A DNA stretch of 64,000 nucleotides, from contig NZ_ABCM01000011.1 in NCBI RefSeq assembly GCF_000170795.1, forward strand, positions 62,001 through 126,000. The letters are read 5' to 3'. This document shows, piece after piece, positions 1-64,000 of this stretch (position 1 is its first letter; every line of letters starts with the position of its first letter). The notes beneath the pieces are model-generated. The model saw only the letters and a list, made by a program, of their open reading frames with translations, did not search any database and was not told where the DNA came from. The position numbers were made by a program, and so were the translations under genes. The stretch is from Pedobacter sp. BAL39. Lineage in GTDB: Bacteria; Bacteroidota; Bacteroidia; Sphingobacteriales; Sphingobacteriaceae.

Positions 1-481
1 GCAGGCGGCGGATGATGTAAGACATATCCTCCTGGAAGCCAAACTCCAGTGCCTTATCAAATTCATCCAGCACGAGAGTGGTAATGGTAGACTCGTCAAA
101 GTTTTCGTGACGCAGGTGGTAGGCAATTCTCCCTGGCGTACCGATAAGTACGGCAGGAGGCTGTTCAAAGTTATTGCGTTCCGTTCTTACAGGGTGCCCA
201 CCATAACAGCAGTTCACCTTAAACCCTGTACCCATCTGACGGAATACCTGTTCAATTTGCAGTGCCAGCTCCCGGGAAGGGACCAGCACCAGCGCCTGCA
301 CCCCTTTTCTGGCAGCATCCAGGTTTTTGAGAACCGGCAGTAAAAATCCAAGTGTCTTGCCGGAACCTGTTGGTGCCAGCAAGACCACATCACCGCCCTT
401 CTCTGCAGCATCAAGAGACGCGCGTTGCATGTCGTTCAGTTTGGTGATCGCTAATTTCTCCAGTATCTTTTCTACCATCAT
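1..481 (-). CDS. DEAD-box RNA helicase, N-terminal part (cut by window edge)
   Basis: This is the first ~160 codons of an ATP-dependent RNA helicase; the rest lies beyond the window start. Translating the minus strand from the tandem ATG codons at 481/478 gives, in order, a Q-motif glutamine (about residue 19), Walker A APTGSGKT (about 36-43), motif Ia PSRELALQ, the TPGRI motif, and DEFD in place of DEAD as the Walker B box. These are RecA-like domain 1 motifs in correct spacing, so helicase identity is secure. The N-terminus is very short before the Q motif. The DEFD variant keeps the Asp-Glu pair needed for Mg-ATP hydrolysis. Family role: remodelling of RNA or RNPs in the cytoplasm; the exact substrate cannot be told from the N-terminus. 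Either of the two adjacent ATGs could be the start. Confidence 0.92.
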   Translation of the reverse strand, partial: MMVEKILEKLAITKLNDMQRASLDAAEKGGDVVLLAPTGSGKTLGFLLPVLKNLDAARKGVQALVLVPSRELALQIEQVFRQMGTGFKVNCCYGGHPVRTERNNFEQPPAVLIGTPGRIAYHLRHENFDESTITTLVLDEFDKALEFGFQEDMSYIIRRL

Positions 482-506
482 GGCACAAAGATAATGGAAT
501 TGAACG

Positions 507-725
507 CTAAAACTTCAAATACTTCTTGCGCAGGTGTCTCATGGAGCTATTTAACCGGGCGTCGAGGCTCATCAGCATCTGTCCGCGACGGGAGATCCAG
601 GTATACATCTTATGGTTTGCATTTTTAATGGGGGTATATACCTGCTCATCTAAGACCTCATGATAGTGGTTGGTAGCCCTGCTTTGTTGCAACATACAAA
701 ACTCGTTGATTAGTTCATTATTCAT
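507..725 (-). CDS. small hypothetical protein, 72 aa
   Basis: This is an uninterrupted 72-codon frame on the minus strand, oriented with the helicase and 25 bp upstream of it. The product is hydrophilic and basic at its C-terminus (RKKYLKF), without a signal peptide or obvious membrane segment. I do not recognise a family. Support comes from its position between two real genes without overlap, an ATG start, and two tandem short palindromes just upstream (743-777) that could be operator sites. It might be co-transcribed with the helicase. It could still be a chance frame. Confidence 0.45.
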   Translation of the reverse strand: MNNELINEFCMLQQSRATNHYHEVLDEQVYTPIKNANHKMYTWISRRGQMLMSLDARLNSSMRHLRKKYLKF

Positions 726-742
726 ATCCGATATGGTTAGGT

Positions 743-777
743 TAACGATGTTCGTTAGTTAAGGAACGTTGTTCCTT
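743..777. promoter_or_regulatory. two tandem palindromes upstream of the 72-aa gene
   Basis: Two perfect inverted repeats stand side by side: TAACGA-tgt-TCGTTA at 743-757 and AAGGAAC-gtt-GTTCCTT at 761-777. Each has a 3-nt centre. They lie 18-52 bp upstream of the minus-strand start at 725, where an operator or a 5' leader hairpin would be expected. No regulator gene is adjacent. The function is inferred from symmetry and position only. Confidence 0.35.
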
Positions 778-971
778 TGTTCAGTAGTATAACAATACCA
801 CTCCCAAAGGGTTTGGACAAATAAAAACAGCGAGAGGGGAAGCGGCTTTAATATGTTGAAAATTAGACAATTGTTAACAATAAAACAAGAGATAATTAAT
901 GCGATTTTAATTTATTAAAGGTATTTTTAGGAAACCTGTATACGGGTTGTTCATCAAAACACAATTAACGT

Positions 972-1445
972 ATGACCTGGAAAAAATTTAGCGGCGAAGT
1001 GATCCACTCGTCCATTTTAGAAGAAGTAGAGCAAGCCATCATCAGGGAAACCGAAAAGGGGTTCCATCTCAAGGTCTGTATCGGGACAGATTCTCAGGTG
1101 AAGGGTTCATTTACAGATTTCGCTACTGTCATTGTGCTCCTGAGGGAGCACCACGGAGGATTCATGTACATCCATCAGGAAAAGAGCCTGCAGAAGATGA
1201 GCATTAAAGAAAGAATGCTGGTTGAGGTGCAGAAATCCATTGAGACGGCTTATTCCGTCTGCGATCTCCTGGACCTTTATGACGTAGACCTGGAGGTACA
1301 TGCCGACATCAATACCAATCCGATGTTTAAGTCGAACAAGGCATTGAATGAGGCGATGGGCTACATCCTGAGCATGGGCTTTATCTTCAAAGCTAAACCG
1401 GAAGCCTTTGCCAGTTCTACCTGTGCAGATAAGATGGTACACTAG
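972..1445 (+). CDS. YkuK-family (DUF458) ribonuclease H-like protein
   Basis: The 157-residue product matches my recollection of the YkuK/DUF458 family, which adopts an RNase H-like fold. Visible features are the early GTDSQV motif (about residues 38-43), with an acidic residue where RNase H-fold nucleases carry a catalytic Asp, and a later EVHADIN segment with further acidic residues. The start ATG at 972 follows an AT-rich 246-bp gap, so the gene probably has its own promoter. Its stop codon at 1443-1445 directly abuts the stop of the convergent DUF4468 gene at 1446. No biochemical role is established for the family as far as I know. Confidence 0.8.
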   Translation: MTWKKFSGEVIHSSILEEVEQAIIRETEKGFHLKVCIGTDSQVKGSFTDFATVIVLLREHHGGFMYIHQEKSLQKMSIKERMLVEVQKSIETAYSVCDLLDLYDVDLEVHADINTNPMFKSNKALNEAMGYILSMGFIFKAKPEAFASSTCADKMVH

Positions 1446-2033
1446 TTACCATTTTTTATCCTGCGTAGAGATGACCGGAGCCTCTTTTTTCTGAGGAGCA
1501 GCCGGGCTGACGGCCGACATCTGCTGTTTAAACTGCCGGGCAAATTCGGCAGCAGACTTTTCTGTGGCGCTGACATAGGATTCCCACTCCGCAGCATTCA
1601 GCTTTCCCGGTTCAGTTTCCAGGGGTGTGCCAATGGTTGTGGAAGGCACAAAGTTCCCATACCTGTCGCGCTGATAAGGAATAAAAACAAAATCTGTCAG
1701 CCAAAAACGGTATTTACCTTCCCGCAGCCCGAGATACATATTGTAGGTCACCTCTCCCGAGGGGCGCGCCAGCATAAATGCCGTCTTGCGGATCACAAAT
1801 TTCCCCTGCACGGTACGCAGACTATCACCCGTCGCAGCAACAACCTTCAGGTCTTTAGCAACATCAAAATAAGCCTTGGCCCTCGCAGCGAGCACCGATG
1901 CTGCGGTATCCTTTTTATCTACCACCTCATAATACATCAGCTTACCACGTTCATCACGGGAGAGCTTGATGCCCTGTGCAAGTACCGCAGTACCAAAACT
2001 CAATAACAGACCTAACAGCGCAAGACTTTTCAT
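1446..2033 (-). CDS. DUF4468-like secreted protein
   Basis: The 195-residue product begins with a signal peptide (basic start, Leu-rich core, cleavage expected after the VLAQ region, about residue 20). The mature part resembles DUF4468 proteins of Bacteroidota: an early segment about turning K..YYEVV into product, a central YNMYLGLREGKYRFWLTDF strand pattern, and a C-terminal stretch about trimming sequences near SATEKSAAEF. The predicted location is periplasm or outer-membrane face. It lies immediately downstream of the porin terminator, so it is probably transcribed separately. Function is unknown. Confidence 0.7.
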   Translation of the reverse strand: MKSLALLGLLLSFGTAVLAQGIKLSRDERGKLMYYEVVDKKDTAASVLAARAKAYFDVAKDLKVVAATGDSLRTVQGKFVIRKTAFMLARPSGEVTYNMYLGLREGKYRFWLTDFVFIPYQRDRYGNFVPSTTIGTPLETEPGKLNAAEWESYVSATEKSAAEFARQFKQQMSAVSPAAPQKKEAPVISTQDKKW

Positions 2034-2045
2034 AAAAAACGGATT

Positions 2046-2077
2046 AAAAAAGAGGGCATCCGTAATGGGATGCCCTC
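2046..2077 (-). terminator. intrinsic terminator after the porin gene
   Basis: A 10-bp perfect stem (2052-2061 with 2068-2077, 6-nt loop) is followed, in the minus-strand direction, by a run of six or more T. It sits 25 bp past the porin stop at 2102 and closes the amt-porin unit. Confidence 0.85.
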
Positions 2078-2101
2078 CAAATATAGAAATGAAATTGAGA
2101 C

Positions 2102-3130
2102 TTAAAAAGCGTAAACCAGTGCCAACGAGAATTGCGATGCATTTTTCGAGGCGTCAATCAGGTTTTTCTTCAGGAAGCCACCCGCATCACCATTGTCAAA
2201 CCTGACCTCCGGGATGAAGGTAAGGCCACCTGACTTCAGGTTTCCCGACAGTGTAATTGCGGTTACGTCAGCATCAGCAGCACCGTCAGTACCCTTAGCA
2301 TTGAAATATTCACCCCTGATGCCCAAGGAGATGGCAGGAGTAAAAGCATTCTGAAGGTAAAGGGCGGCACCAGAGTAACCACCACCGTCATTATCTACCG
2401 AGTAGTCCGCTGCATTCAGACCGATCTTAATGCTTTCTGTAGCCTGATAAGAAGTCGTCAGATCCAGGATCGTACCAGTTCCTACCGCTCCATCAGATTT
2501 CCCGGAGAGAACATTCAGGTAAGCAGACCACCCTTCTACAGGAGATACCGCCAGCTGCGCGCCAATATGAGAAACCCCATTCATGTCCTGATACACATTC
2601 CAGTCGTTAAACAAACCCACCATCAGACTGATCTTATCAGTGAAGGCATAAGTTCCTTTGATCCCTGCATTCTGGAAAGGTCCCGCAGAGAACAGGTACG
2701 ACGTAGAATAGTTAAAGTTTCCTGTTGGAGGAATCACCTCATAACCTACAAACGTTCCCATAAATCCGGCCGTCATGCTAAACTTATCTGTAAAAGCGTA
2801 AGAAGCATATAAATTCTGGATGTTGAAGTCAGAGCCTGTGTTGTCATCACCAGAAACGAGCGAGCGGTACTGTCCACGTGGTCCAAAGGACAGCTCCCCC
2901 ACAAACGAAGCTTTGCCGGTAGTTTTCTTCAGGGCCAGGTCGATCATCCCAAGGGAAACCGAGTTATGGTCGTTGGCGAAGCTGGTTTTGATGTTGTTAG
3001 GCACTTTATTAAAATCATACTTATAATAGGTATCGACAGATCCGGAGATCTCTAAAGGAGTTGCCTCCTGAGCATATGACAATGATGCAAATGACAATGA
3101 TACTGCGGTAAATACTAATTTTAATTTCAT
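2102..3130 (-). CDS. outer-membrane porin (BBP2-like beta-barrel)
   Basis: The 342-residue product has a clear signal peptide (SLSFASLSYAQ, cleavage near residue 20). The rest alternates short amphipathic strands and turns, and ends in LALVYAF, a C-terminal aromatic beta-strand signature for barrel assembly. Segments such as SGSVDTYYKYDF and FMGTFVGYEVI are typical of the Bacteroidota BBP2/outer-membrane beta-barrel porin family. It lies 52 bp downstream of the ammonium transporter on the same strand with no terminator between them, and a terminator follows at 2046-2077. I infer that it gives ammonium or another nitrogen source a route across the outer membrane. The specific substrate is not shown by the sequence. 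Confidence 0.85.
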   Translation of the reverse strand: MKLKLVFTAVSLSFASLSYAQEATPLEISGSVDTYYKYDFNKVPNNIKTSFANDHNSVSLGMIDLALKKTTGKASFVGELSFGPRGQYRSLVSGDDNTGSDFNIQNLYASYAFTDKFSMTAGFMGTFVGYEVIPPTGNFNYSTSYLFSAGPFQNAGIKGTYAFTDKISLMVGLFNDWNVYQDMNGVSHIGAQLAVSPVEGWSAYLNVLSGKSDGAVGTGTILDLTTSYQATESIKIGLNAADYSVDNDGGGYSGAALYLQNAFTPAISLGIRGEYFNAKGTDGAADADVTAITLSGNLKSGGLTFIPEVRFDNGDAGGFLKKNLIDASKNASQFSLALVYAF

Positions 3131-3182
3131 AGTTTGTTTTGGTTTGAGGTTGAGAATTCAGATGGTTATTTTGAATTAGGCG

Positions 3183-4559
3183 TTAATGCTCGTTGTCTAC
3201 TTCGGCACCCGTTGAAGCAACAATAAGGGTTCCCTGGAAGTATTTTTCGTTGTGCTGAGAAGCATCAAGACCTGCTTCTTCCTCTTCAGAGGTTACACGG
3301 ATTGGCTGGATCAGGTTGATCAGTTTGAAGATTACGAATGACATCACAAAGCTGAAGATGACCACAATCACTACCCCTTTTAACTGGGTGAAGAAGAATT
3401 CAGGGTTTCCGTAGAACAGACCGTCAACACCAGCGCTGTTTACTGTTTTGGTAGCAAAAACACCAGTAAGCAACATACCAACGATACCACCCACACCATG
3501 GCAAGGGAATACGTCCAGTGTATCATCAAGACTGGTTTTAGATTTCCATACTACAGCAAGGTTAGAGATTACCGCAGCAATCACACCGATGAAGATACTG
3601 GAAGGAATGCTCACGAATCCGGCGCCAGGAGTGATGGCCACAAGACCTACAACCGCACCGATACAGAAACCAAGTACCGAAGGTTTTTTACCTCTGGCAA
3701 CATCAAAGAACATCCATGACAAACCAGCGGCACCCGCAGCAATATTAGTAGTAGCAAAAGCAGATACTGCAAGACTGTTGGCACCAAGCGCAGAACCCGC
3801 GTTGAAACCGAACCAGCCGAACCATAATAAGCCGGTACCGATCAGCACGTAAGGGATGTTCGCAGGAGGTACTTCCTGGTGTTCCTGGTGACTTCTTCTT
3901 CTTTTCAACACCAGCGCACCAGCAAGGGCCGCCATACCAGCAGAAATATGCACAACAGTACCACCGGCAAAGTCAAGCACGCCCATTTTGAAGAGGATAC
4001 CATCGGGATGCCATGTCCAGTGTGCCAATGGAGAGTATACAAACAGGGCGAACAATACGATGAAGAGGATGTAAGAGGTGAAACGGATACGTTCAGCAAC
4101 GGCACCTACTACCAGTCCTGGCGTGATGATCGCGAACATCAGCTGGAAAAGGGCGAATAACGTCAACGGAATGGTTGGCGCCAGGCTCCATGATGGTCCG
4201 GAGTTCACTCCCTGGAAAAACAGGAAAGTAGTGGGATTTCCGATCAGCCCGTTGATGGACTCACCGAAAGCCAGACTAAAGCTGACAGTTACCCATAGCA
4301 CACTGATGATCCCTGCAGCAACCACACTCTTAATCATGGTAGATAAAACGTTTTTACGATGAACCATACCGCCATAGAAAAAGGCAAGACCTGGAGTCAT
4401 CAGAAACACGAGAGCCGTAGCAACTAGTATAAATGCAACGTCTGGACCACTATATTTTCCTTCATCAAAGTTAGGAAGCAGCGGTACAAAAAGAGCCAAA
4501 AGTGCAATTACTGATAAAATTGCAAATGGACCCACCTGTTTAAATAAAATTTTAGCCAT
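3183..4559 (-). CDS. amt: ammonium transporter (Amt/MEP/Rh family)
   Basis: The 458-residue polytopic protein carries Amt landmarks: FFYGGMV near the first helices, the Asp-containing region preceding FAGGTVVHISAGMAALAGA (first conserved pore histidine), and HGVGGIVGML (second pore histidine). About eleven hydrophobic helices are visible. Amt proteins conduct ammonium as NH3/NH4+ through a trimeric inner-membrane channel. The C-terminal tail ends in a hydrophilic segment after SEEEEAG. No glnK/PII gene follows, although this is the common partner of amt in many bacteria; the next gene is a porin. The AT-rich 330-bp upstream region probably holds the promoter. Confidence 0.95.
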   Translation of the reverse strand: MAKILFKQVGPFAILSVIALLALFVPLLPNFDEGKYSGPDVAFILVATALVFLMTPGLAFFYGGMVHRKNVLSTMIKSVVAAGIISVLWVTVSFSLAFGESINGLIGNPTTFLFFQGVNSGPSWSLAPTIPLTLFALFQLMFAIITPGLVVGAVAERIRFTSYILFIVLFALFVYSPLAHWTWHPDGILFKMGVLDFAGGTVVHISAGMAALAGALVLKRRRSHQEHQEVPPANIPYVLIGTGLLWFGWFGFNAGSALGANSLAVSAFATTNIAAGAAGLSWMFFDVARGKKPSVLGFCIGAVVGLVAITPGAGFVSIPSSIFIGVIAAVISNLAVVWKSKTSLDDTLDVFPCHGVGGIVGMLLTGVFATKTVNSAGVDGLFYGNPEFFFTQLKGVVIVVIFSFVMSFVIFKLINLIQPIRVTSEEEEAGLDASQHNEKYFQGTLIVASTGAEVDNEH

Positions 4560-4889
4560 AATTATTAGATTTTACTTGTTTATTATTAAATACTGTTGGT
4601 TAATTTTTATAAAACTAGTAAATAAATCGATTTTTATGAAATTAACACAAACAAAATCACTCAAAAGTTGTATAAATCACAACAAAAAGCATGAATGTAG
4701 CGTATAAACCAAAACAAATAAGGCTATCATTCTAATAAACCATCAAAAAAGTGCTTAAAAAATTGTGATTTTATAAAATTGTGTAAAATATGAGCGGTAA
4801 AAACTGACAAAAATGTAAAAATGGTTTTTCCGGTAAAAAAACATCTGCAAAAACAATTTTGGATTTCAGAATGTATCTTTATCAGAGCT
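4560..4889. other. AT-rich intergenic region between divergent amt and START-like gene
   Basis: This 330-bp non-coding stretch is strongly AT-rich. It contains a 12-bp perfect palindrome (ATTTTA-TAAAAT, 4768-4779) and otherwise no convincing hairpin, small gene or RNA. It must hold promoters for amt (minus) and for the START-like gene (plus), but I could not assign a clear -33/-7 pair to either. Confidence 0.5.
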
Positions 4890-5363
4890 ATGAAATCATA
4901 CCATCTATTTTTCAGCCAGCGGCTGCCCATCCCATTGCCTGAGGCATGGGATTTCTTTTCCTCACCGATGAACCTGGCCAGGATCACCCCAAAGGAAATG
5001 GCCTTCCAGGTGACTTCAGACCCGAAACACATCGAAAAGATGTATCCCGGGATGATCATCACCTATAAGGTATCCCCAATGCTTGGGATCAAGCTAAACT
5101 GGATGACGGAGATCACACAGGTTGCACACGAAAAGTATTTTATTGACGAGCAGCGTTTCGGTCCCTATCAGTTCTGGCACCACCAGCATCACTTCAGGGA
5201 GATTCCGGGCGGTGTAGAGATGAACGACATCTTAACCTACGGCATGCCAATGGGCATATTGGGCAGAATGGCAAACCATCTGTTTGTAGCAGAAAAACTA
5301 CAGCACATTTTTGAATACAGGAAGAAAAAGATTATTCAGCTTTTTGGCGATTACGCTACCTAA
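4890..5363 (+). CDS. SRPBCC/START-like domain protein
   Basis: The 157-residue product from ATG 4890 begins with the pattern of the SRPBCC superfamily used by Bacteroidota cell-division-inhibitor-like or cyclase-like proteins: basic strand, PLPEAWDFFSSPMNLARITP, then PGMIITYKV and a later FREIPGGVEMNDILTY. This fold makes a deep hydrophobic ligand pocket. An in-frame upstream ATG at 4821 would add 23 residues. I prefer 4890 because the family's conserved first strand begins directly there. The ligand is unknown. Its stop lies one base from the stop of the convergent radical SAM gene. Confidence 0.78.
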   Translation: MKSYHLFFSQRLPIPLPEAWDFFSSPMNLARITPKEMAFQVTSDPKHIEKMYPGMIITYKVSPMLGIKLNWMTEITQVAHEKYFIDEQRFGPYQFWHHQHHFREIPGGVEMNDILTYGMPMGILGRMANHLFVAEKLQHIFEYRKKKIIQLFGDYAT

Positions 5364-5364
5364 G

Positions 5365-6321
5365 CTATCCCGCCACAGGAACGTAAGCTGAGCCCTGCAC
5401 AACACCGCGGCGCTCAATTTCCTTATCTATATAAGTCTGAATGGCCGATTTGTTAAGACCCCAGTTCGGCGCAATCAGCAGGTCCCAGTCGGAGATGCCG
5501 AAAAGGCGCTGAATGACAATGTCTGGCCTCAGCAGAGGGATCAGCTTACACAGCAGGTCGGTATATTCTTCGAGCGAAAACAATTTAAAAGGTTCCTTTT
5601 TATACTTCACCCCCATGATGGAGCCTTCCACAATATGAAGGTGGTGGAATTTTACAAACTTGATCTGGGGAAAGCGGTTAATTTCATGGATATATCCAAG
5701 CATCATCTCCTCAGTTTCCCATGGGAAGCCAAAAATGGTATGCACACAAAGGTCGAGTTTGGAGTTCTCCAGCAGCTTTACAGCTTCAACGAATTCACCA
5801 TGACTACAGCCCCTGTTGATCTTTTCGAGTGTTTCGTCATAGATAGACTCCATGCCCATCTCCAGATCCACATCGTAGCGGTCGGCATAACTCTCCAGTA
5901 GCGCTACCTTCTCGGCATCAATGCAATCCGGTCGTGTTCCGACAGAAAACCCAACCACATCCTGCGGATTAATGGAAAGGGCCTCATCGTACATCATCTT
6001 TAAATAATGCGTTGGCGCATAAGTATTGGTGTTGGGCTGAAAATAAACGATGAACTTATCTGCTTTATAAAAGCCTTTACCACGCTCCATGCCCTGTTCC
6101 AACTGCTCGCGGATGGTAGGGAGCTTTCTTGATAACTCGGGCGTAAAAGAATCGACATTACAATAAGTGCATCCACCGTATCCTTTACTACCATCACGAT
6201 TTGGGCAGGTAAAACCACCGTCCACAATCACCTTGAACACACGCTGCCCGTTATATTTCTCTTTCAGGTGTGTACCGTAATTCCTATATCCCTTTATCCC
6301 TAAATCTAGTAATGTTCCCAA
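5365..6321 (-). CDS. TIGR01212-family radical SAM protein (YhcC-like)
   Basis: The 318-residue product shows the family's N-terminal cluster motif CPNRDG...GGCTYC (about residues 35-52) for the [4Fe-4S] centre. It then shows FQPNTNTYAP, VGFSVGTRPDCI, LEMGMES and HTIFGFPWET, all ordered as in YhcC-type radical SAM enzymes with a TIM-barrel core. The first codon is TTG at 6321. No ATG lies in frame before the conserved region, and a -7 element TACTTTTG at 6342-6349 places the transcript start only a few bases upstream, which supports the TTG. The reaction of this family is not well defined in my knowledge. Confidence 0.9.
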   Translation of the reverse strand: MGTLLDLGIKGYRNYGTHLKEKYNGQRVFKVIVDGGFTCPNRDGSKGYGGCTYCNVDSFTPELSRKLPTIREQLEQGMERGKGFYKADKFIVYFQPNTNTYAPTHYLKMMYDEALSINPQDVVGFSVGTRPDCIDAEKVALLESYADRYDVDLEMGMESIYDETLEKINRGCSHGEFVEAVKLLENSKLDLCVHTIFGFPWETEEMMLGYIHEINRFPQIKFVKFHHLHIVEGSIMGVKYKKEPFKLFSLEEYTDLLCKLIPLLRPDIVIQRLFGISDWDLLIAPNWGLNKSAIQTYIDKEIERRGVVQGSAYVPVAG

Positions 6322-6341
6322 TGCTGCTTTTATTTGATGTA

Positions 6342-6349
6342 CAAAAGTA
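6342..6349 (-). promoter_or_regulatory. -7 element of the radical SAM gene
   Basis: TACTTTTG on the minus strand fits the Bacteroidetes -7 consensus TAnnTTTG. It lies 20 bp upstream of the TTG codon at 6321 and implies a short leader, which decides the start of that gene. Confidence 0.55.
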
Positions 6350-6360
6350 CGCTTTTAAAT

Positions 6361-6924
6361 TTATTTATCTTTATCCACACGCATTCCCTCCAGCTCAGCC
6401 ATGTATCTGGAAAAAGCCTGCAGGTACGTTGCCCCCTGCTGAGCGGGCGCTTCCAGAAAATGCTTGAAGTCCTCCAGGTCATTCACTGTAAAGCCCATGC
6501 GCACAAAAAGCTCCTGATCGACTTTCCAGTCCTCCAAACGCACCTTTTTCTGTCCTATTTTACGGTATAGCGACAATCCGTAGGCAAAATCCTTATACTC
6601 GGCGGTTTTTCTGAAATTATTAAAGAAGTCCACAATTGTCCGGTAGGTAGCCGGTTTTCCGGCCCTCACTTCCTGCAGCATGATCACCCCAAGCATCGGA
6701 CCTTTCAGAAAGGCGCTATCCACACTATCAAAGTTGCCACAGTGTTTCAGGATCTCAATATCCCGTTTTAAGGCGAGGTCTTTTTCGTCGGATTTATGTT
6801 TCACAAAGTAAGGCTGCTGATCCAGCAACACCTTACAATCTACATCAGACTGACTAACCCCCCTCAATCCGGCAAATAACAATAACAGAAGCACCACTAA
6901 TCTCACATTCATTCGCTTTAACAT
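6361..6924 (-). CDS. secreted hypothetical protein
   Basis: This is a 187-residue protein from the ATG at 6924, with a basic start and a Leu/Val-rich signal peptide ending near GLRGVSQ. Cysteines in the mature part (VDCKVLL, LKHCGNF) could pair in the periplasm. The rest is mixed helical and ends in a lysine-rich tail. I do not recognise a family. An upstream in-frame start at 6942 is unlikely because a -7 element TATCTTTG (6940-6947) covers it; a downstream ATG at 6912 is an alternative. The gene stands alone between the radical SAM gene and a divergent membrane protein. Confidence 0.7.
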   Translation of the reverse strand: MLKRMNVRLVVLLLLLFAGLRGVSQSDVDCKVLLDQQPYFVKHKSDEKDLALKRDIEILKHCGNFDSVDSAFLKGPMLGVIMLQEVRAGKPATYRTIVDFFNNFRKTAEYKDFAYGLSLYRKIGQKKVRLEDWKVDQELFVRMGFTVNDLEDFKHFLEAPAQQGATYLQAFSRYMAELEGMRVDKDK

Positions 6925-6939
6925 ACAATTGATGAACTG

Positions 6940-6947
6940 CAAAGATA
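6940..6947 (-). promoter_or_regulatory. -7 element upstream of the secreted hypothetical protein
   Basis: TATCTTTG on the minus strand matches TAnnTTTG, 16 bp upstream of the chosen ATG at 6924. It overlaps the alternative upstream start and so argues against that start. Confidence 0.5.
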
Positions 6948-7016
6948 CAGCCGCAGATTTTCATTGGCTTAACTTTTGCGTGATTTTCATTTTATTAATG
7001 AAACTGATTTATACGA

Positions 7017-7676
7017 ATGTCTATACTCTCCCGCATTTTCTATTTCTTTGGTCACCACGGCTTCCTGGCCTTTCTGCTTTTAATGGTGATTGGAATCCTG
7101 ATCTTCATCAAACGACAAAACATCTTATATGTAGTACTCGCTTTTCTGATGGGAATGGCCAATGTATTTACTGGGCAGTTTGTAAACTCCCTATTCCTGA
7201 ATGCTTTCGGCGTACGGAGCACGGCTGTGATCACAGATGCCGAAGAGACCAGCTCACAGCTGAACGACCAGAACATCTGGGAGTATCAATATATTGTCAA
7301 AGGCCTTGACGGCGAATACACAAAAGGCAGCTTTTCCACCACCACGGCAAGCCTGTACCCCATTGAGAATGAAATCCACATTCCTGCTCCCGGTAAGCCG
7401 TTTCCGGTAAAATTTATCCGCGGTTATGAGCGGAACATCGTGGTGCTCAGTGACGAATCTGTGGATGGCATGCAGCTCAAAGAAAACGAGCTCCTCAAAC
7501 CCGTGCAAAAGGCAAAGATCCAATATGAGACCGACCCCAATTACCAGCCCTTTGTAGAGGAATACAGGCAAGCCCTAACCAAATACCTGAAGCTCAGTCA
7601 GCAACCCAATCTTGACCGTTACAGGAAAGAGCTCCAAAAGCTGGATCATACAGAAGCCACATCCACAACTCTGTAA
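7017..7676 (+). CDS. membrane-anchored hypothetical protein
   Basis: The 219-residue product has two N-terminal hydrophobic helices (about 15-30 and 36-60), followed by a soluble domain. The soluble part has the feel of a DUF3592-like beta domain (WEYQYIVKGLDGEYTKGSF, then PGKPFPVKFIRGYERNIVVL), in which a strand pair follows a membrane hairpin. That comparison is tentative. The C-terminal ~60 residues are charged and helical (KYLKLSQQPNLDRYRKEL). It is divergent from the secreted hypothetical gene and 79 bp upstream of selO on the same strand, so it could be co-transcribed with selO. Confidence 0.7.
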   Translation: MSILSRIFYFFGHHGFLAFLLLMVIGILIFIKRQNILYVVLAFLMGMANVFTGQFVNSLFLNAFGVRSTAVITDAEETSSQLNDQNIWEYQYIVKGLDGEYTKGSFSTTTASLYPIENEIHIPAPGKPFPVKFIRGYERNIVVLSDESVDGMQLKENELLKPVQKAKIQYETDPNYQPFVEEYRQALTKYLKLSQQPNLDRYRKELQKLDHTEATSTTL

Positions 7677-7755
7677 GCGCAGTTCCACATTTCAACAATA
7701 ATTACCCAGATCAGCGTGAATCTTCGGATATTGCCGGGGTTAAAACTTCCCTAAC

Positions 7756-9306
7756 ATGAAAAACCTGAGCGCAAACGTATTTATCAATGAATTCACCGCA
7801 CACTTCGATGGCGACCACAGCGACAATGCCGCGCGCCGACAGACTCCGGGGATGTTTTATTGTACCGTTCAGCCGACTCCGGTGAGCCAGCCCTCTTTAA
7901 TTACATGGAACACCCCCCTGGCAGAAGAGCTGGGGATCAGCGATCCCGATGATCAGGACCTGCAGGTCCTTGGCGGAAATGTCACGACACCATCCATGTT
8001 GCCCTATGCAGCCTGTTATGCAGGTCATCAGTTTGGCAATTGGGCGGGTCAGCTTGGCGATGGCAGGGCCATCACGCTTGGAGAATGGCCAATGTCTTCC
8101 GGCAGCTCCTGGGAGCTCCAGCTAAAGGGCGCGGGACCAACACCCTATTCCAGAAGGGCTGATGGACGGGCCGTCCTGAGGTCTTCCGTAAGGGAATACC
8201 TGATGAGTGAAGCTATGTTTTACCTTGGCGTACCTACCACCAGAGCACTCAGCCTCGTCGCCACCGGCGACGCAGTGATGCGGGACCCTTTTTATGATGG
8301 CCGCACCGCCTATGAGCCAGGCGCCGTTGTCATGCGTGCTGCCCCTTCCTTCCTGCGATTTGGAAATTTCGAGATGCTGGCCGCAAGAAAAGAATATGAA
8401 CAGTTACGTCAGCTGGCCGACTGGACCATATCGCGCTACTACCCGGAGGTCACTACCGGATACCTCGACTGGTTCAGGGCGGTGGTCGACAAAACCACCA
8501 CGATGATCGTAGAATGGCTTAGGGTAGGTTTCGTACACGGTGTGATGAACACCGACAACATGTCGATCCTTGGGCTCACCATCGATTATGGCCCATTTTC
8601 TTTCCTGGATGCCTACGATCGCGACTTCAGCCCGAATACCACCGATCATCCCGGAAGACGTTATGCATTTGGCAAGCAACACCACATTGCCTATTGGAAC
8701 CTGGGCTGTCTGGCCAATGCCGTTGCGCCACTATTTAACGATACTGCCCCCCTGGTGGAAGCATTGGAAGGATTTGGAGACTTATTCTATGAGCGTTTTT
8801 ATGCAATGAAGGCCGGAAAAATGGGACTGGACCTGGTCGGCGCCGAAGAGATTGAGCTGGTTGAGCAATTCGAAGCAGTGCTGTTTGCATTGCAACCAGA
8901 CATGACCATATTTTACCAGCTGCTCATCACCCTGCCGGAATCGAACCTGAATGCGGAATCCACAACAGCACATTTCAAGGAAGCGTTTTACCACGACCTG
9001 GGTGAAAGCGAGAAACAGCAACTTCAGGAATGTATCCGCAGTTATCAGGACCGTAAAAATAAAAATACCATCAGCCCTGAGGAGTCAATAGCCAATATGA
9101 AAGCAAACAACCCTCGTTTCATCCTTCGCAACTATATGTTATACGAGGCCATACAGGACCTGGAAAAAGGCGATAACACCCGGTTCAGGAAACTGGAACA
9201 CGCTTTACAAACTCCTTACGCAGACACGCATGATGAGTTTTTCCGCCGCCGTCCGCAATGGGCAGACGAACAGCCGGGCAGCGCAACACTATCCTGCAGC
9301 TCTTAG
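7756..9306 (+). CDS. selO: protein adenylyltransferase SelO (YdiU/UPF0061 family)
   Basis: The 516-residue product shows the SelO pseudokinase signature throughout: AGHQFGNWAGQLGDGRAI, GAGPTPYSRRADGRAVLRSS, HGVMNTDNMSI and DYGPFSFLD. SelO binds ATP in a flipped orientation and transfers AMP to Ser/Thr/Tyr of target proteins, which links to redox stress in studied members. The protein ends in LSCSS. In animal SelO the equivalent of this Cys is selenocysteine, so the tail retains the conserved redox position as Cys. Length and motif order are normal for the family. A run of imperfect 24-bp repeats follows the stop. A short gap (79 bp) from the upstream membrane protein leaves co-transcription possible. 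Confidence 0.95.
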   Translation: MKNLSANVFINEFTAHFDGDHSDNAARRQTPGMFYCTVQPTPVSQPSLITWNTPLAEELGISDPDDQDLQVLGGNVTTPSMLPYAACYAGHQFGNWAGQLGDGRAITLGEWPMSSGSSWELQLKGAGPTPYSRRADGRAVLRSSVREYLMSEAMFYLGVPTTRALSLVATGDAVMRDPFYDGRTAYEPGAVVMRAAPSFLRFGNFEMLAARKEYEQLRQLADWTISRYYPEVTTGYLDWFRAVVDKTTTMIVEWLRVGFVHGVMNTDNMSILGLTIDYGPFSFLDAYDRDFSPNTTDHPGRRYAFGKQHHIAYWNLGCLANAVAPLFNDTAPLVEALEGFGDLFYERFYAMKAGKMGLDLVGAEEIELVEQFEAVLFALQPDMTIFYQLLITLPESNLNAESTTAHFKEAFYHDLGESEKQQLQECIRSYQDRKNKNTISPEESIANMKANNPRFILRNYMLYEAIQDLEKGDNTRFRKLEHALQTPYADTHDEFFRRRPQWADEQPGSATLSCSS

Positions 9307-9319
9307 CCTGCCTTAGTTC

Positions 9320-9415
9320 TTAGCTGGATCAGTTCTGGAATTCACAACCTCATCATTTCTGGGATTCTCGATCTGATGACTTCTGGAATTCTTAGCCCAG
9401 CAAATGCTGAAATCC
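9320..9415. repeat. imperfect 24-bp tandem repeat, four units
   Basis: Units at 9320-9343, 9344-9367, 9368-9391 and 9392-9415 align without gaps. Units 1-3 share the core TTCTGGGATTC/TTCTGGAATTC at their 3' end and a CTGATCA-like block before it; unit 4 is more divergent. The array fills the space between the stop of selO and the stop of the convergent dGTPase. Read on the minus strand in one frame, each unit encodes a similar R-I-P-E octapeptide, interrupted by a stop. No hairpin terminator is visible here. Confidence 0.8.
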
Positions 9416-9423
9416 CCAATCTG

Positions 9424-10767
9424 TTAACTCATAGAAGGAAAGGAAATGCCCTTGATTTTACGGAACAGCTCAACCGCATAAATATCCGTCATACCCGACA
9501 CAAAGTCGAGTACCGTCTGGATTTTTGAATACACATCATCCTCTTTCGTCAGAAATTGCTTAGGAATCAGCTCCACGAGTTTTTTATGGTATTTCGACTC
9601 ATTCTGCAGGTATGCAGGAATAAACTCTTCCAGCAGCCCGCCCATCACCTGATAGCCAGCCACCTCAATCTGAACTACAGAAGAATAGTTATAGATTTTA
9701 CGGATGGAGATCTGCTCAATGGCTTTCATGACACCCAGGAAAGGCTCATCAATGGCATCCATCAGACTTAAGTTGAATTCACCTGCAAGGATATCCTCCT
9801 GTTCACGTTCAAAGACGCTGGAGCATTGCCAGATCAGGGTACTGATAGACTTGGCCCGCATGAGGGTGATCTTCGCATCGTCATCCTCCATCTCCGCCAG
9901 TCGCGCAGGCAGCTTAGCGTCATTACACAAGGGCAATAATAAAACTTCCACCTCCTGATAGGACAGGATTTTCAAGCGGTGAGCATCTTCCAGGTCGATG
10001 ATGTTGTAACAGATGTCATCCGCAGCCTCCACCAGATACACCAGCGGATGCCTTTTGTAAACAAGAGGCTCCTCCTGCACTTTGACCAACTCCATCTCCA
10101 CAGCGAGCTTTTTAAAACCAAGCTGCTCCGACTGGAAGAAACCATATTTCTTGGTATAAATGTTCTTTTTATTGTGACCGGCAAGTGCCGCACAAGGATA
10201 CTTGGCAATTGCCGCAAGCGTAGCATAGGTCAGCGCAAAACCACCGGTGCCCTTACCTGCAAAAGGATGGGTAAGGATCCGTAGTGCATTAGCATTACCC
10301 TCAAAATGAATCAAGTCTTCCCATTGCCCGGCCGTTACCTGCGACTGATACACTTTACCGTCACCATTAGTGAAATAATGGGAGATGGCTGACTCGCCGG
10401 AATGACCGAAAGCAGGATTGCCGAGGTCATGCGCGAGGCATGCAGAAGCCACAATATTTCCGATTTCACACAACAGCGGACAGGAATCGTCAATACCAGG
10501 ATCCTGCTCCTTTATCTTATTATAAAAGATAGTCCCCAGCGAGCGGCCTACACTGGCCACCTCAAGACTATGGGTCAGTCGGTTGTGCACAAACACACTT
10601 CCCGGCAGGGGGAATACCTGCGTTTTGTTCTGGAGCCTCCGGAAAGGTGAAGAAAAGATGATCCGGTCATAATCGCGCTGAAACTCAGAACGTGCTTCTT
10701 TCTGATTTCCCGCAAACCGGTCTTCATTGCCCCAGCGTTTCGCTGATAATAACTTTTCCCACTTCAT
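9424..10767 (-). CDS. dgt: deoxyguanosinetriphosphate triphosphohydrolase-like protein
   Basis: The 447-residue product is an HD-superfamily nucleotide hydrolase: RLTHSLEVASVGRSLG supplies the first His, and HDLGNPAFGHSGE the His-Asp pair and its neighbours, followed by the EAADDICYNIIDLEDAH metal-ligand region. dGTPases release triphosphate from dGTP or other dNTPs and help balance nucleotide pools in the cytoplasm. I chose the ATG at 10767 (MKWEKLLS). The frame is open further upstream, but that extension would be read over the putative -7 element TACCTTTG at 10801-10808. Substrate preference (dGTP versus other dNTPs) is not decided by sequence. Confidence 0.92.
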   Translation of the reverse strand: MKWEKLLSAKRWGNEDRFAGNQKEARSEFQRDYDRIIFSSPFRRLQNKTQVFPLPGSVFVHNRLTHSLEVASVGRSLGTIFYNKIKEQDPGIDDSCPLLCEIGNIVASACLAHDLGNPAFGHSGESAISHYFTNGDGKVYQSQVTAGQWEDLIHFEGNANALRILTHPFAGKGTGGFALTYATLAAIAKYPCAALAGHNKKNIYTKKYGFFQSEQLGFKKLAVEMELVKVQEEPLVYKRHPLVYLVEAADDICYNIIDLEDAHRLKILSYQEVEVLLLPLCNDAKLPARLAEMEDDDAKITLMRAKSISTLIWQCSSVFEREQEDILAGEFNLSLMDAIDEPFLGVMKAIEQISIRKIYNYSSVVQIEVAGYQVMGGLLEEFIPAYLQNESKYHKKLVELIPKQFLTKEDDVYSKIQTVLDFVSGMTDIYAVELFRKIKGISFPSMS

Positions 10768-10800
10768 AATCACTGTATCTTTATAATTGTATCCTGACCG

Positions 10801-10808
10801 CAAAGGTA
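10801..10808 (-). promoter_or_regulatory. -7 element of the dGTPase gene
   Basis: TACCTTTG on the minus strand is a full TAnnTTTG match 33 bp upstream of the ATG at 10767. The -33 partner is weak. It supports transcription beginning downstream of the alternative longer start. Confidence 0.45.
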
Positions 10809-10849
10809 AGTCCTGCATTCCTTATATTTACAGCTAACTTTTTTTTATC

Positions 10850-11377
10850 ATGACACATAAGATCAACCTGCTTTTAGCTTTATTGCTTAGCCTTACCGTT
10901 GCCTGCAAAACGCAGAAAATCGCAAAATCTACTACCCCTCCAGCCACAGAAGTGGCTGCAGACCAGGAGCTGGATAACCTTAAAAAGAACCTTCCCGACA
11001 ATCAGATAGCGCGCACCAATGAGGGCATCAAGTTTACTTTCAGCTCAGAAGTACTCTTCCCCACCAACTCCTCCATCCTGAATGAAGCATCAAAAAAGAA
11101 GCTTGCTGAAGTTGCAAAGGTGATCAGTGAACAGAAACCGGCACCAGCAGTTTTAATTGAAGGACATTCCGACAAAACGGGAACAGCACCATACAACCAA
11201 TGGCTATCTGAGAAGCGCGCGGTATCGGTTAAAACCTACCTTGTAAGCCTTGGCATTGCCGCATCAAAAATAAGAACAGCAGGCCAGGGAGATACAAAAC
11301 CGGTGGGCGACAATAAAACGAAGGAAGGAAGACTGCAGAACAGACGTGTGGAAATTACCTTACTAAAAAGCAATTAA
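10850..11377 (+). CDS. OmpA-family lipoprotein
   Basis: The 175-residue product has a lipoprotein signal ending LTVAC (Cys about residue 19), then a linker, then a C-terminal OmpA/Pal-type peptidoglycan-binding domain. That domain includes FSSEVLFPTNSS, IEGHSDKTGTAPYN, LSEKRAVSVKTYLVSLGI and NRRVEITL, with the conserved Asp and Arg that hold diaminopimelate. It probably anchors the outer membrane to the cell wall. It has no trimeric Tol partners nearby, so it need not be the Tol-Pal Pal. A 12-bp stem terminator follows at 11382-11411. Confidence 0.92.
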   Translation: MTHKINLLLALLLSLTVACKTQKIAKSTTPPATEVAADQELDNLKKNLPDNQIARTNEGIKFTFSSEVLFPTNSSILNEASKKKLAEVAKVISEQKPAPAVLIEGHSDKTGTAPYNQWLSEKRAVSVKTYLVSLGIAASKIRTAGQGDTKPVGDNKTKEGRLQNRRVEITLLKSN

Positions 11378-11381
11378 AAAG

Positions 11382-11411
11382 CAAAAGCCATGACATCCAT
11401 CATGGCTTTTG
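11382..11411 (+). terminator. intrinsic terminator after the OmpA-type lipoprotein
   Basis: A 12-bp perfect stem (11382-11393 with 11400-11411) has a 6-nt loop. The 3' arm itself ends in TTTT. It starts 5 bp after the stop codon. Confidence 0.75.
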
Positions 11412-11515
11412 TATCAACTAAACCTAAACGTATAAATACTAACCAAATATTTACATCGGCAAATCTACCGCTGCATTGTAAAGTGCAGGTTAAGTCCAAA
11501 TGATGAATTTGGTTA

Positions 11516-12973
11516 TTATTTTACTTCAGGAATCTCCCTTAGCACCTTCAGCAGGTAAGCCCAGAATTTCTGTACCGAAGAGATGCTGACACATTCGTCT
11601 GGTGAATGCGCCCCATGGATGGTAGGCCCAAAGGAGATCATGTCCATTCCCGGCAGGTGCCCGCCAAGGATGCCACACTCCAGTCCGGCGTGACAGGCAT
11701 TGACATTCGCAGCTTCTCCAAATGTATCCTGATAGATTCTTTCCATCAAACGAAGCACATCAGAATCCGCATTCGGCTTCCAGCCCGGGTAGTCGCCGCT
11801 CCTTGATACATCGCAACCCATATTTTCCAGTGCTGCGCCTACAGCAAAGGCCACATCGTCCTTTGTGCTCTCCACACTGCTGCGCTGCAGCGACTGTGTG
11901 ATGAACTCTCCTTTTCTGATGATGACTCTCGCCAGGTTCGACGATGCCTCCACCAAATCTTCAATATCAGGACTCATCCTGAACACCCCATTGGGTAAGG
12001 CATAAATTGCATTGAGCACCTTTACAAAATCAGCTTGCCCCATTCCATGCTCCGGAAGGGATACCGCCTCCACAGTAATGTTCATCGCCGTTTCAATCCG
12101 TATGTACTCCTCGTTGAGCACCTCGGAAAAGCCCTTGATGACCTCCAGAAATGCAGCTTCCTGTGCTTCAGGAACGACAACTACTGTAGTAGATTCCCGT
12201 GGGATGGCATTCCGGAGGCTTCCACCATCAACAGAAACCAATTGTAGGTCTACAGACCTCAGGGCCGCAAACAGCAGGCGGTTCATCAGTTTATTGGCAT
12301 TTGCACGTCCCTTATGGATATCCGTGCCGGAGTGCCCGCCAAGGAGCCCTTTGATGCTTAATTGAAAAGCACGGCCACCCAACTCCACCGGCACCTGCTG
12401 ATAATGATAAATGCTATTGGTATCTATGCCGCCGGCACAACCGATGGTCAGCTCGTTGTCTTCTTCCGTATCCAGGTTCAGCAGGATCTTGCCTGAAAGG
12501 TTACTGCCATCCAATTGTTTCGCACCCGTCATTCCCGTTTCCTCGTCAATGGTAAACAAGGCTTCAAGCGGCGGGTGGGCAATGCTGTCTGAAGCAAGTA
12601 AGGCCATGATGGTGGCTACACCAATGCCATTGTCCGCACCAAGGGTCGTTCCACGCGCCCGCACCCAGTCGCCATCCACAAACATCGCTATCCCCTGCGT
12701 ATCGAAATCAAAATTGCTGTCGCCATTTTTCTGGTGCACCATATCGAGGTGCGACTGCAGGATGACCGTCTGCCTGTTTTCCATGCCTGGCGTTGCCGCC
12801 TTTTTGATCACCACATTACCAATGGCATCCTGTATCGTTTTCAGTCCCAGGTCGTGGCCAAACTGAACCATAAATGCAATCACCCGTTCTTCCTTTTTCG
12901 AAGCACGAGGTACCGCATTGAGGTTTGCAAAATTCGCCCAGAGTTCCTGAGGTGCTAAACTATGTACTTCCAT
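11516..12973 (-). CDS. pepD: aminoacyl-histidine dipeptidase (M20, PepD-like)
   Basis: The 485-residue product is an M20 metallopeptidase of the cytosolic non-specific dipeptidase type. Motifs in order: SHLDMVHQKN (first zinc His-Asp), GADNGIGVATIMALL, FTIDEETGMTGA (catalytic Glu pair), GHSGTDIHKGRANANKL in the lid domain, and HAGLECGIL near the C-terminus. It hydrolyses Xaa-His and other dipeptides in the cytoplasm. The start at 12973 is chosen because an in-frame alternative at 12994 falls inside the -7 element TAGCTTTG (12992-12999). The gene is transcribed alone. Confidence 0.93.
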   Translation of the reverse strand: MEVHSLAPQELWANFANLNAVPRASKKEERVIAFMVQFGHDLGLKTIQDAIGNVVIKKAATPGMENRQTVILQSHLDMVHQKNGDSNFDFDTQGIAMFVDGDWVRARGTTLGADNGIGVATIMALLASDSIAHPPLEALFTIDEETGMTGAKQLDGSNLSGKILLNLDTEEDNELTIGCAGGIDTNSIYHYQQVPVELGGRAFQLSIKGLLGGHSGTDIHKGRANANKLMNRLLFAALRSVDLQLVSVDGGSLRNAIPRESTTVVVVPEAQEAAFLEVIKGFSEVLNEEYIRIETAMNITVEAVSLPEHGMGQADFVKVLNAIYALPNGVFRMSPDIEDLVEASSNLARVIIRKGEFITQSLQRSSVESTKDDVAFAVGAALENMGCDVSRSGDYPGWKPNADSDVLRLMERIYQDTFGEAANVNACHAGLECGILGGHLPGMDMISFGPTIHGAHSPDECVSISSVQKFWAYLLKVLREIPEVK

Positions 12974-12991
12974 GATCTTTCTTATTTCCGG

Positions 12992-12999
12992 CAAAGCTA
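12992..12999 (-). promoter_or_regulatory. -7 element of the dipeptidase gene
   Basis: TAGCTTTG on the minus strand fits TAnnTTTG, with a TTTTC-type -33 candidate about 20 bp further upstream. The ATG at 12973 follows with a leader of about a dozen bases. Confidence 0.55.
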
Positions 13000-13135
13000 G
13001 AAAAACAAGAGCGGTTCCCGAAAATTCAGGCGATGGAAAAAATGTTACAATTAAAATATTTTGGTACGAACTTTATGCAAATCCCCTTGTTAATTAAATA
13101 CCTGTAAGCCATCAACCCTACAAACAAGCTGCTTC

Positions 13136-13768
13136 ATGTATAAAAAGGCAATTGCATTTTATAAAACCAGTTGGCCGGGCCGGATCCTGGTATTCAGTTT
13201 CCTGCTCACCATCGCCTTCGGCTTTTTTAAGGCCAGCAACCCGAAATTGTACTATGAGAAAAAATCAGGCATTGTAGACACTACGGACACCAACATTGCT
13301 TATTACCAGCGCAATTATGAGTTCAGCATGAGGCTGAAACCCAGCGGGCAAACCTTACATCAGACCTATCCCATCTGGTGGTATGCACCACACCCCAACG
13401 CACAGCTACTGCGCAGCGGCACTGCCGTCACCATGTTCGTCAGCGGCCCGGAAGACCAGCAGATGTTTGGCATCGAGAGCAACGGCAAAGTCATTCAGCC
13501 TGCATGGTTCGACATTTTAAATGCCTACTTTAACTCTGGCACGACACTCAGCATCATGATCTGCTGCATGCTGCTGATCACCATCTACCACTACCACGAA
13601 GTCATTTCCAACATCTACCTATGGCTTCCGTATGCCCTAGGTGCACTGATCATCTCCTTTTTTTCGGGTTATCTGACTGCGGTGATCATCATCTTATTTG
13701 GACTTGCCGCCATCAAGCTGCTGCTCAAAAAGAAAAAGCCAGCACCCGCAGACACTGTGGTCCTCTAG
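13136..13768 (+). CDS. hypothetical membrane protein, 210 aa
   Basis: One hydrophobic helix lies near the N-terminus (about 17-32). A soluble ~100-residue domain with several aromatic residues (YPIWWYAPHPNAQLL) follows, then two or three C-terminal helices (about 143-195) ending in a poly-lysine tail. I do not recognise the family. The topology suggests an inner-membrane protein with an extracytoplasmic loop. It abuts the convergent GH20 gene (3 bp between stops) and shows no operon partner. Confidence 0.7.
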   Translation: MYKKAIAFYKTSWPGRILVFSFLLTIAFGFFKASNPKLYYEKKSGIVDTTDTNIAYYQRNYEFSMRLKPSGQTLHQTYPIWWYAPHPNAQLLRSGTAVTMFVSGPEDQQMFGIESNGKVIQPAWFDILNAYFNSGTTLSIMICCMLLITIYHYHEVISNIYLWLPYALGALIISFFSGYLTAVIIILFGLAAIKLLLKKKKPAPADTVVL

Positions 13769-13771
13769 CTA

Positions 13772-16117
13772 CTAGTTGACATAAATCTCATCCACCATCA
13801 GCAGGGGCGCTGCACCCTCCCCATATTCGCCGACAGGAATTTTGTCGATCACCTCAGCAAACATCCGGACATACCTTACCTGACTGAGGGGAATTGTGGC
13901 ACGCACCTTATTGATCCCATTAACGGGGAAGGTATTCTGAGTATAAACTTCTTTGAACTCAACACCATCAGCAGAAACGTAAAATCTAAGTTTTGAGGGC
14001 GCCCACATCCGCTGCCAATGGTAATTCAGAATATTCGTGCCCAACCTATTTACCTGATGTACCGCACCCAGGTCGATCGTAACATCCAACGGGCGCCCCC
14101 GGAGCCCCAGCCACTGCCCTTCGTTAAAACGATGGGTACCCATAATTCCATTTAGCAGCAGGCCAGGATCAATACCGGCTGTACCGGCTGCCGAATCATT
14201 CAGTTTTATGTTTTTCTGTACCGCCAGATGAGCCTGATACGCTTGTGTGAAGATCCGCCCGAGGGGCTGACCATCGTGAAACAATCGGGCCTTGACCAAT
14301 GCAGTAGGGCCAAATACAATGGCAGAATCATAAAGGGTACTATTTTTATCCGGATCTTTTCCGTCCAGGGTATACCTGATGGATGCACTGGGAAGCGTAC
14401 TGCTCAGTTCCAGCTGTACAACGTTACCTTTCTGCTGGCGCACTATGCCCATAACCTCATCAAAATAAGGGAAATAATTCACGTTCAGACGCTTCAATAA
14501 CGGCTCCTGGGCGCGTAACCGGGCCAGGAAACCAGTAAAATTCTTCTGCTCTTTTGCCGACCAGGCCAGTTCAGATAAAGCCAGCATGCGTGGGAAAGCC
14601 ATATATTCCAACTGCTCCGGCGTATCCATATATTCAGACCATAAACCTGCCTGCACGCCTTTTATGTGGGCGGCCTCCGCAGCATTCAACTGACTACTCA
14701 GGGGCTCATAACCATAAACTTTGGACAGTGGGGTGTAACTCGCCGCAGCAACAGGCTCCTCAGGGTGCAGCGACTGGTAATAGTCCAGGTACAGAAAACG
14801 CTCCGGGGTCATGATCACATCATAGCCTTCCTTCGCCGCTGCGACCCCGGTTTCCTCTCCCCGCCAATTCATAATAGTCGTTTCTTTGGACACCCCTCCT
14901 TCCAGCACTTCATCCCAGCCAATGGCCTTTCTGTTTTTGCTTTCCAGGTAAGCCACAATCCGCCTCATGAAATACCCCTGAAGCCCATGTTCATCCTTTA
15001 ATCCGTTCTCCTGTATTCGTTTCTGACACTTCGGACAGCTTTTCCACTTCAACTTCGGACACTCGTCACCCCCAATATGGATGTACTGGTAGGGAAATAA
15101 ACGAATGACTTCATCCAACACCCCCTCCATAAATTCGTATACCTGGTCGTTGCCCGCACAGAAAACATCATCAAACACGCCCCAGAACTGCGCCGCCTGG
15201 TATGGTCCCCCGGTGCAACCCAGCTCTGGATAGGCACTCAATGCCGCCAACGCATGCCCCGGCATCTCGATCTCAGGGATGATGTTGATGTGCCTGCGAC
15301 CGGCATAGGCAACCACCTCCGCAATCTGTTCCTGCGTGTAATAACCACCATATCGCTGTCCGTCGAAAGTATGCGGCGTTTCTTTTTTATGGCCGATGAT
15401 GGTCCCGTTGCGAAATGCAGCAACTGACTGCAGGCGGGGGTATTTTTTGATCTCGATCCTCCAGCCCTGATCTTCAGTAAGGTGCCAGTGAAAAGTGTTC
15501 AACTTGTATAAAGCCAGTAAGTCGATGAACTTCTTTAAAAAGTCCACGCTGAACAGATGACGTCCCACATCAATGTGCATCCCACGGTAGCCAAAACGGG
15601 GATAATCCCTGATCAGGCCATTCTGCACGCTGATGTTTCTGCTGGCCTCCTTCAGCTGAAACAGCTGGATCAGCGACTGCAGTCCATAGAACAAACCCGC
15701 AGCATCATGCCCCCGGACCGCAATTCCGTTGCGGTCTACCTCTAGCTCGTATCCTTCCTTTTGCTGAACCCTTCCATCCACGCTCAGCCTGATGGCAGGC
15801 CCTTTTATCTTTTTGGCAATTTTCAAATGATATCCGGTATGAGAGAAAATGGCTTCATTTAAAAAGGAAGAGATGGAGGTATCCGAAACCGAAGCCACGA
15901 TCGGCAACCCCTTGTGAATGGTAAAAGTACCCTCAGCTGCCGCCACCATGACCGGTTGCGGGATCACGGGCATCGTTTGCGGAATTACCGGCAACACCTG
16001 TGCCCCTGCAGAAATATGTATTGCGGTACCAAAAAATAATAAAACAATAAATCGGATCCGGTGGATGCCACTCAGGACTAAAAAAAAAGAAGAGCTGACT
16101 TGGTGTAGATACTGCAT
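13772..16117 (-). CDS. beta-N-acetylhexosaminidase, GH20, secreted
   Basis: The 781-residue product has a signal peptide ending near HISAGAQ, a GH20b-type N-terminal domain, and a GH20 catalytic TIM barrel. The barrel contains the active-site motifs HWHLTEDQGWRIEIKKYP and HIGGDECPK, in which the Asp-Glu pair performs substrate-assisted catalysis. A chitobiase-type segment (ASIRYTLDGKDPD) and a C-terminal F5/8-type-C-like galactose-binding domain follow. It removes terminal GlcNAc/GalNAc from oligosaccharides in the periplasm or at the surface. The frame opens further upstream to 16195, but a -33/-7 pair at 16141-16171 covers that region, so I use the ATG at 16117. It is divergent from a DeoR-family regulator. 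Confidence 0.94.
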   Translation of the reverse strand: MQYLHQVSSSFFLVLSGIHRIRFIVLLFFGTAIHISAGAQVLPVIPQTMPVIPQPVMVAAAEGTFTIHKGLPIVASVSDTSISSFLNEAIFSHTGYHLKIAKKIKGPAIRLSVDGRVQQKEGYELEVDRNGIAVRGHDAAGLFYGLQSLIQLFQLKEASRNISVQNGLIRDYPRFGYRGMHIDVGRHLFSVDFLKKFIDLLALYKLNTFHWHLTEDQGWRIEIKKYPRLQSVAAFRNGTIIGHKKETPHTFDGQRYGGYYTQEQIAEVVAYAGRRHINIIPEIEMPGHALAALSAYPELGCTGGPYQAAQFWGVFDDVFCAGNDQVYEFMEGVLDEVIRLFPYQYIHIGGDECPKLKWKSCPKCQKRIQENGLKDEHGLQGYFMRRIVAYLESKNRKAIGWDEVLEGGVSKETTIMNWRGEETGVAAAKEGYDVIMTPERFLYLDYYQSLHPEEPVAAASYTPLSKVYGYEPLSSQLNAAEAAHIKGVQAGLWSEYMDTPEQLEYMAFPRMLALSELAWSAKEQKNFTGFLARLRAQEPLLKRLNVNYFPYFDEVMGIVRQQKGNVVQLELSSTLPSASIRYTLDGKDPDKNSTLYDSAIVFGPTALVKARLFHDGQPLGRIFTQAYQAHLAVQKNIKLNDSAAGTAGIDPGLLLNGIMGTHRFNEGQWLGLRGRPLDVTIDLGAVHQVNRLGTNILNYHWQRMWAPSKLRFYVSADGVEFKEVYTQNTFPVNGINKVRATIPLSQVRYVRMFAEVIDKIPVGEYGEGAAPLLMVDEIYVN

Positions 16118-16140
16118 ATTTTTTGCAATTGGTTGATGAC

Positions 16141-16171
16141 CAAACATAAGTATTAAATCCCTAATTGTAAA
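16141..16171 (-). promoter_or_regulatory. promoter of the GH20 hexosaminidase gene
   Basis: On the minus strand TTTA (16168-16171) is followed after exactly 19 bp by TATGTTTG (16141-16148). This matches the Bacteroidetes -33/-7 arrangement. It lies 24 bp upstream of the ATG at 16117 and excludes two longer in-frame starts. Confidence 0.65.
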
Positions 16172-16317
16172 TACCCATCCGCAGCGGACACCCAATATAT
16201 ATGAAAAAAATATGCAGCAAAAAAGAATAATATTTGCAATTAATCAGCAACAATCTTTGCTAAATTTATGCTAGTTTTACACTTTATAAGATATAAAATT
16301 GCTATTAGCTCCACACG

Positions 16318-17094
16318 ATGACAACTGATCCGCAACCAGCTCCACTAACCAAAAGCCAACGTAAACAATTGATTGTTAAAGAAATCAACATACATACACG
16401 TGCTACGTTTGAACATTTAGCTTTGATTGTAAATGTATCTGAAGATACCATCAGAAGAGACATCAACGAGCTGGAGAAGGAGAACCTGGTGATTAAGGTT
16501 AAAGGTGGCGCAATGGCAGGTGCTTATCACCATACCTCCGCACAGAAAGCCTATTCTCAGGATGATAAGATCACCATCGCGGAAAAACTACTCCCATTGT
16601 TAAAAAAAGACATGCTGTTGTTGCTTGGCGGAGGCACCACCATCAGGGAGTTTATCAAACTGATTCCCAATAGCCTGAGGATCACCATCGTCACTGCCAG
16701 TGTACTTTCGGCCGTAGAGCTGCTCGACAAACCTAATGTACGTACCATCATGCTTGGCGGACAGATTTCCACCTACAGCCAGATGTGTTTTAGCGGGGAT
16801 GTTTTCCAGCAGCTCTCGCAATTAAAAACAGATCTTTGCATCCTGGGAACAAATGCCCTTGACATTGAAGGCGGGTTCTCAGATTCCGACTGGGACACGG
16901 TACAAGTGAAAAAGGCGATGCTGGCAGCCTCGGACAAAGTGGCCATTGTATCGATTTCCGAGAAGCTGAACAGCACCATGAAGATCAAAATCGCCAACCT
17001 TTCAGAGGTCGACTACGTAGTTACAGAGCTTTCCCCGGATGCGGAATTTCTGAGACCTTACAAAACAGCGGTTCCTGGTCTTACTTTCCTTTAG
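16318..17094 (+). CDS. DeoR/GlpR-family transcriptional regulator
   Basis: The 258-residue product has an N-terminal helix-turn-helix of DeoR type (SEDTIRRDINELEKENLVIKV region, about residues 40-60), followed by a C-terminal DeoRC sensor domain. That domain has GGGTTIREFIKLIP and LGTNALDIEGGFSDSDWDTVQVK, the pattern that binds sugar phosphates in this family. Family members usually repress carbohydrate operons until a phosphorylated sugar is present. Because it lies divergent from the GH20 hexosaminidase across a 200-bp gap, amino-sugar-phosphate sensing is a reasonable inference. It is not shown by the sequence. Confidence 0.92.
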   Translation: MTTDPQPAPLTKSQRKQLIVKEINIHTRATFEHLALIVNVSEDTIRRDINELEKENLVIKVKGGAMAGAYHHTSAQKAYSQDDKITIAEKLLPLLKKDMLLLLGGGTTIREFIKLIPNSLRITIVTASVLSAVELLDKPNVRTIMLGGQISTYSQMCFSGDVFQQLSQLKTDLCILGTNALDIEGGFSDSDWDTVQVKKAMLAASDKVAIVSISEKLNSTMKIKIANLSEVDYVVTELSPDAEFLRPYKTAVPGLTFL

Positions 17095-17125
17095 CAGTGC
17101 ACTTCCATTAAAAAAGCTACATCAT

Positions 17126-17156
17126 AAAAAACCGGTCTTTTTTTATGAAAGACCGG
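17126..17156 (-). terminator. intrinsic terminator after the universal stress protein gene
   Basis: A 9-bp perfect stem (17132-17140 with 17148-17156, 7-nt loop) is followed on the minus strand by six T. It lies 36 bp past the stop of the minus-strand gene at 17193. On the plus strand it has no T run. Confidence 0.75.
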
Positions 17157-17192
17157 CCTGATAGCAAAGATGTAATAAAAGGTACCATCGAC

Positions 17193-18014
17193 CTAAATCG
17201 GTATCGAAAACAAAGGGATTTCAAGTCCGGAGGCCATCAATCGTGTTTTGCTCCTATGTACCAACGAGGCCCAGAAGCCATATTTATTAGGGATCATAAT
17301 CAGAAGATCGGCATCAACAGCCTTGATTTCCTTGGCGATTTCCTTGATCACAGCATTGGACTTTACATTTTTATAATAGTAACTCACCCCATCCAGGCCA
17401 TTGCCGATCGCATCATCTGCAGGTAAAGTGCGCTGATCTGCCTGCAGCTCTTCTATAGCGTTGCTGACATTGAACACTTCCACTTCTGCATTTAGAGAGA
17501 TCGCCGCTTCCTTAATCCTGGCAAGGATAGTTTTTGGCACACCACGCAACACATCGCAGGCGAAAAGTATTTTTTTGATGCCTTTAAACTCCGCACCTGC
17601 CGGTATTGCCAACACCGGAAACTTCATCTTTTTGATAGCAGTGGTAGTAGTATTGCCCAGCAGGTCCTGCTCCAAAGATTTAGGAGCCATCCCAAGGACG
17701 AACACTGATGCATCATACTTGGCAATAATGGCTTCCATTTCATCTTCCACAAAAGAGAAGTTGGTATCAAAATCTACCTGAATACCATATTTCCCGGCAA
17801 GCTGAGCTGCACGGTTTTCTAATTTTTTCTTGTTGTCATCCATCAGCGACTGGATGCTACTTACCGGGAGCAGCGTATTGGCAGCGTGAACGGGAAGGAT
17901 AAAAGAGTTGAACAATACCAATTTTGCGTTACCCTGACGGGCAGCGGCGGCGGCATATTCGAGCGCATTTTCGGCTACATCTGAAAAATCTGTGGCGGCT
18001 ATAATCGTGATCAT
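17193..18014 (-). CDS. tandem universal stress protein (UspA family)
   Basis: The 273-residue product has two Usp domains. The first starts ITIIAATDFSDVAENALEYA (about 2-21) and closes with the nucleotide-loop-like VLGMAPKSLEQDLLGNTTT (about 115-135). The second begins KKILFACDVLRG and ends in RSKTRLMASGLEIPLFSIP. The second domain's loop lacks the clear G-x2-G-x9-G ATP signature, so one ATP site per chain is likely. Usp proteins act in the cytoplasm in stress or growth-arrest physiology; the partner is unknown. The start at 18014 removes a 12-residue upstream extension that does not fit the family's first strand. The neighbouring DUF1269-like gene suggests a stress-related group. Confidence 0.9.
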   Translation of the reverse strand: MITIIAATDFSDVAENALEYAAAAARQGNAKLVLFNSFILPVHAANTLLPVSSIQSLMDDNKKKLENRAAQLAGKYGIQVDFDTNFSFVEDEMEAIIAKYDASVFVLGMAPKSLEQDLLGNTTTTAIKKMKFPVLAIPAGAEFKGIKKILFACDVLRGVPKTILARIKEAAISLNAEVEVFNVSNAIEELQADQRTLPADDAIGNGLDGVSYYYKNVKSNAVIKEIAKEIKAVDADLLIMIPNKYGFWASLVHRSKTRLMASGLEIPLFSIPI

Positions 18015-18138
18015 AATCTGAGGAATTTTGTTTAAAGTAAAAATAAACATCCGTCCCGGACATACCGGCTCAGTACTGCAATTTTACAATGAACAAACTA
18101 TTCCCCCTCAGAATATCCAGGAATGTAAACCACAGCGC

Positions 18139-18903
18139 CTACCTGTCCCTTCTCAACTGCTCAAGCCTGTGTTTCTGTTCGGAGATCCGCTTCTCCAGTC
18201 GTGTTTTTCTTTCCAGGTCATGCTCCTCCAGCGATTGCGGGTGCTGGTCTACCCATTCGCGGTAGGTCTTTTCACGGTAGTCATGATGTTTGTCCATTTT
18301 GTTCTGCAGTGCTGCTTTTTTGCGTTTCAGGTCTACCAGTGTGGCCTCCCATTCCGCACCGTCTTGCGCAGTGCTGGCCCCCAGCTTCTGATCTGCGACG
18401 ATGATGTCCGCTTCCAGTTTATCCATCTCCGTCTGCACGGGCAGGAAAAACTTCTCATTGATGCTAAAGCGACGAATATCGGTTGTTAAGGGTGACAGCA
18501 TGGTATCCAGTGGCGTTTCCCAGTCCTCCCATATGTGCGCAATGAGTACCGCTTTGCCATCGGGGATATTGGCGGCAATGTCGTCAAGATAATCAGACAG
18601 CTCCTCAGCTTTCAGTGTTTCCCCTGCGGCACCGGCAATCATTCCACCCGCAACACCGACAATCAAGCCCAGCGGACCTGCAAGCAGGCCTAGGAGTCCG
18701 CCAAGGATTCCTCCGCCAACAGCCGCCATACCTTCCGATGTATCTTTAGCGGAGCGGATTGCTATTTTACCATCGAGATCTTTGGCGAGGACATAAATCT
18801 CTCCTATAGAAAGATCTTTCACAACATCCAGTTGTTGCACCACCTGTAAACCTTTAAATGCATCTTCCTCAGTATCGAAGAGCGCCTGAATCATTTTTTC
18901 CAT
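18139..18903 (-). CDS. DUF1269-like stress protein with glycine-rich membrane hairpin and coiled coil
   Basis: The 254-residue product from ATG 18903 begins with a DUF1269-like domain (MIQALFDTEEDAFKGL). A glycine/leucine-rich segment (GGGILGGLLGLLAGPLGLIVG, about 75-110) resembles a membrane hairpin. After a second half with IAHIWEDWETPLD, it ends in about 100 highly charged helical residues (KLEADIIVADQKLG...EKRISEQKHRLEQLRR) typical of a coiled coil. Family members with the glycine-rich hairpin are often called membrane or general-stress proteins. The function is unproven. It lies 125 bp upstream of the Usp gene on the same strand. Confidence 0.75.
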   Translation of the reverse strand: MEKMIQALFDTEEDAFKGLQVVQQLDVVKDLSIGEIYVLAKDLDGKIAIRSAKDTSEGMAAVGGGILGGLLGLLAGPLGLIVGVAGGMIAGAAGETLKAEELSDYLDDIAANIPDGKAVLIAHIWEDWETPLDTMLSPLTTDIRRFSINEKFFLPVQTEMDKLEADIIVADQKLGASTAQDGAEWEATLVDLKRKKAALQNKMDKHHDYREKTYREWVDQHPQSLEEHDLERKTRLEKRISEQKHRLEQLRRDR

Positions 18904-19013
18904 AACATTATTATATAACGGCCTATATCCGATACTACAAACACCTGCTCCGTTTGTTTGCATAAACTATTTACACCTGCCAGTTGTTATCGTAGATATC
19001 AATATCAAATGCC

Positions 19014-19148
19014 ATGAAAAACCCAAAAAACAATACCGAGAAAAAAGAGGTCGACCAAAGCAGCAAAAAAGCCAAGGGGCCGGAACCGGAAAACAACACC
19101 TCCGCAAAAGACGCTAAGAAAGTGCCTGTGACGAAGAAAAAAAGCTGA
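19014..19148 (+). CDS. 44-aa lysine-rich protein, coupled to the GNAT gene
   Basis: A short frame from ATG 19014 to TGA 19146-19148 encodes 44 residues, with about one third lysine and many acidic and polar residues (start MKNPKNNTEKKEVDQ, end TKKKS). Its stop overlaps the start of the next gene in the arrangement TGATG, a classic translational-coupling overlap. Composition and coupling both favour a real gene rather than chance. The sequence is low-complexity and presumably disordered; it resembles small basic nucleic-acid-binding peptides only by composition. Function unknown. Confidence 0.65.
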   Translation: MKNPKNNTEKKEVDQSSKKAKGPEPENNTSAKDAKKVPVTKKKS

Positions 19149-19621
19149 TGCGGGTAGTCAGGACCAATAACCTGAAAACCGAACAGAAGCAGTCTTTGCA
19201 CCGGTTATGGAATCAAGTATACCCTTCAAGGTTAAGTCACGCGCAGCTGGTTGACTTTGAAAAGTATCTTTATGAGCTGAAAGAGCTGGAGCACCACCTG
19301 CTGATCGATGAAGCAGAAGAGATTATGGGCTGGGGCTTCAGATTTACGAGAGATCGCGAACGCTGGTTCGGCTTACTGCTGCAGGAAGAACTGCAAGGGC
19401 AGGGCTATGGTGCGTTCCTGCTGAACCGTATGAAGGCGGGAGAAGAGGAGCTGAATGGCTGGGTCATCTACCACAACAAAGAGCTGAGAAATAGCGGGCA
19501 GCCCTACCGCTCACCCTTAGGATTCTACCTCAAGCAGGACTTTGTAGTCTTCTCAGACGTAAAGATGGACAACGATTACATTTCCGCGGTGAAGGTGCGC
19601 TGGAAAAACCATAAAACATAA
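19148..19621 (+). CDS. GNAT-family N-acetyltransferase
   Basis: The 157-residue product shows a GNAT core: the strand region RWFGLLLQEELQGQGYGAFLLNRMK holds the Q-x-x-G-x-G acetyl-CoA pyrophosphate loop (QGQGYG, about residues 87-92) and the following helix. A late segment (NSGQPYRSPLGFYLKQDFV) fits the usual C-terminal motif B region. The start ATG overlaps the stop of the upstream 44-residue gene by one base, so the two are translated together. The substrate (small molecule or protein) is unknown. Confidence 0.82.
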   Translation: MRVVRTNNLKTEQKQSLHRLWNQVYPSRLSHAQLVDFEKYLYELKELEHHLLIDEAEEIMGWGFRFTRDRERWFGLLLQEELQGQGYGAFLLNRMKAGEEELNGWVIYHNKELRNSGQPYRSPLGFYLKQDFVVFSDVKMDNDYISAVKVRWKNHKT

Positions 19622-19623
19622 GC

Positions 19624-19656
19624 CCGTTGCGATAGAAGATTGCTTTATCGCGACGG
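19624..19656. terminator. hairpin between convergent GNAT and APC permease genes
   Basis: An 11-bp stem (19624-19634 with 19646-19656, 11-nt loop, one G-T pair) lies 3 bp past the GNAT stop and 36 bp from the permease stop. There is no strong T run on either side, so termination is plausible but not certain. Confidence 0.45.
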
Positions 19657-19691
19657 ACTTACATCTATCTATTGTACTTTCTTGTGTTCTT

Positions 19692-21134
19692 TTATTCTTT
19701 TTGGCGGCTCAGGTAATACACCGGAATACCTGCCAGCATGATGAGTACTCCCCATCCACAGGTACTGATCCTTGTCACCAGCAGGGACACACAGAATGCA
19801 GTAGCCACCAGTATATAAATTACCGGCAATACAGGATATCCAAAAGCTTTGTAAGGTCGTTCTGCATGTGGCATTTTCTGACGAAGGATGAAGATGCCGA
19901 CAATGGTCAGGATGTAAAAGATGATCACAATGATCATGACGAAATCAAGCAGCGCGCCATAAGTACCGGTTAGGCATAAGGCCGAAGCCCATATACACTG
20001 AATCCATAGGGCCCAGGCAGGAACACCAGCCTCATTGAGGTTGGCCGCTTTTTTAAAGAACAGGCCATCCTTAGCCATGGTGTAATATACCCTTGCACCA
20101 GCCATAATCAATCCATTATTACAGGCAAAAGTAGAGATCATGATCATCACAGCAATGATGAGCGTCCCTACATTACCGAAGATGTGTTGTGCAGCAACTA
20201 CTGCGACGCGGTCAGACGGTGCCGTGGCGATGCCATCCAGCGGCACTACAGCCAGGTACATCAGGTTCGCCAGGATATAAATAACAGTAACGATAAATGT
20301 CCCTAAGAATAAGCTTAATCCCACATTGCGTTTCGGGTTTTTAATTTCACCAGCAATAAAGGTGACTCCATTCCAGGCATCACTGGAAAACAAGGAGCCC
20401 ACCATTGATGCCGAGATCGCGGCGAAAAGAGCAGCGCCCCCGATATTGGTCCAGAGTCCTGTCTGGAGATCAAATGACCTTGTGGTCCATGCATCCGCCC
20501 AGTTGGCATCCCACACTTCCGCTTTAGCGCCCATGGTAAAGCCAAACACCACCAGCCCCAGCAGAGAGGCAATTTTGATGATGGTCATGAAGGTTTGCAG
20601 GATCTTACTGTTTTTCACCCCGCGACTATTGAGGTAGCTGAGGAGGATGATCGTCAGGATGGAGACCAGCTGAGCCGCACTAATGGAGAAATATTCCGGC
20701 TGCCCGGCAGCATTGGTTCCGGTCTGGATTTGCCATAGGATGTTCGTTTCACTGAAGGGCTTGTAAAGATATGCAGCAAACTTGGAGAAGGCCACACCTA
20801 CGGCAGCGATGGTGCCCGTCTGGATGACGGCAAAGAAGCTCCATCCATATAAAAAAGCAATCAGTTTATTGTAGGCTTCCTTCAGGTAAACGTACTGCCC
20901 TCCTGCTTTGGGAAACATGGCACTCAGCTCGCCATAACTCACGGCGGCAATCATGGTAATCAAACCGCTCACGACCCAGATCAGGGTCAGCCAGCCTGCC
21001 GAGCCTACCTGGCGGGTGATGTCTGCACTGACGATAAAAATTCCCGAGCCGATCATCGACCCTACGACTAGCATCGTTCCGTCTAATAATCCAAGTTCCC
21101 GCTTAAAAGAGGCATCCTCTTGTTGGTTTTCCAT
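19692..21134 (-). CDS. APC-superfamily amino acid permease (LAT-like)
   Basis: The 480-residue polytopic protein (about 12 helices) begins with the APC helix-1 break GSMIGSGIFIVSADI, which forms part of the substrate site. It continues with EAYNKLIAFLYGWSFF and a later amphipathic GVKNSKILQTF loop. These fit the LAT-like branch of the APC family, usually amino acid or small-peptide-like exchangers. The substrate is not decidable. It is divergent from hppA with a 415-bp gap between them that carries a 15-bp palindrome. Confidence 0.88.
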   Translation of the reverse strand: MENQQEDASFKRELGLLDGTMLVVGSMIGSGIFIVSADITRQVGSAGWLTLIWVVSGLITMIAAVSYGELSAMFPKAGGQYVYLKEAYNKLIAFLYGWSFFAVIQTGTIAAVGVAFSKFAAYLYKPFSETNILWQIQTGTNAAGQPEYFSISAAQLVSILTIILLSYLNSRGVKNSKILQTFMTIIKIASLLGLVVFGFTMGAKAEVWDANWADAWTTRSFDLQTGLWTNIGGAALFAAISASMVGSLFSSDAWNGVTFIAGEIKNPKRNVGLSLFLGTFIVTVIYILANLMYLAVVPLDGIATAPSDRVAVVAAQHIFGNVGTLIIAVMIMISTFACNNGLIMAGARVYYTMAKDGLFFKKAANLNEAGVPAWALWIQCIWASALCLTGTYGALLDFVMIIVIIFYILTIVGIFILRQKMPHAERPYKAFGYPVLPVIYILVATAFCVSLLVTRISTCGWGVLIMLAGIPVYYLSRQKE

Positions 21135-21549
21135 TGATTTACAATTTGTTTAATAAGGTTTGTTATTTTGCTCAGCCCGAATTATATTATTTTTGGTTCA
21201 ACCAGCACCATCGCCTGTATTCAGCACCATCTACCCTGAAACAGCTTACATAATAAATATGATAACCGTCACTAAATTAATTGACTGTCAATTTGATGAT
21301 ATCATTTTGTTTGGTTAGTTTGTGCTAAGATATTTAAAAAACTTAAATTCCTGTCTGCTGTTGAAACAATCAGCTGACAAAAATATGACTTTCTCAAAAA
21401 CAGCTCTTTATCAAGTATTTAAAAAATTGTTAAAGTAAGGCGTTCCTGATTGTCATAAAAATGGAAAAATACCATCAGTCGTAAAAACTGAAAAAAGAGC
21501 AATACAACCTAAAAACCAAATATTAACAACAATAAACTGAAAATTAAAC
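21135..21549. other. 415-bp divergent intergenic region
   Basis: There is no gene here. It holds a perfect 15-bp palindrome AATTGAC-T-GTCAATT (21279-21293) and a duplicated CAGCACCATC (about 20 bp apart near 21202 and 21222). The rest is AT-rich. It must carry promoters for the APC permease (minus) and for hppA (plus), and neither is clear by consensus. Confidence 0.55.
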
Positions 21550-23871
21550 ATGGAGTTTTTACAACACAATTTGATCTATTTGATCCCTGCGCTGGGGATG
21601 ATTGGCATTATCGTCATGGCTTTTAAAAGTGCATGGGTAAATAAGCAGGATGCAGGAGATGCGAACATGAAGGAACTGGCGGGTTATATTGCAGATGGTG
21701 CAATGGCTTTTCTGAAGGCCGAGTGGCGGGTGCTGAGCATCTTTGTCATCTTTACCGCGGCACTGCTGGCCTACTCAGGCACCATCCATGAAGTGAACGG
21801 TGTGCCCCTTCATTCCAGCTGGATCATCTCCATCTCCTTTATTATAGGTGCCGTATTCTCTGCTACCGCAGGATATATTGGCATGAAGGCCGCGACAAAA
21901 GCCAATGTACGTACTACGCAGGCCGCGCGGACGAGTCTGGCTAAAGCGCTGAAGGTCTCCTTTACCGGAGGTACCGTAATGGGACTCGGCGTTGCCGGTC
22001 TTGCAGTACTCGGACTCGGCGGGCTTTTCATCGTTTTCCTCCACCTGTTCAATGTTGTAGCGCCCAATAGTGTAGAAATGAAAACAGCCATAGAGGTGCT
22101 TACCGGTTTCTCTTTGGGTGCAGAGTCCATTGCACTTTTTGCGCGTGTTGGCGGCGGGATCTATACGAAAGCAGCCGATGTGGGTGCGGATCTTGTGGGT
22201 AAGGTGGAAGCAGGGATTCCTGAAGATGACGTGCGTAACCCGGCAACGATTGCAGACAATGTGGGTGATAACGTAGGGGATGTTGCCGGTATGGGTGCAG
22301 ATTTATTCGGCTCTTATGTGGCTACTATTCTTGCCACGATGGTACTCGGACAGGAGATTGTGGTGGAAAAATTAAACGGCATCGCGGTAGATGGACTGGA
22401 TGGATTCTCGCCGGTATTGCTTCCAATGGTCATCTGCGGACTGGGCATCATCTTTTCTATTGTCGGCACCTGGTTTGTACGCATCAAAGGCGAAGATTCC
22501 AATGTACAGACGGCGCTGAACCTGGGCAACTGGAGCTCGATTGTCCTGACGGCCATCGCTTCTTATTTTATCGTCACCTGGATGCTGCCCGCACAGCTTG
22601 AACTCCGCGGCGTGGTGTTCCGCAGTATTGATGTTTTCTATGCCATCATTGTAGGCCTTGTTGTGGGAACCCTGATGAGCATCATCACCGAGTATTATAC
22701 CGCAATGGGAAAAGGCCCTGTAAATTCCATCATCCAGCAATCGGGTACAGGACACGCGACAAACATCATTGGCGGTCTTTCCGTAGGGATGAAATCTACA
22801 GTCGCACCCATCCTGGTGCTTGCTGCAGGGATTATCTTCTCCTATGCTTTCGCAGGACTATATGGCGTGGCCATTGCCGCTGCCGGTATGATGGCTACTA
22901 CAGCCATGCAACTGGCCATTGATGCTTTTGGACCTATTGCCGACAATGCCGGCGGAATTGCGGAGATGAGCCAGCTGCCACCGGAAGTACGTGAACGTAC
23001 AGATAACCTGGATGCCGTGGGGAACACTACCGCAGCAACGGGAAAAGGTTTTGCCATCGCCTCAGCAGCATTGACCTCACTGGCACTGTTTGCAGCCTTC
23101 GTGGGTGTTGCCGGTATTGATGCCATCGACATCTACAAGGCCCCTGTCCTTGCGGGTCTGTTTGTAGGTGCCATGATCCCCTTCATCTTCTCCGCGCTGT
23201 GTATCGCTGCCGTGGGGAAGGCGGCTATGGATATGGTGCAGGAAGTACGCCGTCAGTTCCGCGACATCCCGGGCATCATGGAATACAAGGCTAAACCGGA
23301 ATACGAAAAATGTGTGGCCATCTCTACCAAAGCATCCATCCGTGAGATGATGCTTCCCGGTGCAATTGCCCTGTTGGTGCCGATCATTGTTGGCTTCGGT
23401 CTTAAAGGTGTGTTTCCCGCAGTGAGCTCTGCCGAGATCCTTGGAGGTTTGCTTGCAGGTGTTACTGTTTCCGGAGTGCTGATGGGCATCTTCCAGAGCA
23501 ACGCCGGTGGTGCCTGGGACAACGCCAAGAAGTCCTTTGAGAAAGGTGTGGAGATCAATGGAGAGATGCATTACAAAAAATCTGAACCACATAAAGCATC
23601 AGTTACAGGTGACACTGTGGGTGATCCATTCAAAGATACATCGGGTCCTTCAATGAACATCCTGATCAAGTTAATGTCGATTGTTTCGCTTGTTATTGCA
23701 CCTTACATCGCCGTTGGCGGACTATCCCCGATCCAGGAAGTTAAAACCAAAACGAAAAACATGCAAATCAGCAAAACAAGTGCAGTAGAACTGGCAAAAC
23801 CACTTCAAAAAGTAGTAAAAAATGGCAATACACCCAATTCCACATCAGCAGAAGCTACTAAACTGAATTAA
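21550..23871 (+). CDS. hppA: membrane-bound ion-pumping pyrophosphatase, K+-dependent type
   Basis: The 773-residue protein has about 16 helices and the characteristic catalytic sequences: [22 protein letters not shown], the [17 protein letters not shown] acid cluster, and DNAGGIAEM. It hydrolyses pyrophosphate and pumps H+ and/or Na+ outward. The segment [10 protein letters not shown] has Ala where K+-independent enzymes have Lys, which points to the K+-dependent class; in Bacteroidota these are often Na+ or Na+/H+ pumps. The C-terminus has a ~35-residue polar tail ([13 protein letters not shown]) after the last helix. A strong terminator follows. Confidence 0.95.
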
Positions 23872-23922
23872 AAAGAGATAGATAGTGTAAACAATACACA
23901 ATAATATTATCATTGTTACTTT

Positions 23923-23959
23923 AAAAAGGGATTTCTAATAAAAATCCCTTTTTATTTTT
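23923..23959 (+). terminator. intrinsic terminator after hppA
   Basis: A 12-bp stem (23923-23934 with 23942-23953, 7-nt loop) ends in T-rich sequence. It separates hppA from the downstream permease on the same strand. Confidence 0.85.
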
Positions 23960-23973
23960 AGACATATTTTAAC

Positions 23974-23981
23974 TAGGTTTG
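23974..23981 (+). promoter_or_regulatory. -7 element of the CAT-type permease gene
   Basis: TAGGTTTG fits TAnnTTTG directly after the hppA terminator. It covers an in-frame alternative start at 23979 and so supports ATG 24015 as the real start. Confidence 0.5.
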
Positions 23982-24014
23982 AGACTTGATTTTAAACTAA
24001 ACAAAAACCATACA

Positions 24015-25526
24015 ATGAGTTTATTCACAAAGAAACCGATGCACCTACTCCTTGAAGAAGCGGGAGACTCAGGCAAAGGTTTAAAACGTACCTTAAGTGC
24101 CGGAGCATTGGTTGCTTTAGGTATTGGAGCAATTATTGGCGCCGGTCTGTTTGTACGTACCGCTGCTGCTGCTGCTCAAAATGCAGGCCCGTCAGTAACC
24201 ATTGGTTTCATCATTGCCGCCATAGGCTGTGCACTGGCAGGGTTGTGTTATGCAGAGCTTTCTTCCTCTATTCCAATTTCGGGAAGTGCCTACACTTACA
24301 CTTACGCCACCATGGGCGAACTGATGGCATGGATCATTGGATGGGATTTGGTTTTGGAATACGCTGTAGGAGCAGCAACGGTAGGCATCGCCTGGAGCGA
24401 GTACCTGAACAAGCTGCTCGTCGAAGTGCTGCATGTCGCCCCCGTACCCTACGAATGGTGCCACTCCCCATTCCAGACTTCTGTAGATGGCGTCAGTGGA
24501 ATCATGAACCTTCCTGCCCTGTTTATCGTGGGTCTCTTGAGCTTATTGCTCATTAAAGGAACTTCAGAGTCCGCTTTCGTCAACGGTATTATCGTCATCA
24601 CGAAAGTGAGTATCGTTATCCTGATCATCATCTTCGGATGGGGTTTCATCAACGAAGCCAACCACCACCCATACATCCCGGAGGCGACCGTTTATAAAGA
24701 CCATGCGGGCATCAGCCACAGCTATGGTGGCATCATGGGGATCCTCGGTGCCGCAGGAACGGTGTTTTTTGCTTTTATCGGATTCGACGCAGTAAGTACT
24801 GCTGCACAGGAAACCAAAAACCCTAAGACGGCTATGCCGATCGGAATCCTTGGTTCACTGGCTGTATGTACCGTTTTATACATTCTATTTGCACACGTGC
24901 TTACGGGTATCGCACCTATCGAGTTCTTCCGTACGAAAGGTGGAGAAGCCTCTGTAGTTGCTGCGATCAGTGAATACATGACCGGTTACGGCTGGTTGTC
25001 GAAACTCGTTACTGTAGCCATCCTTGCAGGATTTTCTTCTGTCATCCTGGTGATGTTGCTTGGTCAGAGCCGTGTGTTCTATTCAATGAGCAGAGATGGT
25101 CTTTTGCCGAAGATGTTCAGCGACCTGCACCCTAAATTTCAAACCCCTCACAAAGCAAACCTCTTCATCCTTATCCTGGTAGGTCTGTTCGCAGCCTTTG
25201 TTCCAGGTGATGTGGTGGGTGACATGACCAGTATTGGTACGCTATTCGCCTTTATGTTGGTATGTGTGGCGGTGATCATCCTTAGAAAAACCAATCCAGA
25301 GCTACCACGCCAATTTAAAACACCATGGGTGCCTTTGGTTCCCATCTTAGGTGTACTGGTATGCGGTGCCATGATCTTTGGCCTTGGATGGACCAACTGG
25401 CTGAGGTTATTCGGATGGCTGGCGCTTGGTTTCATCATCTACTTCGGATACAGTGTTAAAAACTCTGTCCTTCGCAACACCGGCAAAACGGTATTCCCTC
25501 AGGACCCGCCAAAACCTGAATTGTAA
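24015..25526 (+). CDS. cationic-amino-acid-transporter-type APC permease
   Basis: The 503-residue protein starts MSLFTKKPM and has the CAT/YfnA-type pattern: GIGAIIGAGLFVRTAAAA in helix 1, YAELSSSIPISGSAYTYTYATMGEL, then FFAFIGFDAVSTAAQETKNPKTAMP. Twelve or more helices are visible. It is an inner-membrane amino acid transporter with specificity unknown. It has its own promoter and a strong terminator, so it is a single-gene unit. The permease at 50128 is a close paralogue by motif. Confidence 0.92.
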   Translation: MSLFTKKPMHLLLEEAGDSGKGLKRTLSAGALVALGIGAIIGAGLFVRTAAAAAQNAGPSVTIGFIIAAIGCALAGLCYAELSSSIPISGSAYTYTYATMGELMAWIIGWDLVLEYAVGAATVGIAWSEYLNKLLVEVLHVAPVPYEWCHSPFQTSVDGVSGIMNLPALFIVGLLSLLLIKGTSESAFVNGIIVITKVSIVILIIIFGWGFINEANHHPYIPEATVYKDHAGISHSYGGIMGILGAAGTVFFAFIGFDAVSTAAQETKNPKTAMPIGILGSLAVCTVLYILFAHVLTGIAPIEFFRTKGGEASVVAAISEYMTGYGWLSKLVTVAILAGFSSVILVMLLGQSRVFYSMSRDGLLPKMFSDLHPKFQTPHKANLFILILVGLFAAFVPGDVVGDMTSIGTLFAFMLVCVAVIILRKTNPELPRQFKTPWVPLVPILGVLVCGAMIFGLGWTNWLRLFGWLALGFIIYFGYSVKNSVLRNTGKTVFPQDPPKPEL

Positions 25527-25545
25527 ACATTCAAATATGACATAT

Positions 25546-25577
25546 AGCCTCCGCATCAGCTGCGGAGGCTTTTTTTA
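25546..25577 (+). terminator. strong intrinsic terminator after the CAT-type permease
   Basis: A GC-rich 10-bp perfect stem (25546-25555 with 25561-25570, 5-nt loop) is followed by seven T. Confidence 0.92.
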
Positions 25578-25587
25578 TGCCCAATAG

Positions 25588-25618
25588 TTTCGGTAACAAT
25601 TTAATTGATATACCTTTG
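25588..25618 (+). promoter_or_regulatory. promoter of marC-family gene
   Basis: TTTC (25588-25591), a 19-bp spacer and TACCTTTG (25611-25618) form a good Bacteroidetes -33/-7 pair. The ATG at 25636 follows after a leader of about ten bases. Confidence 0.65.
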
Positions 25619-25635
25619 CGCTATAAATCTGTGTT

Positions 25636-26202
25636 ATGGAATTCAACTTCAGTCAAATCCTTTCCTGCTCCATGGTTATTTTCGCAATCGTCGATATCCT
25701 GGGCTCTATTCCAGTGGTGATCGAACTGCGTAAAAAAGCGGGACATATTCAATCTGAGAAAGCCACGATTGTTGCCACCACCCTCATGATCATCTTCCTC
25801 TTCGCCGGAGAGACGCTGCTGAAGGTTATTGGTCTGGATGTGGCGTCATTTGCCATTGCAGGTTCTTTTGTGATCTTCTTCATTGCCATGGAGATGGTAC
25901 TGGGACTTACGATCTTTAAAGAAGACGTGCCGGAGACAGTCTCCATTGTTCCTTTGGCTTTCCCGCTGATTGCAGGCGCAGGAACCATGACCACGCTGTT
26001 GTCGCTGAAAACAGAATATGCCACGCAGAACATAATCGTGGGCATTGTGATCAATATGTGCTTTGTTTACTTCGTATTGAAGAATACCAGCCGCCTGGAA
26101 AGACTTTTTGGTAAAGCCGGGCTCAATGTGCTCAGAAAGGCATTCGGAATCATCCTGCTCGCGATAGCGATCAAGCTGTTCAGGAACAATACAGGTTTAT
26201 AA
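25636..26202 (+). CDS. MarC/UPF0056-family membrane protein
   Basis: The 188-residue protein has six hydrophobic helices and the MarC motifs: FAIVDILGSIPVV, then FPLIAGAGTMTTLLSLKTEY and the final GLNVLRKAFGIILLAIAIKL. The family is an inner-membrane protein of unsettled function, once linked wrongly to multiple antibiotic resistance. A promoter 18 bp upstream gives a short leader. It is convergent with rsmB-like gene; no clear terminator lies between them. Confidence 0.9.
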   Translation: MEFNFSQILSCSMVIFAIVDILGSIPVVIELRKKAGHIQSEKATIVATTLMIIFLFAGETLLKVIGLDVASFAIAGSFVIFFIAMEMVLGLTIFKEDVPETVSIVPLAFPLIAGAGTMTTLLSLKTEYATQNIIVGIVINMCFVYFVLKNTSRLERLFGKAGLNVLRKAFGIILLAIAIKLFRNNTGL

Positions 26203-26270
26203 CAGCAAAATGCGGATCTTAAATTTGAATTGATACAATAGCAGATCAGTGAGGTAAAACTCTGCTAAGC

Positions 26271-27437
26271 CTATTCTGGCTTAATGAGCCGGGCCACAAA
26301 CATGGTATCCGCTTTATCATTGTAACCAGTAATGACCTCCATCTTTTCCAGCTTCAGGCCGTGGTTTTCCTCCAAGAAAGCGATCACTTCTTCATTCTCC
26401 TGCTTAAATACCGAGCAGGTGATGTAAATCAGCGGTTTTCCCGGCTTCAGGTATTTCACGACATTGCCGGCGATGGATTTCTGCAGTCTGGCGAAACCGC
26501 TGATCTTGCGCTGGTCAAAATAGTAGAGCATTTCCGGTGTACGTCCCCAGGTGCCTGAGCCGGTACAAGGTGCATCCAGCAAGATACCGTCAAACTCATA
26601 ATGGTGCAGGTCCTGTTCGTTATTCTGAAGCAAGTCCAATACCTTCTTCTGATATTTCTTTAGTCCTGCCTGTTGGAAACGTTCCTCGAGGTTATTCAGG
26701 CTGTTCTCACGGACATCACTCACCAGCAGCTGCACGCTGGGCTCCAGGTCATGCAGCAGCAGAGATTTTCCTCCGGATGCCGCACAACAGTCCCACCAGT
26801 AGTCCCATTTCTCCGGTTTGAAGTAATTACCAGTCTTCTGCGAAGAAAGGTCCTGGACCTGATAATAACGATGGTCAGGCAATACCTGATCCAGCTTGCT
26901 GCCATTTGGCAAGGCCAGCGTATATTCGGCAACCACCTGAACAGGAATCTGATGTTGGTCGAGAATACCTTTCACCGTATCGGTATGGCCTTTACTCACC
27001 CTTAAAAAAAGGTCAGGCTGAATGAAAAAGGATTCCAGGAAGGCATCTGTTGCAGCTGCATCAGAAAGGTTCACATGAAAAGGGAAAACGTCTGCCAATT
27101 TAAAAGAAGGAAACTGATCCATGATCAGCTGCAGTTTATCTTTCAGCGGCAGTGAAATGCGTTCGTGTAGCTCAGGCAGATACGTAGCAGTCACCAGGCT
27201 CGGCGTCACATTACAGAGGAAGTCGCCCACTGCCAGCCGGATTAGCGGCCCCTCTTCAGGAAGGGCCTTACCCATTCTGAAAAAGCTATATATATACCTG
27301 CTCGACCAGCGACGGTCGGACGAGCCCATCTGCTTGTGCTGTTTAAAATAGGCAAACAGAAAACGGTGTAAGGGCAACAGCCCGTCATAACTTTTAAAGA
27401 TCTGCTCAAACGCCCTGATCTGGTGCTCTACTCTCAT
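26271..27437 (-). CDS. RsmB-like 16S rRNA / RNA m5C methyltransferase
   Basis: The 388-residue product has an N-terminal all-helical region and a SAM-binding Rossmann domain with DCCAASGGKSLLL (motif I), a DAPCTGSGTWGRTPEM motif IV carrying the PC cysteine, and YITCSVFKQENEEVI as motif VI with the catalytic TCS cysteine. This is the RsmB/Nop2/Sun pattern for cytosine-5 methylation of RNA. Which RNA position is modified cannot be read from sequence. The ATG overlaps the stop of the upstream binding-protein lipoprotein by 4 bp, so the two are translationally coupled in a guaA-lipoprotein-methyltransferase unit. Confidence 0.9.
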   Translation of the reverse strand: MRVEHQIRAFEQIFKSYDGLLPLHRFLFAYFKQHKQMGSSDRRWSSRYIYSFFRMGKALPEEGPLIRLAVGDFLCNVTPSLVTATYLPELHERISLPLKDKLQLIMDQFPSFKLADVFPFHVNLSDAAATDAFLESFFIQPDLFLRVSKGHTDTVKGILDQHQIPVQVVAEYTLALPNGSKLDQVLPDHRYYQVQDLSSQKTGNYFKPEKWDYWWDCCAASGGKSLLLHDLEPSVQLLVSDVRENSLNNLEERFQQAGLKKYQKKVLDLLQNNEQDLHHYEFDGILLDAPCTGSGTWGRTPEMLYYFDQRKISGFARLQKSIAGNVVKYLKPGKPLIYITCSVFKQENEEVIAFLEENHGLKLEKMEVITGYNDKADTMFVARLIKPE

Positions 27438-28663
27438 TCTATAACATTTAATGCAAAATCCTTGTATTGCAGCAACATCAGACTGGTATTGATGTATCCC
27501 AGCTGATCGTCTTTTTCAAAGCTGAAATTGTTATGCAAACCTTTATATTCATCACGCGTCAGGAAGTTCAGGTAATCACGGCCATGTTTGGCCAGCAGCT
27601 GTCCAAAGTAGAGCCCGGCATCAAACCCTTTGAAGGAATATTCCCCAGGTTCAAAGCGATATTTAGACCGGTATTTTTTGATAAAGCCAACTACTGCCGC
27701 GCTTTTATAATCAACCTTATATGAAGAAGTCACGCTGGTTGCCAGTGTCTGCAGTTTATCCGTATTGTAGTTCTGTTTGATCCAGTCCGGGTGCCCGAAC
27801 AGCTGCAGGTTGAAACCTTTATTTTTGATCTTAACCAGCCTGTCGAGCGTAGGCACCACGAATTTCCGGTCCGAGGATACTACCATAACCACATACTGTT
27901 TGTCCTTCCTCATTTTAGTCTCCATACTGTATACAGAAGCATATTCCTGAAGGGCAAATTGTTTTTTACTGTCAGCAAAATAACGGCGCAGCGGTGCGGC
28001 CAGCATTTCATCACTGGAACTTTTGGTACTGATCAGGACCACCACTGTATTGGCAGAGTTGTAATTGCCGGTGATGTAACTCCCCATTTTAGCAGCATGA
28101 AGGTCAATGTTATTGACCAGTGAGATCAGGTTGGGGTTGGAAAACTCGTTCGGATGCGTTGCGGCGAGCGGCGATACCATGGGAATGTGTCTGGCTTTGG
28201 TATAATTGCCCAGGTATTTGATACTTTCCGGAAACACAGGTCCTACAATCAGCTGACTGGAAGCCAGGCTACCATTCTCTACGAGCGTCGCCAGCTGATC
28301 ATTGCTGTCGCGCGTGTCATACACACGGACTTTAAAGTTCATCCCCTTCGCAGCAGCGGAGTCAATCCCTAATTTGAAACCCTGGTAAAAGTCTATGGCC
28401 ATAGCCGAACGTTCAACGTCGGCTTTGGTGGCGGTTTTCAGGTTGATCTCATTCAACCGGAAGGGGATCAGCAAAGCAATGTTGGCCTCCGTCAGTTTTT
28501 CCGAAGGCTTGTCCACATTTTTTTCTTTCTGAGTACTTTCCGGTTTTTTAGTTGTACCGGGACGTACCTTGGGCGAACACGCTGCAAGGAACAACCCGGT
28601 ACAAAGGATCAGCCAATATTTACTCCCACTCAATGGTAGCAGGTGGTTTTGAACTGATGTCAT
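27434..28663 (-). CDS. periplasmic-binding-protein-like lipoprotein (LpoA-like domain)
   Basis: The 409-residue product from ATG 28663 has a lipoprotein signal ending LFLAAC (Cys about residue 29). A K/P-rich linker follows, then a type-I periplasmic-binding (Peripla_BP_6/PBP1-like) fold: [36 protein letters not shown], ending in [18 protein letters not shown]-like hinge sequence. The family resembles LpoA, the outer-membrane activator of penicillin-binding proteins, or a branched-chain ligand receptor without transporter. It overlaps the end of guaA by 44 bp and the start of the methyltransferase by 4 bp. A longer start at TTG 28669 is possible. Confidence 0.78.
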
Positions 28664-30149
28664 ATACAACGCGGTTTATTCCTTTTACTTTATTGATGAT
28701 TTCATTAGAAATTTTAGCGAGTACGTTATATGGCAGATGGCACCAGTCGGCGGTCATCCCATCAACAGATTCAACAGCGCGCAGACAGATGGCATTTTCA
28801 TACGTACGCTCATCTCCCATCACCCCTACAGACTGTACAGGAAGGAAGATTGCCCCCGCCTGCCATACCTTATCATAAAGGCCGGCTTCTTTAAGGTTAT
28901 TGATGTAGATGGCATCAGCCTCCTGAAGGATGGCCACTTTCTCCGGGGTCACTTCGCCCAGGATCCTGATGGCAAGGCCTGGTCCAGGGAAAGGGTGACG
29001 ACCGATGATGAAATGCTCCAGACCTAAGGAAGTACCTACCCTTCTTACCTCGTCCTTAAACAAGGTATTCAATGGCTCTACCACTTTCAGTTTCATGAAG
29101 TCCGGCAAACCGCCAACATTATGGTGAGATTTGATGGTTGCCGAAGGACCTTTTACCGAGATGGACTCGATCACGTCAGGATAAATTGTTCCCTGTGCCA
29201 GCCATTTTACATCCTGTACCTGATGTGCTTCATCATCAAAAACTTCAATGAAGACCCTTCCAATTGCCTTACGTTTCAGCTCAGGATCCGTTACACCGGC
29301 CAGCTGGCTCAGGAAACGCTCTTTGGCATCAACGCCTTTGATGTTCAGGCCAAGGTGTTTGTATTGCTCCAAAACAGAAGCATATTCATCTTTACGCAGC
29401 AGTCCGTTGTCTACAAAGATACAGTGCAGGTTTTTTCCAATTGCTTTGTGCAGCAGGATCGCCGCAACGCTGGAATCCACCCCCCCTGAAAGCGCCAGGA
29501 CAACCTTATCGTCGCCCAATTTCTCTTTCAGGTCAGCGATGGTTGTTTCCACAAATGCCAGTGGCGTCCATTCCTGCTTACATCCACAGATGTCCACAAG
29601 GAAATTTTCCAGCAATTGCTTGCCGTCGATGCTGTGTGTCACCTCCGGATGGAACTGGATCGCATAGGTCTCCGAATCTTTCACCTGATATGCGGCTACC
29701 TTGACCGTATCTGTGCTGGCGATGACCTCAAAGTTCTCAGGGATTGAGGTGATGGTATCGCCGTGGGACATCCATACCTGGGAGTCCATTGGAATATTCT
29801 TAAACAGCTTATTCTCCGCGTTGATGAAGTTCAGGTTGGCACGTCCATACTCACGGATCGTCGATGCCTGCACTTCGCCACCTGAGTGCTGCGCAATATA
29901 TTGTGCACCGTAACAAACCGCTAGTACCGGAAAGTTAAGGTGAAATTTCTTTAAATCAATTTGAGGAGCATCCTCCTGGCGTACAGAAGCGGGGCTTCCT
30001 GAAAAGATGATACCTTTAACGTCTGATGTAATTTCAGGAACATTGTTGAAAGGGTGAATTTCGCAATAGACATTCAATTCACGAACCCTGCGGGCAATTA
30101 ACTGTGTGTATTGGGAACCAAAATCGAGAATAATGATTTTTTCTAGCAT
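28620..30149 (-). CDS. guaA: GMP synthase (glutamine-hydrolysing)
   Basis: The 509-residue product has an N-terminal class I glutamine amidotransferase domain (CYGAQYIA with the nucleophile cysteine about residue 80; HPEVTHS with the His-Glu of the triad). A PP-loop ATP pyrophosphatase follows ([11 protein letters not shown]), with the GMP-synthase C-terminal dimerisation domain. It converts XMP to GMP. The first ATG is at 30149; a TTG at 30155 is an alternative. TAACTTTG at 30153-30160 fits a -7 element and would make the transcript nearly leaderless. It overlaps the binding-protein lipoprotein downstream, and it lies 8 bp from the dCMP deaminase stop, so it could also be read through from upstream. 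Confidence 0.96.
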
Positions 30150-30157
30150 GGCCAAAG

Positions 30158-30610
30158 TTAAGAAAACTTATTTACAGTCACACCGAACCTTCTTAAAAAA
30201 TCTACCCCTTCATCACTCGCTAACCCCTTGTATTCAGCGTAGGAGTCTTTAAAATACACTAGCTTGATGCCCGACGATAAAATCAGGCGTGCGCAGGCGA
30301 TGCAGGGAGAAAGCGTGGTGTATAAGGTAGAACCTTCAATTTTTGAGCCGTTCTTGGAAGCGTAGAGGATGGCATTCTCTTCCGCGTGTAAAGCCAGGGA
30401 GCAGCTGCCGCGGGAATCCCTGGCACATCCCGTCTCCGGCCATTCCTCATCGCAGTTGTGTGTTTCTGCGGGCGGGCCGTTATAACCGATAGAAATGATG
30501 CGTGTATCTTTAGTCAGCACGGCGCCAACATGTGCACGTACGCAGTGTGAACGTTCGGCAAGCTCTGATGCCAGGTTCATGAAGATGTGTTCGAAACTTG
30601 GTTTACTCAT
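30158..30610 (-). CDS. dCMP deaminase (ComEB-type)
   Basis: The 150-residue product is a zinc-dependent cytidine/deoxycytidylate deaminase: [10 protein letters not shown] supplies the His-Glu (proton shuttle) and [10 protein letters not shown] the two zinc cysteines. An [14 protein letters not shown] start and [25 protein letters not shown] insert fit dCMP deaminases, with a second cysteine/histidine zinc site. It converts dCMP to dUMP for dTMP synthesis. The start at ATG 30610 is chosen because the longer frame to 30637 would run over the downstream terminator of the MFS gene. It is followed at 8 bp by guaA. Confidence 0.92.
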
Positions 30611-30620
30611 GGGTATATAT

Positions 30621-30656
30621 AAAAAAAGGCTTCCCATATTTTGAATATGAGAAGCC
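30621..30656 (-). terminator. intrinsic terminator after the MFS sugar transporter
   Basis: A 13-bp stem with one mismatch (30628-30640 with 30644-30656, 3-nt loop) is followed on the minus strand by seven T. It stands between the MFS stop at 30673 and the dCMP deaminase start, so those genes are probably separate units. Confidence 0.82.
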
Positions 30657-30672
30657 CTTGAAGTATGATAAA

Positions 30673-32280
30673 TTAGTGACCTCCTTCGGCCTCAATGCTT
30701 TCCACGTTGATGCCCTGACTTTTCAGGATTCCGCTCACTCTCCATGCGAAGAATACCAGGTAACTGAATCCAAGCACAGGGATAATGTAAGAGCTGTGGA
30801 TGCCAATGCTGTCTGCCAGCTCACCCTGGATCGGCGGAATGATTGATCCGCCAAGGATCATCATGATCAGGAATGAAGAACCCTGACTGGTATATTTTTT
30901 CAGTCCGGTGATCGACAGTGCGAAGATGGAAGGCCACATGATTGAGCAGCACAGACCACCACTTACGAATGCAAAAATAGCAACCTCACCAGTGGTCAAT
31001 AAACCGGTAATCATCGCCAGGGCGCCCAATGTACCGAAGATGGCCAGTGTTTTGGCCGGTTTCTCCTGACCAATAAAGAAGGCTACGATCATGACAGTGA
31101 TACAGATGGCATAGACATATAGGTTACCCACATCCGTACCTGTCAGGTGGTTCACACCCAGGATCACACCAAAGGCCACAAAAGGAACAATTACAGTGGC
31201 AATGTTCCTGGCATTTTTAGATAAGTTAAATGCGCTGACCGCACCCGTCCAACGGCCGATCATCATACTTCCCCAATAAAGCGAAATGTACTGCTGAATC
31301 TCAGATTCTGCAAAACCGCCAAAATCCTTCAGGTTCAGCAAGGCACCCAGGTTACTCTGGATGGTTACCTCAGTACCTACATACATGAAGATGGCCAGCA
31401 TACCCAATACCAGCTGAGGGTACTGCATCGCGCCCCATTTGGCAGGGTTTTCTTTTTTAACCGTAAATGCAAACAACAGGGCACCCACGATGATGACCAG
31501 TGAAGAATACACAAAGGTTGAGTTCGGGATACCTGTTAATTTCGATAACGGTGCTGCAGCAGCAACCATCAGGAATCCAAGGATCATCACTACCAGGGGA
31601 CCGTTTGGTTTCGGGCTGGCTTCAATCTTCTCATCGCTGGTCACTTCAGGAAGTTTAGATACCGCGAAGAAGATCGCCACCGCCAGGAATAACCCTGCAA
31701 GGATATAATAAAGGTTATTAATGGAAGAAATCTCTACCGCTTTCGGAGCAGCATCACTTGCCGTACCAAATAAGATCACACTGACAATCACGGGGCCCAT
31801 CAAGCCACCGAAGTTATTGATACCACCAGCAAGGTTCAGCCTGTGTGCACCACTTTCAGGTTCACCGAGGGCGACCACAAAAGGGTTGGCTGCAGTTTGC
31901 TGAAGGGAGAATCCGAGCGCAATCACAAAGAAAGTAAAGAGGATAAAGATAAATGCCCCCGAATGTACCGCCGGAATCATGAGCAGTGCTCCACCGGCCG
32001 AGATGACCAGACCTGCAATGATCCCTTTTTTATATCCGATTTTGTTGAGGATATCCACCTTACTGGCCTGCGAAGCAAAATACAAAATCAGGGATCCAAT
32101 GAAGTATCCACCGTAGAATGTAAAGTCAATAAGCTGGGATTCAAACTGTGTTAAATTGAAGTGTGCCTTACAGAAAGGTATGAAGATACCATTTGATGCA
32201 GCCACAAAGCCCCAGAAAAAGAACACAGTGATGATTGTGTACAAAGCGGTGCCATAATTTTTTTGTGATTGTCGTTCCAT
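30673..32280 (-). CDS. sugar MFS transporter (FHS/FucP-like), long form
   Basis: The 535-residue protein has about 14 hydrophobic helices and FHS-family motifs: [19 protein letters not shown], the [12 protein letters not shown] signature with GPxxGS-like pattern, and a C-terminal [14 protein letters not shown]. It is an H+-coupled sugar symporter type in the inner membrane. It is ~100 residues longer than FucP; the excess lies mid-protein (about 230-280, [14 protein letters not shown] and [17 protein letters not shown]) and looks like two additional helices. Substrate is unknown. A 15-bp palindrome with a -33/-7-like stretch precedes it. Confidence 0.86.
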
Positions 32281-32340
32281 ATATTCGTTTAATAGTAATT
32301 TTAGTCCGCTAAACTTAAATAAAAAAAACTGTTTGCTAAA

Positions 32341-32355
32341 GTGTAATGTTTACAC
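32341..32355. promoter_or_regulatory. 15-bp palindrome upstream of the MFS transporter
   Basis: GTGTAA-TGT-TTACAC is a perfect inverted repeat, 61 bp upstream of the MFS start at 32280. It lies just upstream of a minus-strand TTTAG...TAAGTTTA stretch that could be the promoter, the position expected for a regulator site. Its form (GTGTAA N3 TTACAC) recalls CRP/LacI-type operators, but no specific regulator can be named. Confidence 0.45.
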
Positions 32356-32518
32356 ATCGCATGATTGCGGTATCTGCTTTTAAAGCGGCGGTTTAAATTG
32401 CCCCGTGCTGCCCCTTAAATGGCGGTAATTCCTAAATGCGGGCGGGGAAAGTATTGAAATAATAGGGATGATTTCATCTATAAAATCGCATATTAGCATA
32501 ATTTTATACGTTAGGTAA

Positions 32519-33142
32519 ATGTTTGAAACAATCGTACAGGGTATTGGGGCAGGAATTTTGTTTTCGTTTTTAACGGGTCCCGTATTCTTTTCAATGATAA
32601 AAACCAGTATTGAAAAAGGTTTCAAGGCTGGTTTCTCTTTAGCTGTGGGAGTGATTTTCAGTGATATCATTTTTATTACACTGACCATTTTCAGCTCACA
32701 GTTTGTGAACTACAAATCTGCTTACTTCCAGTACATCGGCCTTGTGGGAGGCTTGTTCCTCCTGGGCATCGGATGTTATTATCTTTTTAATAAAGTCAGG
32801 GTAAACTACGATGTTTCTGAAATCGCTAAGGTTAAAAAGCGCGGTTACATCTTAAAGGGATTCCTAATGTGCCTGTTATCCCCAACCACCTTAATGTTCT
32901 GGGTGATGGTAGGCGGCATCATCTCCGTGCAGCTGCACTATGACATGACGGAGAAAATCGTCTTTTTCGTGATGGCCATGGCTACCCAGCTTACCGTAGA
33001 TGGATTTAAGACCTACTATGCCGCCAAACTGAGGTACAGGATCAAGGAAAAGAACATCCAGAACCTGAACCGCATTGCCGGAGCGGTGATCATCATCTTC
33101 GCCATCAGGCTGTTTATCGAAGTCATCACCAAACACTTTTAG
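32519..33142 (+). CDS. LysE-family exporter
   Basis: The 207-residue protein has about six hydrophobic helices and the LysE/RhtB start pattern: GILFSFLTGPVFFSMIKTSIEKGFKAGF, the short GPxxxxxxxxxxxxG region that lines the first helices. LysE-type proteins export amino acids or related cations across the inner membrane. The substrate is unknown. It is divergent from the MFS gene with a 238-bp gap and convergent with the purF-like gene. Confidence 0.88.
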   Translation: MFETIVQGIGAGILFSFLTGPVFFSMIKTSIEKGFKAGFSLAVGVIFSDIIFITLTIFSSQFVNYKSAYFQYIGLVGGLFLLGIGCYYLFNKVRVNYDVSEIAKVKKRGYILKGFLMCLLSPTTLMFWVMVGGIISVQLHYDMTEKIVFFVMAMATQLTVDGFKTYYAAKLRYRIKEKNIQNLNRIAGAVIIIFAIRLFIEVITKHF

Positions 33143-33236
33143 TGTATCGCGCCAAACAATGAATCCACTGAATGGCATTTTCAATACGGTATCTCTACAG
33201 ATATCAGCCAGATTTCCGCATGTATATACTAAAATC

Positions 33237-33268
33237 AAAAAAGCCGGCAGAATCAAATCCCGCCGGCT
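33237..33268 (-). terminator. intrinsic terminator after the purF-like gene
   Basis: A GC-rich 7-bp stem (33242-33248 with 33262-33268, 13-nt loop) is followed on the minus strand by six T. It lies 30 bp past the stop of the purF-like gene. Confidence 0.75.
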
Positions 33269-33297
33269 CATTAGCTATTAAAAAAAGCTGTACCTGA

Positions 33298-35199
33298 TTA
33301 GTACGCCCTTTGGTTGTTACCTTCTTTCCAGTTCACAAAAGCCTTGTTTACCACTTTGTTACCGCCCGGAGTCGGGTAATTACCAGAGAAATACCAGTCT
33401 CCGGTATGATTTGGACAAGCTACGTGCAGGTTTTCCAATGTCTGGTAGATCACTTCGACTTCCGCATTGATGTTCTGCGGCGTAATGATTTTGGTGATCT
33501 GTGCTGAGATTTCTTCCTGTGTAAACGGTGCATAGATCTCTTTTACATAATTCACCATTTGTTCTTTCGGAAGCTCCAGTGAAGCCTTACACTTCTGATA
33601 AACCTCCTCAATCACATATTCCATTCCACGGGCTTTCAGCAATTGGATCGCTGCCTCGAATGCCACGAACTGACCCATTTTAGACATGTCAATACCATAA
33701 CAATCCGGGTAACGGATCTGAGGTGCGGATGACACAATGATAATTTTCTTTGGGTGCAACCTGTCGATGATTTTGATGATGCTTTGTTTCAAGGTCGTTC
33801 CCCTTACAATAGAATCGTCGACCGCTACCAGGGTATCCGTATGATTTTTGATCACGCCGTAGGTTGTATCATAAACGTGGGCCACCATATCCTGACGGTC
33901 GGCATCCTGAGTGATGAATGTCCTGAGTTTAACATCCTTGATCGCCAGCTTTTCCACCCTTGGGTTCATCGACAATAGTTCATCAAGTTCTGTATCGCTC
34001 AGCTGGTCTTTACGGTGTAGTAAAGTTTCCTTTTGTACATTCCTGATATAGCTATGCAAGCCTTCCACCATTCCGTAGAAAGAAACCTCCGCTGTATTCG
34101 GAATAAAAGAAAACACTGTATTTTTTAAATCTGCACTTACAGACTTAAGGATCTGGTCGCAAAGCAGCGCCCCCAGGTGTTTACGTTCTCTATAGATCTC
34201 CGCATCACTTCCTCTGGAGAAGTAGATCCTTTCAAAAGAGCAGGCTCTTTTTTCAAGGGGCTCCCTGAATTCCTCCATGGTCACCTTTCCGCTTTTCTTC
34301 ACAATCAGCGCCATTCCAGGTTCAATCTCTTTTACATCTCTGAATGGGATGTTAAAGGCTGTCTGAATGGCTGGCCTTTCAGAAGCAGCAACCACAATTT
34401 CATCATCTGCATAGTAGAATGCAGGTCTGATCCCCGCAGGGTCACGAAGTACGAAAGCATCTCCATTACCTACAATGCCGGAGATGGCATAACCACCATC
34501 CCAGTTTTTTGCCGAGCGGCGAAGGATCTTGGCAATGTCAAGCCCTTCAGATATTTTATGAGTGATCTGTACGTTATCCAGTCCCTCTTTTTTATAAGCA
34601 TCAAAAAGCAATTGGTTCTCGTCATCCAGGAAGTGACCGATTTTCTCCAGCACCGTTACTGTGTCCGCTTTTTCTTTTGGATGTTGTCCAAGTTCATACA
34701 GCTGCTCCAGAAGCTCTTCCACATTGGTCATGTTGAAGTTACCGGCGATGACCAGGTTACGGGTCATCCAGTTGTTCTGACGTAAAAAAGGATGACAGTT
34801 TTCAATGCTGTTTTGGCCATGTGTTCCGTAGCGAAGGTGCCCAAGCAGCACCTCTCCAATAAAGCTCACATTGGATTTTAACCATTCTGCGTCCTGCATC
34901 AATTCAGGCGTTTCATTCTGGATACCTACAAATTTACTCTGTACATATCCGAAGATGTCAGCCACAGCATTTTGTGCCATGGAGCGGTACCTGCTGATGT
35001 ATCGGTGTCCCGGTTTTACATCCAGTTTGATGGTCGCAATACCGGCACCATCCTGACCACGGTTGTGCTGTTTCTCCATCAAAAGATAGAGTTTATTCAG
35101 TCCGTAGAGGGTTGTACCGTATTTTTCCTGGTAGTATGAGAGAGGTTTTAAAAGGCGGATAAAGGCAATTCCGCATTCATGCTTGATCGAGTCGCTCAT
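33298..35199 (-). CDS. amidophosphoribosyltransferase (PurF-like), extended form
   Basis: The 633-residue product has a class II glutaminase domain: the catalytic Cys follows a short leader (MSDSIKHEC, Cys at residue 9), then QHNRGQDGAGIAT and RYGTHGQNSIENCHPF. A phosphoribosyltransferase domain carries VAVDDSIVRGTTL for PRPP. This is the first step of purine synthesis (PRPP + Gln to phosphoribosylamine). It is ~130 residues longer than classical PurF, with extra segments between the domains and a C-terminal tail. I therefore call it PurF-like, because Bacteroidota often carry both a long and a short form. TAAATTTG at 35220-35227 is a -7 candidate. Confidence 0.88.
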   Translation of the reverse strand: MSDSIKHECGIAFIRLLKPLSYYQEKYGTTLYGLNKLYLLMEKQHNRGQDGAGIATIKLDVKPGHRYISRYRSMAQNAVADIFGYVQSKFVGIQNETPELMQDAEWLKSNVSFIGEVLLGHLRYGTHGQNSIENCHPFLRQNNWMTRNLVIAGNFNMTNVEELLEQLYELGQHPKEKADTVTVLEKIGHFLDDENQLLFDAYKKEGLDNVQITHKISEGLDIAKILRRSAKNWDGGYAISGIVGNGDAFVLRDPAGIRPAFYYADDEIVVAASERPAIQTAFNIPFRDVKEIEPGMALIVKKSGKVTMEEFREPLEKRACSFERIYFSRGSDAEIYRERKHLGALLCDQILKSVSADLKNTVFSFIPNTAEVSFYGMVEGLHSYIRNVQKETLLHRKDQLSDTELDELLSMNPRVEKLAIKDVKLRTFITQDADRQDMVAHVYDTTYGVIKNHTDTLVAVDDSIVRGTTLKQSIIKIIDRLHPKKIIIVSSAPQIRYPDCYGIDMSKMGQFVAFEAAIQLLKARGMEYVIEEVYQKCKASLELPKEQMVNYVKEIYAPFTQEEISAQITKIITPQNINAEVEVIYQTLENLHVACPNHTGDWYFSGNYPTPGGNKVVNKAFVNWKEGNNQRAY

Positions 35200-35219
35200 G
35201 GGTGTGTTGTTTGAAGCCG

Positions 35220-35227
35220 CAAATTTA
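35220..35227 (-). promoter_or_regulatory. -7 element of the purF-like gene
   Basis: TAAATTTG on the minus strand fits TAnnTTTG, 20 bp upstream of the ATG at 35199, with an A/T-rich -33 region before it. Confidence 0.45.
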
Positions 35228-35310
35228 CCGTTAATAATGATCAGAACCTAGAAAGAAATAAGTTTGAATGTAAAATGATGCGGTAGTGACTTTGAGGGAT
35301 TATCCAACCC

Positions 35311-36141
35311 CTACACACACAGTTCGATATGTTGTGAGGCCACCTCAGCGCCAAAAAAGATAGAGGCCTGCTGATCAAAAACCGAAGTATCTCCGGAAGT
35401 AAAAAAGCGCATCTCCCGATCCCGGGCAAGACGGTCCTTCATCTCAGGATGGCGCTCCAGGTAATCCACCAGGCTATCTGCAACAATCTCTCCCTGCCCC
35501 AGCAGCGCTACCTTTTCGGGCAGCAGGGCCCGCAGTTTGGGGATGAGCAAAGGATAATGCGTGCAGGCCAGCAGGATGCAGTCTATCGCATCATCTTTGG
35601 CCAGCAGCTGGCCGAGGTACTTCTTCAGGAAATAATCAGCCCCCTCATGAATGTGTTCATTGTTTTCAATCAAGGGCACCCACAGCGGACAGCTCTGCTG
35701 CAGCACCTTAATCTCCGGGAAAAACTTAGCCACTTCAATCAGGTAAGATTCCGACTTTACTGTACCCCGGGTGCCCATGACGCCAATCGTTCTGCTGTTG
35801 CTGTAATTTCCCACCACCTCTGCTGTAGGACGGATCACACCAAGCACCCTGCGGTCAGGATATTTGAAGGGCAGCACTTTTTGCTGAATACTGCGCAAGG
35901 CCTTTGCCGAGGCCGTATTACAGGCAAGGATCACCAGAGGACATCCCTGGCCAAAGAGCCATTCCACACACTCCAGCGTATAGCGGTACACCGTCTCAAA
36001 GGAGCGGTCGCCATAGGGCGCCCTGGAGTTGTCGCCCAGATAAATATAATTGTACTGAGGCAGCTTTTGTGCGATGGACTTAAATACCGTCAAACCGCCG
36101 AAACCGGAATCAAAAATGCCTATGGACTGTGAAATGTTCAT
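35311..36141 (-). CDS. murI: glutamate racemase
   Basis: The 276-residue product starts MNISQSIGIFDSGFGGLTV and contains the racemase cysteine pair: ACNTASAKA (about residue 75) and LACTHYPLL (about 190), in the Asp/Glu racemase fold. It makes D-glutamate for peptidoglycan. It lies at the end of the envelope cluster, but a terminator (36145-36179) separates it from the upstream Skp gene, so it may have its own promoter or rely on readthrough. Confidence 0.95.
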   Translation of the reverse strand: MNISQSIGIFDSGFGGLTVFKSIAQKLPQYNYIYLGDNSRAPYGDRSFETVYRYTLECVEWLFGQGCPLVILACNTASAKALRSIQQKVLPFKYPDRRVLGVIRPTAEVVGNYSNSRTIGVMGTRGTVKSESYLIEVAKFFPEIKVLQQSCPLWVPLIENNEHIHEGADYFLKKYLGQLLAKDDAIDCILLACTHYPLLIPKLRALLPEKVALLGQGEIVADSLVDYLERHPEMKDRLARDREMRFFTSGDTSVFDQQASIFFGAEVASQHIELCV

Positions 36142-36144
36142 GAT

Positions 36145-36179
36145 AAAAAAACGGGATGGCGTATCGTAACACCATCCCG
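36145..36179 (-). terminator. intrinsic terminator after the second OmpH/Skp gene
   Basis: An 8-bp perfect stem (36152-36159 with 36172-36179, 12-nt loop) is followed on the minus strand by seven T. It sits between the Skp stop at 36202 and the murI ATG at 36141. Confidence 0.8.
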
Positions 36180-36201
36180 CAATTTAATATTTTAATTCTA
36201 A

Positions 36202-36759
36202 TTATTTCTTAGGGGCTGCTGCTGTAGCAGAGATACCCAATTTAGCTTTCACTGTTGCGGTGATGTCATCACCACCTTCCCAGTATACCAAAGCCTGATT
36301 TGCAGTATCAAAAACGTAAGCAAATCCTTTTTCTTTAGAAACAGCTTTGATGGCTGCATCAGCTTTCACCTGAATTGGGTTGAACAGCTCAGCATTTTTA
36401 GCTTCCATTTCCTGTTGTGCTTTAGCCCTTGCATCTTCGATACGTTTCTGCAGGTCCTGAAGTTCAACACCTGCGGCCTGTAGTTCTTTACCTACTACTT
36501 CTTTGTTGGCTTCACTCATTGTTTTTTGTTTCGCTTCAGCTGCCTGTAGCTTCACCTGATACTCGGAGATCATTTTCTCGATATCAGCCTGTTTCGTTTT
36601 CCCGAATGCCTCTAGTTTGGTTCTCGCATCTTTAACTTCTGGCATCGCTTCAATAATTTCTGCAGAGTTCAGGTGTGCGAATTTCTGTTGTGCATTTGCA
36701 ATGTTTGCAGTAAACAATAAGCCCGCTGCTACAAAAAATGCGTTAATTAACTTTCTCAT
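36202..36759 (-). CDS. OmpH/Skp-family periplasmic chaperone (second copy)
   Basis: The 185-residue product has a signal peptide ending NIANAQQKF and the Skp pattern: FAHLNSAEIIEAMPEVK near the start, then long charged helices (QAAEAKQKTMSEANKEVVGKELQ), and a C-terminal FAYVFDTANQALVYWEGG strand pair. Skp trimers hold unfolded outer-membrane proteins between SecYEG and the Bam complex. This is the second Skp gene after bamA, the usual Bacteroidota arrangement. The last ~15 residues are Ala/Lys-rich. Confidence 0.92.
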   Translation of the reverse strand: MRKLINAFFVAAGLLFTANIANAQQKFAHLNSAEIIEAMPEVKDARTKLEAFGKTKQADIEKMISEYQVKLQAAEAKQKTMSEANKEVVGKELQAAGVELQDLQKRIEDARAKAQQEMEAKNAELFNPIQVKADAAIKAVSKEKGFAYVFDTANQALVYWEGGDDITATVKAKLGISATAAAPKK

Positions 36760-36803
36760 CTCTAATTGTCTTATTAATTGTTTTTACTTATTTGTGTGTT
36801 TGT

Positions 36804-37334
36804 CTATTTTACTAAAGTACCTGGTTTGTAGCCAAGCTGTTTGATCACATCGTTGCTCACATCATAATTGCTGCTGGCATAGATCATCATTGTTGCTTCA
36901 CTGCTTTTGTCGAAGATGAAGTCAAGATACTTCGCTTTGGCCACATCAGCAATTACTTTTGTCACTTTATCCTGAATCGGGTTCAGCAGTTTGGTGCGCG
37001 ACTGGAACAGTTCTCCGTCCGGACCAAAAATGCGGCGTTGAAAATCTTTCGCTTCTTTTTCCTTTTCAATGATATCGTTCTCTCTGCGTTTGCGCATGTC
37101 TTCAGTCAGCAATACCTGATCTGCCTGATACGCTTTATACATTTTGTCGATCTCGACAAAATTGTTGTCTACCTGTCCCTGCCATTGTTCCGACAATACG
37201 TTCAGCTGGCTTAATGCAGATTTGTATTCCGGCAGATGTTTCAGGATATATTCGGTATCCACATAGGCAAACTTCTGTGCGAAAGCGCCCATGCAGGTGA
37301 ACATCAAAAAGCAGATTAAAATATATTTCTTCAT
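36804..37334 (-). CDS. OmpH/Skp-family periplasmic chaperone (first copy)
   Basis: The 176-residue product from ATG 37334 has a signal peptide (FLMFTCMGAFAQ) and the Skp start QKFAYVDTEYILKHLPEYK. Charged helices (KRRENDIIEKEKEAKDFQR) follow, then a C-terminal KYLDFIFDKSSEATMMIYA strand. A TTG three codons upstream (37343) is in frame but is less likely. It follows bamA by 11 bp, so it belongs to the same transcript. Both copies share the role of guarding outer-membrane proteins for BamA. Confidence 0.92.
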   Translation of the reverse strand: MKKYILICFLMFTCMGAFAQKFAYVDTEYILKHLPEYKSALSQLNVLSEQWQGQVDNNFVEIDKMYKAYQADQVLLTEDMRKRRENDIIEKEKEAKDFQRRIFGPDGELFQSRTKLLNPIQDKVTKVIADVAKAKYLDFIFDKSSEATMMIYASSNYDVSNDVIKQLGYKPGTLVK

Positions 37335-37345
37335 ATTCTTCAAAA

Positions 37346-39886
37346 TTAAAATCCTCCGAGCTGCTGTGCAATACTGAAGGTGAAGGACTGTTTACCACCA
37401 TCCGTAACACCTGGAATCTTATCAAACGGAATACCGTAATCGATTCCCAGCAATCCAAATATCGGTAAAAATATCTTGGCACCAAAACCAGCAGACCTTC
37501 TTACGTTAAAAGGATTGAATTCAGAGAAGTTGTTCCAGGTATTACCACCCTCAGCGAAGGCAACGAGGAAGGCCGTGGCCGACTGGCTCGCAATCACCGG
37601 GTATCTCAATTCCACCACGTACTTACTAAAGATCGGGCTACCGGACTGCTGTGCGATCTGCACGTTAGATCCATCAGGAATTACCGAGTTGTTGGCATAA
37701 CCACGCATCGCGATCAGCTCTGAACCCTGCAGGAAGTCAAAGCCCTGCATACCATCACCCCCCAGTTTGAAACGCTCGAAGGCAGGATCACCAACCGCTT
37801 TGTTATACGACCCCAGGAATCCGAACTGTGCCTGTGCTTTTACGACAAACTTACCAGCAAGTTTGTGGAACCATTGTCCCTCAAATTTCCATTTGTGGTA
37901 CTCTGTAAATTTATAGAACTCTTTATCAGAAGCGGTCTCATAATTGGTTTTGTTCAGCAGGGAATACGGAGGTGTTGCCTGGATCGTAAACCTGAAGTAA
38001 GAACCACCAACAGGGAAAATTGGGGAGTCCCTGGAATCCCTGCTCAGCTCCTGTGATAAGCTGATGTTATATGAGGTACCCGTATTGAATTTATACCCCG
38101 GATAGTTGTTCAGTATGTACTGCTGGAAGCTCACTGCATGTGTCAGCTGGAAGTAGTTGTCCGGGAACTTCAACATACGACCCAGACTTACAGTTACCCC
38201 GTTTAACCTGATGCGCTGCTGATTGATGTTGTCATCTTTATAACCATTCGACTGCAATGACGTGAAGGCACTCACCCCGAAGCTGACTGGTTTTTTACCA
38301 CCCAACCATGGCTCCGAGAAGGAGAAGCTGTAAGACTGGTAGTATTTACCATTCGTCTGTCCACGTAAGCTCAGCTTCTGCCCGTCACCTTTAGGAAGCG
38401 GTTTGTAAGCCGTTCCGTTGAACAGGTTTTTCAATGAGAAGTTATTGAAAGTCAATCCGAGTGTACCGATGATGTTACCACCACCAAAACCACCAGAAAG
38501 CTCCACCTGATCCGAAGGTTTCTCTTCTACGGTGTATTCAATGTCTACTGTTCCATCTGCCGGGTTCGGTTTAGGCACAGGGTTCGTTTTCGACTCGTCA
38601 AAGTTACCCAGCTGGCCGATGTCACGCACGGTACGGATCAGCAATTCCTTAGAGAAGAACTCTCCCGGTTTTGTACGGATCGCACGACGTACCACACGGT
38701 CGTTGGTAATGGTGTTACCTTTTACTGTGATGCGGTTGTTCACATACTGAGGACCTTCATAAATGCGCATCTCTACGTCGATAGTATCCCCATAGATCCT
38801 TGTTTGTACCGGATCCACGTTGAACGTCAGGTAACCATCATTCAGATAAAGACTGGATACGTCATCACTACTTGCACTACCTCTCAATTTTTTCTCTAAT
38901 TTCTCTTCGCTGAAGACCTCTCCTTTTTCAATACCAAGCACACGCTCCAGGAAGTCCGCTTTATACTTGGCATTACCTACCCAGTTGATGTTACCCATGT
39001 AATATTTCGGCCCCTCAAAAAGGTCTATCTTGATGCCTACCGACTTATCATTGTACTGATAGATACTGTCTTTAAGGATGGTCGCATCGCGGTATCCCTT
39101 ATCCTGCATTTTCGCGACAAGCGTCTTTTTATCCTCATCATATTTCTCCTTGTTGAACTTTCCGGAACCGAAAATCTTATAGAAAGCCTGCTGATGCGTT
39201 TTCTTCAGGAACTTACGCAGTTTGGCCGCGCTGAAGTCCTGATTTCCCGTAAACTTGATCTCATGAACTTTCACCTTTCTGCCCTTGTCCACATTCACCT
39301 CCAGGATCACATTGTTCTCCTCATTAGGATCAGGTTTACTTTGGTAAGACACTGAGGTAAAGAAATATCCCTTCTCAAGCAAAAACTTTTTGATGGTCGA
39401 GGTTGTTGTATTGTACAAATTATCATTGATGATGGACTTGCCGGCTTTTCCGTTCAGTTTTTCGAGGATGTCGGTCCTTTGGGACTTGCTCACCCCTTTG
39501 ATGTCAAAAGAAGTCAGACGGGGGCGTTCCACCACCTGGATATCAAAATACACAGAGTCGTCAGTCAGTTTGGTGATGTCCAGCTGGATGTCATCAAACA
39601 GGCCCTGCTCCCATAACGTTTTGATGGCATTGGCAGTAGCTTCTCCAGGGAGCACGATGCGGTCTCCTTTAATCAGTTTGGAGAGGGTGATGATCACGTC
39701 TTTGTCAAGATATTTAGTCCCGGTCAGGGTAACATCAGCGATGGTATACTCTTTGGGGTTAAAATAATCCAGGTCCGTACCATTAACTTTTAATGAAGGA
39801 GTTGCGGGATTGGACTTGGGACGGATCTGTGCCATTGACGGTAAGCCGATCAATAACAATAATATGAGTTGATATATTCTTTTCAT
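37346..39886 (-). CDS. bamA: outer-membrane protein assembly factor BamA
   Basis: The 846-residue product has a signal peptide (LLLLIGLPSMAQ), then about five POTRA repeats (about 50-440; e.g. VKVHEIKFTGNQDFSAAKLRKFL, RITVKGNTITNDRVVRRAI), and a C-terminal beta-barrel with FFRFTIQATPPYS and the final QSFTFSIAQQLGGF strand. The barrel contains a VRxPxG-like loop in the FNVRRSAGFGAKIFLPIFG stretch. BamA folds and inserts outer-membrane proteins. It is 64 bp after uppS and 11 bp before the first Skp gene in a continuous minus-strand cluster. Confidence 0.95.
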   Translation of the reverse strand: MKRIYQLILLLLIGLPSMAQIRPKSNPATPSLKVNGTDLDYFNPKEYTIADVTLTGTKYLDKDVIITLSKLIKGDRIVLPGEATANAIKTLWEQGLFDDIQLDITKLTDDSVYFDIQVVERPRLTSFDIKGVSKSQRTDILEKLNGKAGKSIINDNLYNTTTSTIKKFLLEKGYFFTSVSYQSKPDPNEENNVILEVNVDKGRKVKVHEIKFTGNQDFSAAKLRKFLKKTHQQAFYKIFGSGKFNKEKYDEDKKTLVAKMQDKGYRDATILKDSIYQYNDKSVGIKIDLFEGPKYYMGNINWVGNAKYKADFLERVLGIEKGEVFSEEKLEKKLRGSASSDDVSSLYLNDGYLTFNVDPVQTRIYGDTIDVEMRIYEGPQYVNNRITVKGNTITNDRVVRRAIRTKPGEFFSKELLIRTVRDIGQLGNFDESKTNPVPKPNPADGTVDIEYTVEEKPSDQVELSGGFGGGNIIGTLGLTFNNFSLKNLFNGTAYKPLPKGDGQKLSLRGQTNGKYYQSYSFSFSEPWLGGKKPVSFGVSAFTSLQSNGYKDDNINQQRIRLNGVTVSLGRMLKFPDNYFQLTHAVSFQQYILNNYPGYKFNTGTSYNISLSQELSRDSRDSPIFPVGGSYFRFTIQATPPYSLLNKTNYETASDKEFYKFTEYHKWKFEGQWFHKLAGKFVVKAQAQFGFLGSYNKAVGDPAFERFKLGGDGMQGFDFLQGSELIAMRGYANNSVIPDGSNVQIAQQSGSPIFSKYVVELRYPVIASQSATAFLVAFAEGGNTWNNFSEFNPFNVRRSAGFGAKIFLPIFGLLGIDYGIPFDKIPGVTDGGKQSFTFSIAQQLGGF

Positions 39887-39949
39887 TTACAATCTAAAAA
39901 TCGATGCTAAGTTAATTTAAACACATGTTAAAAAGTGTTAAAAGTAAAA

Positions 39950-40690
39950 TTAGTTCAATTGTTCACTAATTTTACCGAAGCGGCGTTCGCGCTTTTGGTA
40001 GTCTACGATGGCCTCAAAAAGGTCTTCTCTTTTGAAGTCAGGCCAAAGGGTTTCGGTAAAATAAAGCTCTGTATAAGCCATCTGCCATAACAGGAAATTA
40101 CTCACCCGGTGTTCCCCGCTGGTCCTGATCATGAGCTCCGGATCAGGGATGTTTGTAGTGGTCAGCTGGCTGGCGAAGTTTTCTTCAGTAATCTCATCAA
40201 TATTGATTTCCTGATCTTTAACTTTTTTCGCCAGTTTCCTTGCGGCCTCCAGGATTTCCCATTTCGCACTATAGCTCAGCGCCAGGGTAAGCGTACATCT
40301 GGTATTGCCGGCAGTATTGTCCATTGCGCTTTTGAGGTCATCGATACACTTCTGCGGAAGTGAAGCAATGTCGCCGATGGCATTCAGTCTGATGTTGTTC
40401 TTGTTGAGTGTTGGTGTTTCCTGGTTGATGGTGGAGATGAGCAGTTCCATCAGCATGTTGACTTCTTCAGGAGGCCTATTCCAGTTTTCAGTGGAAAATG
40501 CATACACAGTAAGGTATTTAATGCCAATATCTGCACATCCTTCCACGATATCCTTTAATGATAACACACCGCTTTCATGGCCAAAATGTCTGAATTTACC
40601 TTGATTTTTTGCCCATCGACCATTGCCATCCATGATGATCGCAATGTGCTCCGGCAGCCGTGTTGTGTCAATTTGTTCTTTAAATCCCAT
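39950..40690 (-). CDS. uppS: undecaprenyl diphosphate synthase (cis-prenyltransferase)
   Basis: The 246-residue product has IAIIMDGNGRWAKNQGK (Asp-x-Asn-Gly-Arg active-site motif, about 18-25) and the late RTSGEHRVSNFLLWQ, AYTELYFTETLWPDF segments for isoprenoid binding. It extends farnesyl diphosphate with IPP to make the carrier lipid for peptidoglycan and other surface polymers. It lies 19 bp after the DUF6089 gene and 63 bp before bamA, inside the envelope cluster. Confidence 0.95.
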   Translation of the reverse strand: MGFKEQIDTTRLPEHIAIIMDGNGRWAKNQGKFRHFGHESGVLSLKDIVEGCADIGIKYLTVYAFSTENWNRPPEEVNMLMELLISTINQETPTLNKNNIRLNAIGDIASLPQKCIDDLKSAMDNTAGNTRCTLTLALSYSAKWEILEAARKLAKKVKDQEINIDEITEENFASQLTTTNIPDPELMIRTSGEHRVSNFLLWQMAYTELYFTETLWPDFKREDLFEAIVDYQKRERRFGKISEQLN

Positions 40691-40708
40691 TTATAAATGC
40701 AAATATGC

Positions 40709-41533
40709 TTAAAATGTATAACATTTTTGGGACACAAAGGTATAAGATATGCCAATACCTACAAACATATATGTATCTCTTTTTCTAAAATCGCCTCTTT
40801 GCCGCCCCGGAAGGCCATCAGCTGAGCCTGAGGGATTTGAAAGCAAGTTACGCGTAGCCCTCAATTGTATCGAATCGTCTGCCGGCCAGTTTGCCGGATC
40901 CGCATACCTGTTGCCTACATCATCCAGATAGTCAGTATAGGCAGTGCGGTAACCGATCTGGGAAAACAGGCCCCAGTTTTCTTTTAGCCGGACTTTAACC
41001 CCTGCCCCATAAGGAACCGTCAGTGCATAATTACGGTAAGGCTGCGGCTGCCCTTCGGTGCGGTAAAACCTAAGTCTGAAGGTTTCGGCACGCTCCGTTT
41101 CAGGGTTGACATAGGTTGCACGCGGACTAAAAAACACACCTCCAAGCCCGGTATACAGGTAAGGGGTGATGCGTTTTGTACCACCACCAGCAAAGTACTC
41201 CAGAAAGTTAAAGTCTACCTGCACCGTCACCTCGTTGAGTGCCGTGCTGAAGTTCAGTCCACGGTTGCGGAACTGCTCATTTTCTGAGTCCAGGTCGTCC
41301 CCTTTGATCTTGCCGAAGTTGTAATGCAAGCCTACCGCCCAGTAAGGGTCGAGGTTAAGCTTCACGAAAGCACCGGCGGCAATGCCACTGAGTTTAAAGT
41401 GATTGGTTTGATTGAGATCCCCGATGTAACCGGCTCCTCCCCCCATCAGCCCCAGCTCCAGGTTCTGCGCAGAGACATCCGCCCAAATGAAGGAAATGGC
41501 AAGAAGAGAGAAAATCCGTTGTTTGTATCCCAT
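40709..41533 (-). CDS. DUF6089-family outer-membrane beta-barrel-like protein
   Basis: The 274-residue product has a signal peptide (LLAISFIWADVSAQ) and a series of alternating strands: LMGGGAGYIGDLN, VGLHYNFGKIKGDD, YLYTGLGGVFFS, GAGVKVRLKENWGLFSQIGYR, ending MFVGIGISYTFVSQ. This matches what I know as DUF6089, a family seen in the Bacteroidota envelope cluster between nadK and uppS. The barrel-like strands and signal peptide suggest an outer-membrane or periplasmic location. Function is unproven. It starts 1 bp after the nadK stop and is 18 bp before uppS, so co-transcription is certain to look at. Confidence 0.8.
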   Translation of the reverse strand: MGYKQRIFSLLAISFIWADVSAQNLELGLMGGGAGYIGDLNQTNHFKLSGIAAGAFVKLNLDPYWAVGLHYNFGKIKGDDLDSENEQFRNRGLNFSTALNEVTVQVDFNFLEYFAGGGTKRITPYLYTGLGGVFFSPRATYVNPETERAETFRLRFYRTEGQPQPYRNYALTVPYGAGVKVRLKENWGLFSQIGYRTAYTDYLDDVGNRYADPANWPADDSIQLRATRNLLSNPSGSADGLPGRQRGDFRKRDTYMFVGIGISYTFVSQKCYTF

Positions 41534-41534
41534 T

Positions 41535-42416
41535 TTAATAGTTCCGGGTATCTATACCCCACAGTAATTTATTCCTTAACGTCTTCAGGTAGCTTTCGTT
41601 ATTGAGCCTGATCAAATTTACATGAAAACCTGCTTTGTTTAAAGTTATTTTTACTGAGCGGTCTACCGTCTCCGTTCTGGAGTCGCAGGAAACCAGGAAT
41701 TTCGCACTCCTTGCCTCCACCTCAAAGGTCAGCGACACATCGTCAGGGATGATCACAGGGCGTACATTCAGGTTGTGCGGCGCAATGGGGGTGATCACAA
41801 AATTCTGGGAACTAGGAAAGATGATGGGACCGCCGCAGCTCAGCGAATATGCTGTAGAACCAGTAGGCGTGGCAATGATCAGCCCATCCGCCCAGTAGGA
41901 ATTCACAAACTCATCATTCATATAGGCATGGATAATCATCATCGCTGACTTATCCCTCCTGTGGATGGTGATGTCATTCAAAGCGAAGTTCTCTTCTCCA
42001 AAAAGGTGGTGTTTAGATTCCAGGCTCAGCAGCGAACGCTTGTCGAGGGAAAACTCCTTATTTTGAAGGGCCACAATGGCCTTTCTGATTTCATCTTTGT
42101 TGATGCTGGCCAGGAAACCCAGCCTGCCGAAATTGATCCCGATGACAGGGATTCCGGAGTCCCGGATAAGCGATAGCGTATCGAGCAGCGTCCCATCACC
42201 ACCAAGGCTGATGAGTACATCCGCCTGCCCTACCAGACCTGCGTGGTCAGTAAAGCCGGCAACTCCTTCCGGAAGTTTAATTTTATCATTTATAAAATCA
42301 AGGTATTCCTGATAAACAAGAATGGGAATATTGAGGTCGCCAAGCGCATCAAACACCTCCTGTACATGAGGTAAGACACTGTTGTTGAATGCTCTACCGT
42401 AAATTGCAGTTCTCAT
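41535..42416 (-). CDS. nadK: NAD kinase
   Basis: The 293-residue product carries the NAD-kinase GGDGTLLDT motif (about residue 74-82), NDITIHRRDKSAMM and ADGLIIATPTGSTAYSLSCGGPI, which form the nucleotide sites. It phosphorylates NAD to NADP in the cytoplasm. It is ten bases after the CBS gene and one base from the next gene start, so it lies in the middle of the cluster. Confidence 0.95.
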   Translation of the reverse strand: MRTAIYGRAFNNSVLPHVQEVFDALGDLNIPILVYQEYLDFINDKIKLPEGVAGFTDHAGLVGQADVLISLGGDGTLLDTLSLIRDSGIPVIGINFGRLGFLASINKDEIRKAIVALQNKEFSLDKRSLLSLESKHHLFGEENFALNDITIHRRDKSAMMIIHAYMNDEFVNSYWADGLIIATPTGSTAYSLSCGGPIIFPSSQNFVITPIAPHNLNVRPVIIPDDVSLTFEVEARSAKFLVSCDSRTETVDRSVKITLNKAGFHVNLIRLNNESYLKTLRNKLLWGIDTRNY

Positions 42417-42425
42417 TTATTGGGA

Positions 42426-43088
42426 TTAGACGTTTAGATAATTCATAAATGAATTATATCTGTCTTCGGTGCCATTGTCAGAAATGGTGCTGTTAAACAC
42501 AGCTTTCACCTGGTAGTTGTACCGCTCAAAAGAAGCGATGATACCCGACAGTTCGGTTTTATTGATTTTAAGGGTAATTTCGATCTTCGTAGAGTCAGGA
42601 AATGATTGTACGTAAGACGAGAGGATTTGCGCATTGTCCGCTTCCACAATCTGCGCCATGTGTGCCAGGCTGTTGTTGCGGTTGCTGATTTCCAGCACGA
42701 TGATCCCTCCAGGTTCTTTAACCGCATAAATATCGGCCGTATATTCCAGAAGGCTGTTTACAGTAATCAGTCCGAGGTAATTCTTTTTATAATCCAACAC
42801 CGGTACAATCGACAGCTGCAGCTGGTTAAACAGCCTGATGATGTCGTATACGTGAGCATCTTCATAGACAAAAGGGTTCAGGATGGATAAGGGCAGGCTG
42901 CTGATTTCCTGATCTGCCGACCGGACTTCAATCAGTTCTTCTTCAGCCAGGAGGCCCAGGAAAAGGTTGTCATTAACGATGGGCAGGTGAAACAATTTGA
43001 ACTCAGTCATCCTTTCCAAAGCCTTCTGTACAGTGTCAGAGGTTTTCAGTGCGGGGATGACGTTCGATATGAGTTCAGATGCAAACAT
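42426..43088 (-). CDS. CBS-domain protein with C-terminal ACT-like domain
   Basis: The 220-residue product has two CBS repeats (about 8-62, with IVNDNLFLGLLAEEEL; and about 77-130, with VLDYKKNYLGLITVNSLLEY). A C-terminal domain (GGIIVLEISNRNNSLAHMAQIVEA) reads like an ACT-type ligand-binding fold. CBS pairs bind adenine nucleotides. It is a cytoplasmic sensor-type protein, partner unknown. Its ATG overlaps the stop of the alpha/beta hydrolase by one base (TAATG-type overlap), so the two are coupled. Confidence 0.85.
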   Translation of the reverse strand: MFASELISNVIPALKTSDTVQKALERMTEFKLFHLPIVNDNLFLGLLAEEELIEVRSADQEISSLPLSILNPFVYEDAHVYDIIRLFNQLQLSIVPVLDYKKNYLGLITVNSLLEYTADIYAVKEPGGIIVLEISNRNNSLAHMAQIVEADNAQILSSYVQSFPDSTKIEITLKINKTELSGIIASFERYNYQVKAVFNSTISDNGTEDRYNSFMNYLNV

Positions 43089-43852
43089 TATTTCAGTAAT
43101 ATTCTATTTAAAAATTTCTCCAGGTATTCATTAAATTCTACCGGGCGCTCCATCATCGGGGCGTGCCCACATTGATCTACCCAGTTCAATTCAGAATTGG
43201 GAAGCAACTCATGAAACTCATCAGCCACATCCGGTGGTGTTACCTTATCCTGTTTTCCCCAGATCAAAGACACGGGGATGGTAATCTTGGACAGGTCTTT
43301 GGACATGTTGTGCCTGATTGCCGACTTGGCCAATGCCAGGATGCGGATCACGCGTGAGCGGTCATTCACAGTTTTAAACACATCATCCACCAGTTCTTTG
43401 GTGGCTGTTGCAGGATCGTAGAAGGTAAATGCAACCTTCTCACGAATATACTCGTAATTTTCACGTTTCGGAAAGGAACCGCCAAAAGCATTCTCGTATA
43501 AACCAGAGCTGCCCGTCAGCACCAATGCCTTTACATGTTCCTGATGCGCTACAGTAAATACCAGGCCAACGTGCCCTCCCAGTGAATTTCCGATCAGCAC
43601 TACCTGGCCCAGCTTCTTAAATTTGAGGAATTTGTTAATGTATTTCGATAAACTCTTTACACCTAAGGTCAGGATCGGCAATTCATAAATCGGGAGTATA
43701 GGAACCAACACATTATAGTTGGCTTTGAAATGATCAATCGTGGCTTCCCAGTTGCTCAATTCGCCCATTAAACCATGAAGTAATACCAGGGTCTCACCTT
43801 TTCCAGCTTCTATATATTTAAACCCATCTTCTTCTATTACTTCGTATTTCAT
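43088..43852 (-). CDS. alpha/beta hydrolase
   Basis: The 254-residue product has the alpha/beta-hydrolase fold marks: the oxyanion-strand VLLHGLMGELSNWE, the nucleophile elbow GNSLGGHVGL (Ser in GxSxG, about residue 93), and the catalytic His in QCGHAPMMERPVEF near the C-terminus. It starts the envelope-cluster run upstream of the CBS gene. The substrate is unknown. It has no signal peptide, so it is cytoplasmic. Confidence 0.88.
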   Translation of the reverse strand: MKYEVIEEDGFKYIEAGKGETLVLLHGLMGELSNWEATIDHFKANYNVLVPILPIYELPILTLGVKSLSKYINKFLKFKKLGQVVLIGNSLGGHVGLVFTVAHQEHVKALVLTGSSGLYENAFGGSFPKRENYEYIREKVAFTFYDPATATKELVDDVFKTVNDRSRVIRILALAKSAIRHNMSKDLSKITIPVSLIWGKQDKVTPPDVADEFHELLPNSELNWVDQCGHAPMMERPVEFNEYLEKFLNRILLK

Positions 43853-43965
43853 ATTAAGTGTTAAGTAAGGTAATGCTACTAAGTTAGTAGAGTAAATTAA
43901 AATTAATGTAATTTAAAACATAATTTTTCGAACGTAGGTTTAAACACACAAATAATCAGCACATT

Positions 43966-44412
43966 CTATGCCAATTGCGTCTTCACCACTTCGGCAATCA
44001 GTTTACCATCTGCCTTTCCGGCAAGTTCCTTATTTGCAAGTCCCATTACCTTTCCCATGTCCTTCACAGAGGAAGCACCAGAATCGGCGATAATCTTGGT
44101 CACTACTTTTTCAATCTCTGTCTTGTCCAGCTGCTGTGGCATGAAACCGCTGATCACCTCAATCTCTTCTTCTTCCACGGTACTCAGGTCTTCACGGCCT
44201 TGTTGTTTATAGATGTCGGCCGACTCCTTACGCTGTTTCACCAGCTTCTGCAGGATTTTCAATTCGGTTTCTTCTGTAATTTCTTCTGTCGAACCTTTTT
44301 CAGTTTTTGCCAGTAACAAAGCGGCTTTGATCGCTCTTAAGCCCCTCAACTGCACCGCATTTTTTGCGAGCATTGCTTTTTTGATCTCCTGATCTATCGT
44401 AGTTGATATCAT
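43966..44412 (-). CDS. GatB/YqeY-domain protein
   Basis: The 148-residue product is entirely helical and matches the GatB/YqeY family. Visible features include KAMLAKNAVQLRGLRAIKAALLLAKTEKG at the start, LVKQRKESADIYKQQGREDL, and the C-terminal MGLANKELAGKADGKLIAEVVKTQL, the conserved small-helix signature. The stand-alone family is thought to relate to tRNA or glutamine-tRNA metabolism, but its function is not settled. It is 18 bp after the SDR gene on the same strand. Confidence 0.85.
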   Translation of the reverse strand: MISTTIDQEIKKAMLAKNAVQLRGLRAIKAALLLAKTEKGSTEEITEETELKILQKLVKQRKESADIYKQQGREDLSTVEEEEIEVISGFMPQQLDKTEIEKVVTKIIADSGASSVKDMGKVMGLANKELAGKADGKLIAEVVKTQLA

Positions 44413-44430
44413 TATATTTTCAGCTTTGAA

Positions 44431-45186
44431 TTAATTCCTTTTTACAATTGCAGCTGTTGCCTGTGCTGCAGGCATGATCAGCATATCGTTAATGTTGACA
44501 TGTGCAGGACGGCTGACTGCAAACCAGATGGCTTCGGCGATGTCGTTGGCCATTAAAGGCTCCAGTCCGTCATACACCTGTTTCGCTCGGTCCTCATCCC
44601 CTTTAAACCGGACTTTGGAGAATTCTGTTTCCACCATTCCCGGGTTGATGGCCGTCACCTTGATGCCATGAGGCAGCAGGTCGATCCTCATTCCTTTATT
44701 CAGGGCATCCACTGCGTGTTTTGTCGCACAGTAGACATTCCCATTCGGGTAAACTTCCTGTCCCGCGATAGAGCCAATGTTGATGATGTGTCCTTTTTTA
44801 TGGGTAGTCATCCAGTTGGAGACAATCCTGGTCACGTAAAGCAATCCTTTCACGTTGGTATCAATCATCCGGTCCCAGTCGCCGGTATCCCCTTTATCAA
44901 TCGGGTCCAGTCCCTGGCTCAGTCCGGCATTGTTGATCAGCACATCCACACTTTTCCATTCTTCCGGCAGCGCTTCAAGGCCACTGGTCAGTTCCTCCTG
45001 CACCCTTACATCCGCTACCAGCGTCTTCACTTCCACCGCATACTTATCTGCAAGGTGTTTCGCCTCGGTCGTCAGCAGGTTTTCTCTTCTGGCCACCAGG
45101 ATCAGCTGATATCCCTGAGCGGCAAACAAATGTGCACATGCAGCGCCAATACCTGACGTTGCTCCCGTAATTAATGCGATTTTCAT
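44431..45186 (-). CDS. SDR-family NAD(P)-dependent oxidoreductase (YdfG-like)
   Basis: The 251-residue product has the SDR Rossmann GATSGIGAA (about 7-15), the NNAGLS strand, and the YCATKHA catalytic Tyr-x-x-x-Lys (Tyr about 152). The order and length fit the YdfG/3-hydroxy-acid dehydrogenase branch. A -7 element TAGCTTTG lies at 45218-45225. It shares a strand with YqeY. Confidence 0.92.
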   Translation of the reverse strand: MKIALITGATSGIGAACAHLFAAQGYQLILVARRENLLTTEAKHLADKYAVEVKTLVADVRVQEELTSGLEALPEEWKSVDVLINNAGLSQGLDPIDKGDTGDWDRMIDTNVKGLLYVTRIVSNWMTTHKKGHIINIGSIAGQEVYPNGNVYCATKHAVDALNKGMRIDLLPHGIKVTAINPGMVETEFSKVRFKGDEDRAKQVYDGLEPLMANDIAEAIWFAVSRPAHVNINDMLIMPAAQATAAIVKRN

Positions 45187-45217
45187 TTTTTATTCTTTAT
45201 TGATACCGATTGCTGAA

Positions 45218-45225
45218 CAAAGCTA
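45218..45225 (-). promoter_or_regulatory. -7 element of the SDR gene
   Basis: TAGCTTTG on the minus strand fits TAnnTTTG, 31 bp upstream of the ATG at 45186, just past the stop of the porT gene. The -33 is weak. Confidence 0.45.
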
Positions 45226-45246
45226 TGTTTTTTTTTAACAGCGCTA

Positions 45247-45990
45247 CTACTCAAAAAATAAACTGAAAGTCACGTGACGCAACATTAATTTATCAATCGG
45301 GTAAGAGTAGATGTGCGGAGCTTCATCTTTCAGAAGGCTCTTCATGGAGTACGACAGCTTTATTTCCGGCGACATCTTAAAGTATTCAAAGTAAAGGTCA
45401 AAGCCGATTCCTCCTTCATAAGAAAGGAAGTTGCGCCGGTTGTTGAGGAACTTCTCCATCGGGTCGGTCACCAGGCTGTTGTCTGACTTCTTTTTAGAAG
45501 AGATGTCGGTGGACAGCTTCGCCCCTCCCATCATGTATGCACGGAAGTTGTTTCTTCTGTTGGACTTCAGCTTAAGGCTCAGGGGAAGCTCCACCACGGT
45601 GGTCTGTGTTTTACGCTCAAAGGGAAGGCCCGCAAAGGTACCATCTTCAAAATCATACCTCGAGATGCGGTCGTTGAACACCAACCCCGGCGTCAGTCGC
45701 AGGTCCATGTTGTCGTTGATGCGCTGGTTTACCACAAATCCGATCCCGAAACCCGGCGATCCAGCTGAAGAAATAGACCTCAAAGAATCAGGTATGTCAC
45801 TGCTGCGCTCCGGATCCGGAAAAGCAGACCTCCAGTAGGGCTTCTTCAGGATTTTGTATTCCGAGGAAATGTATTGAAAGGTAAATCCAAAGTGCAGGTC
45901 AGTATCGTCAATACCGCCGCCCCAATTCTGAGCCTTAGCCGTCATGACCGCTAAAAAACAAGAACAAAAGAGCAGGCTTTTTAATTTCAT
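45247..45990 (-). CDS. porT: PorT-family outer-membrane protein
   Basis: The 247-residue product has a signal peptide (CFLAVMTAKAQ) and a barrel-like strand pattern ending RHVTFSLFFE. Internal features (GFTFQYISSEYKILKKPYW, FGIGFVVNQRINDNMDLRL, EGGIGFDLYFEYFKMSPEIKLSYS) fit PorT, an outer-membrane part of the type IX secretion system. It lies 60 bp downstream of ubiE, the neighbourhood I know from other Bacteroidota. Only this one T9SS-related gene is in the window, so the rest of the machinery lies elsewhere. Confidence 0.82.
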   Translation of the reverse strand: MKLKSLLFCSCFLAVMTAKAQNWGGGIDDTDLHFGFTFQYISSEYKILKKPYWRSAFPDPERSSDIPDSLRSISSAGSPGFGIGFVVNQRINDNMDLRLTPGLVFNDRISRYDFEDGTFAGLPFERKTQTTVVELPLSLKLKSNRRNNFRAYMMGGAKLSTDISSKKKSDNSLVTDPMEKFLNNRRNFLSYEGGIGFDLYFEYFKMSPEIKLSYSMKSLLKDEAPHIYSYPIDKLMLRHVTFSLFFE

Positions 45991-46050
45991 CTGGTAATTT
46001 CTTTATTTCTTCCGATGGACGACGGACACAATATACTCAATTGGCTTTAT

Positions 46051-46782
46051 TTATTTCGTTCCCGTATAGATGGCGCAGATGCCGAAGGTAAGCCTGATGT
46101 CTGTAGCCTGCTTAAAGCCCACTTTGGTCATCAGCGTGTTAAAAGCTTCCCCATCAGGAAAAGCAGCAACCGATTCCGGCAGGTATTCATAAGCCCTGTT
46201 GTCTTTTGAAAATATCTTTCCAAATACCGGAGTAACGTATTTAAAGTAAAAGTTGTACAGCTGCTTGATTGGAAATTTCCTTGGTTTTGAGAATTCCAGT
46301 ACGATGATTTTTCCGCCGGGTTTCAATACGCGGAACATATCAGCAATACCCTTTTCCAGGTTTTCATAATTTCTCACTCCAAAGGCCACCGTGATGGCGT
46401 CAAAATGATTGTCATCAAACTGCAGCCCTTCAGAATCCCCCAGTTGCACTGAAAATACCGACCCCAGGTTCCGCTCTGCAATCTTCTTACGGGCTACATC
46501 CAGCATCCCCTCGGAGATGTCCACGCCGACGATCTTCTCCGGTTTCAGGATCTTGATCGACTCAAAAGCGAAGTCGCCGGTACCTGTAGCTACATCCAGC
46601 ATCACCCTTGGTTGTATGGACTTGAGCATCCTGATCGCCTTTTTTCGCCATAAGATGTCAATGCCCAAAGACATAAAGTGATTCAGGAAATCGTAAGTAC
46701 CCGATATGTTATTAAACATGCTGGCAACCTGTTCCTTCTTTGTTGCAGTCTCGGATTGGTAAGGAGTAATCTTTTCGTTCAT
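46051..46782 (-). CDS. ubiE: demethylmenaquinone methyltransferase (UbiE/MenG)
   Basis: The 243-residue product has the SAM motif LDVATGTGDFAF (about 62-73), GVDISEGML and the UbiE-specific FGVRNYENLEKGIADMFRVLKPGGK (about 130-155). It methylates demethylmenaquinone to menaquinone in the inner-membrane electron-transport chain. The start at 46782 sits 9 bp from the -7 element TATCTTTG (46792-46799). A TTG at 46794 falls inside that element and is rejected. Confidence 0.94.
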   Translation of the reverse strand: MNEKITPYQSETATKKEQVASMFNNISGTYDFLNHFMSLGIDILWRKKAIRMLKSIQPRVMLDVATGTGDFAFESIKILKPEKIVGVDISEGMLDVARKKIAERNLGSVFSVQLGDSEGLQFDDNHFDAITVAFGVRNYENLEKGIADMFRVLKPGGKIIVLEFSKPRKFPIKQLYNFYFKYVTPVFGKIFSKDNRAYEYLPESVAAFPDGEAFNTLMTKVGFKQATDIRLTFGICAIYTGTK

Positions 46783-46791
46783 GGTAAGCGG

Positions 46792-46830
46792 CAAAGATAA
46801 GTATTGTTGAAAACTAATTTTCTACCTTTG
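46792..46830. promoter_or_regulatory. overlapping divergent promoters of ubiE and engB
   Basis: The minus strand has -7 TATCTTTG (46792-46799) for ubiE. The plus strand has -33 ATTG (46803-46806), 16 bp and -7 TACCTTTG (46823-46830) for engB. The two promoters share the region between the -7 boxes, and both leaders are only a few bases (ATG at 46782 and 46835). Confidence 0.7.
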
Positions 46831-46834
46831 TCAA

Positions 46835-47464
46835 ATGATTATAAAATCAGCAACATTTATTTGCAGTAATACAAAGGTTTCAGCGCTGCCTGTTGCCAAC
46901 ATGCCGGAATACGCCTTTATCGGGCGTTCTAACGTAGGAAAGTCCTCCCTGATCAATATGCTGGTGAACCAGCACGGACTGGCAAAGACTTCACAGCGGC
47001 CAGGAAAAACACAGCTCATCAACCATTTTCTGATCAATGAGAAGTGGTATATCGTCGATTTACCGGGTTATGGTTATGCCAAGGTATCCAAAAACAGCCG
47101 CGAGAAATGGGAAAAGTTCATCCGCAACTACATCACCAAGAGAGAAAGCCTGCAGTGTGTGTTTGTGCTGATCGACAGCAGGCTGGAGCCGCAGAAGATC
47201 GATCTTGAGTTTTGCTGCTGGATGGGAGAGATCCAGATCCCCTTTGCGCTGATCTTCACCAAGGCCGATAAGCAATCGAAGGTGAAAACCGACCAGAACG
47301 TGGCAGCTTTCAAGAAGGCCCTTGGAGGATGGTTTGAAGAGATCCCACCTTATTTCGTCACTTCTGCGGAGAAAGCCCTGGGCCGTGATGAAGTGCTGAA
47401 GTTCATCTCTGATGTCAACCTTGACTTTGCCATGCCTATCCTAGATAACCATACAGACTTATAA
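46835..47464 (+). CDS. engB: ribosome biogenesis GTPase (YihA/EngB)
   Basis: The 209-residue product has GTPase motifs G1 GRSNVGKSSLI (about 29-39), the SQRPGKTQ switch, G3 DLPGYGYAK, G4 TKADK and G5 TSAEK. It is a 50S assembly factor. It starts a plus-strand run with ubiA and an M3 peptidase (12 and 4 bp spacing) and has a promoter with a leader of four bases or fewer. Confidence 0.95.
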   Translation: MIIKSATFICSNTKVSALPVANMPEYAFIGRSNVGKSSLINMLVNQHGLAKTSQRPGKTQLINHFLINEKWYIVDLPGYGYAKVSKNSREKWEKFIRNYITKRESLQCVFVLIDSRLEPQKIDLEFCCWMGEIQIPFALIFTKADKQSKVKTDQNVAAFKKALGGWFEEIPPYFVTSAEKALGRDEVLKFISDVNLDFAMPILDNHTDL

Positions 47465-47476
47465 GTTCATCCATAC

Positions 47477-48349
47477 ATGAAGAAGTATTTTTCATTGGTG
47501 CTGTTCGCCCATTCGATTTTTGCATTGCCTTTCGCGATGATCGGCTTTTTTCTGGGGGTCACCACCACCTCGAGCCCTTTCAACTGGTGGCTGTTTGTTG
47601 CCGTGATCCTTTGCATGGTCTTTGCCCGAAATTCGGCAATGGCCTTCAACAGGTACCTCGACCGGGACATTGACGCCAAAAACCCGCGTACGCAAATGCG
47701 TGATATTCCCGCGGGAAGGATTTCCGCCAATGAAGCGCTGCTGTTTGTCATCATCAATTGTGTGTTGTTCATCATCACCACGTACTTTATCAATAACCTT
47801 TGTTTTTATCTGTCGCCGGTAGCATTATTTGTCGTGCTCTTCTACAGCTACACCAAAAGGTTTACTGCATTGTGCCATATGGTACTTGGCCTTGGTCTTT
47901 CCCTGGCTCCTATCGGTGCTTATATTGCCGTTACCGGCGCTTTCAGCATCGTTCCAGTACTCTACTCCTTCGCGGTATTGTTCTGGACCGGGGGTTTCGA
48001 CATCATATATGCGCTGCAGGATGAAGATTTCGACAGAGGTGAAAAGCTACATTCCATTCCCGCCACCCTGGGTATCAAAAATGCCTTACGCCTGTCGGTA
48101 GTCCTGCATGTATTTTCGGCCCTCTGCGTGTTCATCCCGATCCTGCTGACACCGCACAACTTCAGCTGGTTCTATTATGTGGGTGTGGTTTTCTTCTGCA
48201 TCATGCTCATCTATCAGCACCTGTTGGTAAAACCGAACGACATCAGCAGGGTGAACCGTGCTTTTGCCACTGCAAACGGTTATGCTTCTGCAGTATTTGC
48301 CATCTGTTTCCTTATTGACGCCTTTTTAAGAACAAACTATCACTTCTAA
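47477..48349 (+). CDS. UbiA-family prenyltransferase
   Basis: The 290-residue product has about eight helices and the two Asp-rich motifs of the family: NRYLDRDIDAKNP (about 56-68) and YALQDEDFDRGEKLHS (about 175-190). They bind Mg-prenyl-diphosphate. UbiA proteins prenylate aromatic acceptors; in this menaquinone-type organism a quinone or related acceptor is likely. ubiE lies just across the divergent promoter. It starts 12 bp after engB. Confidence 0.9.
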   Translation: MKKYFSLVLFAHSIFALPFAMIGFFLGVTTTSSPFNWWLFVAVILCMVFARNSAMAFNRYLDRDIDAKNPRTQMRDIPAGRISANEALLFVIINCVLFIITTYFINNLCFYLSPVALFVVLFYSYTKRFTALCHMVLGLGLSLAPIGAYIAVTGAFSIVPVLYSFAVLFWTGGFDIIYALQDEDFDRGEKLHSIPATLGIKNALRLSVVLHVFSALCVFIPILLTPHNFSWFYYVGVVFFCIMLIYQHLLVKPNDISRVNRAFATANGYASAVFAICFLIDAFLRTNYHF

Positions 48350-48353
48350 TCTT

Positions 48354-50069
48354 ATGATCAACCTGAGCATACCCAAGAAAAAAAGAATTTACATCCCTCA
48401 GAACCTGGAAATCACCTGGGATAACCTGGAGCCGATCCTCGAGGAGCTGCTGGCCCGTCCTATTGAAAATGTGCAGGAGCTGGAGCAATGGCTAAAGGAC
48501 AAAAGTGAGCTGGAAGCAGCGTTGGAAGAAGATTTTGCCTGGAGGTACATCCGCATGAGCTGTGATACAGCAAATGAGGAGCTCGTGAAAAACTTTCAGT
48601 ATTTCGCTACGGAGATCGAGCCTAAGATCTCCCCTATTGCCAACCAGCTGAACCAAAAGTTCAACGACAGCCCCTTTATTGAGGAGCTGGATCAGGAAAA
48701 ATATTTCGTTTACATCCGTGCCATCAGGAAATCCCTGGAGATCTACAGGGATGAAAACGTGGAACTGCTCACCAAACTACAGGTGACCCAGCAAAAATAC
48801 CAGGCTACAACCGGCGCCATGAGCGTCATCATCAACGATCAGGAATATACGCTGGAGCAGGCCTCCAACTTCATCAAAGACACCAACAGGGCAGTACGCC
48901 AGGAGGCTTGGGAAACCATCCAGCAGCGCAGGCTGGTAGATAAGGACGACCTGAACATCCTCTTTGACGAGCTGATCGCCATGCGTCACCAGGTGGCCCT
49001 GAATGCCGGATTTGAGAACTTCAGAGATTACATGTTCCAGGCATTGGGACGTTTTGACTATACACCGAAAGACTGTTATGACTTTCATGAAGCGATAGAA
49101 AAAGAGGTCGTGCCGATCCTGCGTGAGCGGTCTGAGAAACGTGCAGAAGCACTCGGACTGGAGATGCTAAAACCATGGGACATGGAAGTGAGCACGACCG
49201 GCAAGCCGGCATTGAAACCCTTCAAAAACGGCTCGGAGCTGATTGAGAAGAGTATTGACTGCTTCAATGCGATCAATCCACAGCTGGGACAGATGTTGTC
49301 GATCATGAAAGCCAACAATCTTTTTGATGTGGAAAGCAGGAAGGGTAAAGCTCCGGGTGGCTACAACTACCCCCTGGCAGAAACCGGTGCACCTTTCATT
49401 TTCATGAACTCTGCCAATTCATTAAGAGATCTTACGACCATGGTACATGAAGGTGGCCATGCGGTGCATACTTTCCTGACGGCAAACCTGGAGCTTAACG
49501 ACTTCAAACACTGCCCTTCAGAGGTGGCGGAGCTGGCATCCATGAGCATGGAACTGATCTCTATGGACCATTGGGACATCTACTTCGACAATGAAGAAGA
49601 CCTGCTTCGCGCCAAGAGAGAACAACTGCAGGATGTGTTGAAAACGCTGCCATGGGTGGCGGTGATCGACCAGTTCCAGCACTGGATCTATACCAACCCA
49701 GGGCACAATGCCGCCGACAGAGAAGAGGCTTTCAAGCAGATCTATACGCGCTTCGGCGCAGGGTTTTCAAACTGGGACGGTCAGGAGCAGGAGTTTGGCA
49801 ACTTATGGCAAAAACAACTGCATTTGTTTGAAGTTCCTTTTTATTACATCGAATATGCCATCGCACAGCTTGGTGCGATCGCCATCTGGAAGAACTTTAA
49901 GGAAAATCCGGATCAGGCGCTCACAAAATACCTTGCGGCACTCTCTTTAGGTTATACAAAACCCATAAATGAGATTTATGAGACTGCTGGAATCAAGTTT
50001 GACTTCAGTGTAGACTATATCGAAGAACTTGCCAGCTTTGTAAAGGACGAATTACAGAAATTAGGGTAA
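48354..50069 (+). CDS. M3-family oligoendopeptidase
   Basis: The 571-residue product is an M3/PepF-type zinc metallopeptidase. The HEGGHAVHTF motif (about residue 366, His-Glu-x-x-His) binds zinc, and the later Glu in a PSEVAELASMSMELI context is the third ligand. No signal peptide is seen, so it degrades peptides in the cytoplasm. It starts 4 bp after ubiA and is part of that transcript. The next gene likely has its own promoter. Confidence 0.93.
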   Translation: MINLSIPKKKRIYIPQNLEITWDNLEPILEELLARPIENVQELEQWLKDKSELEAALEEDFAWRYIRMSCDTANEELVKNFQYFATEIEPKISPIANQLNQKFNDSPFIEELDQEKYFVYIRAIRKSLEIYRDENVELLTKLQVTQQKYQATTGAMSVIINDQEYTLEQASNFIKDTNRAVRQEAWETIQQRRLVDKDDLNILFDELIAMRHQVALNAGFENFRDYMFQALGRFDYTPKDCYDFHEAIEKEVVPILRERSEKRAEALGLEMLKPWDMEVSTTGKPALKPFKNGSELIEKSIDCFNAINPQLGQMLSIMKANNLFDVESRKGKAPGGYNYPLAETGAPFIFMNSANSLRDLTTMVHEGGHAVHTFLTANLELNDFKHCPSEVAELASMSMELISMDHWDIYFDNEEDLLRAKREQLQDVLKTLPWVAVIDQFQHWIYTNPGHNAADREEAFKQIYTRFGAGFSNWDGQEQEFGNLWQKQLHLFEVPFYYIEYAIAQLGAIAIWKNFKENPDQALTKYLAALSLGYTKPINEIYETAGIKFDFSVDYIEELASFVKDELQKLG

Positions 50070-50127
50070 GAGTTTATCCGGAAATTTATATGTTTGACTA
50101 AACAAACTCAAAAAAGCCCACCATTCT

Positions 50128-52083
50128 ATGTTCGAAAAACTTTTTAGAAAGAAATCCATCGCTAAAATACTTGAAGATGCCGCAAAAGGCTATGGCGAAC
50201 ATGGAACTTCCTTACATAAGACGCTGGGATTGCGCGATCTTACTGCATTTGGTATTGCCGCCATCATTGGTGCCGGAATTTTCAGCACCATTGGTAAGGC
50301 AAGTGCCGATGGCGGCCCCGCGGTGATCTTTCTTTTTATCTTCACCGCTGTCGCCTGTAGCTTTGCGGCCTTTGCTTATGCAGAGTTCGCTTCTATGGTG
50401 CCAGTATCTGGAAGTGCCTACACCTATTCTTACGTCGCCTTCGGAGAGCTCGTAGCCTGGATCATCGGCTGGTCGCTGATCATGGAATATGCCATAGGCA
50501 ACATCACCGTCGCGATCTCCTGGTCTGATTACTTTACTGGGCTACTCTCCTCCATACGAATACCGGCCTTGAACATCAACGGTATCCATCTGCCAGACTG
50601 GACTACGATGGATTATCTGACAGCTTATAACGGGCACATCCATGCGGATGCACTTGTTAACGCGGGTAAGAATTTTGCCAACCTGGATGAGGCGACCAGA
50701 ATTGCCAATAATGCCTGGATTACGGCTCCACAGATTGGTGGATTTCATCTGGTGGCAGATCTGCCGGCCCTGGCCATCATCATCTTTATCACCTGGCTGG
50801 TATATCGTGGCATGAAGGAATCCAAGAACGCCAGCAATGCCATGGTGATCGTGAAGCTTGCAGTAATCCTATTGGTGTTGTCCGTAGGCATTTTTTATGT
50901 AGATACAGACAACTGGAACCCTTTTGCACCCAATGGTGTATCAGGTGTACTTAAGGGGGTATCTGCAGTGTTCTTTGCTTATATCGGTTTTGACGCCATT
51001 TCCACTACTGCTGAAGAATGTAAAAACCCGCAGCGCGATTTACCAAGGGGAATGATGTGGGCCATTATCATTTGTACGACCTTGTATGTGGCTATTGCCC
51101 TAGTGCTTACCGGGATCGTGAACTATAAACTGCTTGCGGTTGGTGACCCTCTTGCTTTTGTGTTTGATCAGATTGACATGAAGCTCATGAGCGGTATCAT
51201 TGCTGTCAGCGCTGTTTTTGCCATGGCCAGTGTATTGCTGGTATTTCAAATGGGACAACCGAGAATCTGGATGAGCATGAGCCGCGATGGTTTACTACCA
51301 AAGTCATTTTCAAAGATCCACCCTAAGTATAAAACACCTTCCTTTGCCACCATTGTTGTGGGTTTTGTTGTGGCCATCCCTTCCTTGTTCATGAACCTGA
51401 CCATTGTAACAGACCTTTGTTCCATAGGCACGCTGTTCGCGTTTGTATTGGTCTGCGCAGGGGTACTGGTACTGCAGAACAAACCGAACATACAGAGGGG
51501 TAAATTCAGGATTCCTTATGTCAACGCGAAATACATTGTTCCTCTGATGTTTATCGGGATGTTGGCTGCGGCATTCACCTGGTATCAGCAGGAAACCAAA
51601 GCTTTCCTTTTTAATGAGCAGAAAGTATACGAGCCGGTGCATTTCATCACCAGCCTGGATGCAAATGAATTGACGTCGGTAAAACAACAGATTGTAGACG
51701 ATCAGAAAAAGGTAAATGTGATTGCCAGAAATGTAGATGCTGCAGATTACTTAAGCGGCTTGTCGGCTGCCCAATATGAAGAATTCATGAGCAGGTCATC
51801 GGTGGATACGGAAAAGAAATTTGAGCATGGCTGGGGGTTGTTTAAACACAAGATCCCAATGTGGATCTTCCTGTTTATCTGTGTAGTGATTATGTATTAC
51901 TCGGTGACGAAAAACCTGTCGCTGATCCCTGTTCTTGGATTGATCAGCTGTCTGTACATGATGTGCGAACTGGGCATCTCCAACTGGATTGGTTTTGGCA
52001 TCTGGCTGATTGTAGGGTTAGTGGTTTACTTCTTATACGGATACAAAAACAGTAAACTGGCAAAAAGCACAGAAACGTTTTAG
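50128..52083 (+). CDS. APC-superfamily permease with large C-terminal soluble insert, 651 aa
   Basis: The first ~470 residues are a CAT-type APC permease: FGIAAIIGAGIFSTIGKAS, YAEFASMVPVSGSAYTYSYVAFGELVAWIIGWSLIMEYAIGN, and VFFAYIGFDAISTTAEECKNPQRDLP. It is a close paralogue by motif of the permease at 24015. It differs by a ~110-residue hydrophilic segment (about 490-600) between late helices, followed by two more helices. This is ~150 residues longer than the paralogue. A TATGTTTG -7 element at 50089-50096 may drive it; the leader is ~30 bp. The substrate is unknown. Confidence 0.85.
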   Translation: MFEKLFRKKSIAKILEDAAKGYGEHGTSLHKTLGLRDLTAFGIAAIIGAGIFSTIGKASADGGPAVIFLFIFTAVACSFAAFAYAEFASMVPVSGSAYTYSYVAFGELVAWIIGWSLIMEYAIGNITVAISWSDYFTGLLSSIRIPALNINGIHLPDWTTMDYLTAYNGHIHADALVNAGKNFANLDEATRIANNAWITAPQIGGFHLVADLPALAIIIFITWLVYRGMKESKNASNAMVIVKLAVILLVLSVGIFYVDTDNWNPFAPNGVSGVLKGVSAVFFAYIGFDAISTTAEECKNPQRDLPRGMMWAIIICTTLYVAIALVLTGIVNYKLLAVGDPLAFVFDQIDMKLMSGIIAVSAVFAMASVLLVFQMGQPRIWMSMSRDGLLPKSFSKIHPKYKTPSFATIVVGFVVAIPSLFMNLTIVTDLCSIGTLFAFVLVCAGVLVLQNKPNIQRGKFRIPYVNAKYIVPLMFIGMLAAAFTWYQQETKAFLFNEQKVYEPVHFITSLDANELTSVKQQIVDDQKKVNVIARNVDAADYLSGLSAAQYEEFMSRSSVDTEKKFEHGWGLFKHKIPMWIFLFICVVIMYYSVTKNLSLIPVLGLISCLYMMCELGISNWIGFGIWLIVGLVVYFLYGYKNSKLAKSTETF

Positions 52084-52227
52084 CGCCTGACGGAATTAAT
52101 AGCAGTTCCGGAACCAGACAACATCCTCGTTTAACAGTCCTGTGAAGCTATTTTGCAGTAATTAACCAAAATATTGTACAATTAGAGAATATTTTTTCTA
52201 CATTAGAGTTAATATCAATAAAGATAA

Positions 52228-52260
52228 ATGGCACTGAAGAAATCTGAAAATTACAACTGA
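52228..52260 (+). other. ten-codon ORF, possible remnant of a type I methylase start
   Basis: ATG 52228 to TGA 52260 encodes MALKKSENYN. The first six residues equal the usual start of HsdM (type I methyltransferase), but the rest does not match. Ten codons are far too few for confidence. It may be a chance match or a leader peptide before the terminator. Confidence 0.2.
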
Positions 52261-52330
52261 TTTGAGTGCCTGATTGCGATGCCCTCCTATAATTATCCCT
52301 ATAATTGCATGGTTAGACGACCAGCAATAA

Positions 52331-52356
52331 AGCCTCCTCCCCGGAGGCTTTTTTAT
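52331..52356 (+). terminator. orphan intrinsic terminator
   Basis: A GC-rich 7-bp stem (52331-52337 with 52343-52349, 5-nt loop) is followed by T-rich sequence. No full gene ends close upstream: the permease stop is ~250 bp away. It could end a long 3' UTR or a small RNA. Confidence 0.65.
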
Positions 52357-52396
52357 TTTTCATCACATCGGAATTGTTTTAGCTATAAATTGAGGA

Positions 52397-52523
52397 GGTT
52401 GACAAGGTATACCTCGCCCTTTAAGGCACATTCAACAGGCTTTTTTATCGCTTTTATATATCCATATACCTTACACGGGATATCTGAACACCTTGTGAGT
52501 ACCTTGTCAACCCCTTGTGAATA
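52397..52523. repeat. 13-bp inverted repeat and three 11-bp iterons
   Basis: GGTTGACAAGGTA (52397-52409) and its exact reverse complement TACCTTGTCAACC (52500-52512) are 103 bp apart. The downstream arm is embedded in three tandem 11-bp units (CCTTGTGAGTA, CCTTGTCAACC, CCTTGTGAATA; 52491-52523). An 11-bp period is close to one helical turn, the arrangement of multi-site protein-binding DNA. No matching regulator is adjacent. Mobile-element ends were also considered. Confidence 0.6.
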
Positions 52524-52737
52524 GCGAACAAAACCCGAACAATTACCGATTAAAAACCGAACTCCGCCTTCGCGACCCAACTCCAGGTTTACCTGACAAA
52601 GTGCCGGGTGCTAAAATGATCTGAGCTCATTTATGAAATTGTCGTATCAGCTGTATAATATTTCAGAATCTTTGGAACTTTGTATTCACCGAGCACGATA
52701 ATTGTAAGCAAGTTTAACTAAAACAAACCATCATTCT

Positions 52738-53424
52738 ATGAACTTCCTCAATATTAAATCTAAACTTCAGCTAACAAGTCTGTTTTGTAGCCTTGTGTTC
52801 GTTTCTACCCTTTCTGCCTGCGGCAACTCGGACAAAAAACAAGAAACGAATCAGGATTCTGCAGCTGCGGTAACTACAACTACAGAGGCTCCCGCTGCTG
52901 CAACAACTGAAAAGTTCGAGGACTTTGACTGGAGCACTGTCCAGAGCTCCACAGCAAATATTGGTACATTCCCTTATCTCACCGCACCCGAAGGCTTCTT
53001 TATTCAGGATAAGGGTGGATATGATGAATCAAAAACAGGTTATTCCGACCTCAAAGATTTCAATAAACTGATCATGTTCACTGGAAATTCATTCTACAAT
53101 GCGGAGGGAAAGGTGGCGAGGCTTAAATTCAGCATGAAGGACAAAGAAGCCGATTGGAACCAGTACAAGTTTGACACCAGCATTGAAAAATACCTCGATA
53201 GCGTTGGCGCAAAGCAACTCGCCAAACTTAAAATCAATCAAGCTCAAAAAGAGTTTCTCAACAAAGATGATGATATGACAATTTACAATCATATGGTGGC
53301 CGATCCATATAATGAACCTGCCAGATTCTATGCATTGAACCATGAAAAGGGAAAAATCATGTTCCAGATCTCTTCCAATTCTGCCATGGGTGAAATTGCC
53401 GTTGTAGAACTCGTTAAAAAATAA
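52738..53424 (+). CDS. lipoprotein with OmpA-family N-terminal-like domain
   Basis: The 228-residue product has a lipoprotein signal ending TLSAC (Cys about residue 28) and a Thr/Ala-rich linker (about 40-60). The domain beginning WSTVQSSTANIGTFPYLTAPEGF resembles the N-terminal domain that precedes OmpA domains in some proteins. Here no OmpA peptidoglycan-binding domain follows. The function is unknown. It opens the accessory segment and lies 40 bp upstream of the DinB-like gene. Confidence 0.7.
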   Translation: MNFLNIKSKLQLTSLFCSLVFVSTLSACGNSDKKQETNQDSAAAVTTTTEAPAAATTEKFEDFDWSTVQSSTANIGTFPYLTAPEGFFIQDKGGYDESKTGYSDLKDFNKLIMFTGNSFYNAEGKVARLKFSMKDKEADWNQYKFDTSIEKYLDSVGAKQLAKLKINQAQKEFLNKDDDMTIYNHMVADPYNEPARFYALNHEKGKIMFQISSNSAMGEIAVVELVKK

Positions 53425-53464
53425 TTAAACATTTCTACCGACCTTAAACTCCTAAATAATAGAC

Positions 53465-53914
53465 ATGTTAAAAGAATCACTGAAGACCATCTTCAGCAGA
53501 GACCTGAAAAAGTTACAGACAGAAATCGAACAATACCAGAATGAACGTAACATCTGGCTGACAGACCATAATATATCCAATTCGGCGGGAAACCTATGTT
53601 TACACCTTGTTGGGAATCTGAATACCTATATTGGCAAGGAGCTGGGCAAAACGGAATACATTAGAGATAGGCCGTTAGAGTTCTCACTAAAGGATGTCCC
53701 AAGGGCCGAACTAGTACATAAGATTGAGGCGACGATACAAATGGTTAATGACACCCTCAACGATCTAACAGAAGATGACCTAAACCGGGACTACCCTGCC
53801 GTTAAAGTCGTGGAAGGAGGCAGTTCCACTGGCTTTATGCTCATTCATCTTGCAGCTCATCTGGGATATCACCTTGGGCAGATCAATTATCACAGAAGAT
53901 TATTAGACCTGTAA
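53465..53914 (+). CDS. DinB-superfamily protein (DUF1572-like)
   Basis: The 149-residue product is a four-helix-bundle DinB-type protein: ISNSAGNLCLHLVGNLNTYIGKELG and LIHLAAHLGYHLGQINYHRRLL. The latter carries the His pair (HLAAHLGYH) that forms a metal site with the upstream His in this superfamily. Members act in metal-linked thiol or DNA-damage processes; the specific one is unknown. It is 40 bp downstream of the lipoprotein, so the two may be co-transcribed. Confidence 0.85.
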   Translation: MLKESLKTIFSRDLKKLQTEIEQYQNERNIWLTDHNISNSAGNLCLHLVGNLNTYIGKELGKTEYIRDRPLEFSLKDVPRAELVHKIEATIQMVNDTLNDLTEDDLNRDYPAVKVVEGGSSTGFMLIHLAAHLGYHLGQINYHRRLLDL

Positions 53915-53948
53915 GCCAAGGAAAGCACGCCGCTTGGCGGCAAGAATT

Positions 53949-54080
53949 GTGGGAGTGATTGCGGTACTAAAATTTTCGTGGTTAAAGATTATTGAACCGG
54001 AGGGTCAATCTCTGCAGCCGGTTCATAGGTTGAGTGCAATTTATGGTGATGAGGAATACCAGTTGATTCAGAATCGCTAA
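53949..54080 (+). pseudogene. possible 43-codon coding remnant
   Basis: From a GTG at 53949 the frame stays open to TAA at 54078-54080 and encodes a coding-like segment (VGVIAVLKFSWLKII...LSAIYGDEEYQLIQNR) whose family I do not recognise. It could be the 3' end of a deleted gene. There is no ribosome-site evidence, and the AraC promoter starts in it. Low confidence. Confidence 0.2.
53993..54025. repeat. 8-bp inverted repeat
   Basis: TGAACCGG (53993-54000) and CCGGTTCA (54018-54025) are a perfect inverted repeat with a 17-nt spacer. It lies upstream of the AraC promoter. It has no T run, so it is not a classic terminator. Confidence 0.4.
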
Positions 54081-54095
54081 TAATCAATACCTTTG
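54063..54095 (+). promoter_or_regulatory. promoter of the AraC-family gene
   Basis: TTG (54063-54065), a 22-bp spacer and TACCTTTG (54088-54095) precede the ATG at 54108 by 12 bp. The -7 is a full TAnnTTTG match. An in-frame TTG at 54093 falls inside it, so 54108 is the better start. Confidence 0.6.
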
Positions 54096-54107
54096 AATCC
54101 GGTAGCT

Positions 54108-54989
54108 ATGCGTAAAAAGTCAAAATCCATTCCCGTATACACAATGTCCGATGATTTCGGAACCGGCATTTCTATTGAAAGAATGTCGTTTAAAGATCTC
54201 CGTGAGGCACCTAAAGCAACGGCAGATTTACCTGAGGACGGCAGGCATTCACACCGTCACGATGGGCACTCTTTCTTCTTGCTTGAAAAAGGCCGCATTA
54301 CCCTGGAAATCGATTTTCAACAATATCTGGTGGAAGCACCCTCGGTCACCTACGTTCATCCTGATCAGGTACACTATGCCCGTGCGGCCGAAGATGTCAC
54401 TGTCGGTAGCTTGTCGGTCACAGAAGAAAAACTGAATCCTGATTACTTGAAATTACTACTGGAAATGACGCCTGCGAAACCATGGCTACTCGAAGAAGAG
54501 ACATTTTCGATGATTCAGGAAACCATGTCCTTATGTATCAAAGTTTCTAAGTTGAAAAAAGACCGGTTATATCATTCTTTTTTAAAAGACAGCTGCAATG
54601 CATTGATCGCGCTGATGATTTCACCGTATCTGGATTCTAAACGATCAAAAGATAAAATTTCGAGATTTGATACCGTCACCAAAGCCTTTCGAGAAAATCT
54701 CGAACGGAATTACAACGTAGAAAGAAGCCCGGCTGCCTATGCAAGGGAACTTAACCTGACGCCTTCCTACCTGAACGAATGCGTCAGGAGTGCCACAGGT
54801 CATTCCGTTTCGCACCACATACAACATCGCGTCATCCTGGAAGCCAAACGACTGCTTTATCATTCTGATAAATCTGTGAAAGAGATTGCCGTGACCTTGG
54901 GTTACGACGACTACCCTTACTTCTCACGTCTGTTCAGCAAGATTACGGGGATGACTGCGCTGGCCTTTAGGAACAAAAACTCCGAATAG
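54108..54989 (+). CDS. AraC-family transcriptional regulator
   Basis: The 293-residue product has an N-terminal cupin-type sensor domain (HRHDGHSFFLLEKG with His residues, about 45-60). Two C-terminal helix-turn-helices (about 195-290) carry AYARELNLTPSYLNECVRSATG and VKEIAVTLGYDDYPYFSRLFSKITGMTALAFR, the AraC consensus. It controls transcription by binding a ligand at the cupin. It is followed at 76 bp by an FAD-dependent monooxygenase on the same strand, which makes that enzyme a plausible target. Confidence 0.92.
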   Translation: MRKKSKSIPVYTMSDDFGTGISIERMSFKDLREAPKATADLPEDGRHSHRHDGHSFFLLEKGRITLEIDFQQYLVEAPSVTYVHPDQVHYARAAEDVTVGSLSVTEEKLNPDYLKLLLEMTPAKPWLLEEETFSMIQETMSLCIKVSKLKKDRLYHSFLKDSCNALIALMISPYLDSKRSKDKISRFDTVTKAFRENLERNYNVERSPAAYARELNLTPSYLNECVRSATGHSVSHHIQHRVILEAKRLLYHSDKSVKEIAVTLGYDDYPYFSRLFSKITGMTALAFRNKNSE

Positions 54990-55065
54990 TCCAATACCCA
55001 CCCCGTTTCAACATTTTATAAGCCAAGGATCGGTCGTTGATTTGCAGGATCAAATCAATCCGAAA

Positions 55066-56190
55066 ATGAAAATCTCAAAAGAAAATACCATCCTCATATC
55101 CGGCGCAAGTATAGCAGGGCTTTCAACCGCCTATTGGATGAACAGATTAGGTTATCAAGTTACCGTCATCGAGCTTGCAAAAGCACCACGTACGGCCGGT
55201 GCAGCTGTAGATCTGCGTGGAGACACCGTTGACGTCGCGAAGCGTATGGAGATCTTTGACCAGTTAAAGGCCAACCGGTTAAATGTAGAGAAGATTTCCT
55301 TTAAAAATGCAGATGATACCACCGCAGGATCCATCATACTGGAAAATGAAAGCTCAGCACTCCCGGACGATGAAATTGAAATAGAAAGAGATCAGTTCAT
55401 CAACATTCTGTTGGGGCGCATAAAAGACGAGGTGGAATTCCTCTTTGGGAACAGTGTTACCGGCTTAGAAGAAACAACAGCGTACCTCAAAGTTTCCTTC
55501 AAGGAGGGGGCACCACGTCATTTCGACCTTGTAATTGGCTGTGACGGTACACATTCCGGCATCAGAAAAATAGCATTCGGCCCTGAAACGGCCTACGCAC
55601 ATTTTCTCCAGGCCTATTTTTCCATTACCACCGTGAACAAATTGCTGATCCCTGAAAAGACCATGCAGATGTACAATGTGCCCGATAAAGCCATAACACT
55701 GAATGCGTACCACGGCAAAACGGATATCATCTTTGGCTTCGTATCAGAAGATGAGATCTTTCATGATTATCGGGATATCGATCAGCAGAAGAAGATCATT
55801 CAAGAGCAGTTTTCCGGACAAAACTGGAGAACGGCAGCACTATTGGAAGAAACATTAAATTCAGACAATTTCTATTTTGATAAATTCTGCCAGATTAAAA
55901 TGCCTTGCTGGACAAAAGGCAGGGTAGCCTTAGTGGGTGATGCCGCGTACTGTGCCTCACCTGCAGCGGGTATGGGAGCCTCCCTCTCGGTGAAAGGAGC
56001 GGCTGCTCTGGCTGATTCGTTACAACAGCACAACGGAAATTTTGAATTGGCATTTCTGGACTATAACAAAAAGTTACGTCCCTTTATTGAAGTAGTTCAG
56101 GCCACTGCCGAAATAAATGTGAAAGACAATTTCATTCCAAGAACAGAAGAAGCAATACGGTTAAGAAATGCACAGGAACATCCGTTCTAG
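55066..56190 (+). CDS. FAD-dependent monooxygenase (PHBH/TetX-like family)
   Basis: The 374-residue product has the N-terminal dinucleotide loop ILISGASIAGLSTAYWMNRLG (GxSxxG variant), DLRGD with the Arg, the GCDGTHSGIRK segment (DG motif) and the late RVALVGDAAYCASPAAGMGASLSVKG (GD motif with FAD ribityl binding). This is the group A flavoprotein monooxygenase pattern, which includes TetX. The substrate is unknown; tetracycline oxidation is not shown by sequence. The neighbouring AraC regulator suggests an inducible unit. An in-frame TTG at 55042 is an alternative start. Confidence 0.9.
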   Translation: MKISKENTILISGASIAGLSTAYWMNRLGYQVTVIELAKAPRTAGAAVDLRGDTVDVAKRMEIFDQLKANRLNVEKISFKNADDTTAGSIILENESSALPDDEIEIERDQFINILLGRIKDEVEFLFGNSVTGLEETTAYLKVSFKEGAPRHFDLVIGCDGTHSGIRKIAFGPETAYAHFLQAYFSITTVNKLLIPEKTMQMYNVPDKAITLNAYHGKTDIIFGFVSEDEIFHDYRDIDQQKKIIQEQFSGQNWRTAALLEETLNSDNFYFDKFCQIKMPCWTKGRVALVGDAAYCASPAAGMGASLSVKGAAALADSLQQHNGNFELAFLDYNKKLRPFIEVVQATAEINVKDNFIPRTEEAIRLRNAQEHPF

Positions 56191-56282
56191 CAGAAATGAT
56201 TGATCAAATCAGAATAGCGGACGCAATCCGTTTATTCTTTTCGCTTCTATAAATATTTATGTAGATTCGGTAGCCATATCTT

Positions 56283-56852
56283 ATGACCGATTACCGACAG
56301 CTATCTGACTTTGCATTACTCGACCACTTCCAGCAAGGAGATAGGTTGGCTTATGAGGAAATCTACCACCGTTACTGGGCATTGCTCTTTAATCATGGAA
56401 GAAGGATTTTACAGGATGACGAGGAGGCAAAGGACCTGGTACAGGATGCATTTGCTGTTCTTTGGAAAGACGGCAAAACACTGGTACTGAAGACCTCCCT
56501 ATCCGCATATCTGTATGCAGTGATCCGGTATAAAGTCTTTGACCTCATAGACCGACAGAAGGTAAAAAACGGCTATCTCGAATCTCTGGAGCATTTCATT
56601 GCAGAGAACAATTACAGTTCAGATCACCTGGTGAGAGAGAAACAGCTGGAAGTCATCATTGAAAAAGAAATCGCCGCATTACCAGCTAAGATGAGAGAAA
56701 TTTTTGAGCTGAGCAGAAAAGCAAACCTCAGTTATCTGGAGATCGCACAAAAACTAAACATTTCCGACAACACGGTAAAAAAACAAATCAACAACGCCTT
56801 AAAAATTTTAAGAAATAAACTTGGAACACCCATTTTCACCATTTATTTCTAA
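56283..56852 (+). CDS. ECF RNA polymerase sigma factor (FecI-like)
   Basis: The 189-residue product has sigma region 2 (YHRYWALLFNHGRRILQDDEEAKDLVQDAF) and region 4 (LPAKMREIFELSRKANLSYLEIAQKLNISDNTVKKQIN), joined by a short linker, as in ECF sigma factors. With the FecR gene 84 bp downstream and a SusC protein with an STN domain, it forms a surface-signalling unit. A TAGATTCG -7-like box with TTTTC precedes it. No sigma-regulated promoter of its own could be found. Confidence 0.92.
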   Translation: MTDYRQLSDFALLDHFQQGDRLAYEEIYHRYWALLFNHGRRILQDDEEAKDLVQDAFAVLWKDGKTLVLKTSLSAYLYAVIRYKVFDLIDRQKVKNGYLESLEHFIAENNYSSDHLVREKQLEVIIEKEIAALPAKMREIFELSRKANLSYLEIAQKLNISDNTVKKQINNALKILRNKLGTPIFTIYF

Positions 56853-56936
56853 CATTTTCCATCTTTCCATCTTTTTTTTCAAAACGATCTTACACAAAAG
56901 CTTCCATTAACCTACTATACTATAAAAAGCGGGAAC

Positions 56937-58070
56937 ATGGATTACTCAAAAGCAAGAGATCTGATCAAAAAGCACCTTTCCGGAAAAAGTTCCGAACAAG
57001 AAGATGCAGTATTGGAATCCTGGTACATCCAAGCTACAGAAAATGCTGAGGCACCACTCGCAGTCCTTGATTATGACCAGATAGAAAAGGAGATCCTTGG
57101 GCGGCTGCGCCAGAACCAGCAACCTGTACTCAAGCGACCGGTCTGGATTAGAATCGCAAGCACTGCAGCTGCCATGCTGATCCTCGGGATGATGGTATTT
57201 TTCATCAGGAACCCACAGCGCAAAGATGATCATCCCGTATACAGCCATGATTTTGCACCAGCTACCGGTGAAAACATCCTGACTTTATCTGATGGTCGCA
57301 AGATTGTCCTTAATGATTCCGCTAATCCGGAAATCGCCAAAGAATCTGGTGTAAACATCTCAGGGGGAAAAGATGGCCACCTGATTTACCGCATCACAGA
57401 AAATGCAGACAGTCGGGACAATCAGCAAAACACCCTCCATACCGGAAATGGGCAGAACTATAAAATCATACTCCAGGATGGAACGACCGTATGGCTCAAT
57501 GCCAGATCATCACTAAGCTACCCCGTTTCCTTTAACGCTGCGGGCGAGCGGATAGTGAAACTATCGGGAGAAGCTTATTTTGAAGTACATAAAAATGCAA
57601 GATCACCTTTTAAGGTGATTACTGAGACAGAAGAGGTCAGGGTACTCGGTACTCACTTTAACCTGAAAGCCTACCCCGGACAAGCAGTCAGGCAGACCAC
57701 CTTACTGGAAGGCAGCATTGAAGTAAGCAACTTAGGTCGCCCGGGCCTCAAAAAAACTTTAAAACCCGGTCAGCAGTTGTCTAGCGACAACAACCTGTCG
57801 GTCGTCACAGAGGTAGACGCAGACGACGCCATCGCCTGGAAAGAGGGACTTTTCTATTTCAATGACCAACGCCTGGATGTCATCATGCAGGACATTTCCA
57901 GGTGGTATAACGTACCGGTAGTATTCAGCGATGAATCTGTAAAATCGATATTGTACAGCGGGACGATCTCCAGGTATTCAAATGTCTCTCAGATTCTTAG
58001 CAAGATTGAGCAGATGGGCGCCGTAAAGTTCCGGATTTCTGCCGACAAGATTACCGTATCAGAGGAATAA
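56937..58070 (+). CDS. FecR-type anti-sigma factor
   Basis: The 377-residue product has a short cytoplasmic N-terminus, a single membrane helix (RIASTAAAMLILGMMVFFI, about 76-94), and a periplasmic FecR domain (about 145-250, with AYFEVHKNARSPFKVITETEEVRVLGTHF). A C-terminal DUF4974-like domain follows (DQRLDVIMQDISRWYNVPVVF). It holds the sigma factor until the SusC-STN domain signals substrate binding. It is the middle gene of the sigma/anti-sigma/transporter set. Confidence 0.93.
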   Translation: MDYSKARDLIKKHLSGKSSEQEDAVLESWYIQATENAEAPLAVLDYDQIEKEILGRLRQNQQPVLKRPVWIRIASTAAAMLILGMMVFFIRNPQRKDDHPVYSHDFAPATGENILTLSDGRKIVLNDSANPEIAKESGVNISGGKDGHLIYRITENADSRDNQQNTLHTGNGQNYKIILQDGTTVWLNARSSLSYPVSFNAAGERIVKLSGEAYFEVHKNARSPFKVITETEEVRVLGTHFNLKAYPGQAVRQTTLLEGSIEVSNLGRPGLKKTLKPGQQLSSDNNLSVVTEVDADDAIAWKEGLFYFNDQRLDVIMQDISRWYNVPVVFSDESVKSILYSGTISRYSNVSQILSKIEQMGAVKFRISADKITVSEE

Positions 58071-58186
58071 ACCACTGTTTACCAATAATTTGCCACCCAT
58101 TCAATTGATCAACTAAACCGACGAAAACCAACACATGAAAAAACAACACAGATCCGGCCCGTAACATCCTGCAAAAGAATATAAAC

Positions 58187-58211
58187 CGGGAATGCTGTGA
58201 ACATCCCCGGC
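58187..58211 (+). other. hairpin in the susC leader
   Basis: CCGGGAATG (58187-58195) pairs with CATCCCCGG (58203-58211), 9 bp with one mismatch and a 7-nt loop. It lies 65 bp upstream of the susC start in a 205-bp gap. No T run follows, so it looks like a leader structure rather than a terminator. Confidence 0.45.
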
Positions 58212-58275
58212 AATTATTCAGGCCCTTTTTACGTGGTAAAAAAAGAAACAATTTTAACCAGACCTAAACCATCAA

Positions 58276-61200
58276 ATGTACAAAATTCAAACAAATTTTA
58301 GGTGCACGCTTGTCGCCTACGCCGATAAATCCTTGAGGATTATGAAACTAACCACTTTTCTCCTTATCGTGACGATGCTTCAGGTTAGCGCCGGCACTAA
58401 GGCACAAAAGATCAACCTGAAGCGCAGCAGCATTAACATTGCTTCGATCTTCAAGGAGGTCCGTCGACAAACCGGATATAGCGTGATCTGGAAATCCAAA
58501 GAGCTGAATGCCAGCAAAAGGCTGTCTGTTGCTTTTGTAAATGCCAGCCTGGCTGAGGTATTGAGAACATGTATCAACGACAAAAATCTGGAATACCTCA
58601 TCAATGAAAAAACGATCATCATCAAAGAAAAGGAACCTGGGATCTTTGACATTTTCAAAACGACAATATCAACAGCATTTGATGACATACAGGGGCGCAT
58701 TTTAGATGAACAAGGCAAACCTTTGCCAGGCGCCACCATCACCATCAAAGGCACAAAACAGTCGGTTATCTCCCAGCAGAATGGTACATTCAGGATGCTG
58801 GGCGTAGACAAAGCTGCGATCCTTGTTGTCAGCTATACGGGCTATGAAACCATTTATGTAAAGGCATCGGATCACATCCGTGACATCGTAATGAAGACCA
58901 CTAACTCCGAACTGGACCAGGTACAGGTGATCGGTTATGGCACCACTACAAAAAGGTTCAACACCGGCTCAGTGGCAACAGTAAAAGGTGGAGACATTCA
59001 AAACCAGTCCGTCAGCAGTCCGCTGCAGGCACTTCAGGGTATGGTCCCCGGCCTCTTCATCCAGCAGGGTAGCGGGATGCCGGGTGCGTCGTCGCAGGTC
59101 GCACTCCGTGGAAAAAATTCCATTACATCCGGCACGGTACCTTTATACATTATTGATGGCGTGCCGTTTGACGGAAATCCTGTAGAGCAGTCGGGTGACA
59201 TTTACACTTCCGAACAGGGCAATGGCAGTTCCGACCCACTCAATGCCATCAACCCCAAAGACATTGAGAGCATTGAAGTGCTCAAAGATGCAGATGCAAC
59301 CTCCATCTATGGTGCCCGGGGAGCGAATGGCGTCATCATCATCACCACCAAATATGCGAAATCCGGAGCCACGACCCTGAGCGGAACCGTATTTACAGGG
59401 ATGTCAAAAATACGCAAGTACCCTTCATCATTGGGCACAGCAGATTACCTTGCGTTGCGCAAGGCCGCTTTTGCCAACGACAACATCACCCCTACAGCCA
59501 TCAATGCGCCAGACCTGGTGCTGTGGGACCAGAATGGGGACACTGATTACCAGAAATACCTGCTCGGCAATACTGCGCCACAGACGGAAGCAAACATTGC
59601 ATTATCCGGCGGGAACAGCAACAACGGACTGTACCTCAGTGGCTCGTATCGCAATGAAGGCACAGTGTACCCTGCCGACTTTGGCTACCGCCGTGGTTCC
59701 CTCCACGGAAAGGCATTCCATACTTCTGACAATGGCAAGCTGAGGGCCGAAATTTCCACCATCTACTCCAGCGACCTCAACAGGATGCCTGCAACTGACC
59801 TGACCAATACCACAACTACTTATCCCAACAACTATCCCTTGTACAATCCTGACGGCACCCTGTACTTCCATCCTGCTTTCAGTACTAACCCAATTGCATT
59901 GTTGAGAAATTATGGAAAGAACACTTCTAAAACTTTCGTCATCAATGCGGCATTACAGTACAACATCCTTTCCAATCTTAGGTTGAAGGTCAATGTTGGA
60001 CAGAATTCAGTATCACAGGATGCCATTGCCATCTACCCCGGATCGGCCAGAAACCCAAGCCTGGGCAGCATCTCAGGTGGTGGTGGAAGTTATACCAACA
60101 ACACCAATAACACTTATCTCGCAGAACCCCAGCTCGACTACAATACTGTCCTGGGCAAGGGTAAGCTCAATGCGACCCTAGGGGGCACCTACCAGTTCAG
60201 GGAAAATAAACAACCTTATTACGTATCGGCAGGGATGTTTTCTTCTGATGCCCTGCTGGAAAACTATAGCTCTGCAGGAATGATCTACTATCAGACCAGC
60301 TCCAGCTCGCAGTACCGGTTTGCTTCTGTTTTCGGGAGAGCCGTTTACAATTGGGACAGCAAGTATATCCTTAGCGGAACCTTCCGCAGAGATGGATCGT
60401 CCAGGTTCGGTCCGGGGAAACAATTCGGAACTTTCGGCTCTCTGGGCGCAGCCTGGCTGTTTACCGAAGAGCCCTTCCTGAAAAATACGGAATGGCTGAG
60501 TTTCGGAAAGCTGAGGGCGAGTTATGGTACTGTTGGCAATGACCAGATCAGGAACTACGGATACCTGGAAACCTATGGATCCACCGGTACACCTTACGGC
60601 AATAACCCAGGCATCTTGCCGAGTGGCATCGCAAATGACGATTACAGTTGGGAGACCACCAGAAAGATGGAGCTGGCATTAGAGCTCGGTTTCTTCAACG
60701 ATAAGCTTATGCTCAATACCGCATGGTTCAGGAATCGTTCCGGCAACCTGTTGTCGTACTATCCATTAAGTGGACAAACGGGTTTTACAGGTTATACAGC
60801 CAACCTGGATGCACTGGTGCAAAATGAGGGGTGGGAATTTGAACTCCGGGCTACCCCAATAAACAAGAACTCCTTCAGTTGGAATGCCGCATTCAACATC
60901 AGCACTTCTGTAAACAAACTTCTCGCCTACCCCGGCCTCTCCGGCTCTTCCTACGCCAGTCGTTACGCCATCGGGTACTCGCTGAATAGTATGACCTTAT
61001 ACCAGTTTGCCGGTTTTGAGAATGGCATCGCTCAGGTGGCTGACCTTGATGGCGATGGTCAGATCAGTCCGGGGTTAAAAGTAAATGGTATGGGCGACTA
61101 CATTATTGCCGGCAGCACGGACCCCAAATTCTACGGAGGTTTTAGCAATAACTTTAAGGTTGGGAATTTTCAGCTGGATGTATTTATGAACTTTGTAAAG

Positions 61201-61602
61201 AAAGACGGACTGTCGCCAACGAGCTTCCCCGGTCTGATAGCTAACCAGATTGAAGGGGTCATGGACCGCCGTTTTACACCGAGCACCAGCACAGGTTCTG
61301 CATCGTATGCTTCTTATGAAAACTATTATGTAAACTCCAGCGCAAAGGTGGTAGACGCTTCATTCATCAGGCTCAGGAACGTAACCCTTTCCTACAATTT
61401 ACCGGAGAAATGGATTTCAAAAGCCAACATCAGGAATTGCAGGATATTTGCTACCGGCCAGAACCTGCTGACCATCACCAGCTACAAAGGTTTTGACCCG
61501 GAAACGCTGCAGTACAATCCTGTAGGCTTCCCTATGCCGCTGCCGGCGCCCGTATTTCCTCCATTGCTGGCCATTACCGGAGGTATCCAGTTTTCACTCT
61601 AA
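58276..61602 (+). CDS. SusC/RagA TonB-dependent receptor with N-terminal STN domain
   Basis: The 1108-residue product has a signal peptide after MKLTTFLLIVTMLQVSAGTKAQ, an STN signalling domain (about 45-120), and a CarboxypepD_reg-like domain (about 138-200, GRILDEQGKPLPGATITIKG). A plug follows (about 214-345, TonB-box-like VQVIGYGT; LYIIDGVPF; IEVLKDADATSIYGARGANGVI), then the barrel to the final IQFSL strand. The STN domain relays substrate to FecR. It imports a large substrate with SusD. No hydrolase gene accompanies it, so the substrate is unknown. Confidence 0.95.
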   Translation: MYKIQTNFRCTLVAYADKSLRIMKLTTFLLIVTMLQVSAGTKAQKINLKRSSINIASIFKEVRRQTGYSVIWKSKELNASKRLSVAFVNASLAEVLRTCINDKNLEYLINEKTIIIKEKEPGIFDIFKTTISTAFDDIQGRILDEQGKPLPGATITIKGTKQSVISQQNGTFRMLGVDKAAILVVSYTGYETIYVKASDHIRDIVMKTTNSELDQVQVIGYGTTTKRFNTGSVATVKGGDIQNQSVSSPLQALQGMVPGLFIQQGSGMPGASSQVALRGKNSITSGTVPLYIIDGVPFDGNPVEQSGDIYTSEQGNGSSDPLNAINPKDIESIEVLKDADATSIYGARGANGVIIITTKYAKSGATTLSGTVFTGMSKIRKYPSSLGTADYLALRKAAFANDNITPTAINAPDLVLWDQNGDTDYQKYLLGNTAPQTEANIALSGGNSNNGLYLSGSYRNEGTVYPADFGYRRGSLHGKAFHTSDNGKLRAEISTIYSSDLNRMPATDLTNTTTTYPNNYPLYNPDGTLYFHPAFSTNPIALLRNYGKNTSKTFVINAALQYNILSNLRLKVNVGQNSVSQDAIAIYPGSARNPSLGSISGGGGSYTNNTNNTYLAEPQLDYNTVLGKGKLNATLGGTYQFRENKQPYYVSAGMFSSDALLENYSSAGMIYYQTSSSSQYRFASVFGRAVYNWDSKYILSGTFRRDGSSRFGPGKQFGTFGSLGAAWLFTEEPFLKNTEWLSFGKLRASYGTVGNDQIRNYGYLETYGSTGTPYGNNPGILPSGIANDDYSWETTRKMELALELGFFNDKLMLNTAWFRNRSGNLLSYYPLSGQTGFTGYTANLDALVQNEGWEFELRATPINKNSFSWNAAFNISTSVNKLLAYPGLSGSSYASRYAIGYSLNSMTLYQFAGFENGIAQVADLDGDGQISPGLKVNGMGDYIIAGSTDPKFYGGFSNNFKVGNFQLDVFMNFVKKDGLSPTSFPGLIANQIEGVMDRRFTPSTSTGSASYASYENYYVNSSAKVVDASFIRLRNVTLSYNLPEKWISKANIRNCRIFATGQNLLTITSYKGFDPETLQYNPVGFPMPLPAPVFPPLLAITGGIQFSL

Positions 61603-61613
61603 CCGCAAACATC

Positions 61614-62993
61614 ATGAAAAAAAGCATATACCTACTCAGCACCATTCTTCTCATTGCCATCTGCAGCAGTTCCTGCAAAAAGCTGATCACGGCGCCTCTG
61701 CCCAACAACCTCCTGGTTTCGTCTACGGTATTCCTCGACTCTGCCACGGCACAATCCACCATCAACGGTTTGTATAGCAAGTTTTACAATGGATTTATGG
61801 GCGGTAGCGGTTATTACAGTTACAACATTACGCTGCATCCCGCAAGGCTGGCAGATGAACTTTATGCCGTGGCAAGCACTGCTGATGCATTCAACAACAA
61901 CAGTTTGCTGTCGACCAATACGGATGTTGAAGCCCTTTGGAACGACTCTTATTCGGTCATCTATGCAGCGAACAGCATCATGAAGGGCGCACAAAATTCA
62001 ACGGCAATCTCTTCGCGATTAAAACAACAGCTCAGCAGCGAAGCGAAGTTCATCCGTGCAGCCTGTTATTTTTACCTCGTCAATTATTTCGGCGATGTAC
62101 CACTCGTCACCACGACCGATGTGTCGGTGAGCAGTACGATGCCACGAACACCTGCCGCTGAGGTCTACAGTCAGATCGTGGCAGACCTTTCGGAAGGCAG
62201 CAGCACGCTTGCGACAGACTATTCCTGGTCACAGGGCAGTCGCACCCGGGCAAACAAATGGGCCGCAGAAGCAATGCTGGCCAGGGTATACTTATATATG
62301 GGCAAATGGCTGGAAGCAGAAGCCGCAGCAACCAAGGTCATCACTCAGGACGGAATGTATGGTGTAATTACTGAGGACCTCCAACAGGTATTCCTGAAAG
62401 ACAGCAGGGAAACGGTACTTGCTTTTTATACGAATTTCAATGGATACCCTTATCAGACCGTTCATACGCAACTGACGGAAAACATACTGCCCAACTTTGC
62501 CCTGCGCAAGACATTGCTCGATGCATTTGAGCCTGGGGACATCAGGCCATCGAAATGGATCAGCAGCATCAGCCACAACGGACTGAGCTACAGTTACCCT
62601 TCGAAATATAAAAGTTCCGGCAATAGTGAGGAGTACCAGATCTTCATGCGTTTGTCGGAGCTGATGCTGATCCGTGCCGAAGCCAGGGCCTACCAAAGCA
62701 ATTTCAGCGGGGCGAAGCTGGACCTGGATGTGATTCGTGGGAAATCCGGACTTGGCGCCACAACCGCAAATGACCTGGCTTCATTTAAAACCGCACTGGA
62801 ACATGAACGTCAGACAGAGCTTTTTCTGGAATGGGGAGACCGTTGGCTGAACCTGAAAAGGACTGCTCGTGCAGATGCGGTACTGAAGCCGCTGAAACAG
62901 GCTTCATGGCAACCGACAGATGTGCTGTATCCGATTCCGCTTCAGGCAACCAGCACCAACGGAAACCTGAAACAAAATCCGGGATACAACTAG
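61614..62993 (+). CDS. SusD/RagB-family nutrient-binding lipoprotein
   Basis: The 459-residue product has a lipoprotein signal ending AICSSSC (Cys about residue 21) and TPR-rich SusD structure: an early WNDSYSVIYAANSIM, LRAACYFYLVNYFGDVP, MRLSELMLIRAEARA and a C-terminal ERQTELFLEWGDRWLNLKRT plus YPIPLQATSTNGNLKQNPGY. It caps the SusC barrel at the cell surface and binds substrate. It starts 11 bp after susC, so the two form one unit. Relative to classical SusD (~550 aa) it is somewhat short. Confidence 0.95.
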   Translation: MKKSIYLLSTILLIAICSSSCKKLITAPLPNNLLVSSTVFLDSATAQSTINGLYSKFYNGFMGGSGYYSYNITLHPARLADELYAVASTADAFNNNSLLSTNTDVEALWNDSYSVIYAANSIMKGAQNSTAISSRLKQQLSSEAKFIRAACYFYLVNYFGDVPLVTTTDVSVSSTMPRTPAAEVYSQIVADLSEGSSTLATDYSWSQGSRTRANKWAAEAMLARVYLYMGKWLEAEAAATKVITQDGMYGVITEDLQQVFLKDSRETVLAFYTNFNGYPYQTVHTQLTENILPNFALRKTLLDAFEPGDIRPSKWISSISHNGLSYSYPSKYKSSGNSEEYQIFMRLSELMLIRAEARAYQSNFSGAKLDLDVIRGKSGLGATTANDLASFKTALEHERQTELFLEWGDRWLNLKRTARADAVLKPLKQASWQPTDVLYPIPLQATSTNGNLKQNPGYN

Positions 62994-63001
62994 AAATTTA
63001 A

Positions 63002-63027
63002 CAGCAGCAATCCTAGAATTGCTGCTG
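63002..63027 (+). terminator. hairpin after susD
   Basis: A 10-bp perfect stem (63002-63011 with 63018-63027, 6-nt loop) lies 8 bp past the susD stop. The 3' sequence is only weakly T-rich (CTTCTTC), so it is a moderate terminator candidate. Confidence 0.5.
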
Positions 63028-63203
63028 CTTCTTCAAAATACAGGGTTTTAGGTGGGGGCCATTTTAAGCTTTAGTACGTTGATTATTTCTATATTAGCAT
63101 CAGTACAGATGGCCTGAAGCGGTGTTTATTTTCTTTAAACGTTGCATCAAGTCAACAGCCAATGGAACCAAACAATTGGCGATGAAATCTGCTTATACAT
63201 GAT

Positions 63204-63893
63204 ATGAAAATAACACTCCTAAATTGCCTGCTCCTTTTTTGCTTGTCCGCCTGCAATCCCAACACACACAATGACGCCTCAGAAGGGACAAAATCCGCTG
63301 CTAAGGTCACGACTGCCGAAGGCAAATTTGACCTCCTAAAAATTAAATTTAACGAACCACTGGAAGAGACATTGAGAAATGCTGGCTTAGGGCTTTCCGA
63401 TGGTAAACCAACAGTTTCAACATTAATGGGATACGATGTATTTGTCTCCTCCTCATCTCAGCTATTGCATTTTGACGGCCAGTCGTTGGCAGGTAAAGCC
63501 GATTCCTCCGAAAATCAGGCTGTGTTACATTATACGTCAGATGGAAAAATCATCTCTGCATTTGAAGTCCAGCTTTACACAACTGAGGCGGTAAAAAAGA
63601 TCAGTACTAGCCTGGAAAAGAAATTTGGTAAAGCAACTTTTACACATGACTCTGCTAAGCATCCTGGCGTTGCGATAGATATGGACGGCAATATGATGGA
63701 CGGCCCCCGCCGGGAAATCAGATTTCAATTGTGGAAAAACAAAGACACTGGCATCTCCTACTATCTGGTTCAGCATAGCATTTCAGGCCAACTTCGGTAT
63801 GCAGAGTTCAATGCTATCAATATGAAAGATCAGGATGCGGAAAAGTGGATCAGGTTTAAAGCTTATCATATTTACGAGACATCAAAACTGTAA
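63204..63893 (+). CDS. lipoprotein of unknown family
   Basis: The 229-residue product has a lipoprotein signal ending LFCLSAC (Cys about residue 17). A soluble domain has no recognised family: EGKFDLLKIKFNEPLEETLRN, VLHYTSDGKIISAFEVQLY, and a C-terminal IRFQLWKNKDTGISYYLVQHS, WIRFKAYHIYETSK. It has no visible catalytic motif. It follows the SusD hairpin by ~180 bp on the same strand and could be a separate gene of the accessory segment. Confidence 0.65.
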   Translation: MKITLLNCLLLFCLSACNPNTHNDASEGTKSAAKVTTAEGKFDLLKIKFNEPLEETLRNAGLGLSDGKPTVSTLMGYDVFVSSSSQLLHFDGQSLAGKADSSENQAVLHYTSDGKIISAFEVQLYTTEAVKKISTSLEKKFGKATFTHDSAKHPGVAIDMDGNMMDGPRREIRFQLWKNKDTGISYYLVQHSISGQLRYAEFNAINMKDQDAEKWIRFKAYHIYETSKL

Positions 63894-64000
63894 ATGTTAT
63901 GCTCCTGCTTCCCTATACACCTCAACGGCCTTCTGTTTACTATGCAACACGTAACTGATTAGTCTGTAGTAGATTACCTACTAACCACCTATTCAACTCA

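Follow-up and report, generated by a model that had tools for sequence, protein, structure and literature searches.

The stretch of DNA analysed here (the window) comprises 64,000 nucleotides of contig NZ_ABCM01000011.1 of Pedobacter sp. BAL39, positions 62,001 to 126,000. It contains an intergenic element, the parts of which are listed in Table 1. The initial annotation had described three contiguous 11-bp units together with an exact 13-bp inverted arm 103 bp upstream, and both descriptions were confirmed, the units at exactly the coordinates reported. The two arms lie 103 bp apart from start to start, with 90 bp in between. The annotated extent, 52397-52523, takes in most of the element, but the alignment reaches approximately 52564. 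Since the units of a second type that follow the first three continue in register, a single 11-bp period runs across about seven units. Directly upstream of the element there is a terminator-like hairpin (52326-52357).

Table 1. Features of the window element (positions in the window) and the HTH_17 gene of the C47 locus
Feature	Position	Strand	Remarks
Family A element, window copy	52397-52564	+	168 bp, intergenic; 13 own-genome copies and alignment A1
Left inverted arm GGTTGACAAGGTA	52397-52409	+	exact reverse complement of 52500-52512
Inner hairpin, 5' side ATATCC	52458-52463	+	ATAGCC in five other copies; in 5 of 13 copies, one of six pairs has both partners changed
Inner hairpin, 3' side GGATAT	52478-52483	+	
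Three 11-bp iterons, type CCTTGTSARYM	52491-52523	+	four in copy L012
Iteron units CCTTGTGAGTA, CCTTGTCAACC, CCTTGTGAATA	52491-52501, 52502-52512, 52513-52523		contiguous
Right inverted arm TACCTTGTCAACC	52500-52512	+	last two bases of first unit included in arm
Second unit type, 11-bp period continued: GCGAACAAAAC CCGAACAATTA CCGATTAAAAA CCGAACT	52524-52563	+	
HTH_17 gene of C47 locus	L068 566-841		

Searches of the whole genome (47 contigs, 5.79 Mb) revealed that the element, which we call family A, is not confined to the window. BLAST located it at 13 places, namely the window and 12 others with 78-97% identity. A covariance model likewise found 13 places, as did the pattern of the right-hand array, for which the reversed control pattern gave none. 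The genome search proposed in the initial annotation has therefore yielded 12 copies besides that in the window, and these are stronger evidence that the repeats are real than the shuffle statistics of the window copy. The best lag-11 score within 52380-52570 (21 of 33) was equalled in four of 20,000 mononucleotide shuffles, and the whole window has three perfect inverted pairs of 13 bp whose starts are separated by 13-130 bp, the pair of the element included. Averaged over the 13 copies, family A scores 34.6 of 55 at lag 11 and 33.9 at lag 22, while the remaining lags from 5 to 21 give 14.6-20.6. The arm pair is exact in five of the 13 copies, counting that in the window; in each of the other eight it departs from this at one or two positions, through G-T pairs or mismatches. 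Only copy L012 has a changed number of units, with one extra.

Family A is dispersed outside genes. No ORF of more than 90 amino acids overlaps any of the 13 copies, although short ORFs (58-90 amino acids) extend into four of them. A gene within the element was considered and rejected: no frame is open in all 13 copies, and the best, on the - strand, is open in three. The adjacent genes differ from place to place; they are convergent around six copies, point in the same direction around five and diverge around one, and one copy lies at the start of a contig. Because the whole 168-bp element is repeated among different neighbours at 13 places, it is not the end of something larger, as the alternative of a small mobile-element end would have had it. 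The remark that nothing adjacent explains the repeats holds locally, but an explanation comes from elsewhere in the genome (see below). Two pairs of copies (L003 with L011, and L007 with L013) have approximately 15-25 bp of left flank in common, which raises the possibility that other repeats enclose or extend the element.

An assembly or chance effect, to be recognized by the lack of other copies and of conservation in relatives, had also been contemplated. Copies exist, yet the sequence is hardly present in relatives. BLAST found no match to the element in 35 congeners; one genome belonging to the same class gave a single match of 36 bases (E 1.4e-4). With the covariance model, weak matches were obtained in four of 144 congeners; the letters of these four cousins differ, yet tandem units of approximately 11 bp and inverted arms are present. 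The plasmid and phage collections contained no match to the element.

A search of the genome for tandem CCTTGTSAAYM, followed by BLAST with one of the places found, revealed a second family, B. It occupies about nine places by BLAST, most of them matched on both strands, and has the same iteron as family A, CCTTGTCAACC; the peaks at lags 11 and 22 are present in both families. Both have inverted arms. Family A has the arm pair and moderate folding z values, whereas family B forms a strong hairpin, with mean z values of -6.5 and -6.0 on the two strands (nine loci). One family B copy on contig C47 (L068, C47 448800-452000) is located just upstream of a gene for a protein of the DUF6266 family (PF19781, 1.2e-25), which has no transposase match in Pfam. 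The order at this locus is the B array, the DUF6266 gene, an HTH_17 gene (PF12728, 2.8e-06) and a second DUF6266 gene. This position of a B copy led us to examine the regions upstream of DUF6266 genes more widely.

The genome contains 17 DUF6266 matches, which we read as 16 genes, one being split in two pieces. Upstream stretches of 320 bp were collected in three sets: 16 from this genome; 29 from relatives (one locus each, out of 33 relatives that have the family); and 28 from a phylum-wide and viral sample, which covers two IMG/VR contigs and 20 further genomes, some of them represented by two loci, one locus having been dropped for its short upstream region. A strong array was defined as a score of at least 22 of 33 at lag 10 or 11. 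Strong arrays are present in 31 of the 73 stretches (7/16, 12/29 and 12/28, respectively) and absent at this cut-off from 42. Among control regions they were found in none of 44 downstream regions (own genome and relatives), three of 48 regions upstream of neighbouring genes and none of 199 window tiles; Mann-Whitney tests of DUF6266 upstream stretches against controls gave p values of 1.1e-5 to 1.9e-13. In the own-genome set the highest scores are at lag 11 (19.75) and lag 22 (18.31), followed by lag 24 (16.5); in the relatives, lags 10, 11, 20 and 22 score 17.1-18.6, followed by lag 30 (15.97). The lag profile of 53 control regions of the window is flat (14-15.3). In 10 of 16 own, 23 of 29 relatives' and 18 of 28 phylum-wide stretches, lag 10 or 11 scores above twelve other lags. 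The cut-off was also reached at lag 8 or 9 in 3/28 of the phylum set, and at lag 13 or 14 in 1/28 of that set and 1/16 of the own set, so there is some noise from low-complexity sequence. Moreover, the array of locus L129 is not an independent case, since it was found via the iteron.

The centre of the array lies 90-160 bp ahead of the start codon in 23 of 33 strong arrays. The sequence of the unit varies from one DUF6266 locus to another, so much that one common binder acting by direct readout is unlikely. Independently of the family B search, the pattern GCGAACAARACCCGAACAANNNNCGA had a single match in the collection of named genomes, Flavobacterium record CP096136.1, where a DUF6266 gene (1.9e-47) is preceded, at a distance of approximately 250 bp, by four GCGAACAARACCCGAACAANNNNCGA units, with shorter repeats in between; this case stands outside the counts above, and its DUF6266 protein has no match in the plasmid and phage collections. 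Scanning IMG/VR with a single DUF6266 protein found nothing, and alignment scans found two contigs. The iteron pattern was also seen, with two units each, in the viral contigs L181 and L182. A hairpin is not supported as a general feature of these stretches, because as a rule they fold little more strongly than controls (mean z on the + strand -1.15, -0.65 and -0.75, compared with -0.59). What they have in common is thus direct repetition at the helical period, strong hairpins being limited to family B and a small number of other cases. No mention of DUF6266 or PF19781 was found in the literature searched, and we recognized no earlier description of such arrays in the accessible portions of the literature surveyed.

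Five of the 16 own upstream stretches, those of L129 (family B), L123, L124, L121 and L132, are copied at places away from DUF6266 loci, as revealed by a joined query of all 16 stretches that had no control of its own; the L132 stretch itself has no strong array. At the 12 such solo loci examined, no ORF of at least 80 amino acids overlaps the copy and the flanks have no DUF6266 match; two further matches lie on C31 and C21. Family A fits the same pattern, as a solo family for which no parent gene was found: DUF6266 genes often have upstream arrays of the same design, one with the window iteron itself, but the fetched flanks (up to 1.5 kb) of the 13 family A copies contain no match to DUF6266. 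Nor do these flanks contain an HTH_17-like match, and none to DUF6266 was found in the flanks of the four congener cousins. The element families seem to cluster in the genome: on C46 (68931-70732), a family A copy and an L121-type stretch lie on either side of one gene, and on C38 (51366-52031), L123-type and B copies are at most 0.7 kb apart. On C12 (10852-12996; L236 and L008), B and A copies are approximately 2 kb apart with two genes in between, of which one has a sub-threshold match to a HigB-like toxin (PF05015, 1.9e-4) and the other matches HTH_3 weakly.

Genes that recur beside DUF6266 provide a candidate binder. HTH_17-like genes are found near 17 of 74 DUF6266 loci (258 kb including overlaps, with L122 and L129 representing the same place) and were undetected at 57; the three seeds of this search came from DUF6266 loci, one of them lying in two overlapping fetched loci, so that their own matches were guaranteed. 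In 28 control sources (145 kb of own-genome DNA only, the window and copy L009 overlapping and the B locus linked to DUF6266 excluded), no match reached E 1e-3; the best had E 0.29. Array scores of at least 20 occur at 14 of 17 loci with the HTH gene versus 30 of 56 without (Fisher p 0.03, one-sided), and array strength is higher where the gene is present (Mann-Whitney p 0.008, one-sided). Other DNA-binding proteins offer precedents. In the available text of PMC5859096, BldC is described as forming cooperative multimers head-to-tail on direct repeats; on one promoter a single DNA turn separates its molecules, and at whiI its consensus takes the form of a 9-bp repeat (available parts of PMC5859096 and PMC11963761). 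RdfS covers approximately 10 bp per molecule (PMC11963761, in part), and CarH tetramers bind tandem 11-bp repeats (PMC9304148, in part).

Given the HTH_17 genes near DUF6266, the stronger arrays there and these precedents, we favour a winged-HTH filament: by analogy with BldC and CarH, a small winged-HTH protein most likely binds the array head-to-tail, one protomer per DNA turn. The element has the direct-repeat spacing of about one turn that marks CarH/BldC-type sites, which are bound by MerR-like winged-HTH proteins. The cooperative protein-binding array proposed in the initial annotation is therefore favoured, from the kept one-turn spacing over about seven units, the varying unit number and the same iteron in family B, and it is a prediction from sequence. 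The arrays described here differ from the sites of BldC, RdfS and CarH in that they are dispersed genome-wide, with locus-specific units and a binder that is a candidate, and in that families A and B carry inverted arms as well.

Other genes accompany DUF6266. A cluster of CHAP/endolysin-like genes follows it in 16 of 72 loci; one member tested matched a PHROG lysis family (8.8e-19) and, below its cut-off, Pfam CHAP (9.4e-05). Membrane or lipoprotein-like genes form a further cluster at eight loci. L068, L122, L126 and their relatives, with DUF6266 and an endolysin-like gene and in eight cases also the membrane/lipoprotein-like gene, have the look of small lysis modules. A second recurrent protein cluster lies by DUF6266 at L151, L154, L163, L165, L202 and L207, the member at L151 having no Pfam match. 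The structure model of DUF6266 from a single sequence is poor (mean pLDDT 43); that from three rows (mean pLDDT 48) is usable in its C-terminal half alone, which has a likeness to an FN3 domain, and the sequence matches Neogenin FN3 at E 0.02. DUF6266 itself was also considered as the binder, with nothing speaking for or against it.

Some properties of the copies could be read differently. If family A encoded a structured RNA on the + strand, the repeats would be a by-product of its stem. The consensus structure does pair 94.7% of cells, compared with 39.1% at most in slid structures, and folding z is -2.7 on the + strand versus -1.8 on the - strand; in the long stem, one-sided changes that keep pairing are G-U on the + strand. 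However, the RNAalifold covariation term is near zero and copy L011 has two broken stem pairs. Two pairs are changed on both sides, against none or one in slid structures, the inner hairpin pair being U-A in seven copies, G-C in five and broken in one; yet the number of covarying pairs was equalled by 482 of 500 shuffles, and the more favourable measures (eight cells with two-sided changes, equalled by two of 500 shuffles, and a covariation score of 0.111, equalled by none) are, as the tool cautions, inflated by relatedness. Furthermore, the CCGAACAA units, which lie downstream of the stem, rank among the most conserved stretches, and Rfam contains no family above its gathering threshold, the three sub-threshold matches all falling on the neighbouring terminator-like hairpin. 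A structured RNA is accordingly improbable. Less probable again, and in our estimate very unlikely, is that an integrase-driven element left the units behind as arm-type or excisionase sites. The HTH_17 fold is of the excisionase type, and the IMG/VR contig L183 has, at 300-335, a tandem run of three CCCGAACAAAA-like units of which the third is incomplete; a tRNA-Thr flanks the run on one side and a Phage_integrase gene (PF00589, 1.8e-22) on the other, and the unit is the one seen in the right half of the element in the window. Against this, no integrase was recognized among the eight most recurrent DUF6266 neighbour clusters, six of which were covered by a family search, and the tRNA scan bears on a sole family A copy, L007, with a tRNA-Val nearby. 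ParR-parC centromeres and plasmid iterons are also arrays of approximately 11-bp direct repeats, but here there are many copies over the contigs of one genome.

A REPIN- or MITE-like element, in which the hairpin would be the functional unit and a trans-acting transposase would recognize the iterons and copy single-stranded hairpins to other sites, is rather unlikely, although there are likenesses: short, dispersed intergenic elements with inverted arms, several families per genome, and strong folding of family B on both strands. REPs have far more copies per family than the 2-13 found here. The present elements also differ in design, at approximately 130-170 bp and built on direct iterons of 10 or 11 bp, and DUF6266 upstream stretches generally fold little better than controls, notwithstanding z values below -3 in four of the 16 own stretches. 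No target-site duplication, for which the initial annotation suggested looking, was found: flank words of 4-9 bp in common are no commoner than in random pairings, with boundaries uncertain by some bases. When the site was compared with congeners, the query aligned at its permease end alone (71-79% identity among the matches listed); as the element and the next gene did not, the site is not comparable there. A MITE as such is not supported, there being no target-site duplication and no terminal inverted repeat at the right end, where the arm is internal by approximately 50 bp. The presence of one copy by a gene and of others alone recalls REPIN/RAYT systems, as described in the available part of PMC3116915, but the linked gene here is DUF6266, and since Pfam reveals no transposase domain in that gene and the element is built differently, we do not file the element under REPINs. 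Its mode of spread may resemble theirs, while the DNA site would work like those of BldC and CarH.

We give about an even chance to the reading that the feature is a copy of a dispersed, non-coding and non-autonomous intergenic element, the working part of which is a predicted array of protein sites one turn (11 bp) apart, bound by a winged-HTH protein. Binding and mobility are what we infer; under this reading, a DUF6266 module would encode a small winged-HTH protein, similar in kind to HTH_17, BldC and CarH, which would polymerize head-to-tail on the array, one protomer per iteron, and would control the module at the B copy on C47. The family A copies and the other B copies would be solo sites, spread by some copying mechanism, which may titrate or recruit the same protein. 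A wider picture is possible, though on balance doubtful: DUF6266 modules throughout the phylum, some with HTH_17 and an endolysin-like gene, might be governed by fast-changing one-turn arrays, the iteron at each locus matched to its own filament protein, and arrays might break free and proliferate as solo sites, decoys or satellites, one of them being that in the window.

Single operators, attachment sites and centromeres are the main places from which helical-turn arrays are known. The arrays described here form a class with a common period and differing sequence, tied to one uncharacterized gene family across many genomes of a phylum, and copies of them are also spread through intergenic space. 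If the interpretation is true, they would constitute a novel type of dispersed repeat, the defining property of which is helical phase and not sequence, and which sequence-based repeat finders could miss. They would also offer a handle on the function of DUF6266, and possibly a set of protein-site pairs of differing specificity.
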